Assembly: GCF_009392895.1 (NCBI RefSeq)
Contig: NZ_CP045488.1
Span: forward strand, 1,798,001 to 1,862,000
Reading direction: 5' to 3'
Origin: Natronorubrum aibiense
Lineage (GTDB): Archaea; Halobacteriota; Halobacteria; Halobacteriales; Natrialbaceae
Length of the DNA: 64,000 nt
Shown: positions 1 through 64,000 of the stretch, one piece after another
Numbering within the stretch: position 1 is the stretch's first letter
Layout of the letters: every line of letters starts with the position of its first letter
The notes under the pieces: model-generated
What the model was told of the DNA's origin: nothing
What the model saw: only the letters and a program-made list of their open reading frames with translations
Databases searched by the model: none
Translations under genes and position numbers: made by a program

Positions 1-297
1 CACGAGACCGCCGAGATGGGCCGGCTGCCAGTCGTCAACTTCGCCGCCGGCGGGATCGCGACGCCCGCAGACGCAGCGTTGATGATGCACCACGAGTGTG
101 ACGGCATCTTCGTCGGCAGCGGGATCTTCGGCGCGGAGAACCCCGAAGCGATGGGTGAAGCGATCGTCGAAGCGACGAACAACTGGGATGACCCCGAGCG
201 ACTCGCAGACATCTCGAAGAACCTCGGCAAAGGGATGAAAGGCGACGCAAACGTCGACCTCCCCGAAGAGGAGAAACTGCAAGGCCGCGGCGTCTAG
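1..297 (+). CDS. pdxS: Pyridoxal 5'-phosphate synthase lyase subunit PdxS, C-terminal part (5' end outside window)
   Basis: The open frame runs in from the left edge and ends at TAG 295-297, giving the last 98 residues. The segment with [16 protein letters not shown] and GIFVGSGIF is the C-terminal phosphate-binding part of the PdxS (Pdx1/SNZ) TIM barrel. PdxS condenses ribose 5-phosphate, glyceraldehyde 3-phosphate and ammonia (supplied by the glutaminase PdxT) to PLP in the cytoplasm. The catalytic lysines lie upstream of the window, so integrity cannot be judged. The gene ends only 15 bases before the left end of a tnpB element, so the element inserted just behind the stop codon and did not damage the gene. 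Confidence 0.95.
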
Positions 298-455
298 CTG
301 GCTGCCAGCGAAACTATCTTTGAACAGCGAGAGAATCCCGGCGTTTACGCCGGGCGTGAATCGCGTCACTCGACTACACAATCCACAGTCGATGGCAAGC
401 TGGATATTTAACGTGAATCCACACCACTAAGTTGGATTGTCTATATAGGCTATGT

Positions 456-1706
456 ATGGCGATTCAGGTCACTCGCACCTATGTTGGTTCCATTCAGAAT
501 CAGCGACAGGTCTGCGATGACCTGGATTTGCTCGGAGACTCCGCCTCGAAGATCTGGAACGTCGCACGCTGGACAGCCGACCGCATCTGGGATGAAATCG
601 GTGAGATTCCCGATGAAGGGACGCTCAAAGCGTACATGAAGAACCAAGCGTGCTGGAAAGACCTAAACGCACAATCCAGTCAGAAAGTCATCGAAGAACT
701 TTCTGACGCTTTCCAGTCATGGTTCGACCTGCGACACAAGTTTGACGAGGCGAATCCGCCCGGCTACCGTAAACACGGCGACACTCGACCCAAGAGTACG
801 GTCACGTTCAAAGCAGACGGCTTCAAACACGACCCCGAGAATAACCGAGTCAGACTCTCAAAGGGCAAGAACCTGAAAGAGAACTGGTCGGACTTCATCC
901 TTTGTGAGTACCAGACCCGGCCAGACGTTGACCTCACAGAAGTCAACAGCGTGCAGAACGTGCGCACCGTCTGGAATGGTGACGAGTGGGAACTACACCT
1001 CGTCTGCAAAGTCGAACTCGAAACCAACGATTCCGCAGGCGACGAAGTGGCAGGAATCGACCTCGGTATCAAGAACATTGCCACTGTCGCATTCCCCGGC
1101 GAATACGTCCTGTATCCCGGCAACTCGCTCAAACAGGACAAACACTACTTCACCCGAGTAGAGTACGACACGGAGGGTGAGAACGGTCCCTCAGAGAAGT
1201 CGATGTGGGCACGCCGGAAACTCGCTGATCGAGAGACACACTTCTACCACACGCTTACGGACGCCATCATCACGGAGTGTGTCGAACGCGGTGTTGGAAC
1301 GCTCGCGGTGAGCTGGCCCGAAGACGTGCGAGAGTCCGACTGGGGCAAGACCGGCAACAAGAAAATCCACACGTGGGCGTTCGACCGCATCTACCAGTAT
1401 CTCGAATACAAGGGCGAGATTCGTGGTGTCGAGGTGCTGAAAGAGAACGAGTGGGATACCTCGAAGATGTGTTCACGGTGTGGCGACGACACGAAGTCGA
1501 ACCGTGTCGAACGTGGTCTGTACGTCTGCTCGTCGTGTGAGTTGGTAGCCAACGCGGACTGCAACGGAGCGGAGAATATGCGCCAGAAGATAACTCCGAG
1601 TCCTCACGGTGAGGATAGGAGTAACGGCTGTGTGGCACAGCCATCGGTACACCTGTTCGACCGCGAGAGCGGGACGTTTCACACGAGAGAACAGGTCGTG
1701 TCGTAG
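456..1706 (+). CDS. tnpB: TnpB-family RNA-guided nuclease-like protein (copy A)
   Basis: 416 residues. The start is the ATG at 456 (MAIQVTRTYVG); an upstream TTG in frame is less likely. An N-terminal helical/WED-like region is followed by a split RuvC domain. RuvC-I is seen as AGIDLGIKNIA. A zinc ribbon has CSRC and CSSC pairs. RuvC-III is seen as NADCNGAENM. In the RuvC-II position, where TnpB and Cas12 normally have a Glu in E-D-L, the sequence reads LAVSWPEDVRE, so the Glu is not at its usual place. TnpB proteins use a reRNA (omega RNA) from the 3' end of their own element to cleave DNA and keep the element in the genome. About 90% identical to copy B. Confidence 0.9.
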   Translation: MAIQVTRTYVGSIQNQRQVCDDLDLLGDSASKIWNVARWTADRIWDEIGEIPDEGTLKAYMKNQACWKDLNAQSSQKVIEELSDAFQSWFDLRHKFDEANPPGYRKHGDTRPKSTVTFKADGFKHDPENNRVRLSKGKNLKENWSDFILCEYQTRPDVDLTEVNSVQNVRTVWNGDEWELHLVCKVELETNDSAGDEVAGIDLGIKNIATVAFPGEYVLYPGNSLKQDKHYFTRVEYDTEGENGPSEKSMWARRKLADRETHFYHTLTDAIITECVERGVGTLAVSWPEDVRESDWGKTGNKKIHTWAFDRIYQYLEYKGEIRGVEVLKENEWDTSKMCSRCGDDTKSNRVERGLYVCSSCELVANADCNGAENMRQKITPSPHGEDRSNGCVAQPSVHLFDRESGTFHTREQVVS

Positions 1707-1771
1707 ACCAGCAAATATCCCACCTGCGGTACGGGAAGCCGTGCCGTTTACGGCGCGGAGGATGTCACTCC
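1569..1771 (+). ncRNA. Putative omega/reRNA (sense-overlapping RNA) of tnpB copy A
   Basis: In IS200/IS605 elements the TnpB guide RNA scaffold spans the 3' end of tnpB and the right end, and sense-overlapping transcripts are known from haloarchaeal IS1341 tnpB genes. Here the last part of tnpB and the following bases (1569-1721) are identical to copy B although the coding sequence just before differs at many positions. The region ends in a hairpin around GCCGTTTACGGC. The first 20 bases after the element (1772-1791) would be the guide. The 5' boundary is a guess from conservation. Confidence 0.45.
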
Positions 1772-1844
1772 GTGTGCAGACGGTCCAGAGCTGCAACTGA
1801 TCGATAAGTAACTCCGTTTTACGCGTACACAGTTTGTCCTCTGT

Positions 1845-2624
1845 ATGACTCAGGCGATATCCCCATCGACCGTCGAGCAACTGTCCGATCAGATCGAAGC
1901 GGGAACCGCACTGTTGCTTCGGGAAATCAGCGACGGTGCCTCGGGCGAGACGCTGTCGTCGACGGCGAACGAACTGTGGGACGTCGTCGAGGAAGTCGAA
2001 GCCCTCTTCGAAACGGTCGACCTCGAGAAGTTGCCGGATGTCGTCGAGCTGTCGGCGCTTCCGGATCTCATCGAGCTAGACGAACTTCCCGACGCGATTC
2101 GCGAGAGAGATCCGGACCAGATGCTGGATCTCAGCACGATTCGACACGCCATCAACCTCCACGAACTCTGGAACACCATCGATCTCGTCGATTTCCAGAA
2201 GGAGTTCCGACAACTCGAGGCCGAACTCGAAGACGTCGTCGGTCCCGACGTGCTCGAGTCGTCGGGCGACTCCGAGGCAAGAGCAGAAGTGAGATCGTTC
2301 ATCGACGAAATCAAACCCGACGCGGTGGACGCGGCGGCCCAACAGAAGGCAAAAAAGACCGCAAAAACGGCACGGAAAGGGGTTATTGAGGGACACTCGA
2401 AATTCGAGAAACTGTACGAGTCGAAGCAACGAGGCACCAGCTACGCAGGTCGGAAACCGGTTTCGAAGAACCCGACGGCGGTCTCGTCGGTTCCCTACGG
2501 TCCGCACCCAGCCAGTACCTCTACGCGCGTGTCGACCGTCCCGAGGAACGTTCGCGGGGCAAAGGTCGACGCGCTTCTCCGCATCTACGGACGTCGGTGG
2601 AAGACGGCCACCAGACCGCGGTGA
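1845..2624 (+). CDS. Haloarchaeal protein of unknown function with Leu-Pro-Asp repeats
   Basis: 259 residues, acidic, with no signal peptide or membrane segment. Residues about 60-85 contain a short repeating pattern (LEKLPDVVELSALPD, then LIELDELPDAI), consistent with a solenoid or amphipathic helix. The C-terminal 80 residues are basic (KKTAKTARKGVIEGHSKF) and rich in Ser, Thr and Pro, unlike the acidic front half, so the tail may bind nucleic acid or acidic partners. A TATA-like GTTTTACGCG lies about 27 bases before the ATG. It is convergent with the next gene, with 7 bases between them. I do not recognise a function. Confidence 0.75.
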   Translation: MTQAISPSTVEQLSDQIEAGTALLLREISDGASGETLSSTANELWDVVEEVEALFETVDLEKLPDVVELSALPDLIELDELPDAIRERDPDQMLDLSTIRHAINLHELWNTIDLVDFQKEFRQLEAELEDVVGPDVLESSGDSEARAEVRSFIDEIKPDAVDAAAQQKAKKTAKTARKGVIEGHSKFEKLYESKQRGTSYAGRKPVSKNPTAVSSVPYGPHPASTSTRVSTVPRNVRGAKVDALLRIYGRRWKTATRPR

Positions 2625-2631
2625 GTCGACG

Positions 2632-2982
2632 CTACCACCAGGTCCGCGGCGGCGGAACGATTCGTATCTGAACGAGCGCGAGAAAGACGAGATACGTTAC
2701 TGCGCCGCCACAAAAGAGCGACAGCACCGTCTCCGGCGCGATACGCGCGCCGACGGCGACGGCGAGCAGCGCGACGGCGACCGAAATCGCCTGGACGATG
2801 GGCCGTTCCCAATGGCGACGAACGGTCGCCACGTCTCGAGCGGCCACGAGTTCGAAGACGATCGTTCCGAGTCCGCCGAGAGCGACTGCAAGGGGTGATG
2901 GCGACGCATCGACGAAGACGAACGCGATCCCGACAGCAGTGAGAACGAGTATCGTGAGTGTTGCGTCGGTTCGAGCACCCAT
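2632..2982 (-). CDS. Small haloarchaeal membrane protein
   Basis: 116 residues with four hydrophobic stretches: about 8-26, 30-48, 64-80 and 85-107. The first three are separated by short polar loops (VAARDVATVRRHWERP between the second and third), so it is a four-helix integral membrane protein with little outside the bilayer. It starts 16 bases after the stop of thrB on the same strand, so the two are probably cotranscribed. No family motif is recognised. Confidence 0.75.
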   Translation of the reverse strand: MGARTDATLTILVLTAVGIAFVFVDASPSPLAVALGGLGTIVFELVAARDVATVRRHWERPIVQAISVAVALLAVAVGARIAPETVLSLFCGGAVTYLVFLALVQIRIVPPPRTWW

Positions 2983-2998
2983 TATCGACTCGAAACGA

Positions 2999-3880
2999 TC
3001 AGTCTCGATACAGCCGCGCCCCTTCGCCGACGCGTGTCTGGTACGCTCGACTCTCGATGCCGACCGCGTCGAAGGCGTCGATCATCGCCCCGGCGATCAC
3101 GTTCTGGTCGCGCTCGTGACAGACCGCGAGTACGCCCGGCCCGGCACCGCTGACCGTGACGCCCGTCGCACCGGCCTCGAGGGCAGCCTCGTGGACTCGA
3201 GCGTAGCCGTCGATCAGGGCCGTTCGCTTCGGAGTGACGATACTATCGTTCATGCCGCGACCAACGAGATCGGGATCGTTTCGTGTCATGCCGACGGTAA
3301 GCGTCGCCGCGTTGCCGACGGTGTCGACGACGTCCTCGAGCGAGGCGGATTCCGGGACGACGCCGCGCGCGTCGCGCGTAGAAACAGTCGTTTCGGGGAG
3401 ACAGGCGACGACGGGAATCGAGGTATCGACCTGCGTGACGTCGTCATCAGTCACGATCGTGAACCCGCCGAGCAGCGACGGGGCGACGTTGTCGGCGTGG
3501 GCCTCGCCTGAGACGAGCGCCTCGCCTTTGGCCGCGATCGGGACGAGTTCCGCCCGCGAGAGGCCGCGATCATAGAGGGCATTCAAGGCGACAGCAGCGC
3601 CGGCCGCGCTCGCGGCCGAGGAGCCAAGCCCCGAGGAGGGTCGGACGCCTTTGTCGATTTTGATGTGTGCCGGTGCATCGAGAGCGTCGGCGACGGCGCC
3701 GACGGTGTTCTGATCTGGATCCTCCGGAATGTACTGGCTACCCGCCCCAGTAACGGTAATCCGCGTTTCCGGTGCGCGTTCGACCCGAATCACGTCGGCG
3801 GGCGTTCCGAGGGCAACACCGAAGACGTCGAAACCACTCCCGAGATTCGCACTCGTCGCTGGTGCCCGCACGGTGAGCAT
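2999..3880 (-). CDS. thrB: Homoserine kinase (GHMP family)
   Basis: 293 residues from the chosen start MLTVRAPATSANLGSGFD; nine extra in-frame residues upstream are not typical for the family. ThrB phosphorylates homoserine with ATP for threonine synthesis. The GHMP ATP-binding loop is clear (RPSSGLGSSAASAAGA), as are the N-terminal P-A-T-S-A-N-L-G-S-G-F-D motif and the C-terminal glycine motif GVTVSGAGPGVLA. Length and motifs match archaeal ThrB. No other threonine gene is adjacent. Confidence 0.95.
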   Translation of the reverse strand: MLTVRAPATSANLGSGFDVFGVALGTPADVIRVERAPETRITVTGAGSQYIPEDPDQNTVGAVADALDAPAHIKIDKGVRPSSGLGSSAASAAGAAVALNALYDRGLSRAELVPIAAKGEALVSGEAHADNVAPSLLGGFTIVTDDDVTQVDTSIPVVACLPETTVSTRDARGVVPESASLEDVVDTVGNAATLTVGMTRNDPDLVGRGMNDSIVTPKRTALIDGYARVHEAALEAGATGVTVSGAGPGVLAVCHERDQNVIAGAMIDAFDAVGIESRAYQTRVGEGARLYRD

Positions 3881-4069
3881 GCCGATTGCTTCCGAGACTG
3901 CAGTCAAAAAGGTAGCGGACCGCGACGACTCGAGTCGTGTGACGGGATTTCATCCCATCGCCGTCTATGAGGAACTGCTCGTGTGGCAGAAACAGAAAAC
4001 GGTCGAGGTGTGTGTGGTCGGTCACCCGACGATGACGATCTGGGGAGCCGTCTCCCCGTGAGTATCACG

Positions 4070-7000
4070 TCACTCGTCGGTGTTTCCGAACGTGAACACG
4101 TCGTCGTCGGCGTCGGCGTCGGTGCCGTCGATTTCGGCAGCGTCCTCGTCGCCGTCGGCCTCGTCGTCGGCATCGACCGCCGTCGTCTCGGCATCGTGCT
4201 CGGTTGTCTCGGCGGCGTCTTCGACCGGCTCGAGCGGCTGAGCTGTCTCTTCGAGCGAGTTCTCATCATTATCGTCAACCGGCCCGAGTGGCTGAGCGGT
4301 TTCCTCGAGCGAGTCTACTTCGTCATCGCTCTCGGTCGTCTCACTGGTGTCGTCAACCGGCTCGAGTGGCTGGGCCGCTTCCTCGAGTGAGTCCCCCTCG
4401 TCGTCTGCAAGCGGATCGGCGTCTGCAAGCGGATCAGCAGCGTCCGCAAACGGGTCCGCGTCACCCAGCGGGTCGGAAGCGGTGTCAACGTCGGCGTTTG
4501 TCGTCTCGTCGAGCGTGGTCGCCGGTTCCGCGGACTCGTCGTCGATCCCGAGGATCTTTTCGGCATCGAGTTCGGTCGCCGGGTCGTCCGTTTCATCGGC
4601 ATCAGCATCGCCCTCTGGCGTGTCCGGTGTATCGGCTGCGGGTGCAGCCACCGGTTCGGCGTCGGTCGTCATCGACGCGGACTCGAGCGGATCGGTGTCC
4701 ACAGTGGTATCGGCGTCGGTCGAATCCGGCGCTGTGGCCTGCGTGCCGGTTTCGGATTCGTCCGTCTCGAGCGAAAGTCCCTGACTTCCGTCAGCGTCGA
4801 ACGCCAACGCTGCCGGCCCCGGGCCGTCGTCGTCCGGCGTCTCGAAGTCCATCTCGAGTTCCGAGTGGTCGACGTCGGTATCGAAGCGGTCGAGGGCTTC
4901 GGAGAGCTGTGTCGCCTGTCCGGAGAGGTTGGATGCGGACTTCGTCACTTCCGTCAGGGCAGTCGTTTGTTCTTCGGCCGCTGCGGCGACGTTTTCGGAC
5001 TCGGCGGTTGTTTCCTCGGAAATCGTCGCCGCGTCGTCGACCATCGCGACGACCTCCTGTGTCGACGCGGCTTGCTCTTCGGTCGCCGCGGAGATTTCTT
5101 GCACGCCGATATTTGTCTCTTCGGAGAGGTCGGCGATCTCCTCTAAGGCGTCGACGACCGCTTCGACCTGTTCGCCTGCGTCTTCGATCCGTTCGCTGGT
5201 GCCTTCGACCTCCGCAGCCGACTGTTCGGTCCGCTCGCGGATCGCCTCGAGTCGGTCCTCGGCTTCGTCGGCCGCCTCCGCGACGTCTTCGGAGAGGGCT
5301 TTGACCTCTTTTGCGACGACCGAGAAACCTTCGTCGTCGCTGCCACTCGCAGAGCGGGAGGCTTCGATGTTGGCGTTCAGTGCCAGCATGTTGGTCTGGC
5401 GAGCGATCTCGGAAATCGTCGCGATCAGTTCGTCGATCTGCTGGACTTCCGTTTCGAGTCGACGGATCTCGTCGACGGCACCGCCCGCCTCGGTTTCGAT
5501 CTCGTCCATCGCAGCGATCGCCGCGTGGGCGGCTTCCTGTCCGTCTTCGCCGGTGTTGACCGTCCGCTCGGCAATATCTGCCACTTCGTTCGACGAGGCG
5601 GCGATCTCTTCGGTCGTCGTCGAGAGGCCGCTCATCTCCTGGTTGACCGACTGCAGCGACTGGTTCTGTTGCTCCGCGCCGTCGGAAATCTCCTGGACCG
5701 ACTCGGTAACCTGTTCGGAGGCCGATCGAACCTCTTCGCTCGAGGCCGTCACCTGCTCGGAGGCGGTCGCGACGTCGGTCGCAAACCGATTGAGTTCGGC
5801 GACGGTTTTTTCGATCTCATCGAGCATCTGATTGAAGTCCTCGCCGATCTGTGCCATCATCTCGTTCTCGCTGTCGGCGTCTGCACGAGCCGTCAGATCG
5901 CCGTCTGCGGCCGCACCCATCACGCTGCAGTACTCGCCGGCTTTCTCCTCGAGGTGGGCGTTGATCTCTTCGACCCGCTCACGTTCGCGCTCGGCCTCTT
6001 GACGGGCCGTTTCGGCTGCTTCGATCTGTTCGCGCAGGGCATCGCGCATGGAGTCGAAGCCGTCGTAGAGTCGACCGATGTTGTCGACGCGGTTGGTTTC
6101 TAAGTCGACGTCGAGGTTGCCCTCTTCCATCTGGCTCGCTTTGCCCGTGAGGCGATCGATCGAGACGGCCGTGTTCCGGCCGAGGACAGCACCGATCAGC
6201 CCGATCATGAGCACGCCAGCGAGCGTCGCGTAGATACCCCAGTCGTTGACCGTGTTGACGAATCCGTACGCTTGACTCTCGGGTTCATGTGTGACGACGA
6301 CCCAGTCAGTCCCAAGGACGCGTGCGGAACTGACGACGTAATCGTCACCGCTGAAGTCGTACGCTGCGGCGTCGAACGTCAGCGCGGAGCCGGCGACCTG
6401 ATGGGTTCCAGCACCCTCGGTTCGTGCCGGTTGTACGACGTCGCCGGCGAGGGCGTCGTCGTAAGCGAGGCCGAGTGTCTCGTGGTCCTCGCCGTAGCCA
6501 GCGTTGTCGAGCATGACCTCGTCGTTCCCGTCGAGGACCATCGTCGTCACACCCTCGCCGTCGTCGAGACGGTTCGCGTACGCCTCGAGTTCGGCGGTGT
6601 AGACGATCGCTCTGTCGTCCGTTCCGGGGACGGACAGGACGTAGCTCATGACGGCGACCTCCTCGTCGCCTAACTCACGGTCGACCGTGTAGGGACTCGA
6701 GACCCACGGAACGTCGCTCGTGGCCTCGTCGTAGGCTTCGGCGGGGACACCCTCGAGCTGGTCGGCCGGTTGGCCGCGTACGTCGCCGTCGGTGCTCGCG
6801 AGCACCGTTCCGTCGGCCGTATCGACGTAGTTGATCGCGAACGTGTCCGCATCGAGGTGCTCCTGCCAGTTCAAGAAGCGCTCTTCGATCGCCGCCGGGT
6901 CGTCACTGGCGACGACGTCCGACCAGGCGATCACCCCGATCGTGTGTTCGTTCTGTTCGTTCCACATCTGGATGTTCTGTGCTTCCTGGCTGGCCATCGA

Positions 7001-7165
7001 CGTGTGGTCGTTCTGAACACGCTCTTCGACCTCTCCGGTGATGCCAGCGGTCGCAACGAAGCCGACCATTCCAACGCCCAAACCGAGTATCAGTAATACG
7101 ATCCCAAACTTGACCGCATATCTGCGGCGAATAGCTGATGGAACGAGTCGTCGAAGGACGTCCAT
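4070..7165 (-). CDS. Methyl-accepting chemotaxis transducer (Htr) with extracellular sensor and very long acidic tail
   Basis: 1031 residues. TM1 is about 18-40, an extracellular Cache-like sensor about 43-310, and TM2 about 316-335. A HAMP region about 336-390 is followed by a second HAMP-like segment about 415-470. The signalling coiled coil runs about 470-770 and carries the hairpin tip EIARQTNMLALNANIEAS. Receptors of this type control CheA at the polar array. The last ~260 residues are an acidic, low-complexity tail with repeats (ADPLADAD; SLEETAQPLEPV three times), ending DDDVFTFGNTDE; most Htrs stop soon after the coiled coil. It is divergent from a binding-protein gene at 7746, as in the BasB/BasT and CosB/CosT pairs of Halobacterium. 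The TATA-like CATTTATGTAG at about 7191-7202 suggests a short leader. Confidence 0.93.
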   Translation of the reverse strand: MDVLRRLVPSAIRRRYAVKFGIVLLILGLGVGMVGFVATAGITGEVEERVQNDHTSMASQEAQNIQMWNEQNEHTIGVIAWSDVVASDDPAAIEERFLNWQEHLDADTFAINYVDTADGTVLASTDGDVRGQPADQLEGVPAEAYDEATSDVPWVSSPYTVDRELGDEEVAVMSYVLSVPGTDDRAIVYTAELEAYANRLDDGEGVTTMVLDGNDEVMLDNAGYGEDHETLGLAYDDALAGDVVQPARTEGAGTHQVAGSALTFDAAAYDFSGDDYVVSSARVLGTDWVVVTHEPESQAYGFVNTVNDWGIYATLAGVLMIGLIGAVLGRNTAVSIDRLTGKASQMEEGNLDVDLETNRVDNIGRLYDGFDSMRDALREQIEAAETARQEAERERERVEEINAHLEEKAGEYCSVMGAAADGDLTARADADSENEMMAQIGEDFNQMLDEIEKTVAELNRFATDVATASEQVTASSEEVRSASEQVTESVQEISDGAEQQNQSLQSVNQEMSGLSTTTEEIAASSNEVADIAERTVNTGEDGQEAAHAAIAAMDEIETEAGGAVDEIRRLETEVQQIDELIATISEIARQTNMLALNANIEASRSASGSDDEGFSVVAKEVKALSEDVAEAADEAEDRLEAIRERTEQSAAEVEGTSERIEDAGEQVEAVVDALEEIADLSEETNIGVQEISAATEEQAASTQEVVAMVDDAATISEETTAESENVAAAAEEQTTALTEVTKSASNLSGQATQLSEALDRFDTDVDHSELEMDFETPDDDGPGPAALAFDADGSQGLSLETDESETGTQATAPDSTDADTTVDTDPLESASMTTDAEPVAAPAADTPDTPEGDADADETDDPATELDAEKILGIDDESAEPATTLDETTNADVDTASDPLGDADPFADAADPLADADPLADDEGDSLEEAAQPLEPVDDTSETTESDDEVDSLEETAQPLGPVDDNDENSLEETAQPLEPVEDAAETTEHDAETTAVDADDEADGDEDAAEIDGTDADADDDVFTFGNTDE

Positions 7166-7209
7166 AGATATAGTACGGATCTGAGTGGCCCTACATAAAT
7201 GGTGATCTA

Positions 7210-7231
7210 CAGTTATCGGTGGTGATAACTG
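7210..7231. promoter_or_regulatory. 8-bp inverted repeat upstream of the transducer gene
   Basis: CAGTTATC, six bases, then GATAACTG: a perfect 8-base inverted repeat ending 45 bases before the transducer start. It lies immediately upstream of the likely TATA/BRE (about 7191-7205), where an activator or repressor would bind. It could also be chance in an AT-rich promoter. Confidence 0.35.
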
Positions 7232-7386
7232 GACGACGGGAAGCCGTTGCAGTCGCGAGACGGCACAGTGCTCGAATAGCTCTGTTCGAACGTTCGAGGC
7301 ACTATTTATTCGTTACTATCGGCTAATTCTATGAGATAACCTATTGAATGTTGGTATATTCACAAATATTAAACAGTATACGGTGA

Positions 7387-7698
7387 GTGAGTTTACTGAT
7401 GGTTGAGAGCACATCGTCACAGAACACAACGACACGGGCTGGGAGTCGCCACATTCGTGCCATTCCTCGTTGTCGCCTCCTTGCATCGACCGCCAGTGGT
7501 GTGACCAGGCTCTCGCTTGCGGGCAGTCTCGAATCGGCCGATTCGGTCATCGGCGCCAGCGAGGACGACGACGAACCAGTCACGGTTGGCTTACTCGCTC
7601 CCAAGCCGGACAGTAACTACACGTACTTCCTTCGAGTCGGACAGCTCTGTTTTCCGGGTCACGCGTATGCGTACACGAATCAAAAATTTGATTTTTGA
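7387..7698 (+). pseudogene. Remnant: duplicated 5' end of the solute-binding lipoprotein gene
   Basis: The translated frame (likely ATG 7399) aligns with the N-terminus of the intact gene at 7746. RCRLLASTASGVTRLSLAGS matches RRRLLKATTGVAAGISVSGC, and EPVTVGLLAPKPDSNY matches DPVTIGVLAPNPDSDY. After this (about 7625) the similarity stops and the frame closes at 7698. The Tat twin arginine is broken (RCR) and the lipobox Cys is Ser, so it cannot make a lipoprotein. The bases before the ATG also resemble those before the intact gene, so promoter and 5' end were duplicated together. Confidence 0.65.
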
Positions 7699-7699
7699 T
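7679..7699. promoter_or_regulatory. 9-bp inverted repeat before the binding-protein gene
   Basis: ATCAAAAAT, TTG, ATTTTTGAT: a perfect 9-base inverted repeat with a 3-base centre, ending 46 bases before ATG 7746. It is AT-rich in a GC-rich genome. It could be an operator, or a small terminator behind the upstream remnant; the position just upstream of a likely promoter favours an operator. Confidence 0.4.
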
Positions 7700-7745
7700 A
7701 TGTATCCACAAACACTAAGCAATCTAAGTCTAAAGCAGTGTGAAT

Positions 7746-9131
7746 ATGACCGATACCGAGCGATGGGAAACGGAGTTGGGAGCGACAGCGGAGCGGGCCG
7801 ATCGGGATGGGGCGCTGAACCGACGGCGACTGCTCAAAGCGACGACCGGTGTTGCGGCTGGCATCTCGGTTTCCGGCTGTCTCGATTCCTACGAAACGCT
7901 CGCCGGGAGCACCGACAGCGACGACGATGACCCGGTCACGATCGGCGTGCTGGCTCCGAACCCGGACAGCGACTACATCGGTCGGTCGATCGTTCGCGCG
8001 GCGGAAGTCGCCGTTACGGAACTCAACGACGACGGCGGGATCAACGGTCGGGACGTCGAGATGGCCGTCGGCGACACGAACGAGAGCCCGCTTGAGGCCC
8101 GTCGCCAGTACCAGCGACTCGTCCTCGAGGAAGGGGCCGACGTGACGGTCGGCGTCTTCACGAGCGAGGCGCTCATGAACATCGTCGACAACATCGCCGA
8201 ACAGGAGACGATCCACCTCACGTCCGGCGCAGCGACGACGGAAGTGAGTCGGCTGGTCAACGAGGAGTACGACCGGTACAAGTATCACTTCCGCGTCGGC
8301 CCGATCAACGACTACGACCTCGGTCGGACGCAGGTCGACTTCATGGACGACATGGCGTCGAAAATCGGGTGGGAGTCCGTCGCCCTCCTTGCCGAAGATT
8401 ATGCCTGGACTGAAGTGCCGTGGGACGTCTATCAGGAGCAGCTTGCAGAGACCGGCGTCGACATCGTGATGCAAGAACGGTATCCACCGGCGACGGACGA
8501 CTTCTCGGACATCTACGATCGCGTCGAAGCCGCCGGTGCCGACGTGGCGTTCATCACGGCTGCACACACCGGAAACGAGGCGTTGGCCGACTGGGCGGCC
8601 CCACAGCGTCCGTTCGCGTTCGGTGGCATTCACGTCCCGATGCAGCTGCCGGCGTACTACGAGCAGGCCCGTCATCCACAGACCGATGCACCGCTGGCCG
8701 AGTACGGTGTCACGTACGACAGCGCAACAGCACAGAGTACGACCACCTCGAAGACACAGGACTTCGTCAACCACTACCAGGAGATGTTCGATGGATCGAA
8801 TCCGGTCTACACCGGCTACCACACCTACGACGGAATCAAACTCTTCGCCGAGACGGCGACCGAGGTCGGAACCGTCGACTCTGACGACCTGATCCCGGCA
8901 CTCGAGGACGCCTCCTTTACCGGCACGGTCGGCACGCTCGAGTTCTACGGTCGAGATCACCAGGTCGAGGGCAAAGAGTACGGCCACACTCACGACATCG
9001 TCTACGGCGAGGATGCCCACCACCCGATTTACTCCCAGTGGCAGGCCGACGACGGCGGGGAGGGTGTCCAGGAAATCATCTGGCCAGAACGCGAGGCGAC
9101 GGCCGAGTACGCCGAACCCGACTGGCTCTGA
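7746..9131 (+). CDS. Tat lipoprotein, type-1 periplasmic solute-binding protein (LivJ/BasB-like)
   Basis: 461 residues from ATG 7746 (a GTG two codons earlier is in frame). The N-terminus has a twin-arginine signal (RRRLLKATTGVAAG) and a lipobox SVSGC, so it should be exported folded and lipid-anchored outside the cell. After an acidic linker comes a two-lobed type-1 binding fold starting DPVTIGVLAPNPDSDYIG, as in branched-chain amino acid, amide or urea binding proteins. No ABC permease or ATPase lies nearby; the divergent neighbour is a chemotaxis transducer. This arrangement matches BasB/BasT of Halobacterium, where the binding protein delivers ligand to the receptor. The ligand cannot be told from sequence. 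Confidence 0.88.
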   Translation: MTDTERWETELGATAERADRDGALNRRRLLKATTGVAAGISVSGCLDSYETLAGSTDSDDDDPVTIGVLAPNPDSDYIGRSIVRAAEVAVTELNDDGGINGRDVEMAVGDTNESPLEARRQYQRLVLEEGADVTVGVFTSEALMNIVDNIAEQETIHLTSGAATTEVSRLVNEEYDRYKYHFRVGPINDYDLGRTQVDFMDDMASKIGWESVALLAEDYAWTEVPWDVYQEQLAETGVDIVMQERYPPATDDFSDIYDRVEAAGADVAFITAAHTGNEALADWAAPQRPFAFGGIHVPMQLPAYYEQARHPQTDAPLAEYGVTYDSATAQSTTTSKTQDFVNHYQEMFDGSNPVYTGYHTYDGIKLFAETATEVGTVDSDDLIPALEDASFTGTVGTLEFYGRDHQVEGKEYGHTHDIVYGEDAHHPIYSQWQADDGGEGVQEIIWPEREATAEYAEPDWL

Positions 9132-9257
9132 AAGCACCTCGACGTCTCATACTGCCGGACAGCACTATCTGAGGATCGGTCGCGCGACTGCGGTCGTCAT
9201 CCCCGAGGACGGCCGCGACTTCGCGACCGACGTCTCACTGACTGCTGTCCGACAGTA

Positions 9258-10496
9258 TCAAAACAGCGCGTCTCGCTCGAGGTCGGACGGCAGAACGACC
9301 TCGAGTTCTCCTCTCGATTCGTACTCGTGGATCGTCTCGACCAGCGTCTCGAACGTTTCGAGGTCGTCACCCGCGAGTCGGTGGTACAACACCGACGTGA
9401 TCCCGCGGTGGGTGGCGGTTCGCTCGAGTGCCGTCCGGAGGCGGTCAGTCCCCGGTTCGCCGAGCCGGGACGCCAGACGGGGGTTCGTGAGATAGCCTTG
9501 TGCTGGACGACCGGCGGCAAAGCCAATCGAGTGTTCGTCGGCGACGAGTTCGAGCGTCGTCGCATCGTAGCGGCCGTACGGGTAGGCGAAGTAGTCGGCT
9601 CCGTCGTCGAAGCCTCGCTCGAGCAGCCACCGTTTGCCCTCGCGTATCTCGGCTGCCTGTTCGGTACGACTGAGTTCGGGCAGTCGGGCGTGACTCCACG
9701 TGTGGTTTGCGATACACCAGCCGGCGTCGTCGAGCGCGGAAAGTTGGGTGGTCGTGAGCCAGTCCTCGCCGCTGTCGATCGAGACGGGATTGATGAACGT
9801 CGTCGCGGTGTAGCCGTACTCCTCGAGTATCGGTAACGCTTCGGTGTAATCGGTGGCGCTCCCGTCGTCGAACTGGATCGATACCAGTCCAGTCTCCGGG
9901 CGTGGCGTGAAGTGGAGGTCGTCGAACCAGACCGTCCGCCGAGTCCCATCTTTGGTCCAGAGTTGGAGGTGGATTTCGCGGACTCGTGTCTCGTCGAATG
10001 TCGAATCGACTGCTTCGATGCCGAAGTTGTACCGCATGAGTGGCAACTCGCCGGAGACGCTGCGTCGGCAATCGAGCCGGTTGCCGTCGGTGTCGACAAA
10101 TCGAATCCACGGCGTGACGAACCCATCCGCCGCGACCGCGACACCGGGGACGACGTCGCTGAGATCGCGCGGCTCCGTGAACCGCTTTGCGAGTTGGGTC
10201 GCCCCTTCGGACGAGTGAGTCAGGAGCCGAGCGCTCTGGGAGCCGACGACGGCCCGGCCCGGATCCGCCGTGAGCGTGCCACCGGCGACCTCCCACACGT
10301 CGAGATCCGAGAAATCGTCGTCCGTCCCGGCAGCGTTGGGGTGTGTGGCGATCGAGTCAGTGGTCGGCTCGGTGCCGGGGTCGGCGGTCGATTCGTCGTC
10401 GCCGTCAGTCGTTGCCCTCGAGTCGGATCGACGCGAAGCGGTACAGCCCGCCAGACAGAGGGACACGCCAGCGGCGAGATACGCTCGTCGGTTCAT
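9258..10496 (-). CDS. Polysaccharide deacetylase (NodB-fold) lipoprotein
   Basis: 412 residues. The N-terminus MNRRAYLAAGVSLCLAGC is a signal with lipobox LAGC, followed by a Ser/Thr/Asp-rich linker. Residues about 65-205 form a carbohydrate-binding-like beta domain. The NodB homology domain (about 210-340) has the metal and catalytic motifs QFDDGSATD, NHTWSHARL (HxxxH type) and YPYGRYD. It would remove acetyl groups from an extracellular or envelope glycan such as an exopolysaccharide or N-glycan. It is convergent with the binding-protein gene and transcribed alone. The substrate is unknown. Confidence 0.9.
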   Translation of the reverse strand: MNRRAYLAAGVSLCLAGCTASRRSDSRATTDGDDESTADPGTEPTTDSIATHPNAAGTDDDFSDLDVWEVAGGTLTADPGRAVVGSQSARLLTHSSEGATQLAKRFTEPRDLSDVVPGVAVAADGFVTPWIRFVDTDGNRLDCRRSVSGELPLMRYNFGIEAVDSTFDETRVREIHLQLWTKDGTRRTVWFDDLHFTPRPETGLVSIQFDDGSATDYTEALPILEEYGYTATTFINPVSIDSGEDWLTTTQLSALDDAGWCIANHTWSHARLPELSRTEQAAEIREGKRWLLERGFDDGADYFAYPYGRYDATTLELVADEHSIGFAAGRPAQGYLTNPRLASRLGEPGTDRLRTALERTATHRGITSVLYHRLAGDDLETFETLVETIHEYESRGELEVVLPSDLERDALF

Positions 10497-10720
10497 TCAC
10501 GAGAGTACAGTCCAACGACCGGGATTGTTATCACCTCATTACTGTCACCTGACGGTGATTAGATGGGGATCGCCGGCTCAGCGCCAGTCGACAGGAACGA
10601 CTGCCGTTGGAACAGTTGAAGGGAGTGACTACCGCCGAACGCAGGAAATCGATCCCGTGACGAAAGTCGATGAGTCGGTGCGCTGTCGCGAAACTACTGG
10701 TGGAAAACCGGGGTACTGCG

Positions 10721-11317
10721 TCAGTGTTCCTCGAGGTCGTCGTCACCGACGCCGACGGCCTTCGAGACGTCGGCGTCCTCGGGTTCGTCCTGTCCACCGA
10801 CGACGAGGTCGCCGTCGTCGGTTTCGACGTAGACGTCGTCGGCGAACCCACCCTCGGCGTGGGGATGCTCCGGGTCCTCGAGTCGCTCCGGCGTCGACGG
10901 TGCCTCGGGAAGTCCCGCCGGTGGCGCGAACTGGCCGAGTGGGTCGTCGATCGTGATCCCCCAGGGCTCGAAGAACTCCCGATAGCGGTCGTAGTGGGCC
11001 TCGAGTTCGTCAGCAGGGAACTCCATCATCTCGGTCCAGCCGTGGTTGTAGAAGTCGAAATTAGCCTGAACGTGCGTGATCTCGCGTGCTTCGGCCTCGG
11101 AGTAGCCGTCCTGCAACGCACGCAGGTAGGTGTCGATGGTCGCATCGAAGAGACCGTCGAGGTGCTCCTTGCGCTCGTCTCGGTGGGCCGGATCGGCTTT
11201 TTTGAGAAAGACCTTCGTGTGCAGCCGAACGAGTCCGGACGTCGCGACCGACCGAACGACGGGTGTCTCGAGGGCCTTCCGTGAGGCGAAATGACGAGCG
11301 TTCTGGCGTAGTTTCAT
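10721..11317 (-). CDS. Haloarchaeal DUF6149-like protein
   Basis: 198 residues from start MKLRQNARHFASRKALETP; an 18-residue upstream extension looks artificial. A helical N-terminal two-thirds contains the strongly conserved-looking stretch ITHVQANFDFYNHGWTEMME, followed by an acidic C-terminal tail (GGFADDVYVE then Asp/Glu-rich). I recall this as a DUF6149-type family limited to haloarchaea; the number is from memory. No signal peptide or membrane segment. Function unknown. Confidence 0.8.
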   Translation of the reverse strand: MKLRQNARHFASRKALETPVVRSVATSGLVRLHTKVFLKKADPAHRDERKEHLDGLFDATIDTYLRALQDGYSEAEAREITHVQANFDFYNHGWTEMMEFPADELEAHYDRYREFFEPWGITIDDPLGQFAPPAGLPEAPSTPERLEDPEHPHAEGGFADDVYVETDDGDLVVGGQDEPEDADVSKAVGVGDDDLEEH

Positions 11318-11660
11318 ACGGTCGCTTACGGACAGCGGCGTAAAGAACGGTTCGGACAACAATGTAGGCACCGCCGATGACTCGAGACACGTGCTCGACC
11401 ATGGCTGCCGGTCGACACTCCGTCGCCGACTCTGTCAGTGTGCCGGTTCGCTTGCAACCACTACGACTATCTTTGAACAGCGAGAGAATCCCGGCGTTTA
11501 CGCCGTCATCAGAAATCGAAGATATCTGATTGCCCGTCAGACGTAGTCTGACGACCGGGCGTGAATCGCGTCACTCGACTACACAATCCACAGTCGATGG
11601 CAAGCTGGATATTTAACGTGAATCCACACCACTAAGTTGGATTGTCTATATAGGCTATGT

Positions 11661-12911
11661 ATGGCGATTCAGGTCACTCGCACCTATGTTGGTTCCATTC
11701 AGAACCGGCGACAGGTCTGCGATGACCTGGATTTGCTCGGAGACTCCGCCTCGAAGATCTGGAACGTCGCACGCTGGACAGCCGACCGCATCTGGGATGC
11801 AACCGGCGAGATTCCCGATGAAGGGACGCTCAAAGCGTACATGAAGAACCAAGCGTGCTGGAAAGACCTAAACGCACAATCCAGTCAGAAAGTCATCGAA
11901 GAACTTTCTGACGCTTTCCAGTCGTGGTTCGATCTACGACAGAAAGACGGCAAGGCGAATCCGCCAGGCTACCGCAAACACGGCGACACCCGACCCAAGA
12001 GTACGATTACGTTCAAAGCAGACGGCTTCAAACACGACCCCGAGAATAACCGAGTCAGACTCTCGAAAGGGTCGAACCTGAAAGAGAACTGGTCGGACTT
12101 CATCCTTTGTGAGTACCAGACCCGGCCAGACGTCGACCTCTCAGAAGTCAACAAGGTACAGAACGTTCGTACGGTCTGGAACGGCGACGAATGGGAGCTG
12201 CACTTCGTCTGTAAAGTCGATCTCGAAACCGCGGATTCAGCAGGTGACGGCGTAGCAGGCATCGACCTCGGCATCACGAACATTGCCACGGTTGCCTTCC
12301 CGAACGAGTACGTCCTGTACCCCGGCAACTCGCTCAAGCAGGACAAGCACTACTTCACCCGAGCTGAGTACGATACTGAAGGTGAGAACGGCCCATCGGA
12401 GAAGTCGATGTGGGCACGGAGAAAGCTCGCTGACCGTGAGACACAGTTCTACCACGTTCTCACAGACGCCATCATCACGGAATGTGTCGAACGCGGTGTT
12501 GGAACGCTCGCGGTGAGTTGGCCTGAAGATGTGCGTAAGTATGATTGGGGCAAGACCGGGAACAAGAAGTTGCATTCGTGGGCATTCGACCGCATCTACC
12601 AGTACCTCGAATACAAAGGCGAAATACGTGGCGTCGAGGTGCTAAAGGAGAACGAGTGGGACACTTCGAAGACCTGCTCGCACTGTGGCGACGACACGAA
12701 GTCAAACCGGGTCGAACGTGGCCTGTACGTTTGTTCGTCGTGTGAGTTGGTAGCAAACGCTGATTGTAATGGGGCGGAGAATATGCGCCAGAAGATAACT
12801 CCGAGTCCTCACGGTGAGGATAGGAGTAACGGCTGTGTGGCACAGCCATCGGTACACCTGTTCGACCGCGAGAGCGGGACGTTTCACACGAGAGAACAGG
12901 TCGTGTCGTAG
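11661..12911 (+). CDS. tnpB: TnpB-family RNA-guided nuclease-like protein (copy B)
   Basis: 416 residues, start ATG 11661 (MAIQVTRTYVG). Same architecture as copy A: RuvC-I AGIDLGITNIA, zinc ribbon CSHC and CSSC, RuvC-III NADCNGAENM. The RuvC-II site again reads LAVSWPEDVRK without the standard Glu before D-L. Differences from copy A are concentrated in the middle of the gene and are largely synonymous, while both ends are nearly or fully identical, so the reading frame has been kept under selection or the ends have been homogenised. The protein probably acts with the RNA from its own 3' end. Confidence 0.9.
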   Translation: MAIQVTRTYVGSIQNRRQVCDDLDLLGDSASKIWNVARWTADRIWDATGEIPDEGTLKAYMKNQACWKDLNAQSSQKVIEELSDAFQSWFDLRQKDGKANPPGYRKHGDTRPKSTITFKADGFKHDPENNRVRLSKGSNLKENWSDFILCEYQTRPDVDLSEVNKVQNVRTVWNGDEWELHFVCKVDLETADSAGDGVAGIDLGITNIATVAFPNEYVLYPGNSLKQDKHYFTRAEYDTEGENGPSEKSMWARRKLADRETQFYHVLTDAIITECVERGVGTLAVSWPEDVRKYDWGKTGNKKLHSWAFDRIYQYLEYKGEIRGVEVLKENEWDTSKTCSHCGDDTKSNRVERGLYVCSSCELVANADCNGAENMRQKITPSPHGEDRSNGCVAQPSVHLFDRESGTFHTREQVVS

Positions 12912-12976
12912 ACCAGCAAATATCCCTCCTGCGGTACGGGAAGCCGCGCCGTTTACGGCGCGGAGGATGTCACTCC
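12774..12976 (+). ncRNA. Putative omega/reRNA of tnpB copy B
   Basis: 12774-12926 is identical over 153 bases to 1569-1721 of copy A; two substitutions occur in the last ~50 bases. It covers the tnpB 3' end and the right-end hairpin. The guide would be the 20 bases after 12976, upstream of the FAD oxidoreductase gene. Assigned by analogy with known IS200/IS605 reRNAs; boundaries are not known. Confidence 0.45.
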
Positions 12977-13189
12977 AGCCGAACGTGAACGGATGCCGGT
13001 AGTCGACGACGTGAGCGGGCGCCGGAGGATCTTTGAGATTTCGAAAAATACCGTGGAAACGGAATGTTCTCCCGTATCAGTACGGAATTCTGCCGTGATT
13101 AGTGTGTGACTGTGAGGGGGCCATCGGTTCTACTGGGAAAATAGACGAGATAGCAACCCACTTTAACCCGCATTACGAACGATTACAGT

Positions 13190-14428
13190 ATGACCCAGTA
13201 CGTGATCATCGGTGACGGGATCTCGGGCAGTTCGGCTGCCGAGACCCTCCGGGAGAAAGACCCGGATGCACAGATTACCGTCATCACCGATGAGGGGGAG
13301 CCACTGTATAACCGGATTCTCATCAAAGAACACGCCAAGGGGAAACTCCCCGAAGCACCGATCTCGATCCACGACGAAGGGTGGTACGAGGAGCGCGACA
13401 TCGACCTCTCGCTTAACACCCACGTCACGAGCGTCGACACCGACGCGAAGGTCGTCCACACTCACGACAGCGGCGACCTCGAGTACGACAAGCTGCTGGT
13501 CGCTACAGGCGGGACGCCGACCCAGCTGCCGGTCGACAACAGCGACGCCGACGGCATCCACCACTTCTGGACGTTCGAAGACGCCCGTGGCATCCGCGAG
13601 CACGCCGAACAGTCCGACACAGGCGTTATCGTCGGTGCCGGTCTCCTCGGCATCGACTTCGCGGCCGTCTGTGGGGCACAGGGAATCGAGGCCAACTACC
13701 TGATGCGTGGCGACCGCTGGTGGCGCTATGCCCTCTCGGCCGACGGTGCCGAGATCATGCACGAGGGAATGCGCGACGTCGGCGTCGAGCCCGTCTTCGA
13801 CAGCGGCGTCGACCACTTCGAGACCGGCGACGACGGTCACGTCACGGCTGCCGTCGACCCCAACGGCGACCGCTACGAATGCGACTTCGCTGGCGTCGCG
13901 ATCGGGCTCTCCTTTAACACCGAGTTCCTCCGTGGGGCCGGCCTCGAGGAGGACAACGGAATCATCGTCGACGAGTTCATGCAGACGAACGTCGACGACG
14001 TCTACGCTGCCGGTGACCTCACGCGCTTCCACGACGTGTTGCTCGGCGAGCAGGCCCAGAACGGCTCGTGGGGCTCGGCGAAAGAACAGGGTCGCATCGC
14101 CGCCGTCAACATGGCCGCGGACGACGAAGCCGAGCAGTTCGAGTGGGTGTCCTCGTACTCGATCACCCACTTCGACTTCCCGTTCCTGTCGTTCGGTCAC
14201 CCGACGCTCGGCGACGAATACGCCGAACGCAAGTACAGTGACACCGAGTGGCGTCGCATCGCCTTCAAAGACGGCAAGGTTGTTGGCGGTGTCCTCATCG
14301 GCGATCTGTCGCCCCAGACCGCGTTGAAACAGCTGATGCGCGAACAGCGCGTCGTTGCCGACCAGAAAGAAGTCCTTCTCGAGAAATCCGTCGACCTCGA
14401 CGAGCTCGCGCCGACACAGGAGCAGTAA
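13190..14428 (+). CDS. FAD-dependent NAD(P)H oxidoreductase (NirB N-terminal / rubredoxin reductase-like)
   Basis: 412 residues. Two Rossmann motifs are visible: FAD-binding YVIIGDGISGSSAAETL at the N-terminus and NAD-binding GVIVGAGLLGIDFA at about 145-158. A second FAD motif VDDVYAAGDLTRF is at about 267-279. This is the pyridine nucleotide-disulfide oxidoreductase fold without the redox-active CxxxxC, as in nitrite reductase large-subunit N-termini and ferredoxin/rubredoxin reductases. The C-terminus lacks the [Fe-S]/siroheme parts of NirB. The electron acceptor is unknown. A TATA-like CTTTAACCC about 26 bases before the ATG suggests a leaderless mRNA. Confidence 0.85.
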   Translation: MTQYVIIGDGISGSSAAETLREKDPDAQITVITDEGEPLYNRILIKEHAKGKLPEAPISIHDEGWYEERDIDLSLNTHVTSVDTDAKVVHTHDSGDLEYDKLLVATGGTPTQLPVDNSDADGIHHFWTFEDARGIREHAEQSDTGVIVGAGLLGIDFAAVCGAQGIEANYLMRGDRWWRYALSADGAEIMHEGMRDVGVEPVFDSGVDHFETGDDGHVTAAVDPNGDRYECDFAGVAIGLSFNTEFLRGAGLEEDNGIIVDEFMQTNVDDVYAAGDLTRFHDVLLGEQAQNGSWGSAKEQGRIAAVNMAADDEAEQFEWVSSYSITHFDFPFLSFGHPTLGDEYAERKYSDTEWRRIAFKDGKVVGGVLIGDLSPQTALKQLMREQRVVADQKEVLLEKSVDLDELAPTQEQ

Positions 14429-14722
14429 CGGCAGCGATCGACGCGGATTTTTTGCGCCACGACGGCTATCGAGTCGAATCGCCAGTGGCTCACGCGCTAC
14501 TCGCCGGAGTGTCGACCCCGCGAGACGTTCGTAGTGGCTTCCGCTGTCACCCGAGTGCGACCGATGACCCAACGACCGTGACGCGACGAGCAGGCGGCAG
14601 TCCTCCACACACCGAGGTCGGGGACTCATTGGGCTCGACGAGCGCTCGAGATCGGTTTTGGTCGGCAACTCCTGCTTTTCCGGAGGCACAACTGTTAAGT
14701 ATAATACAGTCATTTGGTACCA

Positions 14723-14950
14723 ATGCACATGGCAACCAGTGAACTCCGAGGTTCGTCGCTCAAACTCACGCGAATCGAGTCCGTTAGTGCGGACGCGACC
14801 GTCCGCCACGTCGATCAACTCGAGTCGGAGGCACTGGACACGTTTTATGCAGCAGTCGAGGGGAACCGACCGATCACGGCCGCTGAGGTCGGCCTCGACG
14901 CCGGCGATGTAATCGTTGGGACCGAGTACTACAGAGTCGACCTGGTGTAG
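14723..14950 (+). CDS. Small haloarchaeal protein of unknown function
   Basis: 75 residues from ATG 14723 (MHMATSELRGSSLKLTRIES); ATG 14729 is an alternative. The composition is acidic with alternating beta/alpha character and no cysteines or membrane segment. A good AT-rich promoter (TTAAGTATAATAC, about 14695-14707) lies about 26 bases upstream, consistent with a leaderless transcript, which supports a real gene. About 290 bases upstream (14429-14722) hold only this promoter. Function unknown. Confidence 0.7.
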   Translation: MHMATSELRGSSLKLTRIESVSADATVRHVDQLESEALDTFYAAVEGNRPITAAEVGLDAGDVIVGTEYYRVDLV

Positions 14951-15113
14951 CAACGCGCTGTAGTCGCCACTGAACGGCGGTTCACACCCGATCGAACGAT
15001 AGCTGTGCGGTCGGTGTGTGAACCGGTTCAGTTGGGACTATATCCGAGTGCGAGTCCGGTCGGCTGTCGGAAGTATCGAAGCCGTTTTCCCCAGTGCGGG
15101 CCTTCGGTATCGT

Positions 15114-15524
15114 ATGAACGGCGGCAGCGACATGACCCTCGCGTTCGAACTCGAGGCGCTGAAAGAACTCGCCTCCCCCGAGACCGTCTTCGAAGACGCC
15201 AGAGGCTGGACCGAGTACATCGGCGTCGTCTCCGAGAAACCCACCTACGTCGTGACGAACTTCACGCGAAAGAACCGCATCCGGCAGGACTTCTTCTCCG
15301 GCCCGCGCGGGAAAGCCGAGAGTCTCGAGGGCGTCAAAGGTCAGTTCGACACCGACCGATACGTCTTCATCGGCTCGAGCGACGCTGACGAACAGTTGGC
15401 CGACGATGTCGGCTGGGAGTACCTCGCCGTCGAGGACGCCGCCGACGCCGCCGACTGGATCCTTGCGACGAACGTCGAAAGCGAAGACGACGATCCCGAG
15501 CCGGTTCGGGACGACTGGCCCTAA
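15114..15524 (+). CDS. Haloarchaeal DUF7124-like protein
   Basis: 136 residues from ATG 15114 (MNGGSDMTLAFELEALKEL); the 32 codons further upstream do not look coding. It is a small soluble alpha/beta protein with DARGWTEYIGVVSEKPTYVV and NFTRKNRIRQDFFSGPRGKA. I recall these strings from a family found only in haloarchaea, named DUF7124 from memory. The basic loop NRIRQDFFSGPRGK could bind phosphate or nucleic acid, which is only a guess. Confidence 0.75.
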   Translation: MNGGSDMTLAFELEALKELASPETVFEDARGWTEYIGVVSEKPTYVVTNFTRKNRIRQDFFSGPRGKAESLEGVKGQFDTDRYVFIGSSDADEQLADDVGWEYLAVEDAADAADWILATNVESEDDDPEPVRDDWP

Positions 15525-15640
15525 CGGCACGAAAACCGACTTCGCAGCCGGCACGCACCGCGAATCGACCGTTTGTCCGCTCGAGTGACGAATCTCTCTC
15601 GAGCGATGCACGCAGACAGCACCCATCGCATCGTCCGACA

Positions 15641-16540
15641 ATGAGTCCAGCATCCGACCCGCAGATCGACGACGAGATCGTCGATGCACTCAGCTCGCTC
15701 GGCAACCGCAGTCGACTCGAGATTCTTCTCGCACTCGCCGATGCACAGTGGCAACGTCAGGAACAGTGGCTGACGATGTCGTTTACGGAGCTGTACGACG
15801 CCGTCGACATCGCGAGTACGTCACAGTTTTCCTACCACCTCGAGCAGCTACTCGGCTGGTTCATCGCTGAGACGTCCGAGGGGTATCGGTTGACCTACGG
15901 TGGCGACAAAATCGTGCGGACGATCTGCTCTGGACTCTACGAGAGTACCCACGCGTTCGACGACGTCGCCGTCGGTGGGTGCTGTGTGTTCTGTCGCGAC
16001 GACTCGCTCGTTGCAACGGTCGACGAGGAGCGGTTCGTCGTTCGGTGTCGCGACTGCGAGACGCCGCTGCTGGTCGATCTCTTACCGCGGAGCCAGACGC
16101 GAAATCGGTCCCCGCAGGCCGTCGTCGACAGCGTCGGGTACCGCATCTGGAGTACGTACACGCTGGTTCGCGGGGGTGTCTGTCCCGAGTGTTACGGAGC
16201 GGTCGATACCTCCGTCGACGCGCACGACCACGACGACGTCACGGCGTACACGCTCGTGCACACGTGTCGTGAGTGTCGGTTTATGGTTCATATGCCCCTC
16301 GAGGTGACGGCGGCGTTTCACCCCGCCGCGGTGGGGTTTTTGTGGGAGCACGGCATCTCGATGCTCGAGACGCCGCTCTGGGAGTTCTTCGAGTTCATCG
16401 TCACGGAGACGATCACGACCGACGTCGCGAGCACTGATCCGCTCGAGGCGGTGGTCGAGTTAACGTTCGACGACGAGACGCTTCGGCTCGCGATTGACGA
16501 CACCTTTCGGGTCACGCCTGTCTCGACTGACGAGTGCTGA
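15641..16540 (+). CDS. Winged-helix (ArsR-like) regulator with C-terminal zinc-ribbon region
   Basis: 299 residues. Residues about 10-90 form an ArsR-type winged helix (IVDALSSLGNRSRLEILLAL; recognition region STSQFSYHLEQLLGWF). The rest holds three cysteine pairs (CCVFC/CRDC, CPEC, CREC) that would make two zinc ribbons, as in haloarchaeal proteins annotated wHTH plus DUF7351. It probably binds DNA in the cytoplasm and may sense metal or redox state through the cysteines. It precedes an ABC transporter pair by 237 bases; a regulatory link is possible but unproven. Confidence 0.82.
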   Translation: MSPASDPQIDDEIVDALSSLGNRSRLEILLALADAQWQRQEQWLTMSFTELYDAVDIASTSQFSYHLEQLLGWFIAETSEGYRLTYGGDKIVRTICSGLYESTHAFDDVAVGGCCVFCRDDSLVATVDEERFVVRCRDCETPLLVDLLPRSQTRNRSPQAVVDSVGYRIWSTYTLVRGGVCPECYGAVDTSVDAHDHDDVTAYTLVHTCRECRFMVHMPLEVTAAFHPAAVGFLWEHGISMLETPLWEFFEFIVTETITTDVASTDPLEAVVELTFDDETLRLAIDDTFRVTPVSTDEC

Positions 16541-16777
16541 CCGCCGACTTGTGCCGGTAGCAGCGTCACTGGAGCGACAGTGGACGACAGCCCGGCGCGC
16601 GTGTATCACTCGGCAGACGTCTGTCTCGGTCGTGTCTTCGTCCCGGCTCAAATATTTTTGAGTAGTCTCGCTGCCAATATGTAAGAGATACGATAATACT
16701 TATTGTCTCTCCCGCTTATGCGTACTCCATGCACTCCATTTCATCGTCTACTGTGACTGCATTTCGGGGGGTCGAGT

Positions 16778-17695
16778 ATGCCTGCGATTGAACTCGAGGG
16801 GCTGACGAAACGCTTCGGCGACGTCGTCGCCGTCGACGGCCTCGATCTGACCGTCGAAGAGGGCGAGATCTTCGGCTTTCTGGGTCCGAACGGGGCCGGG
16901 AAGTCGACGACGATCGACACGCTGCTCGATTTCATCCGTCCGACCGAGGGCACTGTGACCGTCCTCGGTCACGATGCCCAGACCGAAGGCGAAACGGTCC
17001 GGAGCCGAACCGGCGTGCTCCCCGACGCTTACCACGTCTATGACCGACTGACCGGCCGCCAGCACGTCGAGTTCGCCATCGAGATGAAAGGCGTCGACGA
17101 CGACCCCGAGGCGTTACTCGAGCGTGTCCGGGTCGCCGACGCCGCCGACCGGAAGGCGGGCGGCTACTCGAAGGGGATGCGCCAACGACTGGTACTCGCC
17201 ATGGCGCTGGTTGGCGACCCCGACCTGCTCGTCTTGGACGAACCCTCGACGGGCCTCGATCCGAACGGAGCCCGCGAGATGCGCGAGATCATCCGCCAGG
17301 AGAACGACCGTGGAACGACCGTCTTCTTCTCGAGTCACATCATGGAGCAAGTCGAGGCGGTCTGTGATCGCGTCGCGATCATCGATGACGGCCACCTCGT
17401 CGCCGTCGATACGATCGACGGCCTTCGGGACGCGACGGAGATCGGCGAAACGCTGTACGTCTACGTCTCGACGCTCGACGAGCGTGTTCTTGAGCGAGTC
17501 CGGGGACTCGAGGGTGTCGGGACGGCGGCGATCGACGACGGACGGTTGCGGGTGACCGTCGACGGCGTCTCGAAGTTCGCCGTCTTGTACGCGATCGGCG
17601 AGGTGGCCACGGTGCAGGACTTCTCGGTCGTCGAATCGTCGCTCGAGGACCTGTTCGTCCGCTACACGAACGAGGGACGAGAGGTCGAAGCATGA
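16778..17695 (+). CDS. ABC transporter ATP-binding protein (ABC-2 / NosF-type)
   Basis: 305 residues. Walker A GPNGAGKST (about 38-46), signature YSKGMRQR, Walker B LLVLDEPSTGLDP and the switch His in FFSSHIMEQVE are all intact. The C-terminal ~90 residues are the small regulatory domain typical of ATPases that work with ABC-2 membrane proteins (NosF, CcmA, drug export). The stop overlaps the start of the permease gene by four bases (ATGA at 17692), so the two are one operon and one complex. The substrate cannot be deduced; no nos genes are present. Confidence 0.93.
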   Translation: MPAIELEGLTKRFGDVVAVDGLDLTVEEGEIFGFLGPNGAGKSTTIDTLLDFIRPTEGTVTVLGHDAQTEGETVRSRTGVLPDAYHVYDRLTGRQHVEFAIEMKGVDDDPEALLERVRVADAADRKAGGYSKGMRQRLVLAMALVGDPDLLVLDEPSTGLDPNGAREMREIIRQENDRGTTVFFSSHIMEQVEAVCDRVAIIDDGHLVAVDTIDGLRDATEIGETLYVYVSTLDERVLERVRGLEGVGTAAIDDGRLRVTVDGVSKFAVLYAIGEVATVQDFSVVESSLEDLFVRYTNEGREVEA

Positions 17696-18564
17696 CCTGG
17701 CACGTCGTCGCGAAGAAGGATTTTCGGGATGCCGTCCAGTCGCGGGCGCTGTGGGCGCTCGTTGCCGTCTTTGTCGTCGTCTCGATCGTGTCGACGTACG
17801 CGTACGTCGAAGTCCCCGAGATGTTCGGCTCGCCTGGTGGGGCGACCTTCGGCGGGTTGATCTTCTTTACGATCGGGCTCATTGGGTTGTTCGTACCGCT
17901 GGCAGCGATCGTCGTCTGCTACAAGTCTCTCGCGGGCGAGCGCGAACTCGGGAGCATCAAACTGTTGCTCTCCCTGCCAACGACTCGCGGGCAAGTCTTT
18001 GCCGGAAAGGTTGTCGGCCGAGCCGCCGTCCTCGCGTTCGGGCTCGGTGTTGGCCTCCTCGTCGGTCTCGGATTTGGTGCCGCGTTGCTCGGCGAGGTCG
18101 ACACCGCCGCAATGGTCGTATTCGTACTCGCGACGGTTGCGTTCACGACCGTCTACGCGTCGATCATCGTCGGTATCTCGGCGACAACCGGGTCGACGTC
18201 GCGTGCAACGACGCTGGCGCTCGGCTTCTTCGTCGTGTTCGAGTTGCTGTGGGACGTGATTCCGATGGGAATCCTCTACGTCGTCGAGGGGTTTTCGCTC
18301 CCGACGACGATTCCCGACTGGATGTACCCCCTGATGCAGATCGCGCCGTCCTCGGCGTACTTCTCGGCGATCGTCGCGCTGTTGCCAGACGTTGCACAGC
18401 GCGTCAACGCTGAGCCGGCGCAGGCGGGTTCCGGCGTCAACGTGGCGGCCGCCGAAGCCGAGCCGTTCTACACGTCTCCCGAAATCGGACTCGTCGTCCT
18501 CGCAGGCTGGCTGGTCGTCTCGGTCGCCGTCGGCTACGTCCTGTTCAACGAGTCGGATTTCTAA
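17692..18564 (+). CDS. ABC-2 type permease subunit (NosY-like)
   Basis: 290 residues with six hydrophobic segments (about 18-38, 55-83, 105-130, 140-160, 170-198, 265-285), the standard ABC-2 permease pattern. The conserved cytoplasmic stretch YKSLAGERELGSIKLLLSLP is present, as in NosY-family permeases. Translationally coupled to the ATPase gene. The role is export or lipid/peptide handling at the cytoplasmic membrane; the substrate is unknown. Confidence 0.9.
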   Translation: MTWHVVAKKDFRDAVQSRALWALVAVFVVVSIVSTYAYVEVPEMFGSPGGATFGGLIFFTIGLIGLFVPLAAIVVCYKSLAGERELGSIKLLLSLPTTRGQVFAGKVVGRAAVLAFGLGVGLLVGLGFGAALLGEVDTAAMVVFVLATVAFTTVYASIIVGISATTGSTSRATTLALGFFVVFELLWDVIPMGILYVVEGFSLPTTIPDWMYPLMQIAPSSAYFSAIVALLPDVAQRVNAEPAQAGSGVNVAAAEAEPFYTSPEIGLVVLAGWLVVSVAVGYVLFNESDF

Positions 18565-18593
18565 TGGACACCACCACGTCGGTCGGTGAGCCG

Positions 18594-19424
18594 TTAGACG
18601 GCGTCATCTCCCGCACGAACGGTCCCGGAATCGGTTCCGGCGGATCGGTGACTCGCCTCTCGTCCGCTCGTCCAGAGCAGATCGAACAGCTGAGACTGCG
18701 TCCTGTACAAGGAATCGCTCGTAGTAGAGATACCGACGTAACCATCGGTGTCGCTGGCAGCGAACGCGGTTAGTACGTGAGCGTTATCGTAGAGATAGAT
18801 CCGGCCTTCGATGTTCTCAACTCGTCGAATATCCATAATATCGGTTGCTCGTTCGTAAACGACAGGCGAAACGTTTCCATTCTCGGAAACAATCGCCTGA
18901 ATGGGGATCCCATCGTCTGCCTTGTCGGCGAGCTGTTCGACGTGATGGTTGAGAATCCGTTCGAAGCTGTACGGTGTTGTTATCATTCGAATCTCCGACG
19001 TGGTAGCGGCTGTGAGTTCGGACAGTTTCTCGAGAATTCGATAGCGGTCGGAGTAGGTCCAGCAGATTTCCGACCGCCCTTCAAGTGTCGTCTGGTCTTC
19101 GATTGCGTCTATGAGATGGTCACCGAGACGCTGCATTCGGGATAGCTCCTGGTTGTGCTGACGCTCTTTGAAGTCACAGAACCGGTTGATGGCGGTGTCT
19201 GGTTCGATCGGACTGTACTTTTTTGGCCGACCTGGCTGTACGTCAACGAATCCTTTCTGTTCGAGACTGTCGAGTGCGTCGTACACGCGCGGTTGTGGCA
19301 CGTCGGCACCGTCGGACACTTCCTGTGCAGTTGACGTCCCTCGTTGCAAGAGGCATGCGTAGGCGTTCGCTTCGTACTTGGATAATCCGAGTTCCTTCAA
19401 GTACATTGACGTCTGTGACACCAT
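18594..19424 (-). CDS. TrmB-family transcriptional regulator
   Basis: 276 residues from [20 protein letters not shown]; ATGs upstream in frame are possible. The N-terminal TrmB winged helix is typical ([38 protein letters not shown]), followed by a coiled coil and an effector domain (about 110-260) with [17 protein letters not shown]. TrmB proteins sense sugars or other metabolites and repress or activate nearby genes. It is divergent from the copper amine oxidase gene, and the 236-base spacer holds two inverted repeats, so it may control that enzyme. Confidence 0.88.
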
Positions 19425-19466
19425 AGTGACACTAGATAACATACCGCTTGAAGAATCTTTCCTATC

Positions 19467-19483
19467 ATCACACACTTTGTGAT
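19467..19483. promoter_or_regulatory. Inverted repeat ATCACA-n5-TGTGAT near the TrmB promoter
   Basis: A perfect 6-base inverted repeat with a 5-base spacer lies about 43 bases upstream of the TrmB start. Its size and spacing fit an operator for a dimeric winged-helix protein. Autoregulation is inferred from position only. Confidence 0.35.
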
Positions 19484-19541
19484 ACTACGTTCGCTGTGGA
19501 TAGAACGCGTTTTTCATTGCCGCGGTAGGCACTCGAGCTAC

Positions 19542-19555
19542 CTGATAGCTATCAG
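19542..19555. promoter_or_regulatory. Perfect 14-bp palindrome in the TrmB / amine oxidase spacer
   Basis: CTGATAGCTATCAG is its own reverse complement. It is flanked on both sides by GCTAC-type bases, giving a compact symmetrical site. It lies about 45 bases upstream of the TATA-like TGTATAAATTA (19598-19608) of the amine oxidase gene, a normal position for an upstream activator or a TrmB operator. Confidence 0.45.
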
Positions 19556-19660
19556 CTACCACATTCGAGTTGTAAATAACGGCCATTACGGAATGCGTGT
19601 ATAAATTACTCTATCTGTTCGGTCACACAACAAACGTCCAGTGGCCGAGCGTGTTACACC

Positions 19661-21610
19661 ATGAGTAAACAACAAGAATCGACGGCTGTCGATCACCCAC
19701 TTGACCCCCTCACTGCAGCAGAGATCGAAACTGCCGCCGAAATTTTCGAGACGGAAGCCGACATCGGCGACGAGATACAGTATCACAACATCACGCTCGA
19801 CGAACCGTCGAAGGCCGTCGTCAAGACGTTCGAACCCGGCGACTCGTTCGATCGAGAGGCGACGATCGTCGCCAGAGAAAACACCGAAACGTACGAAGGG
19901 ACCGTTTCGATTACCGATAAAACGCTCCTTGAGTGTGAGCATCTGCCGGACGCCGAACCGGCAGTAATGCCCGAAGAGATCGAAGCGGCTCGCGAGGTCG
20001 TCAAGACTGATCCGGAGTGGCGCGAAGCCGCAGCAAAACGCGGTGTGGAGAACTTCGACCTCGTCATGGTTGACCCCTGGTCGGCAAGCGGGTTCGAACC
20101 CGAGGAACACAAGGGCAAACGGCTCTGCCGAGCGATTTCGTGGATTCGCACGAGCGAGAATGACAACGGTCGTGCACGGCCGATCGAGGGATTGTTCGCA
20201 TTTGTTGATCTCGATGAGATGGAAGTTGTCGAAATCGAGGACAACGGCGTTCCCGACCCGGACAATCCGCTCCCACCAGAGGACGCCGACTACCGCGCCG
20301 ACAGGGTCGAAACCAGAGACGACTTCGAACATCTCGACGTCGTCCAGCCCGACGGTCCGAGCTGGGACGTCGACGGCAACAAAGTCGAGTGGCTCGACTG
20401 GGAAATGCAAGTCGGCTGGACCGCTCGGGAGGGACTCGTTTTTCACGACATCAAATTTGACGATGGCAACGACTCGCGCCAAGTGCTTCACCGTGCGTCT
20501 GCGTGCGAAATGGCTGTGCCGTACGGTGATCCGGATCCAAATCACTCTTGGAAGAACGCCTTCGACATCGGCGAGTATCACGTCGGCCGCATGGCCAACG
20601 AACTCACCGAGGGCTGTGACTGTCTCGGCGTTATGAAGTACTTCGACGTGGAGATGAACACCATCGAGGGCGAGGCCAAAACCCTAGAGAGTGCGATCTG
20701 TATGCACGAGGAAGACGACGGCGTCCTCTGGAAACACACCGAGGAGCGCAAACCGCACACCGAGGTCCGGCGGCGTCGCCGTCTCGTCATCTCCTTCATT
20801 GCGACAGTGTACAACTATGACTACGGGTTCTACTGGTACTTCTACCCCGACGGGAGCATCGAGGCCGAAGTGCGTTTGACTGGCGTTGACTCAAACGGCG
20901 TCGTGTCGGCCGACGAGACCGCCGAAGACACCTACGGCCAGTACGCGATCGTCGCGCCGCAGGTGAAAGCCCCGATCCATCAGCACTTCTTCAACTTCCG
21001 GCTGGACTTCGACATCGACGGCAGTCCGATGCGAGCCTACGAGGTCCACAACGAACCAACGGGCAGCGAACGGAACCGGAAGAACGCGTTCCGGGCGAAA
21101 GAGACGTTGCTAAAGCGAGAGAACGAGGCCCGCCAGGACATCGACCCGCTTCGCGGCCGGTACTGGCGGATCGCCAGCAGCGAGACCGAAAATTCCTACG
21201 GACGCAGCTGCGGCTACAAGCTCGAGCCCCACGCCAACGTCTCGGCACCGATGAAGCCGACCTCGAGTTATATGGAACGCTCGGGATTCATCCAGAACCA
21301 CTTCTGGGTAACGCCGTACGACGACGACGAGCGGTTCGCCGCGGGAGACTACCCAAATCTGAACGACGACACGACCGGGTTACCCGAGTGGACGGAACAG
21401 GACCGGTCGCTTGTCGACGAGGACCTCGTCGTCTGGTACACCCAGGGCGTCAACCACGTGCCTCGAGCAGAGGACTGGCCTATCCTCCCAGTCGAGATTG
21501 CGAGCTTTCATCTCAAACCCGAGGGATTCCTCGACAGCAATCCCTCGATTTCCCTGCCGCCTGAACCGTGTCACACCGAGTACGATCTCACCAGCCCCGG
21601 TGACGATTGA
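19661..21610 (+). CDS. Copper amine oxidase (primary-amine oxidase, TPQ-dependent)
   Basis: 649 residues. The enzyme oxidises primary amines to aldehydes with release of ammonia and H2O2. The TPQ precursor is Tyr386 in VYNYDYGF. The catalytic-base Asp is in AFDIGEYHVG (about 302). The copper ligands are the HQH pair at 440-442 and the His in GVNHVPRAEDWPI. The end WPILPVEIASF..LKPEGFLDSNPS is classic. There is no signal peptide, so it appears cytoplasmic, which is usual for the Arthrobacter-like group. The promoter TATAAAT at about 19600 leaves a leader of roughly 30 bases. The divergent TrmB regulator suggests induction by an amine or linked carbon source. Confidence 0.95.
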   Translation: MSKQQESTAVDHPLDPLTAAEIETAAEIFETEADIGDEIQYHNITLDEPSKAVVKTFEPGDSFDREATIVARENTETYEGTVSITDKTLLECEHLPDAEPAVMPEEIEAAREVVKTDPEWREAAAKRGVENFDLVMVDPWSASGFEPEEHKGKRLCRAISWIRTSENDNGRARPIEGLFAFVDLDEMEVVEIEDNGVPDPDNPLPPEDADYRADRVETRDDFEHLDVVQPDGPSWDVDGNKVEWLDWEMQVGWTAREGLVFHDIKFDDGNDSRQVLHRASACEMAVPYGDPDPNHSWKNAFDIGEYHVGRMANELTEGCDCLGVMKYFDVEMNTIEGEAKTLESAICMHEEDDGVLWKHTEERKPHTEVRRRRRLVISFIATVYNYDYGFYWYFYPDGSIEAEVRLTGVDSNGVVSADETAEDTYGQYAIVAPQVKAPIHQHFFNFRLDFDIDGSPMRAYEVHNEPTGSERNRKNAFRAKETLLKRENEARQDIDPLRGRYWRIASSETENSYGRSCGYKLEPHANVSAPMKPTSSYMERSGFIQNHFWVTPYDDDERFAAGDYPNLNDDTTGLPEWTEQDRSLVDEDLVVWYTQGVNHVPRAEDWPILPVEIASFHLKPEGFLDSNPSISLPPEPCHTEYDLTSPGDD

Positions 21611-21832
21611 CGACGGCACGGACCGTCGGCTGTAAGTAACAGCCGCCGTACCTGTCGGACTGCTTACTTCTATTGTCCGTTGAACGGCCGGACAGCGACC
21701 GCGTCTCGACGAATCATCATCGCCGACAACTGCTGAGTGGTAACGAAATTCCTTGACTGTGTCTCTCGGCCGTTATCATAGCATGATACTCTCCCCATCC
21801 AGTTCCCGTCATTCTCGCCCGGAGGTGCGACG

Positions 21833-22630
21833 ATGATCGAACTGGCAGCGCTGGCCCGTATCGACCTCGCGTTGTTCTTCGGCATCGGCGTTCTCGGCGG
21901 CGTCCACTGTATCGGAATGTGTGGTCCGGTCGTTTCGATGTACGATACTGCGAAGACGTACGATCGCTCGACCGGGACGATATCGACACAAGCGATGTAT
22001 TACCACGGACTGTTCAACCTCGGTCGGACGACGAGCTACGCGACGCTCGGCGGACTGTTCGGAACGCTGGGGGGCGTACTGTATCTGACGATGGATTCGC
22101 TACTGGCGGTAACAAACGCAGTCCGTGGAACAGTCGGCGTCGCTCTCGGCCTCCTCATTATCTGTCACGGTATCGGTGCCGTCATGGGCCGACACACGAG
22201 CGTCCTTCATCGTCTTCCGATTCCAGGGATTACCATCAACCGTCTCTTGAACGGTGCCTCGAGCCGTCTCGCTCGTGTCGCGGATGGCCCTGGAATCATC
22301 GGATTGGGGCTGATCCACGGGCTGGTTCCGTGTCCGATGCTGTACGCAACGTTCGTCTACGTTTTTGCCGTCGGTTCTCCTGCAGTCGGTGTCGCCGCAC
22401 TCACCGCCTTCGGTCTCGGAACCGTTCCGGCCGTTTTTCTCTACGGAACGACTCTCGGCTCGCTCGGACCACGTCGTATGGCTCGGCTTCACCGCGGTCT
22501 CGGTGTCACATTTGTTATCCTCGGATACGTGCTCTTCGCCCACGGATTGATGGCACTGGGCGTTCATCTTCCGCATCCGGAATTACCACACTATCTGCCC
22601 ACGGAGCTACAGGGCAGTGGGAACCACTAA
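21833..22630 (+). CDS. UreH/SafE-like membrane protein (DsbD-type transmembrane domain)
   Basis: 265 residues with about six membrane helices in two similar halves. The first half has GGVHCIGMCGPVVSM and the second GLIHGLVPCPMLYATF. The CxxxC and PC motifs in equivalent helices mark the UreH-like / sulfite exporter TauE-SafE group related to DsbD and CcdA. Relatives move metal ions (Ni, Cu) or electrons across the membrane. Transport of copper would fit the upstream copper enzyme, but that link is inference from position (222 bases away, same strand). Confidence 0.82.
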   Translation: MIELAALARIDLALFFGIGVLGGVHCIGMCGPVVSMYDTAKTYDRSTGTISTQAMYYHGLFNLGRTTSYATLGGLFGTLGGVLYLTMDSLLAVTNAVRGTVGVALGLLIICHGIGAVMGRHTSVLHRLPIPGITINRLLNGASSRLARVADGPGIIGLGLIHGLVPCPMLYATFVYVFAVGSPAVGVAALTAFGLGTVPAVFLYGTTLGSLGPRRMARLHRGLGVTFVILGYVLFAHGLMALGVHLPHPELPHYLPTELQGSGNH

Positions 22631-22714
22631 CAACCACTACTCTCGGATCAGGAGACGTAAACCGACTACGCTCGAGAAAGCCGTGCCGGCGTTCCCAATT
22701 GCTGAGATGTCTTG

Positions 22715-22732
22715 GTCGCTCACGTGAGCGAC
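22715..22732. promoter_or_regulatory. Perfect 18-bp palindrome GTCGCTCACGTGAGCGAC
   Basis: Both halves are exactly complementary with no spacer. It lies 84 bases before the DUF5815 start and about 85 bases after the UreH-like gene. It may be an operator for a dimeric regulator, or a cruciform/terminator-like element. Long perfect palindromes are uncommon by chance, but GC-rich ones occur more easily here. Confidence 0.35.
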
Positions 22733-22815
22733 AATGATCGGTGTGTCAGCCACGTGCGGAGCCGACGCCACACCGAGTCGTCGCCCTTATGGCCGATCCA
22801 GTCCAACGATGGCCA

Positions 22816-23352
22816 ATGGCACAGCCCCGCGTACCCGGTTCCGGCGGTGATCGGACGCTCGAGTTACCCTGTGGGACGACGATCGATCCACACGAGATCG
22901 ACCTCGGGATGCGCGAGTACACCTGCAGTTGTGGCGACGCACACGCCGTCGTCACCGACGTACACCCGCCATCTCGGTTTTTCCCCGAATCACTCGTGAC
23001 CGTCCTGCAAGAGACGATCGAGACCGACGACGAGTTCGACGAGTTCGGCACGCCTCACCTGTTGGGCGTCGTCTTAGAGGAGTTTCCCGAAAAGGTCGTC
23101 TCTTATGACAGCAGCAACGAGGGCGGCGTCGGCTACGCGATGGTGTGGGTCACCGACTTCGACTCCCGACGCCTCCACGAGATCATCGTCGAACTCGTCG
23201 TCGAACTCATGGAGCACGCGATCAGCCACGCCGAGGACGACGCTGCCATCACCGACTTCGAGTCACAGATGCTCGAGTTCGACGTCGGCGAGTTCGTCGA
23301 GCAGTACCGCCGCCAGCGCGACTTCGAGAGCGAACACGACCGCGCGCTCTGA
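22816..23352 (+). CDS. Haloarchaeal DUF5815 family protein
   Basis: 178 residues from ATG 22816 (MAQPRVPGSGGDRTLELPCG); 25 upstream codons are not family-like. The N-terminus has a Cys/His set (LELPCG, YTCSCGDAHAVVTDVH) that could bind zinc. The middle GTPHLLGVVLEEFPE and helical VWVTDFDSRRLHEIIVELVVELMEHA are typical of the DUF5815 family as I remember it. It is soluble and acidic. It is convergent with the histidine kinase gene, with 16 bases between stops. Function unknown. Confidence 0.85.
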   Translation: MAQPRVPGSGGDRTLELPCGTTIDPHEIDLGMREYTCSCGDAHAVVTDVHPPSRFFPESLVTVLQETIETDDEFDEFGTPHLLGVVLEEFPEKVVSYDSSNEGGVGYAMVWVTDFDSRRLHEIIVELVVELMEHAISHAEDDAAITDFESQMLEFDVGEFVEQYRRQRDFESEHDRAL

Positions 23353-23368
23353 GCGGTCTTGAGTCCCC

Positions 23369-25306
23369 TCATCCGTCTTTTTCGACGCCGCGGAACTCGA
23401 ATCGCGCGCCGCCGGCCTCGCTCTCTGCGATGGTCACCGACCACCCGTGGGCGTCGGCGATCCGTTCGACGATCGCGAGTCCGAAGCCGGTGCCGCCGGC
23501 CCTCGAATAGCCGGTTTCGAACACTGAATCGCGCTCGTCGGGTGGGATTCCCGGGCCGTTGTCTGCGACGTAAAACCCGGACGGGAGTGCGCCGATCGTG
23601 ACGGTGACGGCTGTCGTGTCGTCGGTTGGCCTGTTGTCCCGTCGGGACCGTCCTGCGGACTCCGTCGAGCCGCGCTCGACGCTGCTGTCGGCCACAGGCT
23701 GACTGCCCGCCGAGCCGTACTCGACGCCGTTCTGACGAGCGTGCGAGTCAGGGCGTGTCGAGCCATGCTCGACACTGTTTCGGACCAGGTTCTCGAGGAG
23801 ACGTTTGAGCCTCGATCGATCGCCATAGACGACGCTGTCGGTGGTAACCTCGAGCCGCGCGTTGCCGGTCTCGACGTGGTCCCAACACGTTCGTGCGGCC
23901 GTTGCGAGGGCGATCGGTTCGGGATCGGTGACCGGCCGGTCTTCGCGGGCGACCATCAGAATGTCTTCGATCAGACCCTGCATGCGCTCGTGGGCCGCTG
24001 CAACCGCCCCGAGGTGCTCGTTGTCGGTCTGCTCGCGGGCTAACTCGAGTTTGCCCTGTGCCACGTTCAGCGGGTTTCGAAGGTCGTGGGAGACGATACT
24101 CGCGAACGACTCGAGACGGTCGTTCTGCCGTTTCAGTTTACGCTCGCGCGCCTTGCGCTCCGTGATATCACGGAGGACGCCGACGGTCCCCCGAAACGTG
24201 CCGTCCTCGTCGCGCGGGAGCAACGCGATGTGGTTTTCGTTCGGGAACTGGTCTCCGTCTTTGGTGTGGAGATCCAGTTCGAACGAGGCCTTCTCGTGGT
24301 CGTCACGTTTCAACAGGCGTCGAATCTCCCGCTCGCCCGTGGCGATGTCCTCGTCGTCGAGAACGAGCGAGACGTGTTCACCGATCAGTTCGCCGGGTTC
24401 GTACCCCATCGTCGTCAGGTCCGCGTCGGTCGGTGGGATCACGTTCGTGAAGACGCCGTCGGCGTCCAGGACGTACACCTCGTCGGGGATCGCCTCGAGG
24501 ATCGTCTCGTAGCGCTCGAGTTCGCGCTCGCGCTTCTTTCGGTCGGTGATATCGCGAACGGTACAGATGAGATCGTCGTGTTCGGTCCGCGAAAGTGTGT
24601 GATCGACGATGATTTGTTCCCCATTCGAACTGACACAGACCGACTCGCCGTGCCAGCCGCCCGTCTCCATCACCATCGGGAGCAGTTCCTCGGTGACGTA
24701 CGTGGCCTCGTCGTCCTCGTACAGGATCTCCCAGTGGTTGCCGATCAAGTCGTCGGGGTCGTACCCGAAACAGTTGGCATACGACTGGTTGACGTAGGTG
24801 AATCGCCCTTCGTCATCGAGGAGACTGATCCCCTCTTGTGCGGTCTCGATCGCCTGAAACTGTCGTTTTCGTTGTCGACGCGATCGCATCGTTTCGACGG
24901 CGTTGACGATCCGGTTTGCCAACACGGGATACTGCTCTGTCTCCTCGCCTCGCTGGACGTAGTCCGTGACACCTGAGGCGATGGCGTCGCTGGCGAGTGC
25001 TTCGGACCCGTTTTTCGGAAACAGGATAAACGGGAGTTCGGCGTCTCGCTCGCGGACGCGTTGTAAAAACTCGAGGCCATTCATTTCGGGAATCTCGTAC
25101 GCCGAGACGATACAGTCGGTCGACTGATTCGCGAGGATTTCGAGTCCGTTTGGTACGGAGAGAGCCGTGACTGTCTCGAAACGATCACGTTCGCGCTCGA
25201 GATTCGTCGCTGCTAGGGCTGTGGCTTCCGGATCGGCACCCACGTATAAGATGTGGATGCAGTTCGACTGGGCGTTCTCGCGCGATGATCCGCCCGGCGT
25301 GTTCAT
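23369..25306 (-). CDS. Sensor histidine kinase, REC-PAS-PAS-HisKA-HATPase
   Basis: 645 residues from MNTPGGSSRENAQ. A receiver-like domain (about 15-135, ILYVGADPEATALAATNL) is followed by PAS-1 (about 150-265), PAS-2 with PAC (about 275-390), HisKA with SHDLRNPLNVAQGK (phosphorylatable His), and HATPase with N box LLENLVRNSVEHGS, G1 DNGPGIP and G2 GGTGFGLAIV. There are no membrane segments, so it is a cytoplasmic sensor. Between N box and G1 is an insert of about 50 residues with three copies of a VE(H/Y/R)GS(T/A) repeat. The output partner is unknown. Confidence 0.92.
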   Translation of the reverse strand: MNTPGGSSRENAQSNCIHILYVGADPEATALAATNLERERDRFETVTALSVPNGLEILANQSTDCIVSAYEIPEMNGLEFLQRVRERDAELPFILFPKNGSEALASDAIASGVTDYVQRGEETEQYPVLANRIVNAVETMRSRRQRKRQFQAIETAQEGISLLDDEGRFTYVNQSYANCFGYDPDDLIGNHWEILYEDDEATYVTEELLPMVMETGGWHGESVCVSSNGEQIIVDHTLSRTEHDDLICTVRDITDRKKRERELERYETILEAIPDEVYVLDADGVFTNVIPPTDADLTTMGYEPGELIGEHVSLVLDDEDIATGEREIRRLLKRDDHEKASFELDLHTKDGDQFPNENHIALLPRDEDGTFRGTVGVLRDITERKARERKLKRQNDRLESFASIVSHDLRNPLNVAQGKLELAREQTDNEHLGAVAAAHERMQGLIEDILMVAREDRPVTDPEPIALATAARTCWDHVETGNARLEVTTDSVVYGDRSRLKRLLENLVRNSVEHGSTRPDSHARQNGVEYGSAGSQPVADSSVERGSTESAGRSRRDNRPTDDTTAVTVTIGALPSGFYVADNGPGIPPDERDSVFETGYSRAGGTGFGLAIVERIADAHGWSVTIAESEAGGARFEFRGVEKDG

Positions 25307-25590
25307 GCATACATCACTCTCCAGTACGGAGATATAGGTTGGGTCCGAGCGGATTGACAAGGGATGCCATCATAGTCCTATCGGAACGAGCACGTGCTCG
25401 AGGCGGTTGCGTTCGGAGTCCACCTCCCGCGTGTTCCTCGCTGTACGATGGATGAGCGGATGGCTGAGAGCGCTGAGCGGCCGCGCTCGGAAGTGCGCGC
25501 GACTGCAGTTCGAATTTCGAAAAGCCATTTCGAGATTCGTACTGTATCGTGGGGCTTATTACGATGTACGAACTTCGGATGAACAAGCAA

Positions 25591-28500
25591 ATGAGCACGG
25601 ACCAGCAGAGCGAGGGCGACACAGGGGACGGACGCACGATTCTGTTGATCGGTAGCGGACCGATCCAGATCGGGCAGGCAGCCGAGTTCGACTACTCCGG
25701 TGCACAGGCCTGCCGGGCGCTTCAGGAGGAAGGCGCCCGCGTCGTCCTCGTCAACTCGAACCCCGCGACGATCATGACCGATCCGGAGATGGCGGACGAG
25801 GTCTACATCGAACCGATCACGACTGACGCTATCGCCGAAATCATCCGCAAAGAAAACCCCGACGGCGTTATCGCCGGCCTCGGCGGCCAGACTGGACTGA
25901 ACGTCACCGCCGAACTCGCCGAGGAGGGCGTCTTGGAGGAGTACGACGTCGAGATCATGGGCACGCCGCTCGAGACGATCTACGCGACCGAAGACCGCGA
26001 CCTCTTCCGCCAGCGCATGGAGAAGATCGGTCAGCCCGTACCGCAGTCGACGACGATCTCGCTCGACGAGGACGAGTCCGTCTCGGAGCTGACCGAGGAG
26101 GACCTCACGGAGCGCGTTCAGGACGCCGTCGACGAGGTCGGTGGCCTGCCGGTCATCGCCCGCACCACGTACACGCTGGGTGGCTCCGGCTCGGGCGTCG
26201 TCCACGAGTTCGACGAACTCTTAGAGCGCGTCCGTAAGGGCCTGCGTCTCTCGCGCAACAGCGAGGTGCTCATCACCGAGTCGATCGCCGGCTGGGTCGA
26301 GTACGAGTACGAGGTCATGCGCGATGCCGACGACTCCTGTATCATCATCTGCAACATGGAGAACATCGACCCGATGGGAATCCACACCGGGGAGTCGACG
26401 GTCGTCACACCCTCCCAGATCGTCCCCGACGAGGGTCACCAGGAGATGCGCACCGCGGCGCTCGACGTCATCCGCGAACTCGGTATTCAGGGCGGCTGTA
26501 ACATCCAGTTCGCCTGGCGCGACGACGGCACGCCGGGCGGCGAGTACCGCGTCGTCGAAGTCAACCCGCGCGTCTCCCGTTCCTCCGCGCTCGCCTCGAA
26601 GGCGACCGGGTATCCGATCGCGCGTGTCACCGCGAAGGTCGCTCTCGGAAAGCGCCTCCACGAGATCGAAAACGAGATCACCGGCGAGACGACGGCCGCG
26701 TTCGAGCCGGCGATCGACTACGTGGTTACCAAGGTCCCACGATGGCCCAAGGACAAGTTCGACGACGTCGACTTCGAACTGACCACGGCGATGAAGTCGA
26801 CCGGCGAGGCGATGGCGATCGGCCGCACCTTCGAGGAATCCCTGCTCAAAGCCCTTCGCTCCTCGGAGTACGAACCCGACGTCGACTGGGACGAGGTCTC
26901 CGACGACGAACTCGAGGCCGACTACCTCGCGACGCCGACGCCGGATCGCCCGTATGCCATGTTCGAGGCCTTCGAACGCGGCTACACGGTCGATGAAGTC
27001 GTCGACCTGACGGGTATCTTCGAGTGGTACACCGAACGCTACAAGAACATCGCGGACTCGACGCGTGCTGCCCAAGAGGGCGACTTCACCGAGGCCGCGA
27101 TCGCCGGCCACACCAACACCACCATCGCTGCCGCCGCGGGCACCGACGTTGACACCGTCGAACAGGACGTCCCCGGGCGCACCTACAAACAGGTCGACAC
27201 CTGCGCGGGCGAGTTCAAGGCCGAGACGCCGTACTACTACTCCGCACGCAAAAACGAGTTCGAGGCCGGCCCGCTCGTCGGCGACGCCGCTTCGGGCGAG
27301 CTCGAGGTCGACCGCGACATCGAGAGCGTGATCGTCGTCGGCGGCGGCCCGATCCGTATCGGACAGGGAGTCGAGTTCGACTACTGTTCGGTTCACGCGG
27401 TTCGTGCCCTGCGCGAACTCGGAATCGACGCCCACGTCGTCAACAACAATCCCGAAACTGTCTCGACGGACTACGACACCTCCGACGGGCTGTTCTTCGA
27501 GCCGATCACGGCCGAGGAGGTCGCCGACGTCGCCGAAGCCATCGACGCCGACGGCGTGATGGTCCAGTTCGGCGGCCAGACCTCCGTCAACATCGGCGAA
27601 CCGCTCCAAGACGAGATCGACCGCCGCGACCTCAACTGTGAGGTCATGGGAACCTCCGTCGAGGCGATGGACCTCGCCGAGGACCGCGACCGCTTCAACG
27701 CGCTCATGGACGAACTGGGCATCGCCCAGCCCGAGGGTGGCACGGCAGTCTCGAAGGAGGAAGCGCTCGAGCTCGCCCACGATATCGGCTACCCCGTCCT
27801 CGTCCGCCCGTCCTACGTCCTCGGCGGGCGCGCGATGGACGTCGTCTACAGCGACGAGGAACTCGAGACCTACATCGAGGAGGCCGTCCGCGTCAGCCCG
27901 GACAAGCCGATCCTCGTCGACGACTTCCTCGAGGATGCGGTCGAACTCGACGTCGACGCCGTCTCGGACGGTCGCACGATCCTCATCGGCGGCATCATGG
28001 AACACGTCGAGACCGCCGGCGTCCACTCCGGCGACTCCGCGTGTATGATCCCGCCGCGCTCGCTCGACGAGGAGACCTTAGAGCGCGTTCGCGAGGTCAC
28101 CGAAGACATCGCCGAGGCGCTCAAGACGAAGGGCCTGATGAACGTCCAGTTGGCCGTCAAAGACGGCGAGGTGTACGTCCTCGAGGCCAACCCGCGCTCC
28201 TCGCGTACCGTCCCGTTCGTCTCGAAGGCGACTGGCGTCCCGATCGCCAAACTCGCCGCACAGGTCATGGCCGGCGAGACGCTCGCGAGTCTCGACGTCG
28301 ACGAGCAGATCCCCGACCACACCTCGATCAAAGAGGTCGTCCTGCCGTTCGACCGTCTGCCGGGATCGGACCCACGTCTCGGCCCAGAGATGAAGTCCAC
28401 CGGCGAAGTGATGGGCACCGCAAGCGAGTTCGGCACGGCCTACTGGAAGTCCCAGCAGGCGGCTGGAAACGCCGTCAGCGAGGGTACTGCCGTGGTCGAT

Positions 28501-28767
28501 CTCGACGTCGACGGCTTCGAGAACCACTTCGACGTCGCGGAGTTCGACGACGTACCACAGGCGATCCGTGAGAACAAGGTCGACTTCGTCGTCAGCCGCG
28601 ATCGCGACTCCCTCGAGATGGCCGTCGAAGAGGAAATTCCGTACCTGTCGACGGTAGCGAGTGCCGAGGCCTATGTCGAAGCGCTCGACGAGTTCGACGG
28701 CGACCTCGAGGTCGCCTCCGTGACGGATCGTCCGAAGCAGGCCTCGAAGTGGGGCAAGTCGGAGTAA
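25591..28767 (+). CDS. carB: Carbamoyl-phosphate synthase large subunit
   Basis: 1058 residues from ATG 25591 (MSTDQQSEGD); in-frame ATGs at 25564 and 25579 are alternatives. CarB makes carbamoyl phosphate for arginine and pyrimidine synthesis. Two homologous halves are clear: ILLIGSGPIQIGQAAEFDYSG and VIVVGGGPIRIGQGVEFDYC each open an ATP-grasp half. The carboxyphosphate domain has GGLPVIARTTYTLGGSGSG and the carbamoyl-phosphate domain has GYPVLVRPSYVLGGRAM. An allosteric MGS-like domain ends the protein. The length is normal. The small subunit carA is not in the window. Confidence 0.96.
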   Translation: MSTDQQSEGDTGDGRTILLIGSGPIQIGQAAEFDYSGAQACRALQEEGARVVLVNSNPATIMTDPEMADEVYIEPITTDAIAEIIRKENPDGVIAGLGGQTGLNVTAELAEEGVLEEYDVEIMGTPLETIYATEDRDLFRQRMEKIGQPVPQSTTISLDEDESVSELTEEDLTERVQDAVDEVGGLPVIARTTYTLGGSGSGVVHEFDELLERVRKGLRLSRNSEVLITESIAGWVEYEYEVMRDADDSCIIICNMENIDPMGIHTGESTVVTPSQIVPDEGHQEMRTAALDVIRELGIQGGCNIQFAWRDDGTPGGEYRVVEVNPRVSRSSALASKATGYPIARVTAKVALGKRLHEIENEITGETTAAFEPAIDYVVTKVPRWPKDKFDDVDFELTTAMKSTGEAMAIGRTFEESLLKALRSSEYEPDVDWDEVSDDELEADYLATPTPDRPYAMFEAFERGYTVDEVVDLTGIFEWYTERYKNIADSTRAAQEGDFTEAAIAGHTNTTIAAAAGTDVDTVEQDVPGRTYKQVDTCAGEFKAETPYYYSARKNEFEAGPLVGDAASGELEVDRDIESVIVVGGGPIRIGQGVEFDYCSVHAVRALRELGIDAHVVNNNPETVSTDYDTSDGLFFEPITAEEVADVAEAIDADGVMVQFGGQTSVNIGEPLQDEIDRRDLNCEVMGTSVEAMDLAEDRDRFNALMDELGIAQPEGGTAVSKEEALELAHDIGYPVLVRPSYVLGGRAMDVVYSDEELETYIEEAVRVSPDKPILVDDFLEDAVELDVDAVSDGRTILIGGIMEHVETAGVHSGDSACMIPPRSLDEETLERVREVTEDIAEALKTKGLMNVQLAVKDGEVYVLEANPRSSRTVPFVSKATGVPIAKLAAQVMAGETLASLDVDEQIPDHTSIKEVVLPFDRLPGSDPRLGPEMKSTGEVMGTASEFGTAYWKSQQAAGNAVSEGTAVVDLDVDGFENHFDVAEFDDVPQAIRENKVDFVVSRDRDSLEMAVEEEIPYLSTVASAEAYVEALDEFDGDLEVASVTDRPKQASKWGKSE

Positions 28768-28849
28768 CGACTCGGCTCCCTGCGGGTTGAATCGATTCTT
28801 TTTCGAACACTGATTCGAGCGCACACAGCCACGATCAGTGCGCCTCGCC

Positions 28850-30511
28850 TCACTCGAGCGTGTACCAGTCGAACCGTTCGATGGCGTAGAAGTACGACAC
28901 TATGGGTGCGAGCACGCCGATCCCCAAGACTGTCCAGGCGGTGAGCGTGAGCCCGCGGGCCGAAACAGAGATGTCAGGGACGGGTGCTATCGCGGAGATC
29001 GCCGCAATCAACTCGGCGAGCAGCGCGGCGGAGTCGGTGTAGAGGATGACCGCGGCGGCCGTCGGCAGAATGATCGCGACCGAGTAGAGGATGAAGGCGG
29101 TCTTGCTCGGCATCACCGCCTCGCGGTTGTTCGTGACCTTGACGCTGCCAAAACGGGGCGCTGCCGTGCCGATCCCGGTCGCCAGCGCTGGCGTCACGGC
29201 GGTGCCGACGACCGTCCCGCCGACCAGCACGGCGGTTTGCTCGAGCGAGAGCGGGCTGACGGTGCCCAACACGAGCGAAACGAGCCCAGCGATCGGGGCG
29301 GCGACGACCGTTCCGGCGATCACCAGTCCGGTGATGGCCTGACGGCCGGTGAGCGTCGAGGTGATAACGGCGGGCAGCGCCCGGCCGAGGTCGCCGAGGG
29401 GGTTCAGCGTGAACAGCGCGCCGGCGGCCCAGACGACGTACAGCGAGAGGATCACGGCGACGTGTTCGGGGACCGTTCCGCTCTGGATGATTCCCTGAAC
29501 GAACCCGATCGCGCCGAACAGCGGGTAGCCGACGTACGCCAGCCGGATCGGCGCGCGCCTGGTTCGGCGAATCGCGGTCACCGTCACTGTTCGGACCGGC
29601 CGCGAGAGCCCGCGGGAGAGAACGTTCGCGAGCCGATTCGACGACTCGGTCGCCGTTGGCTCTGCAGCGTCCTCGAACCGTGCCGGATCGGAAAACCAGT
29701 GAATTCGCGCGGCAGCGATCCCGACAGCGACGGCGGCCGTACTGATGACGATCGTGCCGACGATCGAACCGAGGACGAGCGGATTCGAGGCGGAGACGTT
29801 CGGAATCCCGGCCAAGAGGAGGTGACCGGGCCAGCCCAGGGGGCTGTCCTGCAGGAGGGTAAACAGCCGACTCATGACCAGATCGAACCGGCCGGTCGCG
29901 AGCGCACCGAAGTACAGCACCCAGAAGCCGACGAACAGGATCGTTCGGTAGCGAGCGATCGGCTCGTAGACGGTGACCAGATGCTTGGCACAGATACCGA
30001 CGACGAACCCGACTGGGATCGCACTCCCCAGTGCGATCGTGGCGACGAGCAACGCGAACGGCACGGGGAGCACCGTCCCTGCTCCGTAGGCAAAGGCACT
30101 CGAGAGCGCCAGCGTCGGCGGGACGACCCACAGCGCGAACAGCAGAAACTCGGCGACGATAACGCCGATGACGGTGTTTTTGAGCGGCGTCGAGACGAGC
30201 AAAAACGCCGGTTCGTCGACGGCTGCGGTGGCGGTAAACGACCGGATGCTGGCCATAAAAACCAGAAACAGCCAGCCGACGGCGACGCCACCGGTGACGA
30301 TCGCCGTGATCGTCGCGGCGTCGACGGGAAGGGATTCCCCAGCGAACTCCGCGCCTAGGCGTGGGAGGAGGTAGCTGCCGGCGACAGTGACCGGGCCGAG
30401 CATCACCACCGCGAGTACACCCATCAACAGCAGCTTCGTTCGTTCGGTCGACACCGCCCGAACCGTTCGTCGCACCTCCGTTTTGGCAACGATGAGGGGG
30501 ACCCGCGACAT
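28850..30511 (-). CDS. Large ABC-2-like exporter permease
   Basis: 553 residues with about 12 hydrophobic segments spread over the whole length. The first segments surround LLLMGVLAVVMLGPVTVAG, and the last half contains LTGRQAITGLVIAGTVVAAP. This is the two-in-one permease type common in haloarchaea, encoded back-to-back with its ATPase (30761, divergent). The 249-base spacer holds both promoters. The substrate is unknown. No signal peptide. Confidence 0.82.
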   Translation of the reverse strand: MSRVPLIVAKTEVRRTVRAVSTERTKLLLMGVLAVVMLGPVTVAGSYLLPRLGAEFAGESLPVDAATITAIVTGGVAVGWLFLVFMASIRSFTATAAVDEPAFLLVSTPLKNTVIGVIVAEFLLFALWVVPPTLALSSAFAYGAGTVLPVPFALLVATIALGSAIPVGFVVGICAKHLVTVYEPIARYRTILFVGFWVLYFGALATGRFDLVMSRLFTLLQDSPLGWPGHLLLAGIPNVSASNPLVLGSIVGTIVISTAAVAVGIAAARIHWFSDPARFEDAAEPTATESSNRLANVLSRGLSRPVRTVTVTAIRRTRRAPIRLAYVGYPLFGAIGFVQGIIQSGTVPEHVAVILSLYVVWAAGALFTLNPLGDLGRALPAVITSTLTGRQAITGLVIAGTVVAAPIAGLVSLVLGTVSPLSLEQTAVLVGGTVVGTAVTPALATGIGTAAPRFGSVKVTNNREAVMPSKTAFILYSVAIILPTAAAVILYTDSAALLAELIAAISAIAPVPDISVSARGLTLTAWTVLGIGVLAPIVSYFYAIERFDWYTLE

Positions 30512-30760
30512 CAGCGAACACCACCGGAATCGACGGTGGGACGTCTGTATTTAGCGTTGAGGACCATACTCCAGAGCGCGTTCCGCATCCAATAAATAGT
30601 TCGGTTTCTGTCATTCGGTCGTCGCGAACAGTCTCAATACAAACTATCTCCACTCGTGCGTCCGTTCCGGCAGAGGTAGCCTCGACTCGAGTCCACGTGC
30701 ACTCGCCACGCTGCCGAAACATGTGCACGTTTATACAGATCGCGGCGAAACAACGCGAAC

Positions 30761-31549
<789 letters not shown>

Positions 31550-31550
31550 C

Positions 31551-32447
31551 ATGTCACGGCTGTCTTCGCTTCGCGACGGCCTGACCGACGACTCGCTGCG
31601 GGTTGCGATCCTCGTCGGCCTCGCCTCGATTCCGTTCACGCTCGCCCTCTCGTGGGGATCGGTGTCGAGTGGCGACGGTGTCGTCATCGGCGGCTCCGTT
31701 GCCGGGACGCCGCTGCTACTGGTCGGGTTGCTCGTCGGCTCCCGCTATCACGACCGCCCGACGGATAGTCGCCGCGCCGGGTTCTGGACCGGCCTCGTCG
31801 GCTCGAGTGCGACGGCTCTCGTCTTTATCGCGAACACGGTCTCGTCGATCGGGGCGCTGTCCTCGAGGCTGACGCTCGTTGCGGTCGCCGTCATGCCGGT
31901 TGCCATCGTACTCGGCGGTGGGTTCTCCGTGCTGGTCACGATGGCCAGTGCGGCGTTCGCTGACTGGGTGCGAACGCGCGTCGACAGCGAACACCGGGTG
32001 GTAGAACCTGCGGCTGCCGGTGAAACAGCCGTCGCCGACTCGAGGTGGTGGCTGGTCGTCGCCGTCTACGTACTCGCTGCCCCGGTCGTGTTGTACTACG
32101 CCCTCGGGGTGCGCCCCGACAGCGGTCCCGAAGTCGGCCTCATGGTCGCGGGCCTGTTCGTTTTGGTCCCGCTTTCGATCGTGACCCTCGTAGGGTTGTT
32201 CATCGACGCAACCACACCCCGGAGTCGTGCGACTAACTGGGTCCCGAGCGTGTGGCTATACGTTGGCGGCCCGATCGGCGTCGCTGTGGTCGTCTATTCG
32301 CTGGGAATCGTTCGCGAGGTATCGTACCCGCCCGGATACGCCAGCTACAGCTTTCTTGGTGCGCTCTGGTGCCTGTCGGTGGGCTACCTCGTCAACAGAA
32401 AACGCCATCTCGGCGGCCGAAGTTCGGTCTCCACTCTCCGTTCGTAA
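31551..32447 (+). CDS. Multi-pass membrane protein cotranscribed with ABC ATPase
   Basis: 298 residues with about seven or eight hydrophobic helices and only short loops. Parts (GLVGSSATALVFIANTVSSI) resemble haloarchaeal DUF5518-type membrane proteins, but I am not sure of the family. The ATG is one base after the stop of the ATPase gene, so translation is probably coupled. It might be an accessory or second membrane subunit of the transporter. Confidence 0.75.
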   Translation: MSRLSSLRDGLTDDSLRVAILVGLASIPFTLALSWGSVSSGDGVVIGGSVAGTPLLLVGLLVGSRYHDRPTDSRRAGFWTGLVGSSATALVFIANTVSSIGALSSRLTLVAVAVMPVAIVLGGGFSVLVTMASAAFADWVRTRVDSEHRVVEPAAAGETAVADSRWWLVVAVYVLAAPVVLYYALGVRPDSGPEVGLMVAGLFVLVPLSIVTLVGLFIDATTPRSRATNWVPSVWLYVGGPIGVAVVVYSLGIVREVSYPPGYASYSFLGALWCLSVGYLVNRKRHLGGRSSVSTLRS

Positions 32448-32535
32448 TCACTGCGTCCATCGCCCATACCACCGTCGAGACGTCGACCAGCGGTGAGTCC
32501 GACACCCCTAAGCGCGCGGACTCTCTGCATCAGAT

Positions 32536-35052
32536 ATGGAGTATCACGAGGCCGCGGACTTTTTATTCGATCTGCGGCGGTTCCGCCCGAAACCGGGGAC
32601 GGAGTCGACATCGCGGCTGCTCGCCCACCTCGAGAATCCCCACGAGGACGTCGAATTCGTCCAGATCGCGGGGTCGAACGGGAAAGGGAGCACGGCGCGA
32701 ATGCTCGAGCAGAGCCTCCGCGAAGCTGGGCTTTCAGTCGGACTTTACACCTCGCCACATCTCGAGGATCTGCGCGAACGGGTTCGCGTTGACGGCCGGA
32801 AGATCCCACGGTCGGCGGTCTGTGAGTACGTCGAGGCCGCCCGCGAGTACATCACGGGCCGCGGTGCCGACGGCGATTCGCCCACCTTCTTCGAGACGAT
32901 GACGGCGATGGCGATCTGGCACTTCGGTCGCGAGGACGTCGACGTCGCCGTCCTCGAGGTCGGAATCGGCGGGAAGTACGACGCGACCAGCGTCGTCGAT
33001 CCAGTCGCAAGCGCCGTGACGAGCGTCACGTTAGAACACACAGGGATTCTCGGCGACACGGAGGCCGAAATCGCCCACGACAAAGCCCACGTCGCCCCTG
33101 CCGACAGGCCGCTCGTCACCGGCGTCAAAGGCGACGCGCTCGAGGCGATCCGAGACGTGGCCGGGGATGTCGTCACCGTCGGCTCACGGACAGCCGGGTC
33201 GGACGCGCCGCCTACGGACGTCCAAGTCAGCTACGACGGCCGGGTCAACCACACTGAGGCGGCCGTCACGGTCGAGACCGACGACTGGTTCCTCGAGACG
33301 CGGATTCCCCTCCTGGGTACGCATCAGGCCGAGAACGCGGGCATCGCAGCGACGCTTGCGCGCCAGCTCACCGATATTTCGGATGCGGAGCTGGCCCGCG
33401 GGCTGCGAAACGCCCACTGGCCGGGCCGATTCGAGGTGATGGACACGGAGCCACTCGTCGTCCTCGATGGCGCACACAACCCCGGTGCGTGCGAGGGACT
33501 CGCGGAAACGCTCGGAACCTACGACTACGACGACCTTTCGCTCGTCTTCGGGGCGATGCACGACAAGGACCACCGCGAGATGGCCGCCGCGCTGCCGACG
33601 CCCGATTCGGTGATCGCGACGGAGCCAACGCTCCAGCGCGCTGAAGACCCTGCCGTCCTCGAGACGGTGTTTACCGAGGCCGGCGTCGACGACGTTCGTA
33701 CGAGCGCGGCCGTCCCGGACGCCCTCGAGACCGCCCTCGAGGAGGCCAGCAGCGACGACTGCGTCCTCGTCACCGGCTCACTGTTCGCCGTCGCCGAAGC
33801 GCGCTCGCGCTGGACGAGTACCGGCGTCCCGAAACGGATCCGAAACCGCGAGGACGCCCGCGAGACGTTCACGATGGCGAACGTCCCCGGTGCTGGCAGC
33901 CGCCGGCTTCGGGGTGACGCCGTCCATCGCGTGGTCAAGACGACGTTCGGCCCTCGGCAGGCGACGACCGTCAAACAGGAGCTGTTGCGCCTCGGCGGCG
34001 AGTGTGCGCTCTCCGGCCTCGAGCAAGACGACGAGGCCGTCGACGCCGTGTTGATGGGCACCCTCTCGCAGTTCGAACGGCTCGTCGACACGCTCGAGTC
34101 GAAGCCGTCTGCGGCCGACACCAGCGCACGCGGGCTGGCCGATGTCGCTTGCGACCTTCGCGAGACTCTTGCACTGGACTCGAGCGCGTCAGAGCCGGCA
34201 GCCGACACAACCGGGCCACAGCCACAGTACCCGTGGGACGACCGCACCGCCGTGATGGGCATTCTCAACGTCACGCCCGACAGCTTCCACGACGGCGGCG
34301 AGTACGACGCGCTCGAGGACGCCGTCGCCCGCGCCAAGGCGATGGTTGAGGCTGGCGTCGACGTGATCGACGTCGGCGGCGAGTCGACCCGCCCCGGTGC
34401 CGACCCCGTCCCGGTCGAGGACGAGATCGACCGCGTCACGCCCGTCATCGAACGGATCGCAGACCTCGACGTCCACATCTCGATCGACACCCGCAAAGCC
34501 GCCGTCGCCGAGGCCGCCCTCGAGGCTGGTGCCGACATCGTCAACGACGTCTCGGGTCTCGAAGACCCCGAGATGCGCTTCGTCGTCGCCGAGCACGACG
34601 CGGGACTCGTCGTGATGCACAGTATCGACTCGATCGTCGTCCCGGATCGCAACGTCGCGTACGACGACGTCGTCGAGGACACGATCGACCACCTCGCCGA
34701 ACGAATCCTGCTCGCCGAGAAAGCCGGCGTCGACCGCGAGAAGATCGTCGTCGACCCCGGTATCGGCTTCGGCAAATCCGCCCGCGAAAGCTTTGAACTG
34801 CTCGGCCGCGCCGACGAGTTCCGCGCGCTCGGCTGTCCGGTGCTCATCGGTCACTCTCACAAGTCGATGTTCGAGCACGTCGGTCGCGAGGCTGGTGACC
34901 GACTCGAGGCGACCGTCGCGGCGAGTGCGATCGCGGCCGACCGCGGGGCCGACATCGTTCGGGTCCACGACGTTCCCGAGAACGTCGCCGCCGTCCGGAC
35001 GGCACTGGCAGCTCGCGATCCGGATCGCTTCGAGTGGTATAGTAACAACTGA
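32536..35052 (+). CDS. folCP: Bifunctional folylpolyglutamate synthase / dihydropteroate synthase
   Basis: 838 residues. FolC part, about 1-430: ATP loop AGSNGKGST (about 42-50), YTSPHLEDLRERV, and VLDGAHNPGACEGL. A linker of about 110 residues follows, including a small predicted domain (FTMANVPGAGSRRLRGDAVH). FolP part, about 555-838: MGILNVTPDSFHDGG, DVGGESTRPGA, SIDTRKAAVAEAAL, DPGIGFGKSARESFELL, and GHSHKSMF in the place of the usual SRKS/RKS motif. Such fusions are known in haloarchaea and supply folate-type cofactors. All key motifs are present, so both activities should be intact. Confidence 0.95.
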   Translation: MEYHEAADFLFDLRRFRPKPGTESTSRLLAHLENPHEDVEFVQIAGSNGKGSTARMLEQSLREAGLSVGLYTSPHLEDLRERVRVDGRKIPRSAVCEYVEAAREYITGRGADGDSPTFFETMTAMAIWHFGREDVDVAVLEVGIGGKYDATSVVDPVASAVTSVTLEHTGILGDTEAEIAHDKAHVAPADRPLVTGVKGDALEAIRDVAGDVVTVGSRTAGSDAPPTDVQVSYDGRVNHTEAAVTVETDDWFLETRIPLLGTHQAENAGIAATLARQLTDISDAELARGLRNAHWPGRFEVMDTEPLVVLDGAHNPGACEGLAETLGTYDYDDLSLVFGAMHDKDHREMAAALPTPDSVIATEPTLQRAEDPAVLETVFTEAGVDDVRTSAAVPDALETALEEASSDDCVLVTGSLFAVAEARSRWTSTGVPKRIRNREDARETFTMANVPGAGSRRLRGDAVHRVVKTTFGPRQATTVKQELLRLGGECALSGLEQDDEAVDAVLMGTLSQFERLVDTLESKPSAADTSARGLADVACDLRETLALDSSASEPAADTTGPQPQYPWDDRTAVMGILNVTPDSFHDGGEYDALEDAVARAKAMVEAGVDVIDVGGESTRPGADPVPVEDEIDRVTPVIERIADLDVHISIDTRKAAVAEAALEAGADIVNDVSGLEDPEMRFVVAEHDAGLVVMHSIDSIVVPDRNVAYDDVVEDTIDHLAERILLAEKAGVDREKIVVDPGIGFGKSARESFELLGRADEFRALGCPVLIGHSHKSMFEHVGREAGDRLEATVAASAIAADRGADIVRVHDVPENVAAVRTALAARDPDRFEWYSNN

Positions 35053-35289
35053 AACGATTTACACACGCATCGCACAGCGAACGGGTCACGTCGTTCCCCG
35101 CTCGCCAGTTCGCGGTTCTCGCTCCGACGATCGCGTCGAACCGCGCTCCCGTCGTGCGATGCGGTGTGCATTGACTTTCAGTGGCTACTATAGCCGACGA
35201 GGCTACCTCGGCGTTCAGGTGCCGGTCCAACCTTCAACCGTGTGGCGCCAGTACGCTTCGTGAGCGCAGCGTGCGCGGAGATTCATCCA

Positions 35290-36060
35290 ATGGCTGACGA
35301 ACACGATCACGACGTGGCGCCAGACGTCCCGATGGAAGACCGTATCGACGACCTCGAGACACCGAGCCCGATAGAGACAGCACTGTCGATCTCCACCGGC
35401 GACCTCAAACGCGAGGTGGTGCCGTTGCTCGGCGGCGGCGTCGTGTTGCTTTCGGCCCTTCGATCGCTCGGACGGGGCCAGCTCCGTGCGGTTCCGAAAG
35501 GGATCGTCGGTGCTGGACTGCTCGGCTACGCCCTCAGGAACCGGGCCTCGAGCGACTCGTCGACATTCGAGCCGACACTGGACGAGATCGACGGCGGGAC
35601 CGAAGGCAAGGAGGTTTCCGATCAGGCACACGCCGCTGCCGAGCGTCTCGACGCCGGTCGGGAATCCCAGATCGACGCCGGCGGCGAGATCGACGACTCG
35701 GCACAGCTCGGCGACGAGCGCGACGAAGGGTCCCGGATCGAATTCACCGACGACGCGACTCAGGAGGAACCGCGATCGAAACCGGACGTGGACGGAGCGG
35801 ACGATCCTCGCCGCGACACTGACGACGAGTCGGTCGAGATCGACGTCTCCGACTCGGCGATGGCCGAGGAGGTAAGCGAGGCGACGGGACCCGATCCCGA
35901 ACAGGCCCAGCCGACACAGACCGATGCGATCGAACCCGAGGAGACGCCCGAAGAAGACGCCTCGGACATGAAAGTCGAGCCGGACGAGGACAGCGAAACG
36001 GCAGCGGAGTCTCGAGACGAATCCGATGACGACGAATCTGCCGAAGACGACGGACAGTAG
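35290..36060 (+). CDS. Haloarchaeal protein with short hydrophobic core and long acidic tail
   Basis: 256 residues from ATG 35290 (MADEHDHDVAPDVPMEDRID). Residues about 35-80 hold two modest hydrophobic segments (VVPLLGGGVVLLSAL and GIVGAGLLGYAL). The remaining ~170 residues are almost entirely Asp, Glu, Ser and Thr with some Pro, so they are disordered and very acidic. The layout suggests a membrane-associated protein with a charged cytoplasmic or external tail. No function recognised. Confidence 0.7.
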   Translation: MADEHDHDVAPDVPMEDRIDDLETPSPIETALSISTGDLKREVVPLLGGGVVLLSALRSLGRGQLRAVPKGIVGAGLLGYALRNRASSDSSTFEPTLDEIDGGTEGKEVSDQAHAAAERLDAGRESQIDAGGEIDDSAQLGDERDEGSRIEFTDDATQEEPRSKPDVDGADDPRRDTDDESVEIDVSDSAMAEEVSEATGPDPEQAQPTQTDAIEPEETPEEDASDMKVEPDEDSETAAESRDESDDDESAEDDGQ

Positions 36061-36115
36061 CCGAGCCGTGTCCTGAACCCGTTTCGGTCGAACGCGGCTC
36101 GTATCAATTTGTCGG

Positions 36116-36391
36116 CTACTGCTGGCGGTCTCGAGTCGCCTCCCGCTGAGCCGACTGCCAGCTAGTGAGCAGATACGCCGGGAGTGCAATCGCACCGACG
36201 ACGAGCACTGCGCCGACGACGGCCGTCCTGACGCTGACACGCTGGGGAATCGCGTCGAGTGGGATCGCTGACGCCGACTGGCCCACGACGAACAGCGCGA
36301 CGAGTACGAGCACGAAGAGCAACACGGCGACGAGCACGAGTGTCTGTGTGAGAAGCGCACGCCCACGGCCTCGAGAGCGCTCGTCGGACAT
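36116..36391 (-). CDS. Small two-helix membrane protein
   Basis: 91 residues from ATG 36391 (MSDERSRGRGRALLTQTLV). TM1 is about 13-38 and TM2 about 55-77, with an Arg-rich N-terminus and an Arg/Gln C-terminus (both probably cytoplasmic). The longer frame upstream overlaps the divergent region and looks non-coding. Function unknown. Confidence 0.65.
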   Translation of the reverse strand: MSDERSRGRGRALLTQTLVLVAVLLFVLVLVALFVVGQSASAIPLDAIPQRVSVRTAVVGAVLVVGAIALPAYLLTSWQSAQREATRDRQQ

Positions 36392-36594
36392 ACCGACAGT
36401 TGTCGGCCCGCGGCCATGAACCGTTCGAATCGGCACTCGAGACCGACACGCGTAGCTGGGACGTCGAACGAGCGCGCTCGAGGCGGCCGGACCAACCGGT
36501 TCGCCCGACACTGATCGAACGTATTCGGGTGGTACCGACGGCGGCTGCGACTGTTTCCGCACGCAATAAGTCCCCTCGCTCCCAAGCGCTAGCT

Positions 36595-37650
36595 ATGCAA
36601 TACCAGCAACTCGGCGACTCCGACGTCGAGGTCAGTGAAGTCGGCTTCGGCGCGTGGGTCGTCGGCACCGACTGGTGGGGCGACCGCTCGGAAGACGACG
36701 CCGTCGAGATGGTCCAGTACGCCGTCGATCAAGGCATCACCTACTTCGACACGGGCGACGTCTACGGCCACGGTCGCAGCGAGGAACTCCTCGGGCAGGC
36801 GCTGGCCGACGTCCGTGACGAAGTGACGATCGCCACCAAAGTCGGCTACGACTTCTACAACAACCCACAGGCCGGCCACGGCGAGTTGCCAAAAGAGATG
36901 GACCCCGAATACCTCCGGGACGCCGTCGAGAAGAGTCTCGAGCGCCTCGACCTCGAGTCGGTCGACGTCCTGCAACTGCACAACGCCAACGTTGACGAGA
37001 TCACACCTGACGTCCTCGAGTTGCTCGACGAACTCGAGGAGGAGGGGAAAATCGACGCCACGGGACTGGCACTCGGACCCTCGATCGGCTGGCTCGCCGA
37101 AGGCGACCTCGCGATCGAAGAGGAGTTCGACTCCGTCCAACTCGTCTGGAACGTCTTGGAGCAGGAAGTCGGCAACCATTTCCTCGAGACGATCGAGGAG
37201 ACAGGCTCGTCGACCAGCCTGATCCCTCGCGTCCCCCACTCCTCGGGCATCTTAAACGAACAGGTCACCCCCGAAACCGAACTCGGCGAGGGCGACCACC
37301 GCGGTTTCCGTCCCGACGAGTGGTACGAGACGGGCTGGGAGAAACTCGAGCAACTGCGCTTCTTGGAGCGCGATGGGGAGCGAACGATGGGGCAAGCGTC
37401 GATCGCGTGGCTGCTCAGCCACGAGCCGGTCGCCTGTGTGACGCCGACGTTCCGCACGAAAGCCGATATCGACGAGTGGGCGGCTGCAAGCGACGTGCCG
37501 AAACTTTCCGACGAGGAGCTGGCCCGCGTCGACGAACTGTACCAAAATGACTTCGGCATCGACCGCGACGACGGGATGGACGCCCTTCGCTCGTCGGTCG
37601 GCGGCGAAGACATCGACTCTGCCGGCCTCAACAAACTCGCAGCCGACTGA
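36595..37650 (+). CDS. Aldo/keto reductase
   Basis: 351 residues from MQYQQLGDSDVEVSEVGFG. The TIM-barrel AKR has its catalytic set visible: Asp and Tyr in TYFDTGDVYGHGRSEELLG, Lys in IATKVGYD, His in VDVLQLHNAN. The C-terminal NADP-binding region contains AAASDVPKLSDEELAR. It is of the short-loop Tas/YajO-like type that reduces aldehydes or ketones. No pathway neighbours. Confidence 0.92.
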   Translation: MQYQQLGDSDVEVSEVGFGAWVVGTDWWGDRSEDDAVEMVQYAVDQGITYFDTGDVYGHGRSEELLGQALADVRDEVTIATKVGYDFYNNPQAGHGELPKEMDPEYLRDAVEKSLERLDLESVDVLQLHNANVDEITPDVLELLDELEEEGKIDATGLALGPSIGWLAEGDLAIEEEFDSVQLVWNVLEQEVGNHFLETIEETGSSTSLIPRVPHSSGILNEQVTPETELGEGDHRGFRPDEWYETGWEKLEQLRFLERDGERTMGQASIAWLLSHEPVACVTPTFRTKADIDEWAAASDVPKLSDEELARVDELYQNDFGIDRDDGMDALRSSVGGEDIDSAGLNKLAAD

Positions 37651-37860
37651 TCGCGAGCCTCGATTCGATCGCGTTCCGCGGGACTGATTTCGCGGCACTG
37701 GCGTGTTGGCGAGACGAAATCGTTTCGCGTCGTGGCTGCTGCAATAGCTACAGCGCACCACGAAGACAGCACCAGCAACCCACACTTCGTCGCCCCTCTA
37801 TATCGGGGTGGTACTCCTTTCCACGACACTGCCGTCTTTCTAGACGGAGCGTGGATGACC

Positions 37861-38010
37861 ATGGAAACCTACCATTTCACCTGCCCGGACTGCCGTCGAG
37901 AGTTTACGGTGACCGAGCCGATGCGCGAGGCGACCCTAGAGAACGGCTGTCCCGTCTGTGGAGGGCCGGTGACCAGAACCCACTTTGCCGTGGACACGCC
38001 GAGCGCGTGA
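37861..38010 (+). CDS. Small zinc-ribbon protein (DUF7560-like)
   Basis: 49 residues from ATG 37861 (METYHFTCPDCRREF). Two CxxC pairs (CPDC, CPVC) make one zinc ribbon with the conserved middle MREATLENGCPVCGGPVT. I recall similar haloarchaeal zinc ribbons as DUF7560. Such µ-proteins are common in haloarchaea and mostly unassigned; some affect swarming or biofilm. Confidence 0.75.
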   Translation: METYHFTCPDCRREFTVTEPMREATLENGCPVCGGPVTRTHFAVDTPSA

Positions 38011-38284
38011 GTGCCGGTTAATTGAACGACTGGTCGCGGCGACGACCGCTGCTCGGACCGTTGACCGACTTGTTTTCGCTCGTCGTTTGTCGACTCACGG
38101 TTTGAATTGAACTCGTCTGTCCCCTCATATGCCTCGTGAACGAACGTCTTCGGAACCGAACGGCTTATTCGTCACCACTCACCGAGAATTGAATGTGTTT
38201 ATTCGATGGTGATGGTCGTCGCATGAGTACGCAGTCGTGGGTAAACAACCTCGGGCGCGGTGGTCCGAGGCTTTTGTAGTTCCC

Positions 38285-39616
38285 TCAGTCGTGCGCTAGC
38301 ACTCCCTGTTCGGCCAGCGAGTGGGATGAGGTTGGGCGGCTTACACGCCCCGACCCGGACAGACGCACCAACCGCACCTGCGGTTGGGTTTTGTGAGTCC
38401 GGTAATTTGTCGTGTTACCGTCGAGTTTCGCCTTCTCGCGCCATGCGATGTTCACCGATGCATTCCGGTCGGCGTGGTCTTGCACCACGTCACACTCGTC
38501 GTTCGTACACCGGAATCGCCGTCCCTGCCGACTGCCGCGTTCACCACAACACGAACAGGTCTTCGAGTTGTAGTAAGCATCTATTGTGTCCGTGGGAATC
38601 TCTCGCCACGTCGCCTTGTACGAGACGAACTTCTCGAACTTGTGGAACGGCAATTTGTGCAATCGGCGGTTCATATACGTCCCGTACTTGATTTCGTCGC
38701 GGATACCGCTCATATCCTCGAACACGATAACCGGGTTCGAGAATTGCTCTGCGAACTCCACGACAGCACGGGAAAGCCGATGCAACACCCACTCGGTGAA
38801 GCGCTCTTCCGTGTCACCGAGTTTCCGGTGGATGCTCGTCTTACCGTGTTCTTGACAGCGTTTCGTGATGGTGTGGTAGCGTTGGCGTTCCTGCTTGACT
38901 CGTCCGTAGTCGAGGATGAGTGTGCCATTCGTTCGCATCGTGTCGCGGTCAAGGGCGGTGAGAGCGACGTTGCGCTCGTTGATGTCCACGCCAACAAGCG
39001 TGTCGCTGGTGTCGGGTTCGGGCACGTTGAACTCGCGTGTGACCGTGACATGTAAGTAGTACACGCCATCGCGGTACAGGAGTTCGGCCTGCCCAACATC
39101 CACTTCATCCGACGTGATAGCGTCTCGAAGTTCGTTCATCGCGTCCGGTTCGCCGCGTAGGTGTCCTTTCACCTTCTTGTAGGGTTTCGGACTGATGCGG
39201 AATTGGACGCGATTCGTGTCTTCATCCACGGTGAGGCGGTAGCCTTCCGTGTGTGCCATCACGAGCGGATACGCACCAGATTTGTCCGTACTCGGCGGCG
39301 TCGGCTTGCCTCCATCAGGATCAGCCTGTTCTTCCCACCAGTCAAGGAGTGACTGGTATGAGTCCCACGTTTGGAGGGCTTTGCCGACGACCGCGCACTT
39401 GTTGTTCCGCAAGAAGTCGTCGCGGTCAACCTCGTTCTGTATCTCAGTGCGCGTGTACCCTTGTTGTGTGAGGCGGATGGTGTCGTTGAATATCTCGCGT
39501 GATGCAAGGCGGGCGTCGTGAAGCCACGTTCGTTCACCAGACGCTATGTGAAGGCGCGTCTGAATCGTTTTTGTGGCTTCTTCACCCATGCTTTCACAAT
39601 CGTTCCAGAGTGTCAT
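38285..39616 (-). CDS. tnpB: TnpB RNA-guided endonuclease (tnpA-linked)
   Basis: 443 residues from MTLWNDCESMGEEATKT; MGEEATKTIQ at 39589 is an alternative start. All three RuvC acidic residues are in place: Asp in LVGVDINERNVA, Glu in VIVFEDMSGIRDE, Asp in DHADRNASVNIA. The zinc ribbon has CSCC and CTNDEC. It belongs to a different TnpB clade from the three IS1341-type copies in this window. TnpB with its reRNA cuts the donor site after TnpA excision and so retains the element. The reRNA is expected across 38230-38400 on the minus strand. Confidence 0.92.
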   Translation of the reverse strand: MTLWNDCESMGEEATKTIQTRLHIASGERTWLHDARLASREIFNDTIRLTQQGYTRTEIQNEVDRDDFLRNNKCAVVGKALQTWDSYQSLLDWWEEQADPDGGKPTPPSTDKSGAYPLVMAHTEGYRLTVDEDTNRVQFRISPKPYKKVKGHLRGEPDAMNELRDAITSDEVDVGQAELLYRDGVYYLHVTVTREFNVPEPDTSDTLVGVDINERNVALTALDRDTMRTNGTLILDYGRVKQERQRYHTITKRCQEHGKTSIHRKLGDTEERFTEWVLHRLSRAVVEFAEQFSNPVIVFEDMSGIRDEIKYGTYMNRRLHKLPFHKFEKFVSYKATWREIPTDTIDAYYNSKTCSCCGERGSRQGRRFRCTNDECDVVQDHADRNASVNIAWREKAKLDGNTTNYRTHKTQPQVRLVRLSGSGRVSRPTSSHSLAEQGVLAHD

Positions 39617-39633
39617 AAATGTAGGGAGTAGGG

Positions 39634-40041
39634 GTGGAAGAATACCGTCGTCATGCACATTCGGTTAGTTCCTGCAAGTATCACTTCGTGTGGTGTCCAA
39701 AGTACCGCCACCCGATTCTCAACGTGGTTGAAGACGATGTGTGGGAGTTGTTTGGTGAGACTGCTGACCACTTCGGTCACAAGATTCTCGCCTTGGAGAT
39801 CGCAGACGACCACGTTCACCTGTTCGTGCAAACAGACCCGAAGTACAGCCCTGCGAACATCGCTCGACAATTCAAGTCGTACTCTGGCAAGCACTTGCTG
39901 GAACGGTATCCCGAGATTCGAGAGTCGTATTTCTGGGGCGGCGGATTCTGGAAGGTCGGATACTACGTTGGGACGACGGGAGCGGTGTCGGAGGAAGTGG
40001 TTGAACGGTATATCGAAGAGACGGAACACGCGCCGGAGTGA
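39634..40041 (+). CDS. tnpA: IS200/IS605 Y1 (HUH) transposase TnpA
   Basis: 135 residues with GTG start at 39634. The HUH metal motif is DDHVHLFVQ and the catalytic Tyr is in the helix GYYVGTTGAVSEEVVERYIEE (the nucleophile is in the first part or in ERYIE, by alignment). The N-terminus SCKYHFVWCPKYRHPIL is typical. TnpA moves single-stranded DNA through 5'-phosphotyrosine intermediates and could act in trans on tnpB-only elements only if their ends match. It looks intact and complete. Confidence 0.93.
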   Translation: MEEYRRHAHSVSSCKYHFVWCPKYRHPILNVVEDDVWELFGETADHFGHKILALEIADDHVHLFVQTDPKYSPANIARQFKSYSGKHLLERYPEIRESYFWGGGFWKVGYYVGTTGAVSEEVVERYIEETEHAPE

Positions 40042-40113
40042 CGCGCTTCACCCCCGCCCACGGTGGGGCGGGGAACTCGCGCTGCTTTTCGTTTAGAACG
40101 GATCGGACAGTTC

Positions 40114-41064
40114 ATGAGCAAGTACTTCATCGTCTGGGTGCTCCTTTTCTCCGCCGCAGCGCTGTACACCCCGAGCACGTTTACGCCGATCGGCGAGTAT
40201 ATCACGCCGTTGTTGGGCGTCATCATGCTCGGCATGGGGCTGACGCTGACGCCCGCGGACTTTCGGCGCATCCTCGAGCGGCCTCGAGACGTCTTTATCG
40301 GTGCGATGGCCCAGTGGCTCCTGATGCCGACGTTTGCATATGTCCTCGCCGTCGCCCTCGACCTTCCGTGGGAGATCGGCGCGGGGCTAATCCTCGTCGG
40401 CGCGGCACCCGGCGGCACGGCGTCGAACGTGATGACCTATCTCGGTCGCGGCGACGTCGCGCTGTCGGTCACGATCACGTCAGTAACCACGATCGCCGCG
40501 CCGCTCGTGATGCCGGCTTGGGTGGTTGCCCTCGCGGGCGAGTCGATCACCGTCACGTTCGCCGAGATGGCCCAGTCGATCGTCCAGATCGTCCTGCTAC
40601 CCGTCGTGGCGGGGCTGATCCTTCGGTATGTCCTCGACGAATACGCCCCATCGGTGGCGAAAGCGGGGCTGTCGATCTTCCCAGCGATCAGCGTGATCGC
40701 CATCGTCGCCATCGTCGCGGCCGTCGTGGGACTCAACGTCGAGGAGATCCTGACCGCGAGTGCGCTCGTCTTCCTCGCCGTCATCGTGCACAACGGCCTC
40801 GGACTGAGTGCCGGCTACGGCGTTGGGAAGGTCACAGGAATGACTGAGGACCGAGCCCGCGCCTGCGCGTTCGAAGTCGGCCTCCAGAACAGCGGGCTCG
40901 CGGTGGCGCTCGCGGTCGCCTTCTTCGATCCGGTCACGGCGTTGATTCCAGCGCTATTCAGCGTCTGGCACAACGTCTCCGGCCCGGCGCTCGCAACGCT
41001 GTTTACGCGACTCGACGGTGAGACGCCCATCGGGGACGAGTCGGCAACCGTCAGCGCCGACTAA
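40114..41064 (+). CDS. Bile acid:sodium symporter family (BASS) transporter
   Basis: 316 residues from ATG 40114 (MSKYFIVWVLLFSAAALY). About ten membrane helices are seen. BASS motifs: LTPADFRRIL, GLILVGAAPGGTASNVMTYLGRGDVALSV and CAFEVGLQNSGLAVALA (the E-x-x-x-Q-N-S-G of the family). Members carry Na+-coupled organic anions such as bile acids, pantothenate, or 2-keto acids. The IS605 element ends just upstream, so the native promoter may be replaced; a TATA-like TTTTCGTTTAG lies right at the junction. Confidence 0.9.
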   Translation: MSKYFIVWVLLFSAAALYTPSTFTPIGEYITPLLGVIMLGMGLTLTPADFRRILERPRDVFIGAMAQWLLMPTFAYVLAVALDLPWEIGAGLILVGAAPGGTASNVMTYLGRGDVALSVTITSVTTIAAPLVMPAWVVALAGESITVTFAEMAQSIVQIVLLPVVAGLILRYVLDEYAPSVAKAGLSIFPAISVIAIVAIVAAVVGLNVEEILTASALVFLAVIVHNGLGLSAGYGVGKVTGMTEDRARACAFEVGLQNSGLAVALAVAFFDPVTALIPALFSVWHNVSGPALATLFTRLDGETPIGDESATVSAD

Positions 41065-41122
41065 TCGGTACGCGGCGGGACCGGTCCAACGCCCTTAGTC
41101 TGGTTAAAGAATTGGGTAGTAT

Positions 41123-41132
41123 CCTTTTATAT
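41123..41132 (+). promoter_or_regulatory. TATA box of the Nudix gene
   Basis: CTTTTATATG is centred about 28 bases before ATG 41157, the distance expected for a leaderless haloarchaeal transcript. The surrounding bases are clearly AT-rich against the genome background. Confidence 0.55.
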
Positions 41133-41156
41133 GTCGGTATCCTGTGCTTTTATAAC

Positions 41157-41615
41157 ATGGATACTGTCACGCACGTCCAGAAGGCGTGTGCATACATCAC
41201 GCGCCAGACGGGCGAACTACTCGTCTTCGAGGGACCGGGCCACGACGGCCTCCAGATCCCCAAAGGGACCCTCGAGCCCGGCGAATCGCCGCGTGAGGCG
41301 CTGTTTCGGGAAGTCATCGAAGAGACCGGGCTCGGGACGCTGAGTTCGACGACCCATCTGACGACTGACGTCTGGACGCGCCGTAAAGAGCCGCCGAAAC
41401 GGTATGTTCGCCACTTCTTTCACGCGACGGTTCACGAATCGCGCGACCGGTGGACTCACACGGTGACTGACGGCGGGGACGAACACGGTTCCGAGTTCGA
41501 CCTCCACTGGGTCCAGCCGACGACCACGCGAGCGTTCGCCCTCGATCTCAACGATTACGTCCATCTGCTGCCGACCGTCTCCTCGGTAGACGACGCCGCC
41601 ACTGCCTCGGACTGA
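41157..41615 (+). CDS. Nudix hydrolase
   Basis: 152 residues from ATG 41157 (MDTVTHVQKACAYITR). The Nudix box is complete: GTLEPGESPREALFREVIEETGLG fits G-x5-E-x7-R-E-x2-E-E-x-G. It cleaves a nucleoside diphosphate linked to another group, such as ADP-ribose or oxidised nucleotides; the substrate cannot be told. The likely transcript is leaderless. It is convergent with the FAU-1 gene, 19 bases apart. Confidence 0.9.
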   Translation: MDTVTHVQKACAYITRQTGELLVFEGPGHDGLQIPKGTLEPGESPREALFREVIEETGLGTLSSTTHLTTDVWTRRKEPPKRYVRHFFHATVHESRDRWTHTVTDGGDEHGSEFDLHWVQPTTTRAFALDLNDYVHLLPTVSSVDDAATASD

Positions 41616-41634
41616 CCGCCCCGCCGTCTCACGT

Positions 41635-43062
41635 CTACTTCGACAGCGCGCGCTCGACCGCTTCGGCAACGGTCATCGCTTTCTCGGCCAGTGGCTCTGA
41701 AACGTGGCCGTCCTCGACTGCCGCCTCGAGTTCGTCCGCGTCGACGATTTCGACCGTCCCGTTCGGCTTCCGGATCACGTCGACGTAGAGGTCGACATAG
41801 CGCGCGGTGTCGGGGAAGAGTTCGACCGGCGTACAGATATTGACGTAAGTTCCCTTCGCGTTCCCCCGAGCGTCTTTGTACGTCGTCGGGTACCACCACC
41901 GACCCTCGCGGAGCTTCGTCACGGCGACGTCGCCGTCCGTTTTCGGGACGCCAAGTGCGTCGTAGCTGCCGCCGCCGTGCATCCGGCGCTCGAGAGTCAC
42001 TTTACCCTCCGGGTCCCAGTCGGTCACCTCGCCGCGACCGAGCGAGATGAGTCGCCCGTCGGGTTTGCCGTGGCCGATCGTGATGCGGTCGCCCGTCGTC
42101 GGGCCGAACTGCTGGCTGACGGCACCGAACGGGAACGCGTCGCCGTCGGTGTCCGACGGCTCACAGACGGCCTCCGCGAAGTCGACCGCCGTGCTCGCTG
42201 CCCTGTCGGCGGCTTTCGTTCGGTGGTGGCCGGGCATCGTCGTCGCGACCTCGCGGCGCTTCCCGTCGAGTTCGAAGCGCGACTCGCGACCGAACCAACA
42301 CCACGTCGTCGCACGCGGCGTCGCCAGCCGGGCCGGTTCGCCGCCCTCGTCGGGTGCATCCTCGAGTGCGTCCTCGAGCGCTTGCGCCCGGTTTGCTGCC
42401 TGTTCGACGGCTGTGCCCATCGCCTCGAGGTCGGCGTCAGTGGCTGCCTGTTGCCAGCGCAGCCCCCATCCCTCGGGAACGTCGACCGAGAGGAGGTCGG
42501 TCATGCCGACGAGTTCGTCGGCTCGTTCACCGCGTAGCGCCGCCGAAACGCCGGTTCGGTCCCGCGAGAGCGTACAGAGCCCGCCCTGAACCGTCAGCGT
42601 GGGGATGACCCGCGGCTCGTCGTCCGACCACGGCGGCGTGGGCTCGATCACCTGCACCCGGTAGCGATTCCCTTCGTCGACGTAGCCGTCGACGTCGTCG
42701 TAGTTGAGATAGCCGCGGTGGCCCTCGCCGAGGTCGACGACGGCACCGCCGCCACCGCCGGCGTCGATTACTTCGGCGTCGAACGCCGCGCCGCGGGGGA
42801 TGGAACCGTCCCAGCGGAACGTATCGATCGCTATCGACTCGAGGTCGTCGGCGATCCGTTCGACCGTCTTCGGCACGCCCGAAACCTCGACACCCTGCCT
42901 GTCTCGAGTCGTTTCGATCCGCACGTTCGCCGGAACCGTCTCGAACGGGTTGTCGAAGCGCTCGCGGATCGGCTCGGACGCTTGGACGACCTCGAGGCCG
43001 TTCTCGCCGAGGAGTTGGGTGATCGCCGTGGTGTAGATCCCGCGCACTCGAGCCGTCGTCAT
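41635..43062 (-). CDS. RNA-binding protein / ribonuclease FAU-1 (RNase E/G-like, DUF402)
   Basis: 475 residues. The N-terminal half has an S1-like domain (FDAEVIDAGGGGGAVVDLGEGHRGYLNYDDVD), as in RNase E/G, and the C-terminal half is DUF402 (YVNICTPVELFPDTARYVDLYVDVIRKPNG). FAU-1 of Pyrococcus binds AU-rich RNA and takes part in 5S rRNA processing. It follows the small DUF7532-like gene on the same strand by 49 bases, probably one transcript. Confidence 0.9.
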   Translation of the reverse strand: MTTARVRGIYTTAITQLLGENGLEVVQASEPIRERFDNPFETVPANVRIETTRDRQGVEVSGVPKTVERIADDLESIAIDTFRWDGSIPRGAAFDAEVIDAGGGGGAVVDLGEGHRGYLNYDDVDGYVDEGNRYRVQVIEPTPPWSDDEPRVIPTLTVQGGLCTLSRDRTGVSAALRGERADELVGMTDLLSVDVPEGWGLRWQQAATDADLEAMGTAVEQAANRAQALEDALEDAPDEGGEPARLATPRATTWCWFGRESRFELDGKRREVATTMPGHHRTKAADRAASTAVDFAEAVCEPSDTDGDAFPFGAVSQQFGPTTGDRITIGHGKPDGRLISLGRGEVTDWDPEGKVTLERRMHGGGSYDALGVPKTDGDVAVTKLREGRWWYPTTYKDARGNAKGTYVNICTPVELFPDTARYVDLYVDVIRKPNGTVEIVDADELEAAVEDGHVSEPLAEKAMTVAEAVERALSK

Positions 43063-43111
43063 CGGTTCGCCTCCGTCACAGTGTCGACTGACACGCGTTC
43101 GGCCACGTCGA

Positions 43112-43489
43112 TCACCGCAGGTGCTCGCGGTCGGGCGCGAACCGCACCCGGTCGTTGATCGTCGGGCCGAGCGTCAGTTCGACGGTGTCGTCCGGCAACA
43201 CTCGCCCGTCCTCGACGTACACCCCCCACGAGTCGAAGCGGAGCCAGCCCCGCATCTCGGCGGCGTGGGTCGTAAGATCGAGATGGTCTACCGTATGCTC
43301 GGGATACTCTGACGCCGAATGCGCCATATCCATATCCGAGTAGACGGTGTCGTGACCCTCAAAAAACGCCTCGAGTGCCGACGCGTCGGCCTCGACGGCC
43401 TCGGCAACGGCCTTGGAGGCGGCTTGCAGATCGTCGGTCTCGAGGCCGACGTCGCGAAGCGCCTGCTGGGTTCGTTGATCGAAGTGCAT
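43112..43489 (-). CDS. Haloarchaeal small acidic protein (DUF7532-like)
   Basis: 125 residues. The first half is helical (QQALRDVGLETDDLQAASKA, AVEADASALEAFF) and the second half beta-rich (RGWLRFDSWGVYVEDGRVL, DDTVELTLGPTINDRVRF). There is no membrane segment or cysteine. It lies immediately upstream of the FAU-1 gene, so it may share its promoter and possibly its pathway. The family number is from memory. Confidence 0.75.
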   Translation of the reverse strand: MHFDQRTQQALRDVGLETDDLQAASKAVAEAVEADASALEAFFEGHDTVYSDMDMAHSASEYPEHTVDHLDLTTHAAEMRGWLRFDSWGVYVEDGRVLPDDTVELTLGPTINDRVRFAPDREHLR

Positions 43490-43630
43490 ACCCGTCGGTT
43501 AGGACGGCGGGCCTTTGTGGATTCCGGGTCTACGTGGGGCCTCCGACGACGCCTGTGCGTTCGGCCCACGGATCTAAGACCGATTCGTTCGCGCCGAACG
43601 CTTACTGACCCGGCCCCCGTAGACCTGCCC

Positions 43631-44638
43631 ATGCAGGGAAAGCGCGACCCGGTTGAGCAGGCCAACGAGCAGTCGAGGGATCTCTACGGCGTGTCGACGT
43701 GGGAACCGCGGTCGACTATCGATCGGCTTGCGTGTACGATGTACGACGGGATCAGCTACGGATTACAAACGATCGTCCTCGTCGTCGCGTTCGTGATCAC
43801 GCTCGCCTTACTCGCCCAGCCGGTGGTGCTCGTCTTCGAGGAGCCATCACTGTCCGTGTTCTTCGGGCTCTCGATCGTCCCCGCGGCGTTGCTCGCCGGA
43901 TTCATCTGGTACTCGGATATCACGACGGCCGAACCGCTCGGGCTGCTGGTCGCGACGTTCGTCCTCGCCGTGCTCTTTGCGACGTTTGCAGCCGTCGTGA
44001 ACTCGACGGTCGGGCCGTCGTTGCAGGCAATTCCCGTCATCGGAACGCTCCTCTTCTTTTATTTGGTCGTCGGCCCCGTCGAAGAGAGCGTGAAGCTGCT
44101 GGCCGTTCGCGTCTTCGCCTATCGGAGCCAGACGTTCGATGCGGTCATCGACGGCGCGGTCTACGGGGCCGTCGCCGGGCTGGGGTTTGCCGCGATCGAG
44201 AACGCGATCTACATTGCAGGTACAGTCGCCCAGGCCGGCGTCGGGACGATCACGGCTGCGACCGGCATCGCGACCGTTCGGGCGCTCGTCGGCCCTGGTC
44301 ACGTCATCTACTCCGCGATCGCAGGCTATTATCTCGGGCTGGCGAAGTTCAACTCCCAGTACGCCGGGCCAATCGTCGTGAAGGGGCTGCTCATCGCGGC
44401 GTTCGTCCACGGGACGTACAACGTCACGGTCGGGATCGTCCCCAACGTCGTCGCCTCGCTTTACCCCATCAGCTTCGGGTTGGCCTTTGTCTCCTACGTG
44501 ATTCTGTTCGATCTCGCCGTCGGCTACTACCTTTACCGAAAGATCATCACCTATCGCCAGACGTATCGTTCGGTCAGAGACGATACTGGCGTACCCCCGA
44601 AGCCGGAACGAACGGAGTTCGAACCACCACAACGGTAG
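43631..44638 (+). CDS. PrsW-family intramembrane metalloprotease
   Basis: 335 residues from ATG 43631 (MQGKRDPVEQANEQSRDLYG). About nine membrane helices follow a 40-residue cytoplasmic front. Active-site motifs of the PrsW/Abi-like family are seen: GPVEESVKLLAV (EExxK), GFAAIENAIY, GPGHVIYSAIAGYYLG and FVHGTYNV (metal His). PrsW cleaves membrane regulators such as anti-sigma factors in bacteria; the haloarchaeal substrate is not known. Divergent from the DUF7532-FAU-1 pair. Confidence 0.88.
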   Translation: MQGKRDPVEQANEQSRDLYGVSTWEPRSTIDRLACTMYDGISYGLQTIVLVVAFVITLALLAQPVVLVFEEPSLSVFFGLSIVPAALLAGFIWYSDITTAEPLGLLVATFVLAVLFATFAAVVNSTVGPSLQAIPVIGTLLFFYLVVGPVEESVKLLAVRVFAYRSQTFDAVIDGAVYGAVAGLGFAAIENAIYIAGTVAQAGVGTITAATGIATVRALVGPGHVIYSAIAGYYLGLAKFNSQYAGPIVVKGLLIAAFVHGTYNVTVGIVPNVVASLYPISFGLAFVSYVILFDLAVGYYLYRKIITYRQTYRSVRDDTGVPPKPERTEFEPPQR

Positions 44639-44689
44639 TCGCTTCCCAGTGACGACCCAATCGCCGTCGTCACCGTCACTGTCGTCATA

Positions 44690-44699
44690 GTTTATATAC
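44690..44699 (+). promoter_or_regulatory. TATA box of small membrane-protein gene
   Basis: GTTTATATAC is centred about 29 bases before ATG 44724. It is a clear haloarchaeal TATA element and fits a leaderless message. Confidence 0.55.
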
Positions 44700-44723
44700 G
44701 AATTCAGCGCGTACTCTGCTGTG

Positions 44724-45074
44724 ATGGTTACCTTTGTCGGCTCGTTTGTCGCGTTCGTCGTTGCACTGCTCGTCGGCGGACTGGCGATCTACGTCGGCGC
44801 GTCGGTCGTCGTCGACGTCGAGGACTACTCACACGCGATCGTAACGGCGTTTCTCGGTGCGATCGCGTGGGGGTTGACGGCCTGGATCCCGCTGTTCGGG
44901 CCGCTGCTTGCGCTGCTGGCGTGGATCTGGGTTATCAACTGGCGCTATCCCGGCGGCTGGCTCACCGCTAGCCTCATCGGCGTGATCGCCTGGCTCGCCG
45001 CGCTGGCGATCCTCTTCGTGCTCAACGCCGTCTTCCGCCTCGGTGTCGGCGCATTCGGAGTCCCGGGCGTCTGA
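44724..45074 (+). CDS. Small multi-pass membrane protein
   Basis: 116 residues from ATG 44724 (MVTFVGSFVAFVVALLVGGL). Four hydrophobic helices: about 3-28, 38-55, 58-72 and 80-102. The motif VVDVEDYSHAIVTAFLGAIAWGL is typical of haloarchaeal membrane proteins without assigned role. The strong TATA box indicates expression. Convergent with riboflavin synthase. Confidence 0.8.
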   Translation: MVTFVGSFVAFVVALLVGGLAIYVGASVVVDVEDYSHAIVTAFLGAIAWGLTAWIPLFGPLLALLAWIWVINWRYPGGWLTASLIGVIAWLAALAILFVLNAVFRLGVGAFGVPGV

Positions 45075-45087
45075 AAATCCGTTTTTG

Positions 45088-45708
45088 CTATTCGAAGCGG
45101 GTCTCAAGCAGCCGTTCGACGTATTTTGCGAGGACGTCGACCTCTAGATGAATCGGATCGCCGACGGCTTTCTCCGAGAGCGTCGTGAGCTGGTAGGTCG
45201 TCGGGATGATTGCGACGGTTACTCGTCCGCCCGCGTCGCCCGTCCCGTCGTCCTCGAGATCGGCGACGGTGAGACTAATGCCATCGAGCGTGATCGACCC
45301 TTTCTCGACGACGTAGCGGCCGTAGCCCGCCGGCAGTTCGAACTCGAAAAACCAGTCTTCCTCGACGGATTCGATGTTCGAAACCGTCGCGACCGCGTCG
45401 ACGTGACCCTGCACGACGTGGCCGTCGAAGCGGCCGTCGGCGGGCATCGCTCGCTCTAAATTGACCGCGTCGCCCTCCTCAAGGTCGCCGAGATACGTCC
45501 GCTCGACGGTCTCGGTCGCGAGGAAGACCTCGAACCACGCGCCCACCTCGAAGCGCTCGACCGTGAGACAGACGCCACTGACGCTGATGCTCTGGCCGTG
45601 CTCGAGGCCCGTCGCGACCTCGTCGGCCCCGATTCGGAGCCGCAGGCCGTCTTCGGTTCGCTCTCGAGCGACGATTTCGCCGGTCTCCTCGACGATTCCC
45701 GTGAACAT
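45088..45708 (-). CDS. ribE: Riboflavin synthase (trimeric, lumazine-protein fold)
   Basis: 206 residues with two similar beta-barrel halves. The N-terminal MFTGIVEETGEI and SISVSGVCLTV (Cys-containing site) in the first half match GHVVQGHVDAVATV and GSITLDGISLTV at the second. The enzyme dismutates two lumazines to riboflavin. This is the bacterial-type alpha chain, used by haloarchaea in place of the archaeal RibC type. The length is normal. Some databases call it RibC. Confidence 0.95.
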   Translation of the reverse strand: MFTGIVEETGEIVARERTEDGLRLRIGADEVATGLEHGQSISVSGVCLTVERFEVGAWFEVFLATETVERTYLGDLEEGDAVNLERAMPADGRFDGHVVQGHVDAVATVSNIESVEEDWFFEFELPAGYGRYVVEKGSITLDGISLTVADLEDDGTGDAGGRVTVAIIPTTYQLTTLSEKAVGDPIHLEVDVLAKYVERLLETRFE

Positions 45709-45840
45709 ACTCGGAGATGTAAGTCGGCGAATAAAGCCGTTCCGACCCCGAGACGCGTTCCAGTTCCGTGACTGGCAGTCTCGGCGGCTCGGTACGCCCA
45801 GTCGTCGCGCTTTTGAATGTACCTGCGCTATACCAGTCCA

Positions 45841-46128
45841 ATGGCCGGTATCATCGACACGATCAAACTCGCGGGCGTGCTCGTGCTCGCACTGCCTGCC
45901 GCACTCGCCGGACTCGAGTTCCTGCTCGTTCGCGGGGAGACGACAGTCGGCGCGATTTTGCTCGGCCTCGCCGTCGCGCTTATCGTCATCGAGCAGCGAC
46001 TGACCACGCCGTCTGATCTCCCCGGCCTCGCTGTGAAACGCGTCGTCGGGACTGTGGCAAGCGATTCAGAATCGGATTCAGATGCGGACGATGAGACAGC
46101 CACCGTCCGTGCCGACGACGACCGCTGA
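45841..46128 (+). CDS. Small membrane protein with acidic tail (DUF7533-like)
   Basis: 95 residues from ATG 45841 (MAGIIDTIKLAGVLVLALPA). TM1 is about 8-28 and TM2 about 36-50. The last 30 residues are Asp/Ser/Glu-rich (SDSESDSDADDETATV). Similar proteins are frequent in haloarchaea (DUF7533 from memory). Function unknown. Convergent with the M24-like gene. Confidence 0.72.
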   Translation: MAGIIDTIKLAGVLVLALPAALAGLEFLLVRGETTVGAILLGLAVALIVIEQRLTTPSDLPGLAVKRVVGTVASDSESDSDADDETATVRADDDR

Positions 46129-46149
46129 TCGGCTTCGAGTTGCTGCCGA

Positions 46150-47286
46150 TTACTCCTCAAGTACCGCCGTCGGCTCGAGCGAGCGCGAACATGCCGGCAG
46201 GTAGATGGCTCGTTCGTCCGCTGTTTTCCGCACGAGAATATCGGCGATCCGCAGCCACTGTCCGTCGGCGACGTGGACGGCCGACTCGAGTCGTACGACG
46301 CTCCCGGGTTCGATCCCGTCGCCGCCCAAGCGGGGTCGTTCGCGGGGCTCGAGGCCCACACCAGTAACCCGGGTCTGGACGGCGTCGGCGTTTTCGAAGC
46401 CAAACGCACGGACTTCGGCCTCGAGGTCGGCTTCGACGGCCGTCACCGATTCGGTGTCTGCGGTCAGCATCGCCGCTGCGGAGCGAAACGATTGTGTCAC
46501 GCCGACGTGAGCACGGCGTTCCCGGCCGCCGTCGCTGTCGACGACGAACGTCCGAACGAGGCCGCCGTGGTAGCCTGCCGGACCGCGAGGTGCCGTCTCG
46601 AGGACGATCGGTTCGCCGGGTCGAAGCGCGACGTCGCCCGTGTCGAGCGTCGAGGGCCGGTGGTCGGGGTTGGGGTTGACGACGGTGTTGCCCGCCGGAA
46701 ACGCCCCCGCCGAGACGATTGCTTCGTCGATCGCGATCCGAAGCCGATCCGGCGTGAGTACCTCGCCGTCGACGACCAGATGACCGTCGTCGATCGTTGC
46801 ATCTGCGAGCAGCGATGCTCCACGGCGGACGCCGGCGGCTGCAGCTGTCTGTGCGCTGGCGATTCGCTCTCGCTCGCGTTCGGTTTTCGTCGCTCGAGCG
46901 CGCTCGATGACGTCGGTCGAGGCGAGTTCGAAGCCGGCCTGCTCGAGGTAGAGTGCGGCGTCGTGTGGGAGTCGGGCCGGCGTCAAGATCGTTTCCGAGC
47001 CGACGCGTTCACACAGGGTTGCAGCGAGCGCCTCGGCTGGATGGCTGCCGGCATCCGTGTCCGTTTCGACGAGCCACGTCTCGCCATCGAAGGCGACGGC
47101 GACGAGTCCGTTCTCGACTGCGAGTCGGGGTCGACAGTAGCGCACGGCGGGATCGCAATCCGAACCGGCGTGGACGACTGCCACGGCCTCGCGGGCCTCA
47201 AGCGCGTCGCTGATCGCCGACTCGAGGTGTGTCGCGACGTCGGCCGTGTCGGTGTCGATACCGGCAGTCGACTCGGCGTCGGTCAC
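46150..47286 (-). CDS. M24 (Xaa-Pro dipeptidase/creatinase) family protein, metal site degenerate
   Basis: 378 residues. An N-terminal creatinase-like domain (about 1-135) precedes a pita-bread fold (about 135-360). In active M24 enzymes five ligands hold two metals. Here the regions read LETAPRGPAGYHGGLVRTFV (second Asp of SDxTRT missing), TGVGLEPRERPRL (His of GHGIG missing), VRLESAVHV (Glu kept) and LRIADILV (Glu of RIED replaced by Ala). So it is probably not a standard metallopeptidase. The stop overlaps the helicase gene start side by four bases (47283-47286, same strand), meaning coupled translation behind the helicase. Confidence 0.82.
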   Translation of the reverse strand: MTDAESTAGIDTDTADVATHLESAISDALEAREAVAVVHAGSDCDPAVRYCRPRLAVENGLVAVAFDGETWLVETDTDAGSHPAEALAATLCERVGSETILTPARLPHDAALYLEQAGFELASTDVIERARATKTERERERIASAQTAAAAGVRRGASLLADATIDDGHLVVDGEVLTPDRLRIAIDEAIVSAGAFPAGNTVVNPNPDHRPSTLDTGDVALRPGEPIVLETAPRGPAGYHGGLVRTFVVDSDGGRERRAHVGVTQSFRSAAAMLTADTESVTAVEADLEAEVRAFGFENADAVQTRVTGVGLEPRERPRLGGDGIEPGSVVRLESAVHVADGQWLRIADILVRKTADERAIYLPACSRSLEPTAVLEE

Positions 47287-49157
47287 GGTGCTTCGGCTTC
47301 GACCTCGTCGCCGTCAGCGTCGGCGTCCTGTGGCTGCTGGGCCTCCTCGATGAGTTCATCGAGCGGCGTGTCGGTCAGCCGGTTGTTGAGCAGGACGTCG
47401 ATCGGCAGCGTTGGCGCACCGTCGACCAGATTCTCGAGCAAGACGAGGCGCTCTCGAGCCCGGGACATGCCGACGTAGAAGACGCGGCGCTCGTTGTCGG
47501 TCAGGACGGGCACCGGCGAGGTGTTCTTGGTGAACTCCTCGACGCCGGGAACGTCCGTTGGATCGTCGACGGTGGCGACCATCTGTTCGACGACTTTTTC
47601 GGTGAGGTCGGTACCGACGATGACGTGGTCGGCCTCACGCCCCTTCGCGGAGTGGATGGTGCCGACGCGGACGCGATCGGTCTCCATACCCAGATACTCG
47701 CCGATCGCGAAGTACGATCGGATGCTTTTCTTCTGGAAGTTGGTGACTTTCCGGACCATGTCGCCGGCCGACGCCGGGCCGGGCATGAACGGCGCGTGGT
47801 CCTGAATGACTTCTGCAGGGATCATCAACTCCGCGAGGTCGTCGATGCCGGCTTCTTCCTGGCGGTCATCGATCTCGTCGAAGAGGTCGTCGCGCTCGTT
47901 GGTGCCGAACGCCGACTCCTGAAGCATGTCGGCGAGTCGGCGGGCCTGGAGCCCAGTGACGTCCTCGCCGCGGTCGATCGCTTCGACGGCCCGGACGTAC
48001 TGGGTGAGCCGGTCGGTCCACATCCGCTGGTCGGTCAGCGACGTAAACGGCACGCCTTCGGTGATGAACTCGTCGATGAACTGGAACATCTGGTAGCGTG
48101 CCCGGAACAGGATCATGATCGTCCCGTCGCCCTCGATGAGCGTCCGGCGAACGTTTCGGACGACGTCGAGCATCGACGCATTCCGACGCGCCTCAACGGC
48201 ACCGCCTTCTTTGCGCGGCTTGAGGTCTTTGTCCTGCCGGGTCTCGATGTGTCGAATCTCCTTGTTGACCGCGTTGAGGACGTTCGAAGGGAGCCGATAG
48301 GAGTTGGGCAGAATAATGTCCTCGTCGACCGCTTCGTCGAGCAAGAGTGCGGGGTCGGCACCCTGCCACGAGTAGACGACCTGGTCGTCGTCACCGGCGA
48401 TCAGGACTTCTTTCATGTGGGGCTTCCACTCCTCGTAGACGTCGTACTGCAGCGTGGTGATGTCCTGAAACTCGTCGATCACCAGATAGTCGACGTTCGG
48501 AAGCAAGGAACGCTGCTTGACGCGTTCTAACATGTCCGCGAAGCCGATCTTCCCCTGCTCGCCTTTGTAATTGCGCCAGCCACGGATCGCTTCGGGGACG
48601 TCGATCCGGTCGTCGTCGGACGGCCACGTCGGGGTGTACTTGTTGCCCTCTTGGGCATTCGGATCGATTTCGGGTGGGAGACGGACTTCCTCCTGATCCC
48701 ACTGGAAGGGGACATCGTACCACTCCGAGACCTCACGGCCGGTTCGCTGGAGCCACTGGCTGGTCGCAATGACCTTGTTTCCGATGGTCGTCGACCGAGC
48801 GGTACGGCGTCCGGCACCGCTGTACTCGTCTTCGTACTCGATGCCGAACTCCTCGCAGAACTCTTCTTTATCAGATTCGCCGATGACGTCGCTTCGAGAG
48901 AGATCAAGCAGTTCGTAGGCTTTCGCGTGCATCGTACAGACGTTACCCTGCAGTGCACGCGGGCTTTCGTCGAGTCGCTCTGCCAGTCGTTCGCGAACCT
49001 CCTGTGCAGCCGCTCGCGTGTACGAGACGACGAGGATATCCCGGAAACTCACACCCTCTTGCTCGAGGATCTCTTCGACGTGGTCGAGCAGGGCTGTCGT
49101 CTTACCGCTGCCCGGACCACCGAACAACCGGGTCACCTTCGTCTCCGTAGTACTCAT
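47283..49157 (-). CDS. UvrD/Rep-family superfamily 1 DNA helicase
   Basis: 624 residues. Motif I GGPGSGKTTALLDHV, motif Ia VVSYTRAAAQEVRERL, motif II YLVIDEFQDIT (DEFQ), motif III AGDDDQVVYSWQGA, motif IV region ILPNSYRLP, motif V VGTIHSAKGREADHV and motif VI RVFYVGMSRARERL are all present. It is a 3'-5' SF1A helicase for DNA repair or replication restart. The insertion 2B domain is shorter than in bacterial UvrD. The acidic C-terminus (DADADGDEVEAEAP) runs directly into the M24-like gene. Confidence 0.95.
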   Translation of the reverse strand: MSTTETKVTRLFGGPGSGKTTALLDHVEEILEQEGVSFRDILVVSYTRAAAQEVRERLAERLDESPRALQGNVCTMHAKAYELLDLSRSDVIGESDKEEFCEEFGIEYEDEYSGAGRRTARSTTIGNKVIATSQWLQRTGREVSEWYDVPFQWDQEEVRLPPEIDPNAQEGNKYTPTWPSDDDRIDVPEAIRGWRNYKGEQGKIGFADMLERVKQRSLLPNVDYLVIDEFQDITTLQYDVYEEWKPHMKEVLIAGDDDQVVYSWQGADPALLLDEAVDEDIILPNSYRLPSNVLNAVNKEIRHIETRQDKDLKPRKEGGAVEARRNASMLDVVRNVRRTLIEGDGTIMILFRARYQMFQFIDEFITEGVPFTSLTDQRMWTDRLTQYVRAVEAIDRGEDVTGLQARRLADMLQESAFGTNERDDLFDEIDDRQEEAGIDDLAELMIPAEVIQDHAPFMPGPASAGDMVRKVTNFQKKSIRSYFAIGEYLGMETDRVRVGTIHSAKGREADHVIVGTDLTEKVVEQMVATVDDPTDVPGVEEFTKNTSPVPVLTDNERRVFYVGMSRARERLVLLENLVDGAPTLPIDVLLNNRLTDTPLDELIEEAQQPQDADADGDEVEAEAP

Positions 49158-49330
49158 TGTAGCTGTTCAAGAGCGCAATACCCATAAGTCACGTGGGTTT
49201 TCGGCGATAGAAAGGCAACTGGCGGTCCGTCGCTGCGAACGAATTCACCAGACTGCATCGGGGTCAGTCGGGTCGAGCGAGGAGGAGTCCGTCAGATCGA
49301 TCTGAGCGGGGTCGGCTCGCGACCGACTCG

Positions 49331-49489
49331 CTACTGATTTCTCGAGGACCGTGCGGCTCGGATCTCCGCGCCGTCACGGATCTTGTCCTGACAGTTGGGA
49401 CAGACTCGAGGATCGTCGACACCGGGTGGGGTAAACACACGAGCGTACGCGTCCGTCACGAACGCACCGCAGTTCTGGCATTCCGGCAT
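49331..49489 (-). CDS. Very small zinc-ribbon protein (DUF7563-like)
   Basis: 52 residues: starts MPECQNCGAFVTDAYARVF, with a second pair CPNCQDK and a basic end. Two CxxC knuckles give one zinc ribbon. Similar haloarchaeal proteins (DUF7563 from memory) occur in many copies per genome. Upstream (49490-49560) is AT-rich and fits its promoter. The rest of 49158-49330 shows nothing further. Confidence 0.75.
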   Translation of the reverse strand: MPECQNCGAFVTDAYARVFTPPGVDDPRVCPNCQDKIRDGAEIRAARSSRNQ

Positions 49490-49666
49490 TGTTATTCTCG
49501 TATTCCTATTAGGAAGTAATACAGTATAGTTCTATCGCACGACGGGAGTTGAAAATCCTCGAACGCGGCTGCTGACGGCTATCGTCTCGGTTCGACGAAC
49601 TCGAGGTGGCGTTATCTCGTGCGTGACGCAACAAAATGAGCGGTTTCGGGGTGTCTTCCGTGAGCC

Positions 49667-49852
49667 CTACGGCGTCGGTTCCCACCCACAAACGGTACAG
49701 GAGCTTGCAGCGGTATCGTGGAGACCACCACACTCGGGGCACTGTTTCTTATTATAATCGTGTTCCCACCCGATTCGTTCTACCGTGTGACCGCGATCCG
49801 AAAGGAATTGATCAATGACGTCGTCACCGGCATCATTGGGTGAGGTTGCCAT
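49667..49852 (-). CDS. HVO_0416-type zinc-finger µ-protein
   Basis: 61 residues from ATG 49852 (MATSPNDAGDDVIDQFLSDRG). Two Cys pairs (CPECGG, CTVCGW) bind one zinc. The core YNKKQCPECGGLHD with WEP near the end matches what I recall of the HVO_0416 family. Haloferax one-zinc µ-proteins of this kind have been linked to swarming and biofilm. The promoter lies in the AT-rich AATATTAAATCAT at about 49872-49884. Confidence 0.78.
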   Translation of the reverse strand: MATSPNDAGDDVIDQFLSDRGHTVERIGWEHDYNKKQCPECGGLHDTAASSCTVCGWEPTP

Positions 49853-50090
49853 AGGTGTGTGAATAGCTCCCACAATATTAAATCATCGGGTTCACCCACA
49901 GATCTGCCTCGAGTGAAACGAACACCACCCGGTACCCGTTGCCGCCGACAAAACAGTCGAACCGGCGTCTCGAAACTGTCAGCTGACACTCGCTCCATCA
50001 TCCAGTCCGAGCCCGGTTCGATCGGTCACCTCGCCGGTTCGGGCCGGTTCGACCCGCGGGTTTTTCTCCGTTACTCACCAACCCATGCGT

Positions 50091-50930
50091 ATGAGTGACC
50101 TGCGCCTCGATGCGACTCAACTCGATCGCTACTCGAGACACGTAATCATGGACGAGATCGGGCCCGAGGGCCAACAGCGGCTGCTCGAGGGCTCGGTGTT
50201 GATCGTTGGTGCGGGCGGGCTCGGCTCGCCGGCGATCCAGTACCTCGCAGCCGCGGGCGTCGGTCGGCTAGGGATCGTCGACGACGACGCCGTCGAGCGG
50301 TCGAACCTGCAACGTCAGATCGTCCACGGTGACGACGACGTCGGCCGGCCGAAAGTCCAGAGCGCGGCCGACTACGTCGCGACGCTGAACCCCGACATCG
50401 ACGTCGATACCTACGAAACGCGACTCACGACCGACAACGTGGCCGAGCTCGTCGCCGAGTACGACATCGTCCTCGACGCCAGCGACAACTTCGCGACCCG
50501 GTACCTGCTCAACGACCACTGTGTGCTCAGCGAGACACCGCTGTCCCACGGCGCAATCTACCGCTTCGAAGGACAGGTGACGACGTTTACCAACGACCGC
50601 GGTGGTGAAAACGAGGACCCGCCGTGTTACCGCTGCATTTTCCCCGAAGCGCCCGAACCCGGGACCGTCCCCGACTGTGCGACTACTGGCGTGCTCGGCG
50701 TCCTGCCCGGCACTGTCGGCTGTATTCAGGCCACAGAGGTCGTCAAGTACCTGCTCGGCAAGGGTGAGTTGCTCGAGGGCCGCCTGCTCATGTACGACGC
50801 GATGGGCATGACGTTCGAGACGGTCGACGTGCTCTCGAACCCGGAGTGTCCCGTCTGTGGCGACGATCCAGCCATCGAGTCGATCGAGGACGTCGCCTAC
50901 GAGGGCACGTGCGAGATTTCGGCCGATTAA
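50091..50930 (+). CDS. ubaA: E1-like SAMP-activating enzyme (ThiF/MoeB family)
   Basis: 279 residues from ATG 50091 (MSDLRLDATQLDRYSRHVIM). The Rossmann ATP loop is VLIVGAGGLGSPAIQYLAAAG. The adenylation Asp/Arg region is DDDAVERSNLQRQ, and DASDNFATRYLLND is typical. The active-site Cys is in PDCATTGVLGVLPG. Zinc pairs CYRC and CPVC. UbaA adenylates small archaeal modifier proteins for protein conjugation and for sulfur transfer to tRNA and molybdopterin. The 3' end overlaps the convergent next gene by four bases. Confidence 0.93.
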   Translation: MSDLRLDATQLDRYSRHVIMDEIGPEGQQRLLEGSVLIVGAGGLGSPAIQYLAAAGVGRLGIVDDDAVERSNLQRQIVHGDDDVGRPKVQSAADYVATLNPDIDVDTYETRLTTDNVAELVAEYDIVLDASDNFATRYLLNDHCVLSETPLSHGAIYRFEGQVTTFTNDRGGENEDPPCYRCIFPEAPEPGTVPDCATTGVLGVLPGTVGCIQATEVVKYLLGKGELLEGRLLMYDAMGMTFETVDVLSNPECPVCGDDPAIESIEDVAYEGTCEISAD

Positions 50931-51925
50931 ACGGTTGTCTCGGTCGTCTCACGAACCCACGAAAGAACGCTGACCACGCCGTCGTACAGCTCTCGCCCGC
51001 CGAGGACGGCGACACAGGAGACGAACGCGGTGGTCCCGAGTTTACCGCCAGCGCCGGCGAACGCGGGCGTGACCGCGAGAAAGACGAGCCCGCAGAGGCC
51101 GCCAGCGAGGACGACGGACCCGAGCGATAACCGCTTCGGATTCGACATCCCCACGAACGACGCACAGAAGGCCACGGTGGCGAGCGTCCCACCGAGTTCC
51201 GGCAGCGCGAGCGGAAACGCCACGCCGGCGACGACACCGACGACGGCTGATCCGACGACTGGCCCCCACTCGAGGCGCACGCTCGAGGCGACCGTCGCGG
51301 TAGCCCCGACGACCGCGACAGGGACGATCAGCGAGACGAGTTCCCACTGCGGCGTGCCAGCGGGGGCAAATTCGAGCCCAGCGAACGCGGCCGCCGTGAG
51401 ACAGCCAAACAGCGCGAGCGTGCCGAGTTTGCCGCCGACGCCCCCGAATGTCTCGGTCGTCGCGACGAAGCCGAGGCCCGCGATGAGTCCCGCGAGGGCA
51501 ACGGACTCGAGCGACGGGAACGCCACGGGTGAGGCCATGCCGACGAACGAGCCGCAGTACGCCGGTACGTCGATGCGTGGGAGCGCGAGGCCGGTGATCA
51601 GGCCGACCAGTGCGGAAGCGAGCACCGGGCCGAGGTCGGCGTGGATGCTCAGGACGTAGGTGACGACGGCACCGGCGACGACCGCGAGCGCGTTGGTTGC
51701 GTCCGCTCGATCGAAGCCGGTGGTTTTGAACGGGCCAAGCACTCGCTTGTGCTCGAGCACGCCGGCGACGGCGGCGATGAACACGAGCCCAGCCTGTGCG
51801 CCGACCGTTCCGGGCGGCGTCTCGACGGGTGCGGCCAGCGAGCCCACGAGCAACGTGCCGGCGGTCAGCAACAGTGCGACGTAGCCGGCGAACTGGACCG
51901 GACGGTACACGACTCGAACGAACAA
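50927..51925 (-). CDS. Internally duplicated multi-pass membrane protein, unknown function
   Basis: 332 residues, about ten hydrophobic helices. The two halves repeat a module. In the first copy CGSFVGMASP is followed by LESVALAGLIAGLGFVA and TETFGGVGGKLGTLALFG. In the second CASFVGMSNP is followed by LGSVVLAGGLCGLVFLA and TPAFAGAGGKLGTTAFVS. This conserved S-F-V-G-M-(A)-S/N-P and G-G-x-G-G-K-L-G-T pair recalls pore or substrate-site re-entrant loops of inverted- or direct-repeat transporters. I do not recognise the family; it may be a haloarchaeal transporter or channel. Confidence 0.78.
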   Translation of the reverse strand: MFVRVVYRPVQFAGYVALLLTAGTLLVGSLAAPVETPPGTVGAQAGLVFIAAVAGVLEHKRVLGPFKTTGFDRADATNALAVVAGAVVTYVLSIHADLGPVLASALVGLITGLALPRIDVPAYCGSFVGMASPVAFPSLESVALAGLIAGLGFVATTETFGGVGGKLGTLALFGCLTAAAFAGLEFAPAGTPQWELVSLIVPVAVVGATATVASSVRLEWGPVVGSAVVGVVAGVAFPLALPELGGTLATVAFCASFVGMSNPKRLSLGSVVLAGGLCGLVFLAVTPAFAGAGGKLGTTAFVSCVAVLGGRELYDGVVSVLSWVRETTETTV

Positions 51926-51969
51926 AAGGACCGACGAGAGGGTTTCGGTTCGCTGCAGGCAGGTCGCCG

Positions 51970-52755
51970 TTAGCTCCGCAACAGCCCGCCGTCGATGGGT
52001 ACTTCGACGCCGTTGACGAAGCTCGCGCGGGGACTCGAGAGCACAGCCACGATATCGCCCAGTTCACGGGGCTCGCCGATTCGATCCATCGGAATCTCAC
52101 TCGCGAGTTCCGCCAGCCCGTGGTCGTAGTCGTCGTAGACGCCGCGTTCGATGTTCGCTTCGATCAGTTCCTCGATTCGAGGCGTCTCGATCGTCCCCGG
52201 CAGGACCGCGTTGGCGCGGATCTCGGGCGCGAACTCCCGCGAGATCGTCTTCACGAGCCCGATCACGCCTCTGCGAACCGAGTTCGACAACAGGAGACCA
52301 TCGGCGACCTCTCTGACTGTTCGGGACGTGATACACGTGATCGAGCCGTACGCCGACTCGAGGAGGTGTTCGTGGGCCTGTTCGACCGTCCAGACGACGC
52401 TCATCACCAGCAGGTCGTAGGCCTGGTACCAGTCCTGTTCGTCGGTCTCGAGGAAGGTCGTACTCGGTGGCCCGCCCGAGGAAGTGACGAGGTGGTCGAG
52501 GCCGCCGAAGGCGCCGACCGTCTCGCTGACGAGGTGGGAGACCTCGTCCGGGTCCGTGAGGTCCGTCGGCGTCGCACGAACCTCCCCCGTGGCCGTCTCG
52601 GCGAGTTCCTCACGAGCATCCTCGAGTCGCTGCTCGTCGCGTCCACAGATCATCACGTTCGCGCCCTCCTCGGCGAGGGCCTGTGCGCTCGCAAAGCCGA
52701 GGCCGCTCGAGGAGGCCGTCACCAGTGCGCTGTTGCCGTCGAGATCGAGATCCAT
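51970..52755 (-). CDS. SDR-fold oxidoreductase with altered active site
   Basis: 261 residues from ATG 52755 (MDLDLDGNSALVTASSSGLG). The nucleotide-binding motif is TASSSGLGFASA (TGxxxGxG type), with DLTDPDEV and the motif SSGGPP in place of NNAG. The catalytic Ser is ITSRTV, but the Y-x-x-x-K reads LLLSNSVRR, so Tyr and Lys are absent. The C-terminus VLPGTIETPRIEEL and GGLLRS are normal. A group of FabG-like SDRs with S-N-x-x-R instead of Y-x-x-S-K exists in other microbes, so it may be a real variant rather than decay. Confidence 0.88.
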   Translation of the reverse strand: MDLDLDGNSALVTASSSGLGFASAQALAEEGANVMICGRDEQRLEDAREELAETATGEVRATPTDLTDPDEVSHLVSETVGAFGGLDHLVTSSGGPPSTTFLETDEQDWYQAYDLLVMSVVWTVEQAHEHLLESAYGSITCITSRTVREVADGLLLSNSVRRGVIGLVKTISREFAPEIRANAVLPGTIETPRIEELIEANIERGVYDDYDHGLAELASEIPMDRIGEPRELGDIVAVLSSPRASFVNGVEVPIDGGLLRS

Positions 52756-52850
52756 ACGCGAGCCCACGACGGGGAGGGACAAAGGCCCGGTGTCGCAGGC
52801 AAACGGCTCGCGCGCGGTTTCCGTCACAAGCGGGGACGACGGCTGTGGAC

Positions 52851-54326
52851 TCAGTCCGCGCCCAGCCCGTCGAAGTAAATCGCGCGCCGTTCGTCGGCCG
52901 CCGGTGTCGTCACCAGGGAGACGACGACGGTGACGACGAGCCCGAGTCCCATGCCGACGATGCCGGCCGTCCAGCCGGCGTAGCTGCCGGGGACAGCGGC
53001 GAGAAAGAGACTCGAGAGATAGAACAGTTGACTGGTGACGATCCCGGCCGTGATCCCGGCTCGAGTCGTCTTGCGCCAGTAGAGGGCGATGAGGACGGGC
53101 AAAGCGAGCTGTGCGAAGCCGCTGAAGGCTGCATCGCCCAGTTCGAACAGCGTCGCCGGGTTGAGCAGACTCGCCCCGAACGCGGCGGTCGCGAAGATCA
53201 CGACGCCGACTCGAGCGAGCAGATCCTCCCGTCGCGCCGCGAGGGTCTGGTCGACAAAGGGTCGGTAGAGGTCTCGCGTAAAGTACGACGAGCCAGAGAG
53301 CAGCATCGAGTCCGAAGAGGACATCATCGCAGCCATCGCGCCAGCGATGACGAGCGCGGCGAACCAGACCGGGGTGTACTCGGCGAGGATCACGGGGAGG
53401 ACGTTGTCACCCGCCGGAATCGCCACGTCGAGCCCGCGCGCCCACGCGCCGAGCATGAACGAGGGGACAAAGAGGAGGACACAGAGGATCGGCCACAGCG
53501 CGAACGAGCGTTTGAGCACCGTCCGAGAGCCGGCGGCGAAAAAGCGCTGGTTCACTTGCGGGAACATCGCGACACCGAAGCCGATCGTGATCGCCGTCGA
53601 GAGCATCCACTGCGGCGTGTAGTAGGCGCTGCCGAGCGAGAGGAACGCAGCGGTTTCTTCGCTCGAGGCGAGCGCCGCCGTCGCCGCATCTGGGCCACCG
53701 ACGGCGGCGAGCACCCACAGCAGCGCGACCCAGGTGGTGACGAGCATGAACGCCCCCTGCAGGGTGTCCGTCCACGCGATGCCGCGCATCCCGGCGACGA
53801 CGACGTAGAGGATCATGAACGCGGTGATCAGCCCCGCTCCGATGGCGTAGGGAACGGTTCCTTCGGTCAGCGCCTCGAGGGCGGTGCCGGCCCCGACCTG
53901 TTGGAGCATGACGTACGGAAAGAGCCAGAGCAGACTGATGCCGGCAACGAGACCCCGAAGTCGCCGTGAGGCGAACCGATCGCCGAGCATCTCGCCGAGC
54001 GTGACGTAACCGTACTCCTGCCCGAGCAGCCACTGCTTGTAGCCGATGACGTACCAGAGGATGGCGAAGATGAGCCCGTCCATCAGCCCCATCACGAGGA
54101 TCCATTCGGGACCCTGAGCGTAGGCGATGTTCGGCCCGGCGAAGAAGGTAAACGCCGACAGCAGCGTGGCGAAGGTCGTAAACAGCAGGACGATCGTGCC
54201 GAGCGTCCGACTCGCGAGATAGAAGTCCTCCGCGGTCCGGTCGGTCAGCCGGTAGGCGATCAGTCCGACGACCAGCGCCAGCAGGAGGTAGCCGACGATG
54301 ATCCCGAGTTGCAGCGTCACGCTCAC
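52851..54326 (-). CDS. Sodium:solute symporter (SSS family)
   Basis: 491 residues with about 13 membrane helices. Family stretches: LASRTLGTIVLLFTTFATLLSAFTF, YGYVTLGEMLGDRF, VVVAGMRGIAWTDTLQGAFM and AGAMAAMMSSSDSMLLSGSSYF (Na+ site serines). It takes up an organic solute with Na+ at the cytoplasmic membrane. The DUF3311 gene overlaps its start by four bases (ATGA 54323-54326), a pairing seen for pantothenate-type and related SSS carriers. The substrate is not assigned. Confidence 0.93.
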   Translation of the reverse strand: MSVTLQLGIIVGYLLLALVVGLIAYRLTDRTAEDFYLASRTLGTIVLLFTTFATLLSAFTFFAGPNIAYAQGPEWILVMGLMDGLIFAILWYVIGYKQWLLGQEYGYVTLGEMLGDRFASRRLRGLVAGISLLWLFPYVMLQQVGAGTALEALTEGTVPYAIGAGLITAFMILYVVVAGMRGIAWTDTLQGAFMLVTTWVALLWVLAAVGGPDAATAALASSEETAAFLSLGSAYYTPQWMLSTAITIGFGVAMFPQVNQRFFAAGSRTVLKRSFALWPILCVLLFVPSFMLGAWARGLDVAIPAGDNVLPVILAEYTPVWFAALVIAGAMAAMMSSSDSMLLSGSSYFTRDLYRPFVDQTLAARREDLLARVGVVIFATAAFGASLLNPATLFELGDAAFSGFAQLALPVLIALYWRKTTRAGITAGIVTSQLFYLSSLFLAAVPGSYAGWTAGIVGMGLGLVVTVVVSLVTTPAADERRAIYFDGLGAD

Positions 54327-54598
54327 GGGCGCTCACCTCCGCGCGCCGAGTGCGTGGTGTGGTCCGCTCCGTGCCCGCGACTCGAGGCCGTTGTGTCCGT
54401 TTCGACGCCGATTCCCCACGCTCGCTTCGTAAAAATCCAGAAGACGACCGAGGCGAGTCCCATCCAGCCGACGTGCCACCACAGCCACAGCGGCAGGCCC
54501 GCGACGACCGCCGCCGATCCCCAGAGGAACCACGGAATCGCAAGTCCACAGAGGACGATTGCAACCGCGAGCCAGCCCGCACGTTCCAGACGTCGCAT
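54323..54598 (-). CDS. DUF3311 small membrane partner of the SSS symporter
   Basis: 91 residues from ATG 54598 (MRRLERAGWLAVAIVLCG). Two helices (about 7-27 and 33-58) with the DUF3311 signature IPWFLWGSAAVVAGLPLWLWWHVGWM. Proteins like YhdT/DUF3311 are encoded directly before SSS carriers and are thought to be accessory subunits. The C-terminal His/Thr-rich tail is variable. It overlaps the next gene by four bases, so translation is coupled. Confidence 0.88.
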   Translation of the reverse strand: MRRLERAGWLAVAIVLCGLAIPWFLWGSAAVVAGLPLWLWWHVGWMGLASVVFWIFTKRAWGIGVETDTTASSRGHGADHTTHSARGGERP

Positions 54599-54771
54599 AT
54601 CGGGTTGTTGGGCCCGACGTTGGTAATCGTTTCCCTTCAACAGCGCTTATTGAAGAAATTGCGTTGTCGATACGCCGGTCGCGTCCCATCATCGGTTTCG
54701 GAACCTAAAACTGTTCTTTCAGCGACGAAAAAACGTATAGGGATCGACAGGCGACAGTAATCCGAACTGAC

Positions 54772-55689
54772 ATGGCCCGGCTGTTCCCGTTTCGCTCCGA
54801 CCCCGACGAGCCTGAGGGTCACCCGCGCGTCGTCGACCTCGAGGGCGACGAGGCCGACGCGGTGTTCAGCGCCCTCTCGTCGACGACAGCCCGACGGATC
54901 TACGCGCGACTCGAGGCCGAACCCGGAACGCCGAGCGACGTCGCCGACGCGATCGATTCGTCGATCCAGAACGTTCGCTACCACCTCGAGAACTTGGAGG
55001 AGGCGGGGTTGATCGAGGTCGTCGACACGTGGTACTCCTCGCGGGGCAACGAGATGAGCGTGTACGCGGCGACCGACGGCCCGCTGATCGTGACGAGCGA
55101 CGAATCGACAGCGAGTAGACTGCGCGAGGCCCTCTCGCGATTTCTCGGCGGTATCGGTGCGCTCGCGGGCGCGAGTCTGCTGGTGCAGTACGGCCTCGTG
55201 CGGTGGGCCGAGTCGGCGGCAGACTCGTCATCGGCCGGTGGCGTCCCGGCCGACACCGAGAGGGAGGACGAAACGGGCGAGACCGACGGTGGCGACGGCG
55301 CGGACGATTCGAGCGAAACTGACGAAACGGACGAGACGACTGGCGCCGATAGCGCAGACGAGACCAGTGGAACCGCCGAAACGGATGCCGACGGCGGTGC
55401 CGGCGTGATGGACGACTCGAGTGAGACCGAGAGCGACGACGCGACGGACGATGTCGGTGCGCAGAGCGCCGAACAAGAAAACTACACTGGGGAGGGCAGC
55501 GACGTGGCGGCCGACGACCTGTCTGTGACCGACGGCAACAAATCCGTCGAGGCTGCCGCTGACGGCGGTGCCGAAACGGTCGAAGCGGTCTTTGCAGTCA
55601 TCCCGCCCGGACTGCTCTTTTTTCTCGGTGGACTCGTTGTGCTGTCGGCTGTCACGATCTACTGGTACTGGCTCCGACCGACGTACTGA
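54772..55689 (+). CDS. Membrane-anchored ArsR-like winged-helix protein
   Basis: 305 residues. The winged helix (about 25-100) reads AVFSALSSTTARRIYARLEAEPGTPSDVADAIDSSIQNVRYHLENLEEAGLIEV. A first hydrophobic segment is at about 123-140 (FLGGIGALAGASLLVQYGLV). About 120 acidic residues follow, then a second membrane helix at about 272-300 (VIPPGLLFFLGGLVVLSAV). It could couple membrane or envelope state to transcription. It lies just upstream of dnaG on the same strand, with 104 bases between. Its targets are unknown. Confidence 0.85.
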   Translation: MARLFPFRSDPDEPEGHPRVVDLEGDEADAVFSALSSTTARRIYARLEAEPGTPSDVADAIDSSIQNVRYHLENLEEAGLIEVVDTWYSSRGNEMSVYAATDGPLIVTSDESTASRLREALSRFLGGIGALAGASLLVQYGLVRWAESAADSSSAGGVPADTEREDETGETDGGDGADDSSETDETDETTGADSADETSGTAETDADGGAGVMDDSSETESDDATDDVGAQSAEQENYTGEGSDVAADDLSVTDGNKSVEAAADGGAETVEAVFAVIPPGLLFFLGGLVVLSAVTIYWYWLRPTY

Positions 55690-55755
55690 TCGCTCGAGGG
55701 CATCGATAGGTCAACAGCTATTTCCCCGTCACGATCCAAAATACACTAACCCGTT

Positions 55756-55779
55756 GTGCTACCGCGAACGCGGTAGCAC
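55756..55779. promoter_or_regulatory. Perfect 11-bp inverted repeat upstream of dnaG
   Basis: GTGCTACCGCG, AA, CGCGGTAGCAC: perfect over 11 bases with a 2-base centre, ending 14 bases before the dnaG ATG. In RNA it would make a tight hairpin that could hide the start region. In DNA it could be an operator. No run of T follows, so it does not look like a terminator. Confidence 0.5.
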
Positions 55780-55793
55780 GTAACAGATATCCC

Positions 55794-57176
55794 ATGGAAG
55801 ACACCTCGAAATACCTCATTCACGCGGACGTCACGGCTGACGGGGTCGTCGAGCGCAGCGACGTCGTCGGTGCCATCTTCGGGCAGACCGAAGGCTTACT
55901 CGGTGACGAACTCGATCTGCGCGACCTGCGTCAGTCACAGAAAGTCGGTCGTATCGACGTCGAAATAACGAGCACCGGCGGCCAGTCACACGGCCACCTC
56001 ACCATCGCAACCGGCCTCGACAAGGTTGAAACCGCGACACTCGCGGCCTCCCTCGAGACGATCAGCCGAGTCGGCCCCTGTCGGGCCGACCTCGAGGTCA
56101 CCGAGATCGAAGACGTCCGAGCAGCAAAGCGAAAGGAGGTGGTCGAACGCGCAAAGGAACTGCTTCGTACCGGCTTCGACGACAGCGTGATGACCTCCGA
56201 GGAGATCCTCGCGGAGGTTCGCCAACACGTTCGCGTCGAGGACATCACCGAATACGAAGGGCTGCCGGCCGGCCCTCGGGTGACCGACAGCGATGCGATC
56301 ATCGTCGTCGAAGGTCGCTCGGACGTTCTCACGCTGTTGAAATACGGCGTCAAAAACGCGATCGCGGTCGAAGGCACCAACGTCCCCGACGCGGTGGCCG
56401 AACTCACCCGCCACCGGACAGTCACCGCCTTCCTCGACGGCGACCGCGGCGGCGACCTCATCTTCGAAGAACTCTCGCAGGTCGGCGATGTCGATTACGT
56501 CGCGTTCGCACCAGCTGGCACCTCCGTCGAGGATCTGGACCACCACCAGCTGTTTGCAGCCCTCCGAAACAAAGTCCCCTACGAGACGGTCTCGGAACTG
56601 AACGAGCCTCGAGAAGCCGTCGCCGCGACCGACGGCAGTGCAACGCCGGCACCGGCACCGGGAACCGGTGATTCCGATGGGGCCACCGCCGTAACACCCG
56701 AGCGTGCCGGCGAGCCCACGCAATCGACGGCGTCCGCAGTCGACATGTCCGTGTCCGACAGCACCGATGTCGAGTGCGGAACCGACGTCACGGATGCGGC
56801 GACGCCGTCGCCGACGGCTCCTGACGAGCAGTTCGAAGCCGAGCCATCGACCTCAGCCGACCCCGAAACCGTCTACGGCCATGCTGCGGTCGTCATCCGA
56901 AGCCAGACCGGCCGCGTTCGATTTCTCGACGCCGACGACAACACCCTTGAGGAGACCGATGCGAGCGACGCCTACGATGTTCTCGAGGACCTCGAGCCTG
57001 CGCCGTCGACGGTCGTGCTCGACGACATTCTCGGCCAGCAACTGCTCGATCTGGCGGCCGACCGCGGCGTCGGCCGGATCATCGCACAGTCGCTCGGGCA
57101 GTTCACCAAACGACCGACTGCGGTCCGCATTCACGCGATCGACGACGTCGCCGAAGAAGCGCCCGAGACGGAGTGA
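55794..57176 (+). CDS. dnaG: Archaeal DnaG primase-like protein
   Basis: 460 residues. The N-terminal helical domain (MEDTSKYLIHADVTADGVVERSDVVGA) and Toprim domain (acidic motifs VVEGRSDVLTL and FLDGDRGGD, about 175-260) match archaeal DnaG. About 130 residues in the middle are low-complexity Ser/Thr/Ala/Pro (about 280-370), and a conserved C-terminal domain (IRSQTGRVRFLDADDNTLEET) ends the protein. In archaea DnaG associates with the exosome for RNA decay and has primase activity in vitro. It sits next to orc1/cdc6 and its ORB repeats, forming a replication-linked block. Confidence 0.94.
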   Translation: MEDTSKYLIHADVTADGVVERSDVVGAIFGQTEGLLGDELDLRDLRQSQKVGRIDVEITSTGGQSHGHLTIATGLDKVETATLAASLETISRVGPCRADLEVTEIEDVRAAKRKEVVERAKELLRTGFDDSVMTSEEILAEVRQHVRVEDITEYEGLPAGPRVTDSDAIIVVEGRSDVLTLLKYGVKNAIAVEGTNVPDAVAELTRHRTVTAFLDGDRGGDLIFEELSQVGDVDYVAFAPAGTSVEDLDHHQLFAALRNKVPYETVSELNEPREAVAATDGSATPAPAPGTGDSDGATAVTPERAGEPTQSTASAVDMSVSDSTDVECGTDVTDAATPSPTAPDEQFEAEPSTSADPETVYGHAAVVIRSQTGRVRFLDADDNTLEETDASDAYDVLEDLEPAPSTVVLDDILGQQLLDLAADRGVGRIIAQSLGQFTKRPTAVRIHAIDDVAEEAPETE

Positions 57177-57256
57177 GCACATACGCTCGAGCGGAGAGCG
57201 GACGTAGCTAGACAACTGAAACCAGACTGCCAGAGGCCACTATCGGAAAGACGAGC

Positions 57257-57469
57257 CACCCCCTACGTTTCCGACGTCTTCGCCTTCCCGTCGCCGGCTG
57301 TTCTCGTCTCTGCACGTTTGGTCTTGGGGTGTCCTCATCGACGTCGCGTCCACATCGGGGCACCCCATGTTTCCGACGTTACTTCGCTCATCCCCCCCGG
57401 ATTTCCGTCGTTTTCGACGGACCCCACGTTTCCGACGTTTCCCGTTTCGCCCTGCGTTTCCGTCGTTCG
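57257..57469 (+). repeat. Five ORB-like repeats between dnaG and orc1/cdc6
   Basis: Copies at 57257-57278, 57361-57386, 57392-57415, 57421-57441 and 57450-57469, all in the plus orientation. The core is CCCCACGTTTCCGACGT; variants have TTTCCGTCGT. The C-run at the left corresponds to the G-string of known haloarchaeal origin recognition boxes. They fill the 310-base space between the dnaG and orc1 stop codons; nothing else was seen there. Confidence 0.7.
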
Positions 57470-57486
57470 ACTCGACGACTGCGTCG

Positions 57487-58719
57487 TTATTCGCTCGCCC
57501 AGTCTTGCATCCACGCGTCCTCGAGGATCGTTTCGCGGACGACGTGTGGGTCTTCGATGAGGCGGTTCTGCAGGTGGATGCCGCCGGCGCTTCCCTTGTT
57601 GATCTTCTCGATTTCGACAACGCCGAGAAACGCCTGTTCTTTCAGGATGTCGCGAAAGCGGCGAACCGAAAGTACGTCCATCTCGAGGTGATCACAGATC
57701 CGTTCGTACTGGTCGTACACGCGACTCGTGAGGAACGCGTCGTCGTCGGCAGTGACGCTGAGTTCGGTCAGCGCGAGTAGTGCGGCTTTCGCCTGCGTGG
57801 GGGCGCCGTTGACGAGTTCGCGAAAGCGGTCCTTTTCGGCGTGTTGCTGGGCCTGTCGGACGTGTTTTTCCTGGACGGTCTCGGCACCGTCCTCGTAGGC
57901 AACCTCGCCGGCGTGTCGGAGGATATCGATCGCCTTGCGCGCATCGCCGTGTTCTTGGGCGGCGAAGGCGGCGGACAGTGGGATCACCTCGTCGGAGAGG
58001 ACGCCGTCCCGGAAGGCGTCTTCCCGATTGACCATGATCTCGCGGAGCTGGTTCGCGTCGTAGGGTTTGAAGAACAGTTCCTTGTGCTGGAAGCTACTCC
58101 GGACCCGTTCGTTTAGCTTGTCGATGTACTGGATCTTGTTACTGATCGCGATGACACCGATGCTGCAGTCGATCTTTCCTGCCTCCTCGGCGCGCGAGAG
58201 CTTCATCAACACGCTGTCGTCGTTCATCAGGTCGATCTCGTCTAAGATGATGATCACGGAGTCGAACTGGGCGTCGAGTACCTTCCAGAGGAGTTTGTAG
58301 TACTTCGACGTGCTGAGTCCGGTGTGGGGGACCGAGATATCGGTGACTGCTTCGTCGTTGAGTTTCGCCGCGAGCGAGGACACTGCCTGTGTCTCTGTGT
58401 TATCCTCGGCACAATCGATGTACGCCGTCCCGATATCGACGCCCGACTCGGCTGCGTTGCGAGCGCGTTGACTGACGTGTCTCGAGACCAGTGACTTTCC
58501 CGCCCCGGTTTTGCCGTAGATCATCACGTTTTCCGGGGAATAGCCGTGAACAGCGCCGTTGAGCCGTTTGGCCAGTTTCGCGATTTCCTCATCTCGTCCG
58601 ACGATCCGATCGGCTTCCGGAACGTGGCCGATCTTCAGGAGGTCTTTGTTCGAGAAGATCCGGTGGCCGGACTCGAAGAGCGGATCGTCGACAGAACTGG
58701 ATGAGGGGTCGGGCGTCAT
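57487..58719 (-). CDS. Orc1/Cdc6 replication initiator
   Basis: 410 residues from ATG 58719 (MTPDPSSSSVDDPLFESGHR); a longer frame to 58983 reads through the ORB repeats and is rejected. AAA+ motifs: Walker A YGKTGAGKSLV, Walker B IIILDEIDLM, sensor-1 AISNKIQYID, sensor-2 region HGDARKAIDILRHAG. The C-terminal winged helix (about 320-410, LTSRVYDQYERICDHLEMD) binds ORBs. It initiates replication at the nearby origin. ORB-like repeats lie on both sides of the gene. Confidence 0.96.
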   Translation of the reverse strand: MTPDPSSSSVDDPLFESGHRIFSNKDLLKIGHVPEADRIVGRDEEIAKLAKRLNGAVHGYSPENVMIYGKTGAGKSLVSRHVSQRARNAAESGVDIGTAYIDCAEDNTETQAVSSLAAKLNDEAVTDISVPHTGLSTSKYYKLLWKVLDAQFDSVIIILDEIDLMNDDSVLMKLSRAEEAGKIDCSIGVIAISNKIQYIDKLNERVRSSFQHKELFFKPYDANQLREIMVNREDAFRDGVLSDEVIPLSAAFAAQEHGDARKAIDILRHAGEVAYEDGAETVQEKHVRQAQQHAEKDRFRELVNGAPTQAKAALLALTELSVTADDDAFLTSRVYDQYERICDHLEMDVLSVRRFRDILKEQAFLGVVEIEKINKGSAGGIHLQNRLIEDPHVVRETILEDAWMQDWASE

Positions 58720-58769
58720 CTCGTATACGCTCGTGAGCGTGGTGTCTGTATAAAACTGGTGAAGTCGTC

Positions 58770-59011
58770 TACCCCATGTTTCCGACGTATAAACGCTGTA
58801 TTCGGCGGGTAAGAAACGTGTATGTCGATGATGGGATTGTTGATATGATATCCACGTTTCCGACGTTGCTCGACGAATCGGCCGACAGCGGCGGGGTCGA
58901 ACGATGACATTGCTGACCCACCCACCCCACGTTTCCGACGTATCGAGATGAAGTGAGGGGTGGGGAGCGGCTGATGGTGTCACCCACCCCCCGCATTTCC
59001 GTCGTATCTCG
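58770..59011 (+). repeat. Four ORB-like repeats upstream of orc1/cdc6
   Basis: Copies at 58770-58795, 58851-58872, 58921-58947 and 58981-59011, plus orientation. The consensus is CCCCACGTTTCCGACGTAT; the last two have longer C-runs (CCCACCCC). They lie in the 342 bases before orc1 and, with the inverted copy at 60810-60840, frame the supposed unwinding region. Confidence 0.72.
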
Positions 59012-59059
59012 CTGGAGAGCGAGGAGCCAACGACGTCACCAAAACAATCGGCCTACAGA

Positions 59060-59250
59060 TTGACATCCTCCACGCCGTAAACGACGTGGAATCCCGACCG
59101 ACGTTGGGATATTAGGGTTTACAGTCAGCGACCTGTTCTCGCGGGGCGAAACGGCCCTCGCTACAATCGAACAGATGGACTGAAGGCTGTGCCAACCAGC
59201 CGTTACTCCTATCCTTCGCAGGACTCGAAGTTACTTTTCGCCGAATATTC
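59060..59250 (-). ncRNA. Putative omega/reRNA of tnpB copy C
   Basis: By position it matches the conserved 3' segment of copies A and B (end of tnpB plus right-end hairpin CCACGTCG-TTTA-CGGCGTGG). The 20 bases beyond the element, 59059 down to 59040, would be the guide and are part of the origin region. The upstream boundary is not defined. Confidence 0.35.
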
Positions 59251-60371
59251 TCCGCACCATTCACATCCGCGTTCGCAACCGTATCGCACTCCTTGCAGAC
59301 GTACAACCCGCGTTCAACACGCTGGTTGCCGTCTTTCCTCCCACAGGCGGAACACGTCTTGGAGGTATCGCGTTCGGATTCAACGGTTACGTCGATCCCT
59401 TCGGCTTCCGTTTTGTAGTCGAGCATCGACGTGAAGCGGTCAAACGCCCATCCGTGAAGATCAAGGTTGCCGTGCGTCCCCCAGTTACGAGATTCGCCGT
59501 CCTTGTCGTCGCGGATACCGCCCAAGTCGCCTATGACGATTGTTCCAACACCCCTCTCGACACACTCCGAAACGATGTGTTTCGAGAGTGTATGCAAGAA
59601 GTGGGTTCTGCGCTCCGTGCGTTTCCGATCAAGACGACACCGCTCATTGGATCGGCTATCGTCACACTTCGCCTTCTTCCGTCCGAAGTAGTATTCGTCC
59701 TCTTTCAGCGCGTTGCCGGGAAAGAGGATGGATTCGCCGCCGAACGATAGCGCGGCGACGTTCGAGATGCCGAGGTCGATCCCGGCAGTCTCGTTGCCCG
59801 GTGGGTCGGGATCAATCACCTTTCGACAGACGAAGTGAAGCCGCCACTCGTCGTACTTGTGAACGGCCCGAACCTGCTGGATGTCCCACTCGGAGAGGTC
59901 CACGTCGGGGCGTAGCTCGTACTCGCACAGCACGAAGTCCGAACGGTGTTCCTTGAGGTTGCGCCCTTTCGAGAGGCGAACACGGGTGAACTGTGCATCA
60001 TGCTTGAAGCCAGCCGCCTTGAACGACACTGTAGAACGTGGGTGTGAATCGCCGCGTTTGCGGTAGCCGGGCGGTCGGGCACGGCTATCGCCGTTCCGAC
60101 GCTTTGCGAACCAGCCGTTGAACGCTTCAGCGAGTTCTTCGAGAACGCGCTGACTGGATTGCGAATGAAGATCCGTATAGCGTTCGTGGCCTTTGAGTTC
60201 GGATTTGAGTTCCCCGTCATCGGGGAGCTCGCCCGTTTCGTCCCACTGTGCTTGTGCGTAGTAGCGACCGACGTTCCAGAGTTTCGACGCGGCCCGTCCG
60301 AGTTGATCGAGGTCATCACTCACTTGCCGTGAGTTAGTGATCGACGCCTCGAATGTTCGGTGGGTTCGCAT
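59112..60371 (-). CDS. tnpB: TnpB-family RNA-guided nuclease-like protein (copy C)
   Basis: 419 residues from ATG 60371 (MRTHRTFEASITNSRQ); 25 codons upstream in frame read through the left end. RuvC-I is AGIDLGISNVAALSF, the zinc ribbon has CSACG and CKEC, and RuvC-III is NADVNGAENIRRK. RuvC-II reads IVIGDLGGIRDDKDG, with Gly in the place of the usual Glu. It is clearly diverged from copies A and B but of the same clade (shared YRKRGD, ERGLYVC, SNGWLAQPSVHLFD). Its putative guide RNA would end in the origin sequence at about 59059-59040. Confidence 0.9.
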   Translation of the reverse strand: MRTHRTFEASITNSRQVSDDLDQLGRAASKLWNVGRYYAQAQWDETGELPDDGELKSELKGHERYTDLHSQSSQRVLEELAEAFNGWFAKRRNGDSRARPPGYRKRGDSHPRSTVSFKAAGFKHDAQFTRVRLSKGRNLKEHRSDFVLCEYELRPDVDLSEWDIQQVRAVHKYDEWRLHFVCRKVIDPDPPGNETAGIDLGISNVAALSFGGESILFPGNALKEDEYYFGRKKAKCDDSRSNERCRLDRKRTERRTHFLHTLSKHIVSECVERGVGTIVIGDLGGIRDDKDGESRNWGTHGNLDLHGWAFDRFTSMLDYKTEAEGIDVTVESERDTSKTCSACGRKDGNQRVERGLYVCKECDTVANADVNGAENIRRKVTSSPAKDRSNGWLAQPSVHLFDCSEGRFAPREQVADCKP

Positions 60372-60525
60372 CGATTTCTGGCACCATAACCGGTTATGGA
60401 CGCCGAGAACATAGTCGTACCGATCCAGTATAGAGTATCCGGCCATGCAACAGGCTGTGGATTGTTACAGCAAGTGACGGCGCGTATCCACGCCCTAAAG
60501 GACGTGGTATTGCGCCTGTTCAGCG

Positions 60526-60660
60526 TATAATCGAACCACACAGGAGATAATTGACTGATTAGTCGTACGAACTATGCGTGCGGAGCCATTGTTGTAACGG
60601 ATCGAAAATAGATAGACTAAAAAGAAGATGCTGATAATAGTCCAGTGGTTGTACTTCGTG
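60526..60660. other. AT-rich candidate DNA-unwinding element
   Basis: About 135 bases with clearly higher AT than the surroundings (for example GATCGAAAATAGATAGACTA), lying between the tnpB element and the inverted ORB. No open frame of note. This is the most AT-rich non-coding stretch near orc1. Confidence 0.5.
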
Positions 60661-60664
60661 TCCT

Positions 60665-60691
60665 GATAGAACGAGGAGACTTCGTTCTATC
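60665..60691. repeat. 10-bp stem-loop beside the AT-rich element
   Basis: GATAGAACGA, a 7-base loop GGAGACT, then TCGTTCTATC: perfect 10-base stem. It lies between the AT-rich stretch and the inverted ORB. It may be part of the origin or a remnant end of another mobile element. The rest of 60692-61009 holds only the ORB at 60810-60840. Confidence 0.45.
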
Positions 60692-60809
60692 GGTCGAACC
60701 GACGGCGTTTACAGTGTCGCTGTGATCGAGTTCAGTTTGCCGTAGAACGACTCTGCACTCGAGTTCGCGCTTTCGAACGATTCCTTCACGTGGACCCCCC
60801 ACCCGCGGT

Positions 60810-60840
60810 CGAATTACGACGGAAACGTGGGGTGGGTGTC
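60810..60840 (-). repeat. Inverted ORB-like repeat
   Basis: On the minus strand it reads CACCCCACGTTTCCGTCGTA, matching the copies upstream of orc1 including the CCCACCCC run. It faces the four plus-oriented copies across the AT-rich stretch and the tnpB element. Confidence 0.7.
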
Positions 60841-61009
60841 CGCCACAGTGTGCTGGCTCGCCACTCCTCCAGAGCACCATCGCGTTGGCACGGAGACGGA
60901 GTTCGGCTCGCGTTGAGACGACGTCGCTGTCGGATCCAGACTCGAGCCGCACCCGTCGGTGCTCACGCTCGAGGCAGGCAACACACGGCTTCAGGCGACA
61001 CACGTCCCC

Positions 61010-62356
61010 CTATCCGAGGACGGCAAACGACAGTACCAACAGCGCACACACGATCGCCCCGGACAACGTTGCGAGGAAGTTCACGCTCTGGTTGCCGAGC
61101 AGGCGTCCCTCGAGGGTCGCACCGAGGAGACTATCGACGGTCATGCCGACGACGCCGGCGGCGACGATGATCCCCGCGCCAACGGCCGTGACCTCCGGGA
61201 AGAGCCCATAGGAGATCCCGGCGACGACGGCTGCGCCCACGATTCCAGCGACCTCGCCCTGCCAGGTCACGCCGCCGTCGGTGCCGGGTTCGACGGGTTC
61301 GAGGGTCGTAATCAGCCGCGGAGTGTCGAAGACGCTGCCGATCTCACTCGAGAGCGTGTCACTCATGGCGGTCGCAACCGAGCCGGCGAACGCGAAGAGA
61401 AACAGGCTGGGATCGTGGCCGCCGGGCAACAGCGCGGCGGAACTCGCCGCGTAGCCGAGGACGGCGACGATCGCGACGGCGGCGTTGCCGAGCACGTTGC
61501 CGCTGCCGCGGGCGCCGTTGTTGTCCTCGGCAACGCCCATCGTCGCTTTCTGTTCGTAGCGGAACTTCGAGGAGAGACCGCCGATGGCAAAAAACGAGAT
61601 GAGGACGACGAACCAGCCGTAGCCGCCGAGGACGATCGTCAACAGCCCGAGCAGAATACCGGTGAGCATGCCTGCGATCGAAGCGGTCTCGAGTGCGTAC
61701 GAGACGTAGCCGAGTGCGATCGTGACGACGAGCGCGGCGACGATCTCGGGCAGGGCGTGGGTCGGCTCGAGTTCCGCGAGGAGCCAACACAGGAGTCCAA
61801 CAGCTAACATGACGATTGGATCGTCATTTGAATACAGGACGTCACGGAGCAAGGCGGCGAGCAACGCACCGCTCGCACCGAGAAAGACCATGAGCGGCAG
61901 CGTCGACGTGATCGACTCGAAGGTGCCAGCGCCGTCGGTAATCGTGACCGTCGCAGCCTGTCCGACGATGGCAGCGGCGGCCGCGACCAGACAGAAGACG
62001 GTGACGATGACAACGTCGCTGTCCGTCCGCTGGCGGGTGAACTGCGCTGCGACGTTGCCGTATCCGATGAGGAGGACAGTCCCGACGAAGACGGCGAGCG
62101 TCATCGACGTTGTCACCGCGATCAGGCCGAGGGCGACGGTCGCGAGGACGAACGTGATGAGCCCGTAGAGCCGGCCGTCCTCGTAGTCGCTCGGATAGGC
62201 GAGGAGATCGAAGAGAGGGCCGTCAGTTACCGCGAAGGCCCCAAGGATCACCACGGCTGCGAGTGCGGCCCCAACCTCAGGGCCACCGAGGGGGACGGCG
62301 AGTGCAAACGTACAGATGATCGCAAAGACGCTTGCTCGCCGGACGGGTGCTGTCAC
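61010..62356 (-). CDS. DUF92 family membrane protein (VTE6-like polyprenyl/phytyl phosphate kinase family)
   Basis: 448 residues with GTG start at 62356. About 12 membrane helices. The C-terminal half is DUF92: GGLSSKFRYEQKATMGVAEDN, SGNVLGNAAVAIVAVLGYAAS, FAGSVATAMSDTLSSEIGSVF and VTWQGEVAGIVGAAVVAG. Plant VTE6 of this family phosphorylates phytyl phosphate. The N-terminal half is an extra haloarchaeal membrane block. Its neighbours are two cis-prenyltransferase-like genes, so a role in polyprenol or dolichol phosphate metabolism fits; this is inference. Confidence 0.88.
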   Translation of the reverse strand: MTAPVRRASVFAIICTFALAVPLGGPEVGAALAAVVILGAFAVTDGPLFDLLAYPSDYEDGRLYGLITFVLATVALGLIAVTTSMTLAVFVGTVLLIGYGNVAAQFTRQRTDSDVVIVTVFCLVAAAAAIVGQAATVTITDGAGTFESITSTLPLMVFLGASGALLAALLRDVLYSNDDPIVMLAVGLLCWLLAELEPTHALPEIVAALVVTIALGYVSYALETASIAGMLTGILLGLLTIVLGGYGWFVVLISFFAIGGLSSKFRYEQKATMGVAEDNNGARGSGNVLGNAAVAIVAVLGYAASSAALLPGGHDPSLFLFAFAGSVATAMSDTLSSEIGSVFDTPRLITTLEPVEPGTDGGVTWQGEVAGIVGAAVVAGISYGLFPEVTAVGAGIIVAAGVVGMTVDSLLGATLEGRLLGNQSVNFLATLSGAIVCALLVLSFAVLG

Positions 62357-62493
62357 GATATCGAGTCCTTTCTGTGGCGTTCACTTGAAGGTTCGTGAAC
62401 CACGCTGTGCCCGTTCTCACCGGTCTCAACGGCGCTGCCCGTCGAACCTGTCACTTGGAAGAAATGCTGTCTGTCTCGAGGAACAGTATCTCG

Positions 62494-62574
62494 CTGGCAA
62501 GTGACGGCACGTTGCTGACGGACCACGATACGTCGCTGGCGAGCCACGACACGTTGCCGACACGTCGTGTCGGC
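62494..62574. repeat. Three 21-bp tandem repeats followed by a 19-bp inverted repeat
   Basis: Imperfect 21-base units begin at 62494, 62515 and 62536 (each starting CTG and ending ACG-TTG or ACG-TCG). The following GCCGACACG-T-CGTGTCGGC (62556-62574) is a perfect 9-base inverted repeat. They occupy the 313-base divergent spacer (62357-62669) between the DUF92 and UppS-like genes and may be a cooperative regulatory site. Nothing else was seen in the spacer. Confidence 0.5.
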
Positions 62575-62669
62575 GACCAGTGCGCGAGTTTCGCTGTCGA
62601 CCCTGTCTGTGGTCGCCGCGAAGCGAACAAATCCGTAACCCTATACCATCGGACCGGAAACGCAAGCGC

Positions 62670-63275
62670 GTGGGACTGTACGAACGGTATCTCGCCCTCC
62701 GGATTCGCCGTCACGACGGTGAACCGCCGGATCACATCGCGCTCGTGATCACCGAACGCGACCTCCTCGAGCGTGGCGCCTACGAGACGCTGACGGACTT
62801 TTTCGACTGGGCGTTCGAGTACGCCTCGCAGGTTACCGTCTACGTCAGCGTCCTCGACGCTGCGGCCGTCCCCGCCTTGCGCCGCGAACTCGAGACGATC
62901 GACGCACCACAGGAGGTGGCCGTCCGCGGCCCCGACGATCGGACGCGTGCGGACGCGCCGATCCGCATCGGGATCGGACTCGGCGGCAAACACGAGTTTA
63001 CCAGCGCGGTTCGGACGCTCGCCGAACACGTCGAGGCGGGCGAGCTCGAGCCCGACGACATCGACGCCGATCGGGTCGAAGACCACCTCATCTTCCCTTC
63101 GGAGCCGGATCTCGTGATCAAAACCGGTGCGGAGCGCCTCTCCGATTTCATGATCTGGCAGTCGGTCTACTCGGAGCTGTACTTCACCGACGTCAACTGG
63201 CGGGACTTCCGCAAGCGTGACTTCCTGCGCGCGGTACTCGAGTACTGTAACCGTTCCCGTCGGTTCGGTCGGTAA
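62670..63275 (+). CDS. cis-Prenyltransferase-like protein lacking the catalytic Asp motif (NgBR-like)
   Basis: 201 residues from GTG 62670 (MGLYERYLALRIRRHDGEPP). It has the UppS fold: IRIGIGLGGKHEFTSAV (counterpart of LNIALAYGGRSQLLEAI), KTGAERLSDFMIWQSVYSELYF and NWRDFRKRDFLRAV. The position of H-x-x-x-x-M-D-G-N-x-R reads HIALVITERDLLERG, so the Mg-binding Asp is missing. The protein ends RRFGR, keeping the C-terminal R-x-G that completes the partner site in dimers. This is the pattern of the non-catalytic subunit (NgBR/Nus1) of heteromeric cis-prenyltransferases. The catalytic-type gene is convergent, 85 bases away. Confidence 0.85.
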   Translation: MGLYERYLALRIRRHDGEPPDHIALVITERDLLERGAYETLTDFFDWAFEYASQVTVYVSVLDAAAVPALRRELETIDAPQEVAVRGPDDRTRADAPIRIGIGLGGKHEFTSAVRTLAEHVEAGELEPDDIDADRVEDHLIFPSEPDLVIKTGAERLSDFMIWQSVYSELYFTDVNWRDFRKRDFLRAVLEYCNRSRRFGR

Positions 63276-63360
63276 CGCGGGCGGTCAGCACTCCGGGCGA
63301 TGGACGACACGTCTCAGCGTTCTGAACCCTGCTCTACAACCCGTGTGACGTTTCTCAGTC

Positions 63361-64000
63361 TCAGTCGGCGGTCTGACCGCTCGAGTCGAGCCCGTCGCCG
63401 GAGTCGGCGTCGAGACCGGACAATTCCTCGGGCGTGGGCTGTTCGGCCGTTGGCAGCGAGTCGCGGAACCGTTCGACGACCGATTTGGCCTCGACGAGTT
63501 CGGGCTCGCTGATCGCTCCGAGCAAGGCGATGGCTCGGCGGGCGCGAGTCCGTCGCCACGACTCCTCGCGGTGTTCGTACGTGCGAATCCCACGCAGGAA
63601 GTCCGTCTTCGAGAACTCCGGCCAGTAGGGCGTACAGAAGAAGACCGCGGCCTCGTTGCCGTTTGCGTGCCACGGCAGGAAGTTCGAGGTGCGCTCGTCG
63701 CCCCCTGTCCGAATAATGAGATCGACGTCGCGAACTGGCTGGTCGTAGAGTCGGTTTTCGATCGTCTCAACGTCGATCTCGTCGGGCTCGAGCTCGCCCG
63801 CCTCGACGTCGGTGGCAACGCCGTTGATCGCCTCGAGCAACTGTGAGCGGCCGCCGTAGGCCAGCGCAATGTTGAGCACGAACTGATCGTAGCCGCGGGT
63901 TTGCGCTTCGGCGTAGTCGACGGCCTCTTGCACGCGCTCGGGCAGCCGGTCGACTTCGCCGATCGCGCGGATGCGGACCTCGTTGTCGTGGACGCGGTCG
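63361..64000 (-). CDS. uppS: Undecaprenyl/polyprenyl diphosphate synthase, C-terminal part (5' end outside window)
   Basis: The frame runs off the right edge; 212 codons plus stop are visible. Conserved parts: RIRAIGEVDRLPERVQEAVD, LNIALAYGGRSQLLEAINGV, DLIIRTGGDERTSNFLPW (both IPP-diphosphate Arg), and TPYWPEFSKTDFLRGI. The N-terminal M-D-G-N motif is outside the window. It would build cis-polyprenyl (dolichyl-type) diphosphate for N-glycosylation. After the FLRGI helix the tail does not have the usual RRFG; instead it has a long acidic end (SGLDADSGDGLDSSGQTAD). The R-x-G may be supplied by the neighbour at 62670. Confidence 0.94.
   Translation of the reverse strand, partial: DRVHDNEVRIRAIGEVDRLPERVQEAVDYAEAQTRGYDQFVLNIALAYGGRSQLLEAINGVATDVEAGELEPDEIDVETIENRLYDQPVRDVDLIIRTGGDERTSNFLPWHANGNEAAVFFCTPYWPEFSKTDFLRGIRTYEHREESWRRTRARRAIALLGAISEPELVEAKSVVERFRDSLPTAEQPTPEELSGLDADSGDGLDSSGQTAD

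What the first reader, a model, noticed from the sequence alone, without database searches (positions are those of the whole stretch)
58770..60840. A tnpB element sits inside the replication origin
Four ORB repeats upstream of orc1/cdc6 and one inverted ORB at 60810-60840 frame an AT-rich stretch, the usual plan of a haloarchaeal origin, but a 1.47-kb tnpB element (59060-60525) separates the left ORBs from the AT-rich core. Its guide RNA would match the origin sequence at the insertion site, so TnpB could be aimed at any uninterrupted origin copy. Whether the origin still fires is open.
Basis: partly seen in the sequence, partly recalled or inferred. Interest (0 to 1): 0.8.

Follow-up and report, generated by a model that had tools for sequence, protein, structure and literature searches.

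The report
Flipped archaeal replication origin with transposon
A salt-loving archaeon carries a plasmid-type DNA replication start site in its chromosome whose central part has been turned back to front at its own initiator-binding repeats and is also split by a small mobile element, so it is probably a weakened spare origin and a natural test of which parts of an origin matter.

Summary
An orc1/cdc6 gene (57487-58719) is preceded by four forward ORBs and one inverted ORB (60815-60838), and a 1.47-kb tnpB element lies between the ORBs and the AT-rich core. Comparison changes the reading in three ways. (1) The initiator is Orc4, a patchy, mostly plasmid-borne type; the orc4-origin module sits between dnaG and DUF92 in 4 of 10 Natronorubrum genomes. 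(2) "Four plus one" ORBs is not the normal plan: 41 of 44 relatives have three forward then two inverted ORBs. Here the segment between ORB3 and ORB5 is inverted, with the crossover inside about 19 shared ORB bases. Of 64 distinct origins that could be called, 61 have the ancestral core orientation and 3 are inverted; the tree needs two independent flips. (3) The element is an ordinary IS200/IS605-type tnpB element (TTAT target, sot0042 RNA end). Its guide matches only this species' own empty site, not relatives' origins, and its TnpB lacks the canonical RuvC-II glutamate, like its haloarchaeal relatives. Most likely this is a captured plasmid origin, flipped by ORB-ORB recombination, split by the element, and now weak or dormant. 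Firing was not testable.

The parts
55794..57176 (+). dnaG-type primase gene, chromosomal neighbour on one side of the captured origin module
   Evidence: NCBIfam PRK04031 DnaG 572.5 bits; dnaG-DUF92 synteny in 10 of 10 genus genomes
57267..57466 (+). array of five ORB cores downstream of orc4 (placed like the inhibitory oriC2D region of Haloarcula hispanica; function here inferred)
   Evidence: conserved array in most relatives; oriC2D from passages of PMC3936714
57487..58719 (-). orc4, Orc1/Cdc6 initiator of the mostly plasmid-borne Orc4 type
   Evidence: 86-91% identical genes, many named orc4, on plasmids
58771..58790 (+). ORB1, unflipped
58849..58868 (+). ORB2, unflipped
58919..58942 (+). 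hybrid ORB at the left inversion breakpoint: outer flank of ORB3, inner side of ORB5
   Evidence: ORB by ORB comparison with relatives
58984..59005 (+). ORB4, moved by the inversion to the orc4 side
59040..59059 (-). predicted guide of the element's RNA: flank just outside the right end, TCTGTAGGCCGATTGTTTTG
   Evidence: no comparable match in 70 relatives' origins
59060..60526 (-). IS200/IS605-type (IS1341-like, tnpB only) element body
   Evidence: 18 of 18 left ends begin TTAT, 12 full right ends finish TCAA
59069..59236 (-). sot0042 / omega-RNA scaffold overlapping the 3' end of tnpB
   Evidence: Rfam RF02656, 107.4 bits, gathering 88; 6 of 30 pairs with both-sided changes
59112..60371 (-). 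tnpB (419 aa from the probable start; the open frame reaches 60446)
60527..60530 (-). TTAT target / presumed TAM
60531..60814 (.). AT-rich origin core, inverted relative to 61 of 63 callable relatives
60665..60691 (.). conserved inverted repeat in the core (GATAGAACG...CGTTCTATC); its arms vary together between species
   Evidence: core alignment
60815..60838 (-). hybrid ORB at the right breakpoint: inner side of ORB3, outer flank of ORB5
61010..62356 (-). DUF92 membrane protein gene, chromosomal neighbour on the other side
   Evidence: Pfam DUF92 196.7 bits

Best explanation
Shown: an orc4-origin module of a type found mostly on haloarchaeal plasmids lies between dnaG and DUF92 in this genome and three related Natronorubrum species, and is absent from that spot in six others. 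In this genome only (of those four) the segment ORB3-core-ORB4-ORB5 is inverted, with the crossover inside the roughly 19 bases that ORB3 and ORB5 share. A tnpB element of the IS200/IS605 superfamily sits at a TTAT between ORB4 and the core. Inferred: the flip came from recombination between the two inverted ORBs. It left ORB1, ORB2, the orc4 upstream region and the ORB-core-ORB arrangement usable, so the flip alone is probably near neutral. The element, placed by single-strand transposition driven in trans by a TnpA, pushes ORB4 and ORB5 about 1.5 kb from the unwinding core, so this origin is probably weak or dormant while other origins replicate the chromosome. If the TnpB is active, its guide can cut only element-free copies of this same origin on sister chromosomes, which would restore the element by homologous repair.
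For: Synteny. Patchy Orc4 distribution. ORB layout 3+2 in 41 of 44 relatives against 4+1 here. Core orientation: 61 ancestral, 3 inverted, 7 not callable of 71. Element-free segment scores against N. sulfidifaciens: 28 as is, 117 reverse-complemented, shuffled maximum 29; the outer flank shows the reverse pattern (91 against 16). ORB-by-ORB identity across both breakpoints. Two independent flips on the tree. Element ends, related copies and 571-bp derivatives. Y1 transposases in the genome. omega-RNA scaffold. Precedent: oriC3-cdc6D of Har. hispanica, interrupted by a putative transposase and nonfunctional (passages of PMC4441112); both ORBs and their G-strings needed in oriC1 (passages of PMC3936714).
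Against: Firing was not measured. ORB4/ORB5 may be dispensable, or the initiator may act over distance by looping, so the origin may still fire. The sampled GC skew shows no turn at this locus but is weak everywhere, so it says little. The order of inversion and insertion is unknown. TnpB activity is uncertain because the RuvC-II Glu is absent. Orc4 itself is intact, which suggests the module is not simply decaying.
Confidence: 0.7

Rival explanations
1. The origin still fires. ORB1, ORB2, the left hybrid ORB and ORB4 on one side and the right hybrid ORB on the other still flank the core; the added 1.47 kb is tolerated, and the core works in either orientation.
For: Orc4 is intact and 95-97% identical to its Natronorubrum orthologues at this locus; the two other inverted origins (L061, L095) also keep Orc4 genes without stops (G147 and G029); the core's conserved blocks are kept in the window.
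Against: The published precedent of a transposase inside an origin was nonfunctional (PMC4441112 passages); truncation of either ORB impaired oriC1 (PMC3936714 passages); no GC-skew turn here.
Confidence: 0.3
2. Inversion and insertion are linked: TnpB cuts at the element-free site on a sister chromosome provoked repair that recombined the inverted ORBs and flipped the core.
For: Both events lie in the same roughly 1.9-kb segment of one genome; ISDra2 TnpB makes guide- and TAM-dependent breaks and is proposed to restore the element from a sister copy (PMC8612924 passages).
Against: The other flip, in L061/L095, shows no such element between its ORBs; breakpoints are at ORBs, not at the cut site; the RuvC-II Glu is missing.
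Confidence: 0.12
3. The inversion is an assembly error.
For: The segment is bounded by 24-nt inverted repeats.
Against: A 24-nt repeat is far shorter than a sequencing read; single-base ORB markers switch consistently at both breakpoints; a separate lineage shows a flip as well.
Confidence: 0.04
4. TnpB here has been recruited as an origin regulator (guide-directed binding without cutting) rather than being a passenger.
For: RuvC-II Glu is replaced, and the element sits in an origin.
Against: The substitution is shared by all haloarchaeal TnpB relatives aligned, an invariant Glu at residue 358 may replace it, and other 90%-identical copies sit at unrelated sites; a chromosome carrying the element has no intact TTAT-flanked target at this site.
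Confidence: 0.04

Closest known systems
oriC3-cdc6D of Haloarcula hispanica (Wu et al. 2014, PMC4441112; passages read)
   Same: A chromosomal, variably present origin beside its own cdc6 gene, interrupted by a transposase-carrying element that relatives lack
   Different: A different cdc6 gene (orthology with Orc4 not tested); the word 'inversion' has 0 occurrences in that text
Orc4 origins of haloarchaeal plasmids (Halobacterium pNRC200 and others)
   Same: 86-91% identical initiator; same ORB spacing (60/138/213 nt from the orc4 start codon) and core in the relatives compared
   Different: Mostly on plasmid-sized replicons, 3+2 ORBs and an uninverted, uninterrupted core; the window's copy is chromosomal, inverted and interrupted
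oriC2-cdc6E / oriC2D of Haloarcula hispanica (PMC3936714; passages read)
   Same: ORB-rich array downstream of the initiator gene
   Different: Orthology of Orc4 with Cdc6E was not tested; no regulation shown here
IS200/IS605-superfamily tnpB-only (IS1341-type) elements with sot/omega RNA, as in Halobacterium (PMC12558985; abstract and passages read)
   Same: tnpB plus a sense-overlapping 3' RNA, hairpins near the ends, no tnpA inside
   Different: Nothing essential; only its position in an origin is unusual

Membership tests
Haloarchaeal orc/cdc6-adjacent replication origin (Orc4 type) | Adjacent Orc1/Cdc6 initiator gene | tested here: met
Haloarchaeal orc/cdc6-adjacent replication origin (Orc4 type) | ORB repeats with a G-string, in inverted orientation, flanking an AT-rich stretch | tested here: met
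Haloarchaeal orc/cdc6-adjacent replication origin (Orc4 type) | Uninterrupted 3+2 ORB arrangement usual in the Orc4 family | tested here: not met
   4+1 and interrupted by 1.47 kb. I therefore call it an altered copy of such an origin; initiator, ORBs and core are those of the family
Haloarchaeal orc/cdc6-adjacent replication origin (Orc4 type) | Initiates replication in vivo | not testable with these tools
   needs marker-frequency or plasmid assay; GC skew uninformative
IS200/IS605-type tnpB element | TnpB protein | tested here: met
   NF040570, PF01385, PF07282
IS200/IS605-type tnpB element | Conserved ends at a fixed tetranucleotide | tested here: met
   18 of 18 left ends with TTAT; 12 full right ends with TCAA
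IS200/IS605-type tnpB element | No target duplication, shown by an empty site | tested here: inconclusive
   no empty site was found for another copy, L131; relatives' origins are too diverged at the insertion point to show it
IS200/IS605-type tnpB element | omega/sot RNA at the right end | tested here: met
   (RF02656)
Active RNA-guided TnpB nuclease | RuvC Asp-Glu-Asp triad | tested here: inconclusive
   RuvC-I Asp and RuvC-III Asp present; RuvC-II Glu is Gly; Glu358 is invariant in every aligned row that covers it. E278A kills ISDra2 TnpB (PMC8612924 passages)
Invertible DNA switch with a dedicated recombinase | Recombinase gene beside the invertible segment | tested here: not met
   of the neighbouring genes scanned (HTH protein, dnaG, orc4, tnpB, DUF92, two prenyltransferases) none is a site-specific recombinase
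Invertible DNA switch with a dedicated recombinase | Both orientations in one population | not testable with these tools
   one assembly only

The most novel reading that the evidence does not exclude
The ORB-flanked core of haloarchaeal origins is an invertible module: inverted ORBs serve as recombination sites, so the core flips from time to time (two independent flips in this family), possibly in both orientations within one polyploid cell, and an IS200/IS605-type element in the core, with a guide aimed at the element-free origin, biases or fixes one state.
Probability: 0.1. Interest if true: 0.8.

Novelty: new variant of a known kind. Interest (0 to 1): 0.52.

Why it matters
It is a natural experiment on archaeal origin architecture. 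Two independent lineages have the core backwards relative to the initiator gene, so core polarity seems not to be essential, while 61 of 63 callable relatives keep it one way. It shows initiator-binding repeats acting as inversion breakpoints, and a transposon of a single-strand-DNA family sitting where DNA is unwound. It gives a directly testable set: the same origin with and without the element, and in both orientations.

Tried and rejected
Rejected: that this is the main oriC (patchy Orc4, plasmid type); that the guide targets origins of other species (best 6 mismatches in 70 loci, equal to shuffles; in the own genome only its own right-end junction with 2 mismatches and one site with 3); that the module decayed in place in the six relatives without it (no ORB in their dnaG-DUF92 gaps).

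Led nowhere: AlphaFold model of TnpB from three sequences (mean pLDDT 40.4), not used; TnpB relatives in viral contigs (none); empty site of another copy (none in the nine other genus genomes); sampled GC skew, 43 stretches of 20 kb (no turn at the locus; extremes near 0.93 and 2.03 Mb); a core model trained only on Halorubrum-like origins scored Natronorubrum cores too weakly to call (71 loci: 54 +, 1 -, 16 undecided, the window among the undecided), so a broader one was made; a first ORB pattern had the wrong leading base and gave 0 hits, corrected; an attempt to identify oriC1 among the other orc loci by repeats was not conclusive, so flips in other origin families were not tested.

Dropped from counts: L154 (too little upstream sequence) and L098 (same as the window); L070, L073, L173, L175-L178 not callable. 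Fifty of the 61 'ancestral' calls trained the model they were scored with; of 20 loci held out, 13 were callable (10 ancestral, 3 inverted). The first core model, trained on all 44 relatives, gave the same three inverted loci.

Literature: searches for origin inversion listed no paper that, by its listing, describes core inversion at ORBs; only open-licence papers were searchable. The idea that some TnpB lineages carry a rearranged catalytic site is recalled (Altae-Tran et al. 2023); that paper is not held.

Full report
WHAT IS THERE. The window (G000:C1:1798001-1862000, a 4.35-Mb genome in four contigs) holds an Orc1/Cdc6 gene at 57487-58719(-). A strict ORB core pattern occurs 11 times in 64 kb against 0.69 in shuffles; ten of the 11 flank this gene: five downstream, four forward upstream and one inverted. 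Between the fourth forward ORB and the AT-rich stretch lies a tnpB element.

THE INITIATOR AND ITS PLACE. The protein is 86-91% identical to plasmid genes many of which are named orc4; of 144 plasmid records matched, 34 are at 80% identity or more, for example Halobacterium pNRC200. At E <= 1e-180 it is present in 26 of 125 genomes of the family and 56 of 392 sampled from the order, and at E <= 1e-150 in 7 of 10 of the genus. The genome has 15 orc matches, about 14 loci. In all ten genus genomes dnaG and DUF92 are neighbours apart from this module; in four (the window, and the loci of N. bangense, N. thiooxidans and N. sulfidifaciens) the orc4 module lies between them. In the other six the gap is 143-252 bp (four) or 1.0-1.6 kb (two), with no ORB in any. 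I read this as capture of a plasmid-type origin by the chromosome of one sub-lineage.

THE CORE IS BACKWARDS. In 41 of 44 relatives with upstream sequence the layout is three forward ORBs, usually about 60, 138 and 213 nt from the orc4 start, then about 250-470 nt of core, then at least two inverted ORBs; the exceptions are L063, L065 and L067. The window alone has four forward (60, 138, 213, 277) and one inverted (2098, or about 625 without the element). BLAST against N. sulfidifaciens, N. bangense and N. thiooxidans shows orc4 and ORB1-2 and, on the other side, DUF92 colinear, but the segment between reversed (seen directly, where the core hits of N. sulfidifaciens and N. bangense are on the opposite strand). 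The element-free segment scores 28 as is and 117 reverse-complemented against N. sulfidifaciens (100 shuffles: maximum 29). Eight relatives tested all favour the reverse complement, while the ORB1-2 flank favours the forward orientation in the three relatives tested.

WHERE IT BROKE. Each ORB has a recognisable inner side. In the window the ORB at 213 has the outer flank of ORB3 and the inner side of ORB5; the ORB at 277 is ORB4; the ORB at 2098 has the inner side of ORB3 and the outer flank of ORB5 (sequences). The exchange therefore lies in the shared CACCCACCCCACGTTTCCG, inside the ORB. ORB1, ORB2 and the roughly 200 nt upstream of orc4 kept their place.

HOW OFTEN. A core profile trained on 50 origins and applied to 71 distinct loci (70 relatives and the window) ancestral, 3 inverted (window, L061 and L095) and 7 not callable. 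The three Natronorubrum relatives at this locus, the window, L061 and L095 were held out of training. The window scores 57.7 bits on the reverse strand and nothing on the forward strand; its sister N. sulfidifaciens scores 68.8 bits on the forward strand and nothing on the reverse. On the orc4 tree L061 and L095 are sisters (99/99) and the window is sister to N. sulfidifaciens (100/95); two changes are forced by well-supported branches (the bootstrap had not fully settled). The breakpoints of the L061/L095 flip were not resolved. The core keeps a co-varying inverted repeat (window 60665-60691), an ACGAAGT block and an ACTTTAATCTATGTGTT-like block in the Natronorubrum and most other lineages shown, turned round in the window.

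THE ELEMENT. Eighteen of 18 left ends listed begin TTAT, and 12 full right ends finish TCAA, with unrelated flanks (one further right-end row, in L129, is a partial hairpin match). Two copies about 90% identical, one broken copy and more distant ones are in the genome. Eight of nine left-end-only loci examined belong to a roughly 571-bp derivative. The element has no tnpA; six Y1 transposase matches exist in the genome. The right end matches Rfam sot0042 at 107.4 bits, gathering 88. Element body 59060-60526, TTAT 60527-60530, guide from 59059 leftward on the minus strand. None of the 44 relatives measured has more than 470 nt between its last forward and first inverted ORB, so the insertion is specific to this genome in that set.

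IS THE GUIDE AIMED AT ORIGINS? Only at this one. TTAT+16 nt finds nothing better than 6 mismatches in 70 relatives' origins, as in shuffles. In the own genome, with up to 3 mismatches, only the element's own junction and one 3-mismatch site appear. TnpB has the RuvC-I and RuvC-III Asp, but Gly where solved relatives have the RuvC-II Glu. All aligned haloarchaeal relatives covering the site share the loss (Gly, or another residue in the two other window TnpBs), and all rows covering residue 358 have Glu there, a candidate replacement (inference). Since E278A inactivates ISDra2 TnpB (PMC8612924, passages), activity must be tested.

WHAT IT LIKELY DOES. Published precedents: a transposase-interrupted, nonfunctional oriC3-cdc6D in Har. 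hispanica (PMC4441112, passages); need for both flanking ORBs in oriC1 (PMC3936714, passages); a recently acquired origin that stays dormant in Haloferax mediterranei (PMC4595724, passages). I infer that the flip itself is tolerated and that the element weakens the origin. IS200/IS605 elements insert into single-stranded DNA at forks (PMC5371812, passages); an unwinding origin core would be a plausible target, but this is conjecture. GC skew gives no support for a strong origin here and is weak overall.

VERDICT. A real and unusual locus: a captured plasmid-type origin, inverted at its own ORBs and split by an ordinary tnpB element. The inversion, with a second independent case, is the more informative part.

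Noticed in passing
window 432-1706 (+) and 11637-12911 (+): Two further tnpB genes, 54% identical to the origin's TnpB, with 'SWPEDV' at the RuvC-II position and the same invariant Glu before TSK.
   Followed up: partly
G000 loci L121-L127, L129: About 571-bp non-autonomous derivatives sharing the element's left end and TTAT target, five of them 98-99% identical over the whole length, suggesting recent mobilisation in trans.
   Followed up: partly
L063 (Halorussus amylolyticus) 7282-8211: A tnpB gene directly 3' of orc4, where no downstream ORB array is found: a second contact between such an element and this origin family.
   Followed up: no
G000 C2:2449-3663 and C2:3891-4810: Another orc gene with a tnpB match about 230 bp away on a plasmid-sized contig.
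   Followed up: no
window 57267-57466: Conserved array of ORBs downstream of orc4, present in most relatives (typically four at fixed spacing) and placed like the inhibitory oriC2D region.
   Followed up: partly
L039 (N. bangense), between core and ORB4; flanks of element copies L130 and L132: A similar small palindromic sequence (AGTAACAACTGAA...CAGT) occurs in the N. bangense origin and beside two element copies, perhaps a small mobile repeat.
   Followed up: no
G215 C4:38250-39479 and C4:159532-160761: Two equally scoring orc4 copies on one 167-kb replicon; their upstream regions fall in one group of identical 380-nt sequence.
   Followed up: no

Follow-up and report, generated by a model that had tools for sequence, protein, structure and literature searches.

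Two convergent genes of Natronorubrum aibiense as likely subunits of a heteromeric cis-prenyltransferase conserved across the Halobacteriota

The right end of the 64,000-nucleotide stretch of Natronorubrum aibiense DNA analysed here (the window; G000:C1:1798001-1862000 of the host genome) carries two adjacent genes of the cis-prenyltransferase family, and raises the question of whether they encode two independent proteins or the two halves of a single enzyme. The genes converge, with 85 bases (63276..63360) between their stop codons, and are the only PF01255 genes in the host genome. We refer to them as N, an NgBR-like and putatively non-catalytic partner, and C, a catalytic-type subunit.

Gene N occupies 62670..63275 on the forward strand and encodes 201 residues from a GTG start, with its stop codon at 63273-63275; we place the start at 62670 rather than at 62580 because conservation among N proteins begins exactly at V/M-G-L-Y-D. 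Direct reading of the sequence confirms the motifs that had been described for this protein: HIALVITERD (62733..62762) stands at the position of the UppS motif H-x-A-x-x-M-D-G-N-R, with loss of the DGN, GGKHE and KTGAERLSDF are present, and the last residues are RRFGR-stop, in which RFGR (63261..63272) represents the RxG motif followed by exactly one residue. Only the C-terminal half of the PF01255 profile is matched (E 1e-25), and the motifs E-x-D-L, GGKxE, RLSDFxIWQ and RRFG are near-invariant among N proteins. In one family (f20; genomes G250 and G258, loci L365 and L367) N is reduced to 164-168 residues; almost all of its first half is missing while the ending, RERRFG-x or RDRRFG-x, persists, as if the C-terminal arm and the interface alone were needed.

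Gene C lies on the reverse strand, and its 3' part (63361..64000) runs off the window end; the remainder was taken from the host genome, where the gene runs on as far as window position 64317 (G000:C1:1861361-1862317) and encodes 318 residues. The N-terminus missing from the window was recovered in this way as MKRWLRRRVDAAYERVLSREISGAPTHVAVIQDGNRRYAR and contains an intact DGNRR site, the DGN being residues 33-35, outside the window, in the context IQDGNRRYAR, so that the QDGNRRYA site is complete. The protein has HVAVIQDGNRRYAR, FSTENFNR, GGRSQLL, RTGGDERTSNFLPWH and RTGGDERTSNF, and the whole PF01255 profile is matched (E 1.7e-69). An RxG was sought in the tail of this protein after IRTYEHREESWRR and none was found; the stretch aligned to the RxG of homodimeric enzymes (63550..63564, reverse strand) reads about ESWRR (REESWRR) and is followed by a helical extension of ~60 residues. 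The full-length gene bears out the original prediction that C keeps its IPP-site motifs and has a tail lacking RxG. The proposed division of motifs between the two proteins stands for DGN and RxG but not for the IPP site, which does not separate them, as N keeps GGKHE and TGAERLS. Neither N nor C carries DGN and RxG on one polypeptide, the arrangement of homodimeric UppS.

A census of 148 distinct C and 140 N proteins, read from the fetched loci of haloarchaea, establishes that this split active site is neither a local oddity nor due to chance. The DGN is found in 148/148 C and 0/140 N proteins, and all 139 intact N proteins, every one of them without DGN, end in R-x-G, exactly one residue and a stop; the one N that lacks RxG (L117) has masked or gapped sequence and does not count as a true loss. 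No RxG occurs at the aligned tail position in any of the 148 C proteins, and RRG matches in two of them (L100 and L206), some ten residues beyond the motif position, were rejected as chance. A protein combining DGN and RxG, which would speak against the heteromeric reading, was sought among these ~290 haloarchaeal proteins and was absent, the motifs being fully complementary. Within the haloarchaea, N proteins share 69% identity on average and C proteins 66%, so that the motif states are selected rather than copied by recency. C proteins show no conserved substitute tail in place of the RxG, having either a helical extension, itself variable, or a short end. On the C side the arginines equivalent to human R37 and R85, within DGNRR and ENFxR, are conserved in 100% and 98% of proteins respectively.

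The two genes are close to universal in their phylum. PF01255 is represented in 242/242 haloarchaeal genomes, nearly always in two copies; a counterpart of the window N is present in all 242 and the N and C pair in 241, the one missing C belonging to a 120-contig draft (G072), which we take to be an assembly gap. Beyond the haloarchaea, both genes occur in 31 of the 33 sampled Halobacteriota genomes, and an N profile matches 145 of 147 genomes across the phylum, with R-x-G-x-stop in 73 of the 75 N proteins of the phylum-wide set. The other two of the 33 genomes (G248 and G256, family f18) are drafts of one genus, 91% complete, with zero cis-prenyltransferase genes. Five haloarchaea (G105, G061, G068, G148 and G226) have extra C copies without extra N, and one (G195) has two complete pairs, at L179 (C31) and L160 (C39), one convergent and the other a same-strand tandem.

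Where did the pair come from? In a tree of euryarchaeal, bacterial and human proteins, N forms one clade (100/100), C forms another (93/96), and the single archaeal enzymes fall outside both; archaeal proteins together with human DHDDS are set apart from bacteria (100/99). Single-copy enzymes prevail in the sister euryarchaeal groups: all 60 Methanobacteriota genomes have the gene, 59 of them in exactly one copy, and the sampled Thermoplasmata and Methanomassiliicoccales have one cis-prenyltransferase gene each. These single proteins outside Halobacteriota carry both DGN and RxG, and the ending of RxG plus exactly one residue accompanies DGN in 44/44 archaeal single enzymes, as compared with 0/18 bacterial enzymes, in which 3 to 21 residues follow the RxG. 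An archaeal-type single enzyme also appears on a contig titled Candidatus Nealsonbacteria (L288), where it groups with Haladaptatiplasma (98, starred) and is probably a binning error. The simplest history suggested by these sequences is that one archaeal enzyme was duplicated and split at about the root of Halobacteriota: an enzyme containing both halves would have been duplicated before the radiation of the phylum, and complementary losses would have followed, C losing the RxG and N losing the DGN and the tunnel helices.

The gene neighbourhood is similarly conserved. N and C lie within 12 kb of each other in 67 of the 86 haloarchaeal genomes with coordinates for both, and are convergent in 67/67; the remaining 19 have them on separate contigs or at a long distance from each other. 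Among non-haloarchaeal Halobacteriota, 14 of 31 genomes have the genes within 12 kb, 13 of the 14 convergently and with a smallest gap of 7 bases, and the convergent order seems to have been inherited from the common ancestor. Such an arrangement is unusual for the genes of a two-subunit enzyme, and it implies that N and C are not co-transcribed. In many haloarchaea heme and siroheme genes (an AsnC/Ahb-like regulator, SirC-like and HemA-like) adjoin C; here they lie past the window end (L003:7984-11133, forward strand).

The divergent neighbour of N is a DUF92 (TIGR00297) membrane protein gene (61010..62356, reverse strand), a candidate polyprenol or dolichyl-phosphate kinase. Its linkage to the pair, proposed from this locus alone, proves to be general: of the 80 loci of at least 8.5 kb, 71 have DUF92 placed divergently next to N, down to Methanoperedens and Methanothrix, and it stays there even where C is elsewhere. 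Plant VTE6 also belongs to the DUF92 family. VTE6 is a phytyl-phosphate kinase (PMC7580956), and by this analogy it is a reasonable guess that the archaeal DUF92 protein is a kinase for a polyprenyl or dolichyl substrate, either the alcohol or its phosphate; a search of the literature turned up nothing relevant on archaeal DUF92 kinases. Mirror-tree correlations are 0.815 for N and C, 0.811 for N and DUF92 and 0.813 for C and DUF92, and the first being no higher than those with DUF92, the method is uninformative on the partnership of N with C.

Structural comparisons suggest how the division of labour may operate. AlphaFold models were examined for N (pLDDT 86) and for C (pLDDT 84), the latter made from the Natrinema altunense orthologue (L244) because the window holds only part of its own C. 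The N model has the cis-prenyltransferase fold (Foldseek probability 1.00), with the last three residues disordered in the monomer, and the best PDB matches of the C model are human DHDDS chains over ~300 columns, including the helical C-terminal extension, which itself aligns poorly (rmsd about 8). The tunnel region is 45 residues long in N versus 78 in C and single enzymes, a loss of ~33 residues or about a third, and the same two places are shorter in NgBR (58 and 28 residues) than in DHDDS (79 and 41). In the human heteromer, the C-terminal RxG arm of NgBR reaches across the dimer interface into the DHDDS active site; there the L291-G292 backbone binds phosphate, and the terminal carboxylate is in contact with DHDDS R37 and R85 (PMC7573591). 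By the proposed mechanism, C would use DGNRR to bind Mg and the allylic diphosphate and would carry out catalysis in a normal tunnel, and N, lacking DGN and tunnel helices, would be inactive alone and dimerise with C. The C-terminal R-F-G-R-COO- arm of N would then insert across the interface into the C active site and supply the RxG that C is missing. We infer the physical complex, the arm insertion, the activity and a C55-60 product from these comparisons.

An enzyme of this heteromeric kind is already known through MM_0618 and MM_1083 of Methanosarcina mazei, which, as reported in PMC8131916 citing Emi 2019 (BBRC 520:291), form a heteromer that makes C45-50 products and is thought to be the carrier synthase. 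It comes from the same phylum, and according to that account the two homologues are needed together and the product is of medium chain length. Methanosarcina genomes have one N (L278) and one C (L381) inside the same two clades, as does Methanosarcina spelaei, and the third M. mazei homologue, MM_0014, a homodimer without RxG (PMC8131916), is distant from C (E 2.9e-17). MM_0618 and MM_1083 should therefore be, by elimination, the orthologues of N and C, an assignment that rests on M. spelaei and relatives. Third paralogues in three genomes (G242:C3, G259:C1:1608317 and G332:C20), whose full-length matches are weaker (E 1e-40 to 1e-45), are probably of the MM_0014 type. The systems differ in that the Methanosarcina genes are apart whereas those of the window are convergent neighbours, and in carrier length, Haloferax carriers being C55 and C60 dolichyl phosphate (PMC3827465) as against the C45-50 cited for M. 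mazei. Homodimeric UppS/DPPS of bacteria and single-gene archaea shares PF01255, the catalytic fold and its motifs with C, but has DGN and RxG on one protein where the haloarchaeal pair has them on two.

Two other interpretations of the pair have to be weighed. C might by itself form a homodimer with an RxG-independent tail, leaving N as a separate regulator or with some other role; MM_0014 and its relatives offer a precedent, as they lack RxG and are active homodimers by virtue of a TLGG tail (PMC8131916), and the extra C copies alongside a single N in some genomes fit such an arrangement. We consider this improbable, given that C has no conserved substitute tail at the RxG position, that it is orthologous, by elimination, to a protein reported in PMC8131916 to be heteromeric, and that N is kept in virtually every genome with the RxG-x-stop end as its most constant feature, which would be needless in a protein that does not participate. 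N could alternatively be a decaying, functionless paralogue, or else catalyse a reaction of its own as a cis-prenyltransferase whose metal site differs, as might be supposed from its lack of the DGN, of the tunnel helices and of any Pfam signal in the first half, and from its reduction to 164-168 residues in family f20. That N persists in 242/242 haloarchaea and 145/147 Halobacteriota, its motifs near-invariant, does not accord with decay, and an independent reaction is unlikely because the DGN aspartate, the catalytic residue of the family, is missing; we regard both forms of this proposal as highly improbable.

The best explanation is that N and C together form an obligate heteromer that synthesises the dolichyl carrier of C55-60. 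It draws on the complementary motif loss, the near-universal pairing (241/242 haloarchaeal genomes), the separate N and C clades, the conserved neighbourhood (67/67 convergent), the conserved C arginines, the tunnel loss common to N and NgBR, and the phylum-wide orthology that includes the M. mazei heteromer, and it is also the reading favoured by the original prediction. We are thus highly confident that N and C are subunits of one cis-prenyltransferase producing the polyprenyl diphosphate carrier, the dolichyl precursor, with the N arm supplying the RxG, and that the pair arose by ancient duplication and complementary loss.

The same division is seen in the dehydrodolichyl diphosphate synthase DHDDS/NgBR of humans (yeast Rer2/Nus1), with DGN and no RxG in one subunit, and RxG plus one C-terminal residue and no DGN in the other; N and NgBR are also both shortened in the tunnel region. 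There are differences, as NgBR has an N-terminal membrane region where N has none, and the human product is longer than the haloarchaeal one. Using human sequences identical to the PDB chains, we find that the match between the N profile and NUS1 runs end to end (E 4.7e-07), that NgBR scores 40 bits with N but equally well, at 42 bits, with single archaeal enzymes, and that DHDDS scores 276 bits with single archaeal enzymes versus 199-243 with C. The greater closeness of DHDDS to the single enzymes favours a separate split in eukaryotes. A grouping of N with NgBR has an SH-aLRT of 87 (not starred), the NgBR branch being so long (5.65 changes per column) that every placement is allowed, and a clade of NgBR with DHDDS is likewise not rejected (p 0.75), NgBR being too diverged to place. 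The motif LVITE, common to human NgBR and haloarchaeal N, was set aside as a sign of homology and may be coincidence, since other Halobacteriota N proteins read LVIAE, IILKE, FMITE or LVLDE there. The sequence comparisons lean towards independence of the eukaryotic and Halobacteriota splits. We tentatively suggest, with rather more doubt than conviction, that the same division of labour evolved twice from a single archaeal-type enzyme, at the Halobacteriota root and in eukaryotes, and that in Halobacteriota the RxG subunit is genetically linked to a kinase of the DUF92 family working on the same carrier; if true, this kinase would account for a step in archaeal dolichyl phosphate metabolism that is uncharacterised.

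Distant euryarchaeal paralogues of the family were noted by Lombard 2016, in which the later steps of the pathway are described as uncharacterised (PMC5088576), and a partial literature search found no paper describing the haloarchaeal pair or the phylum-wide split. To the known heteromer the present analysis adds the phylum-wide distribution, the age of the split and the DUF92 linkage. Judging from its sequences, the pair is the likely synthase of the lipid that carries sugars in haloarchaea, and its conserved neighbour DUF92 offers a concrete candidate for the enzyme acting next in the pathway. With haloarchaeal carriers of C55-60, the pair would run counter to a stated rule by which medium-chain enzymes are homodimers. 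What has long been regarded as a eukaryotic peculiarity, an enzyme of two subunits, appears to be the norm throughout an archaeal phylum, and it provides a clean case of one enzyme divided between complementary subunits while sister groups retain the undivided form.
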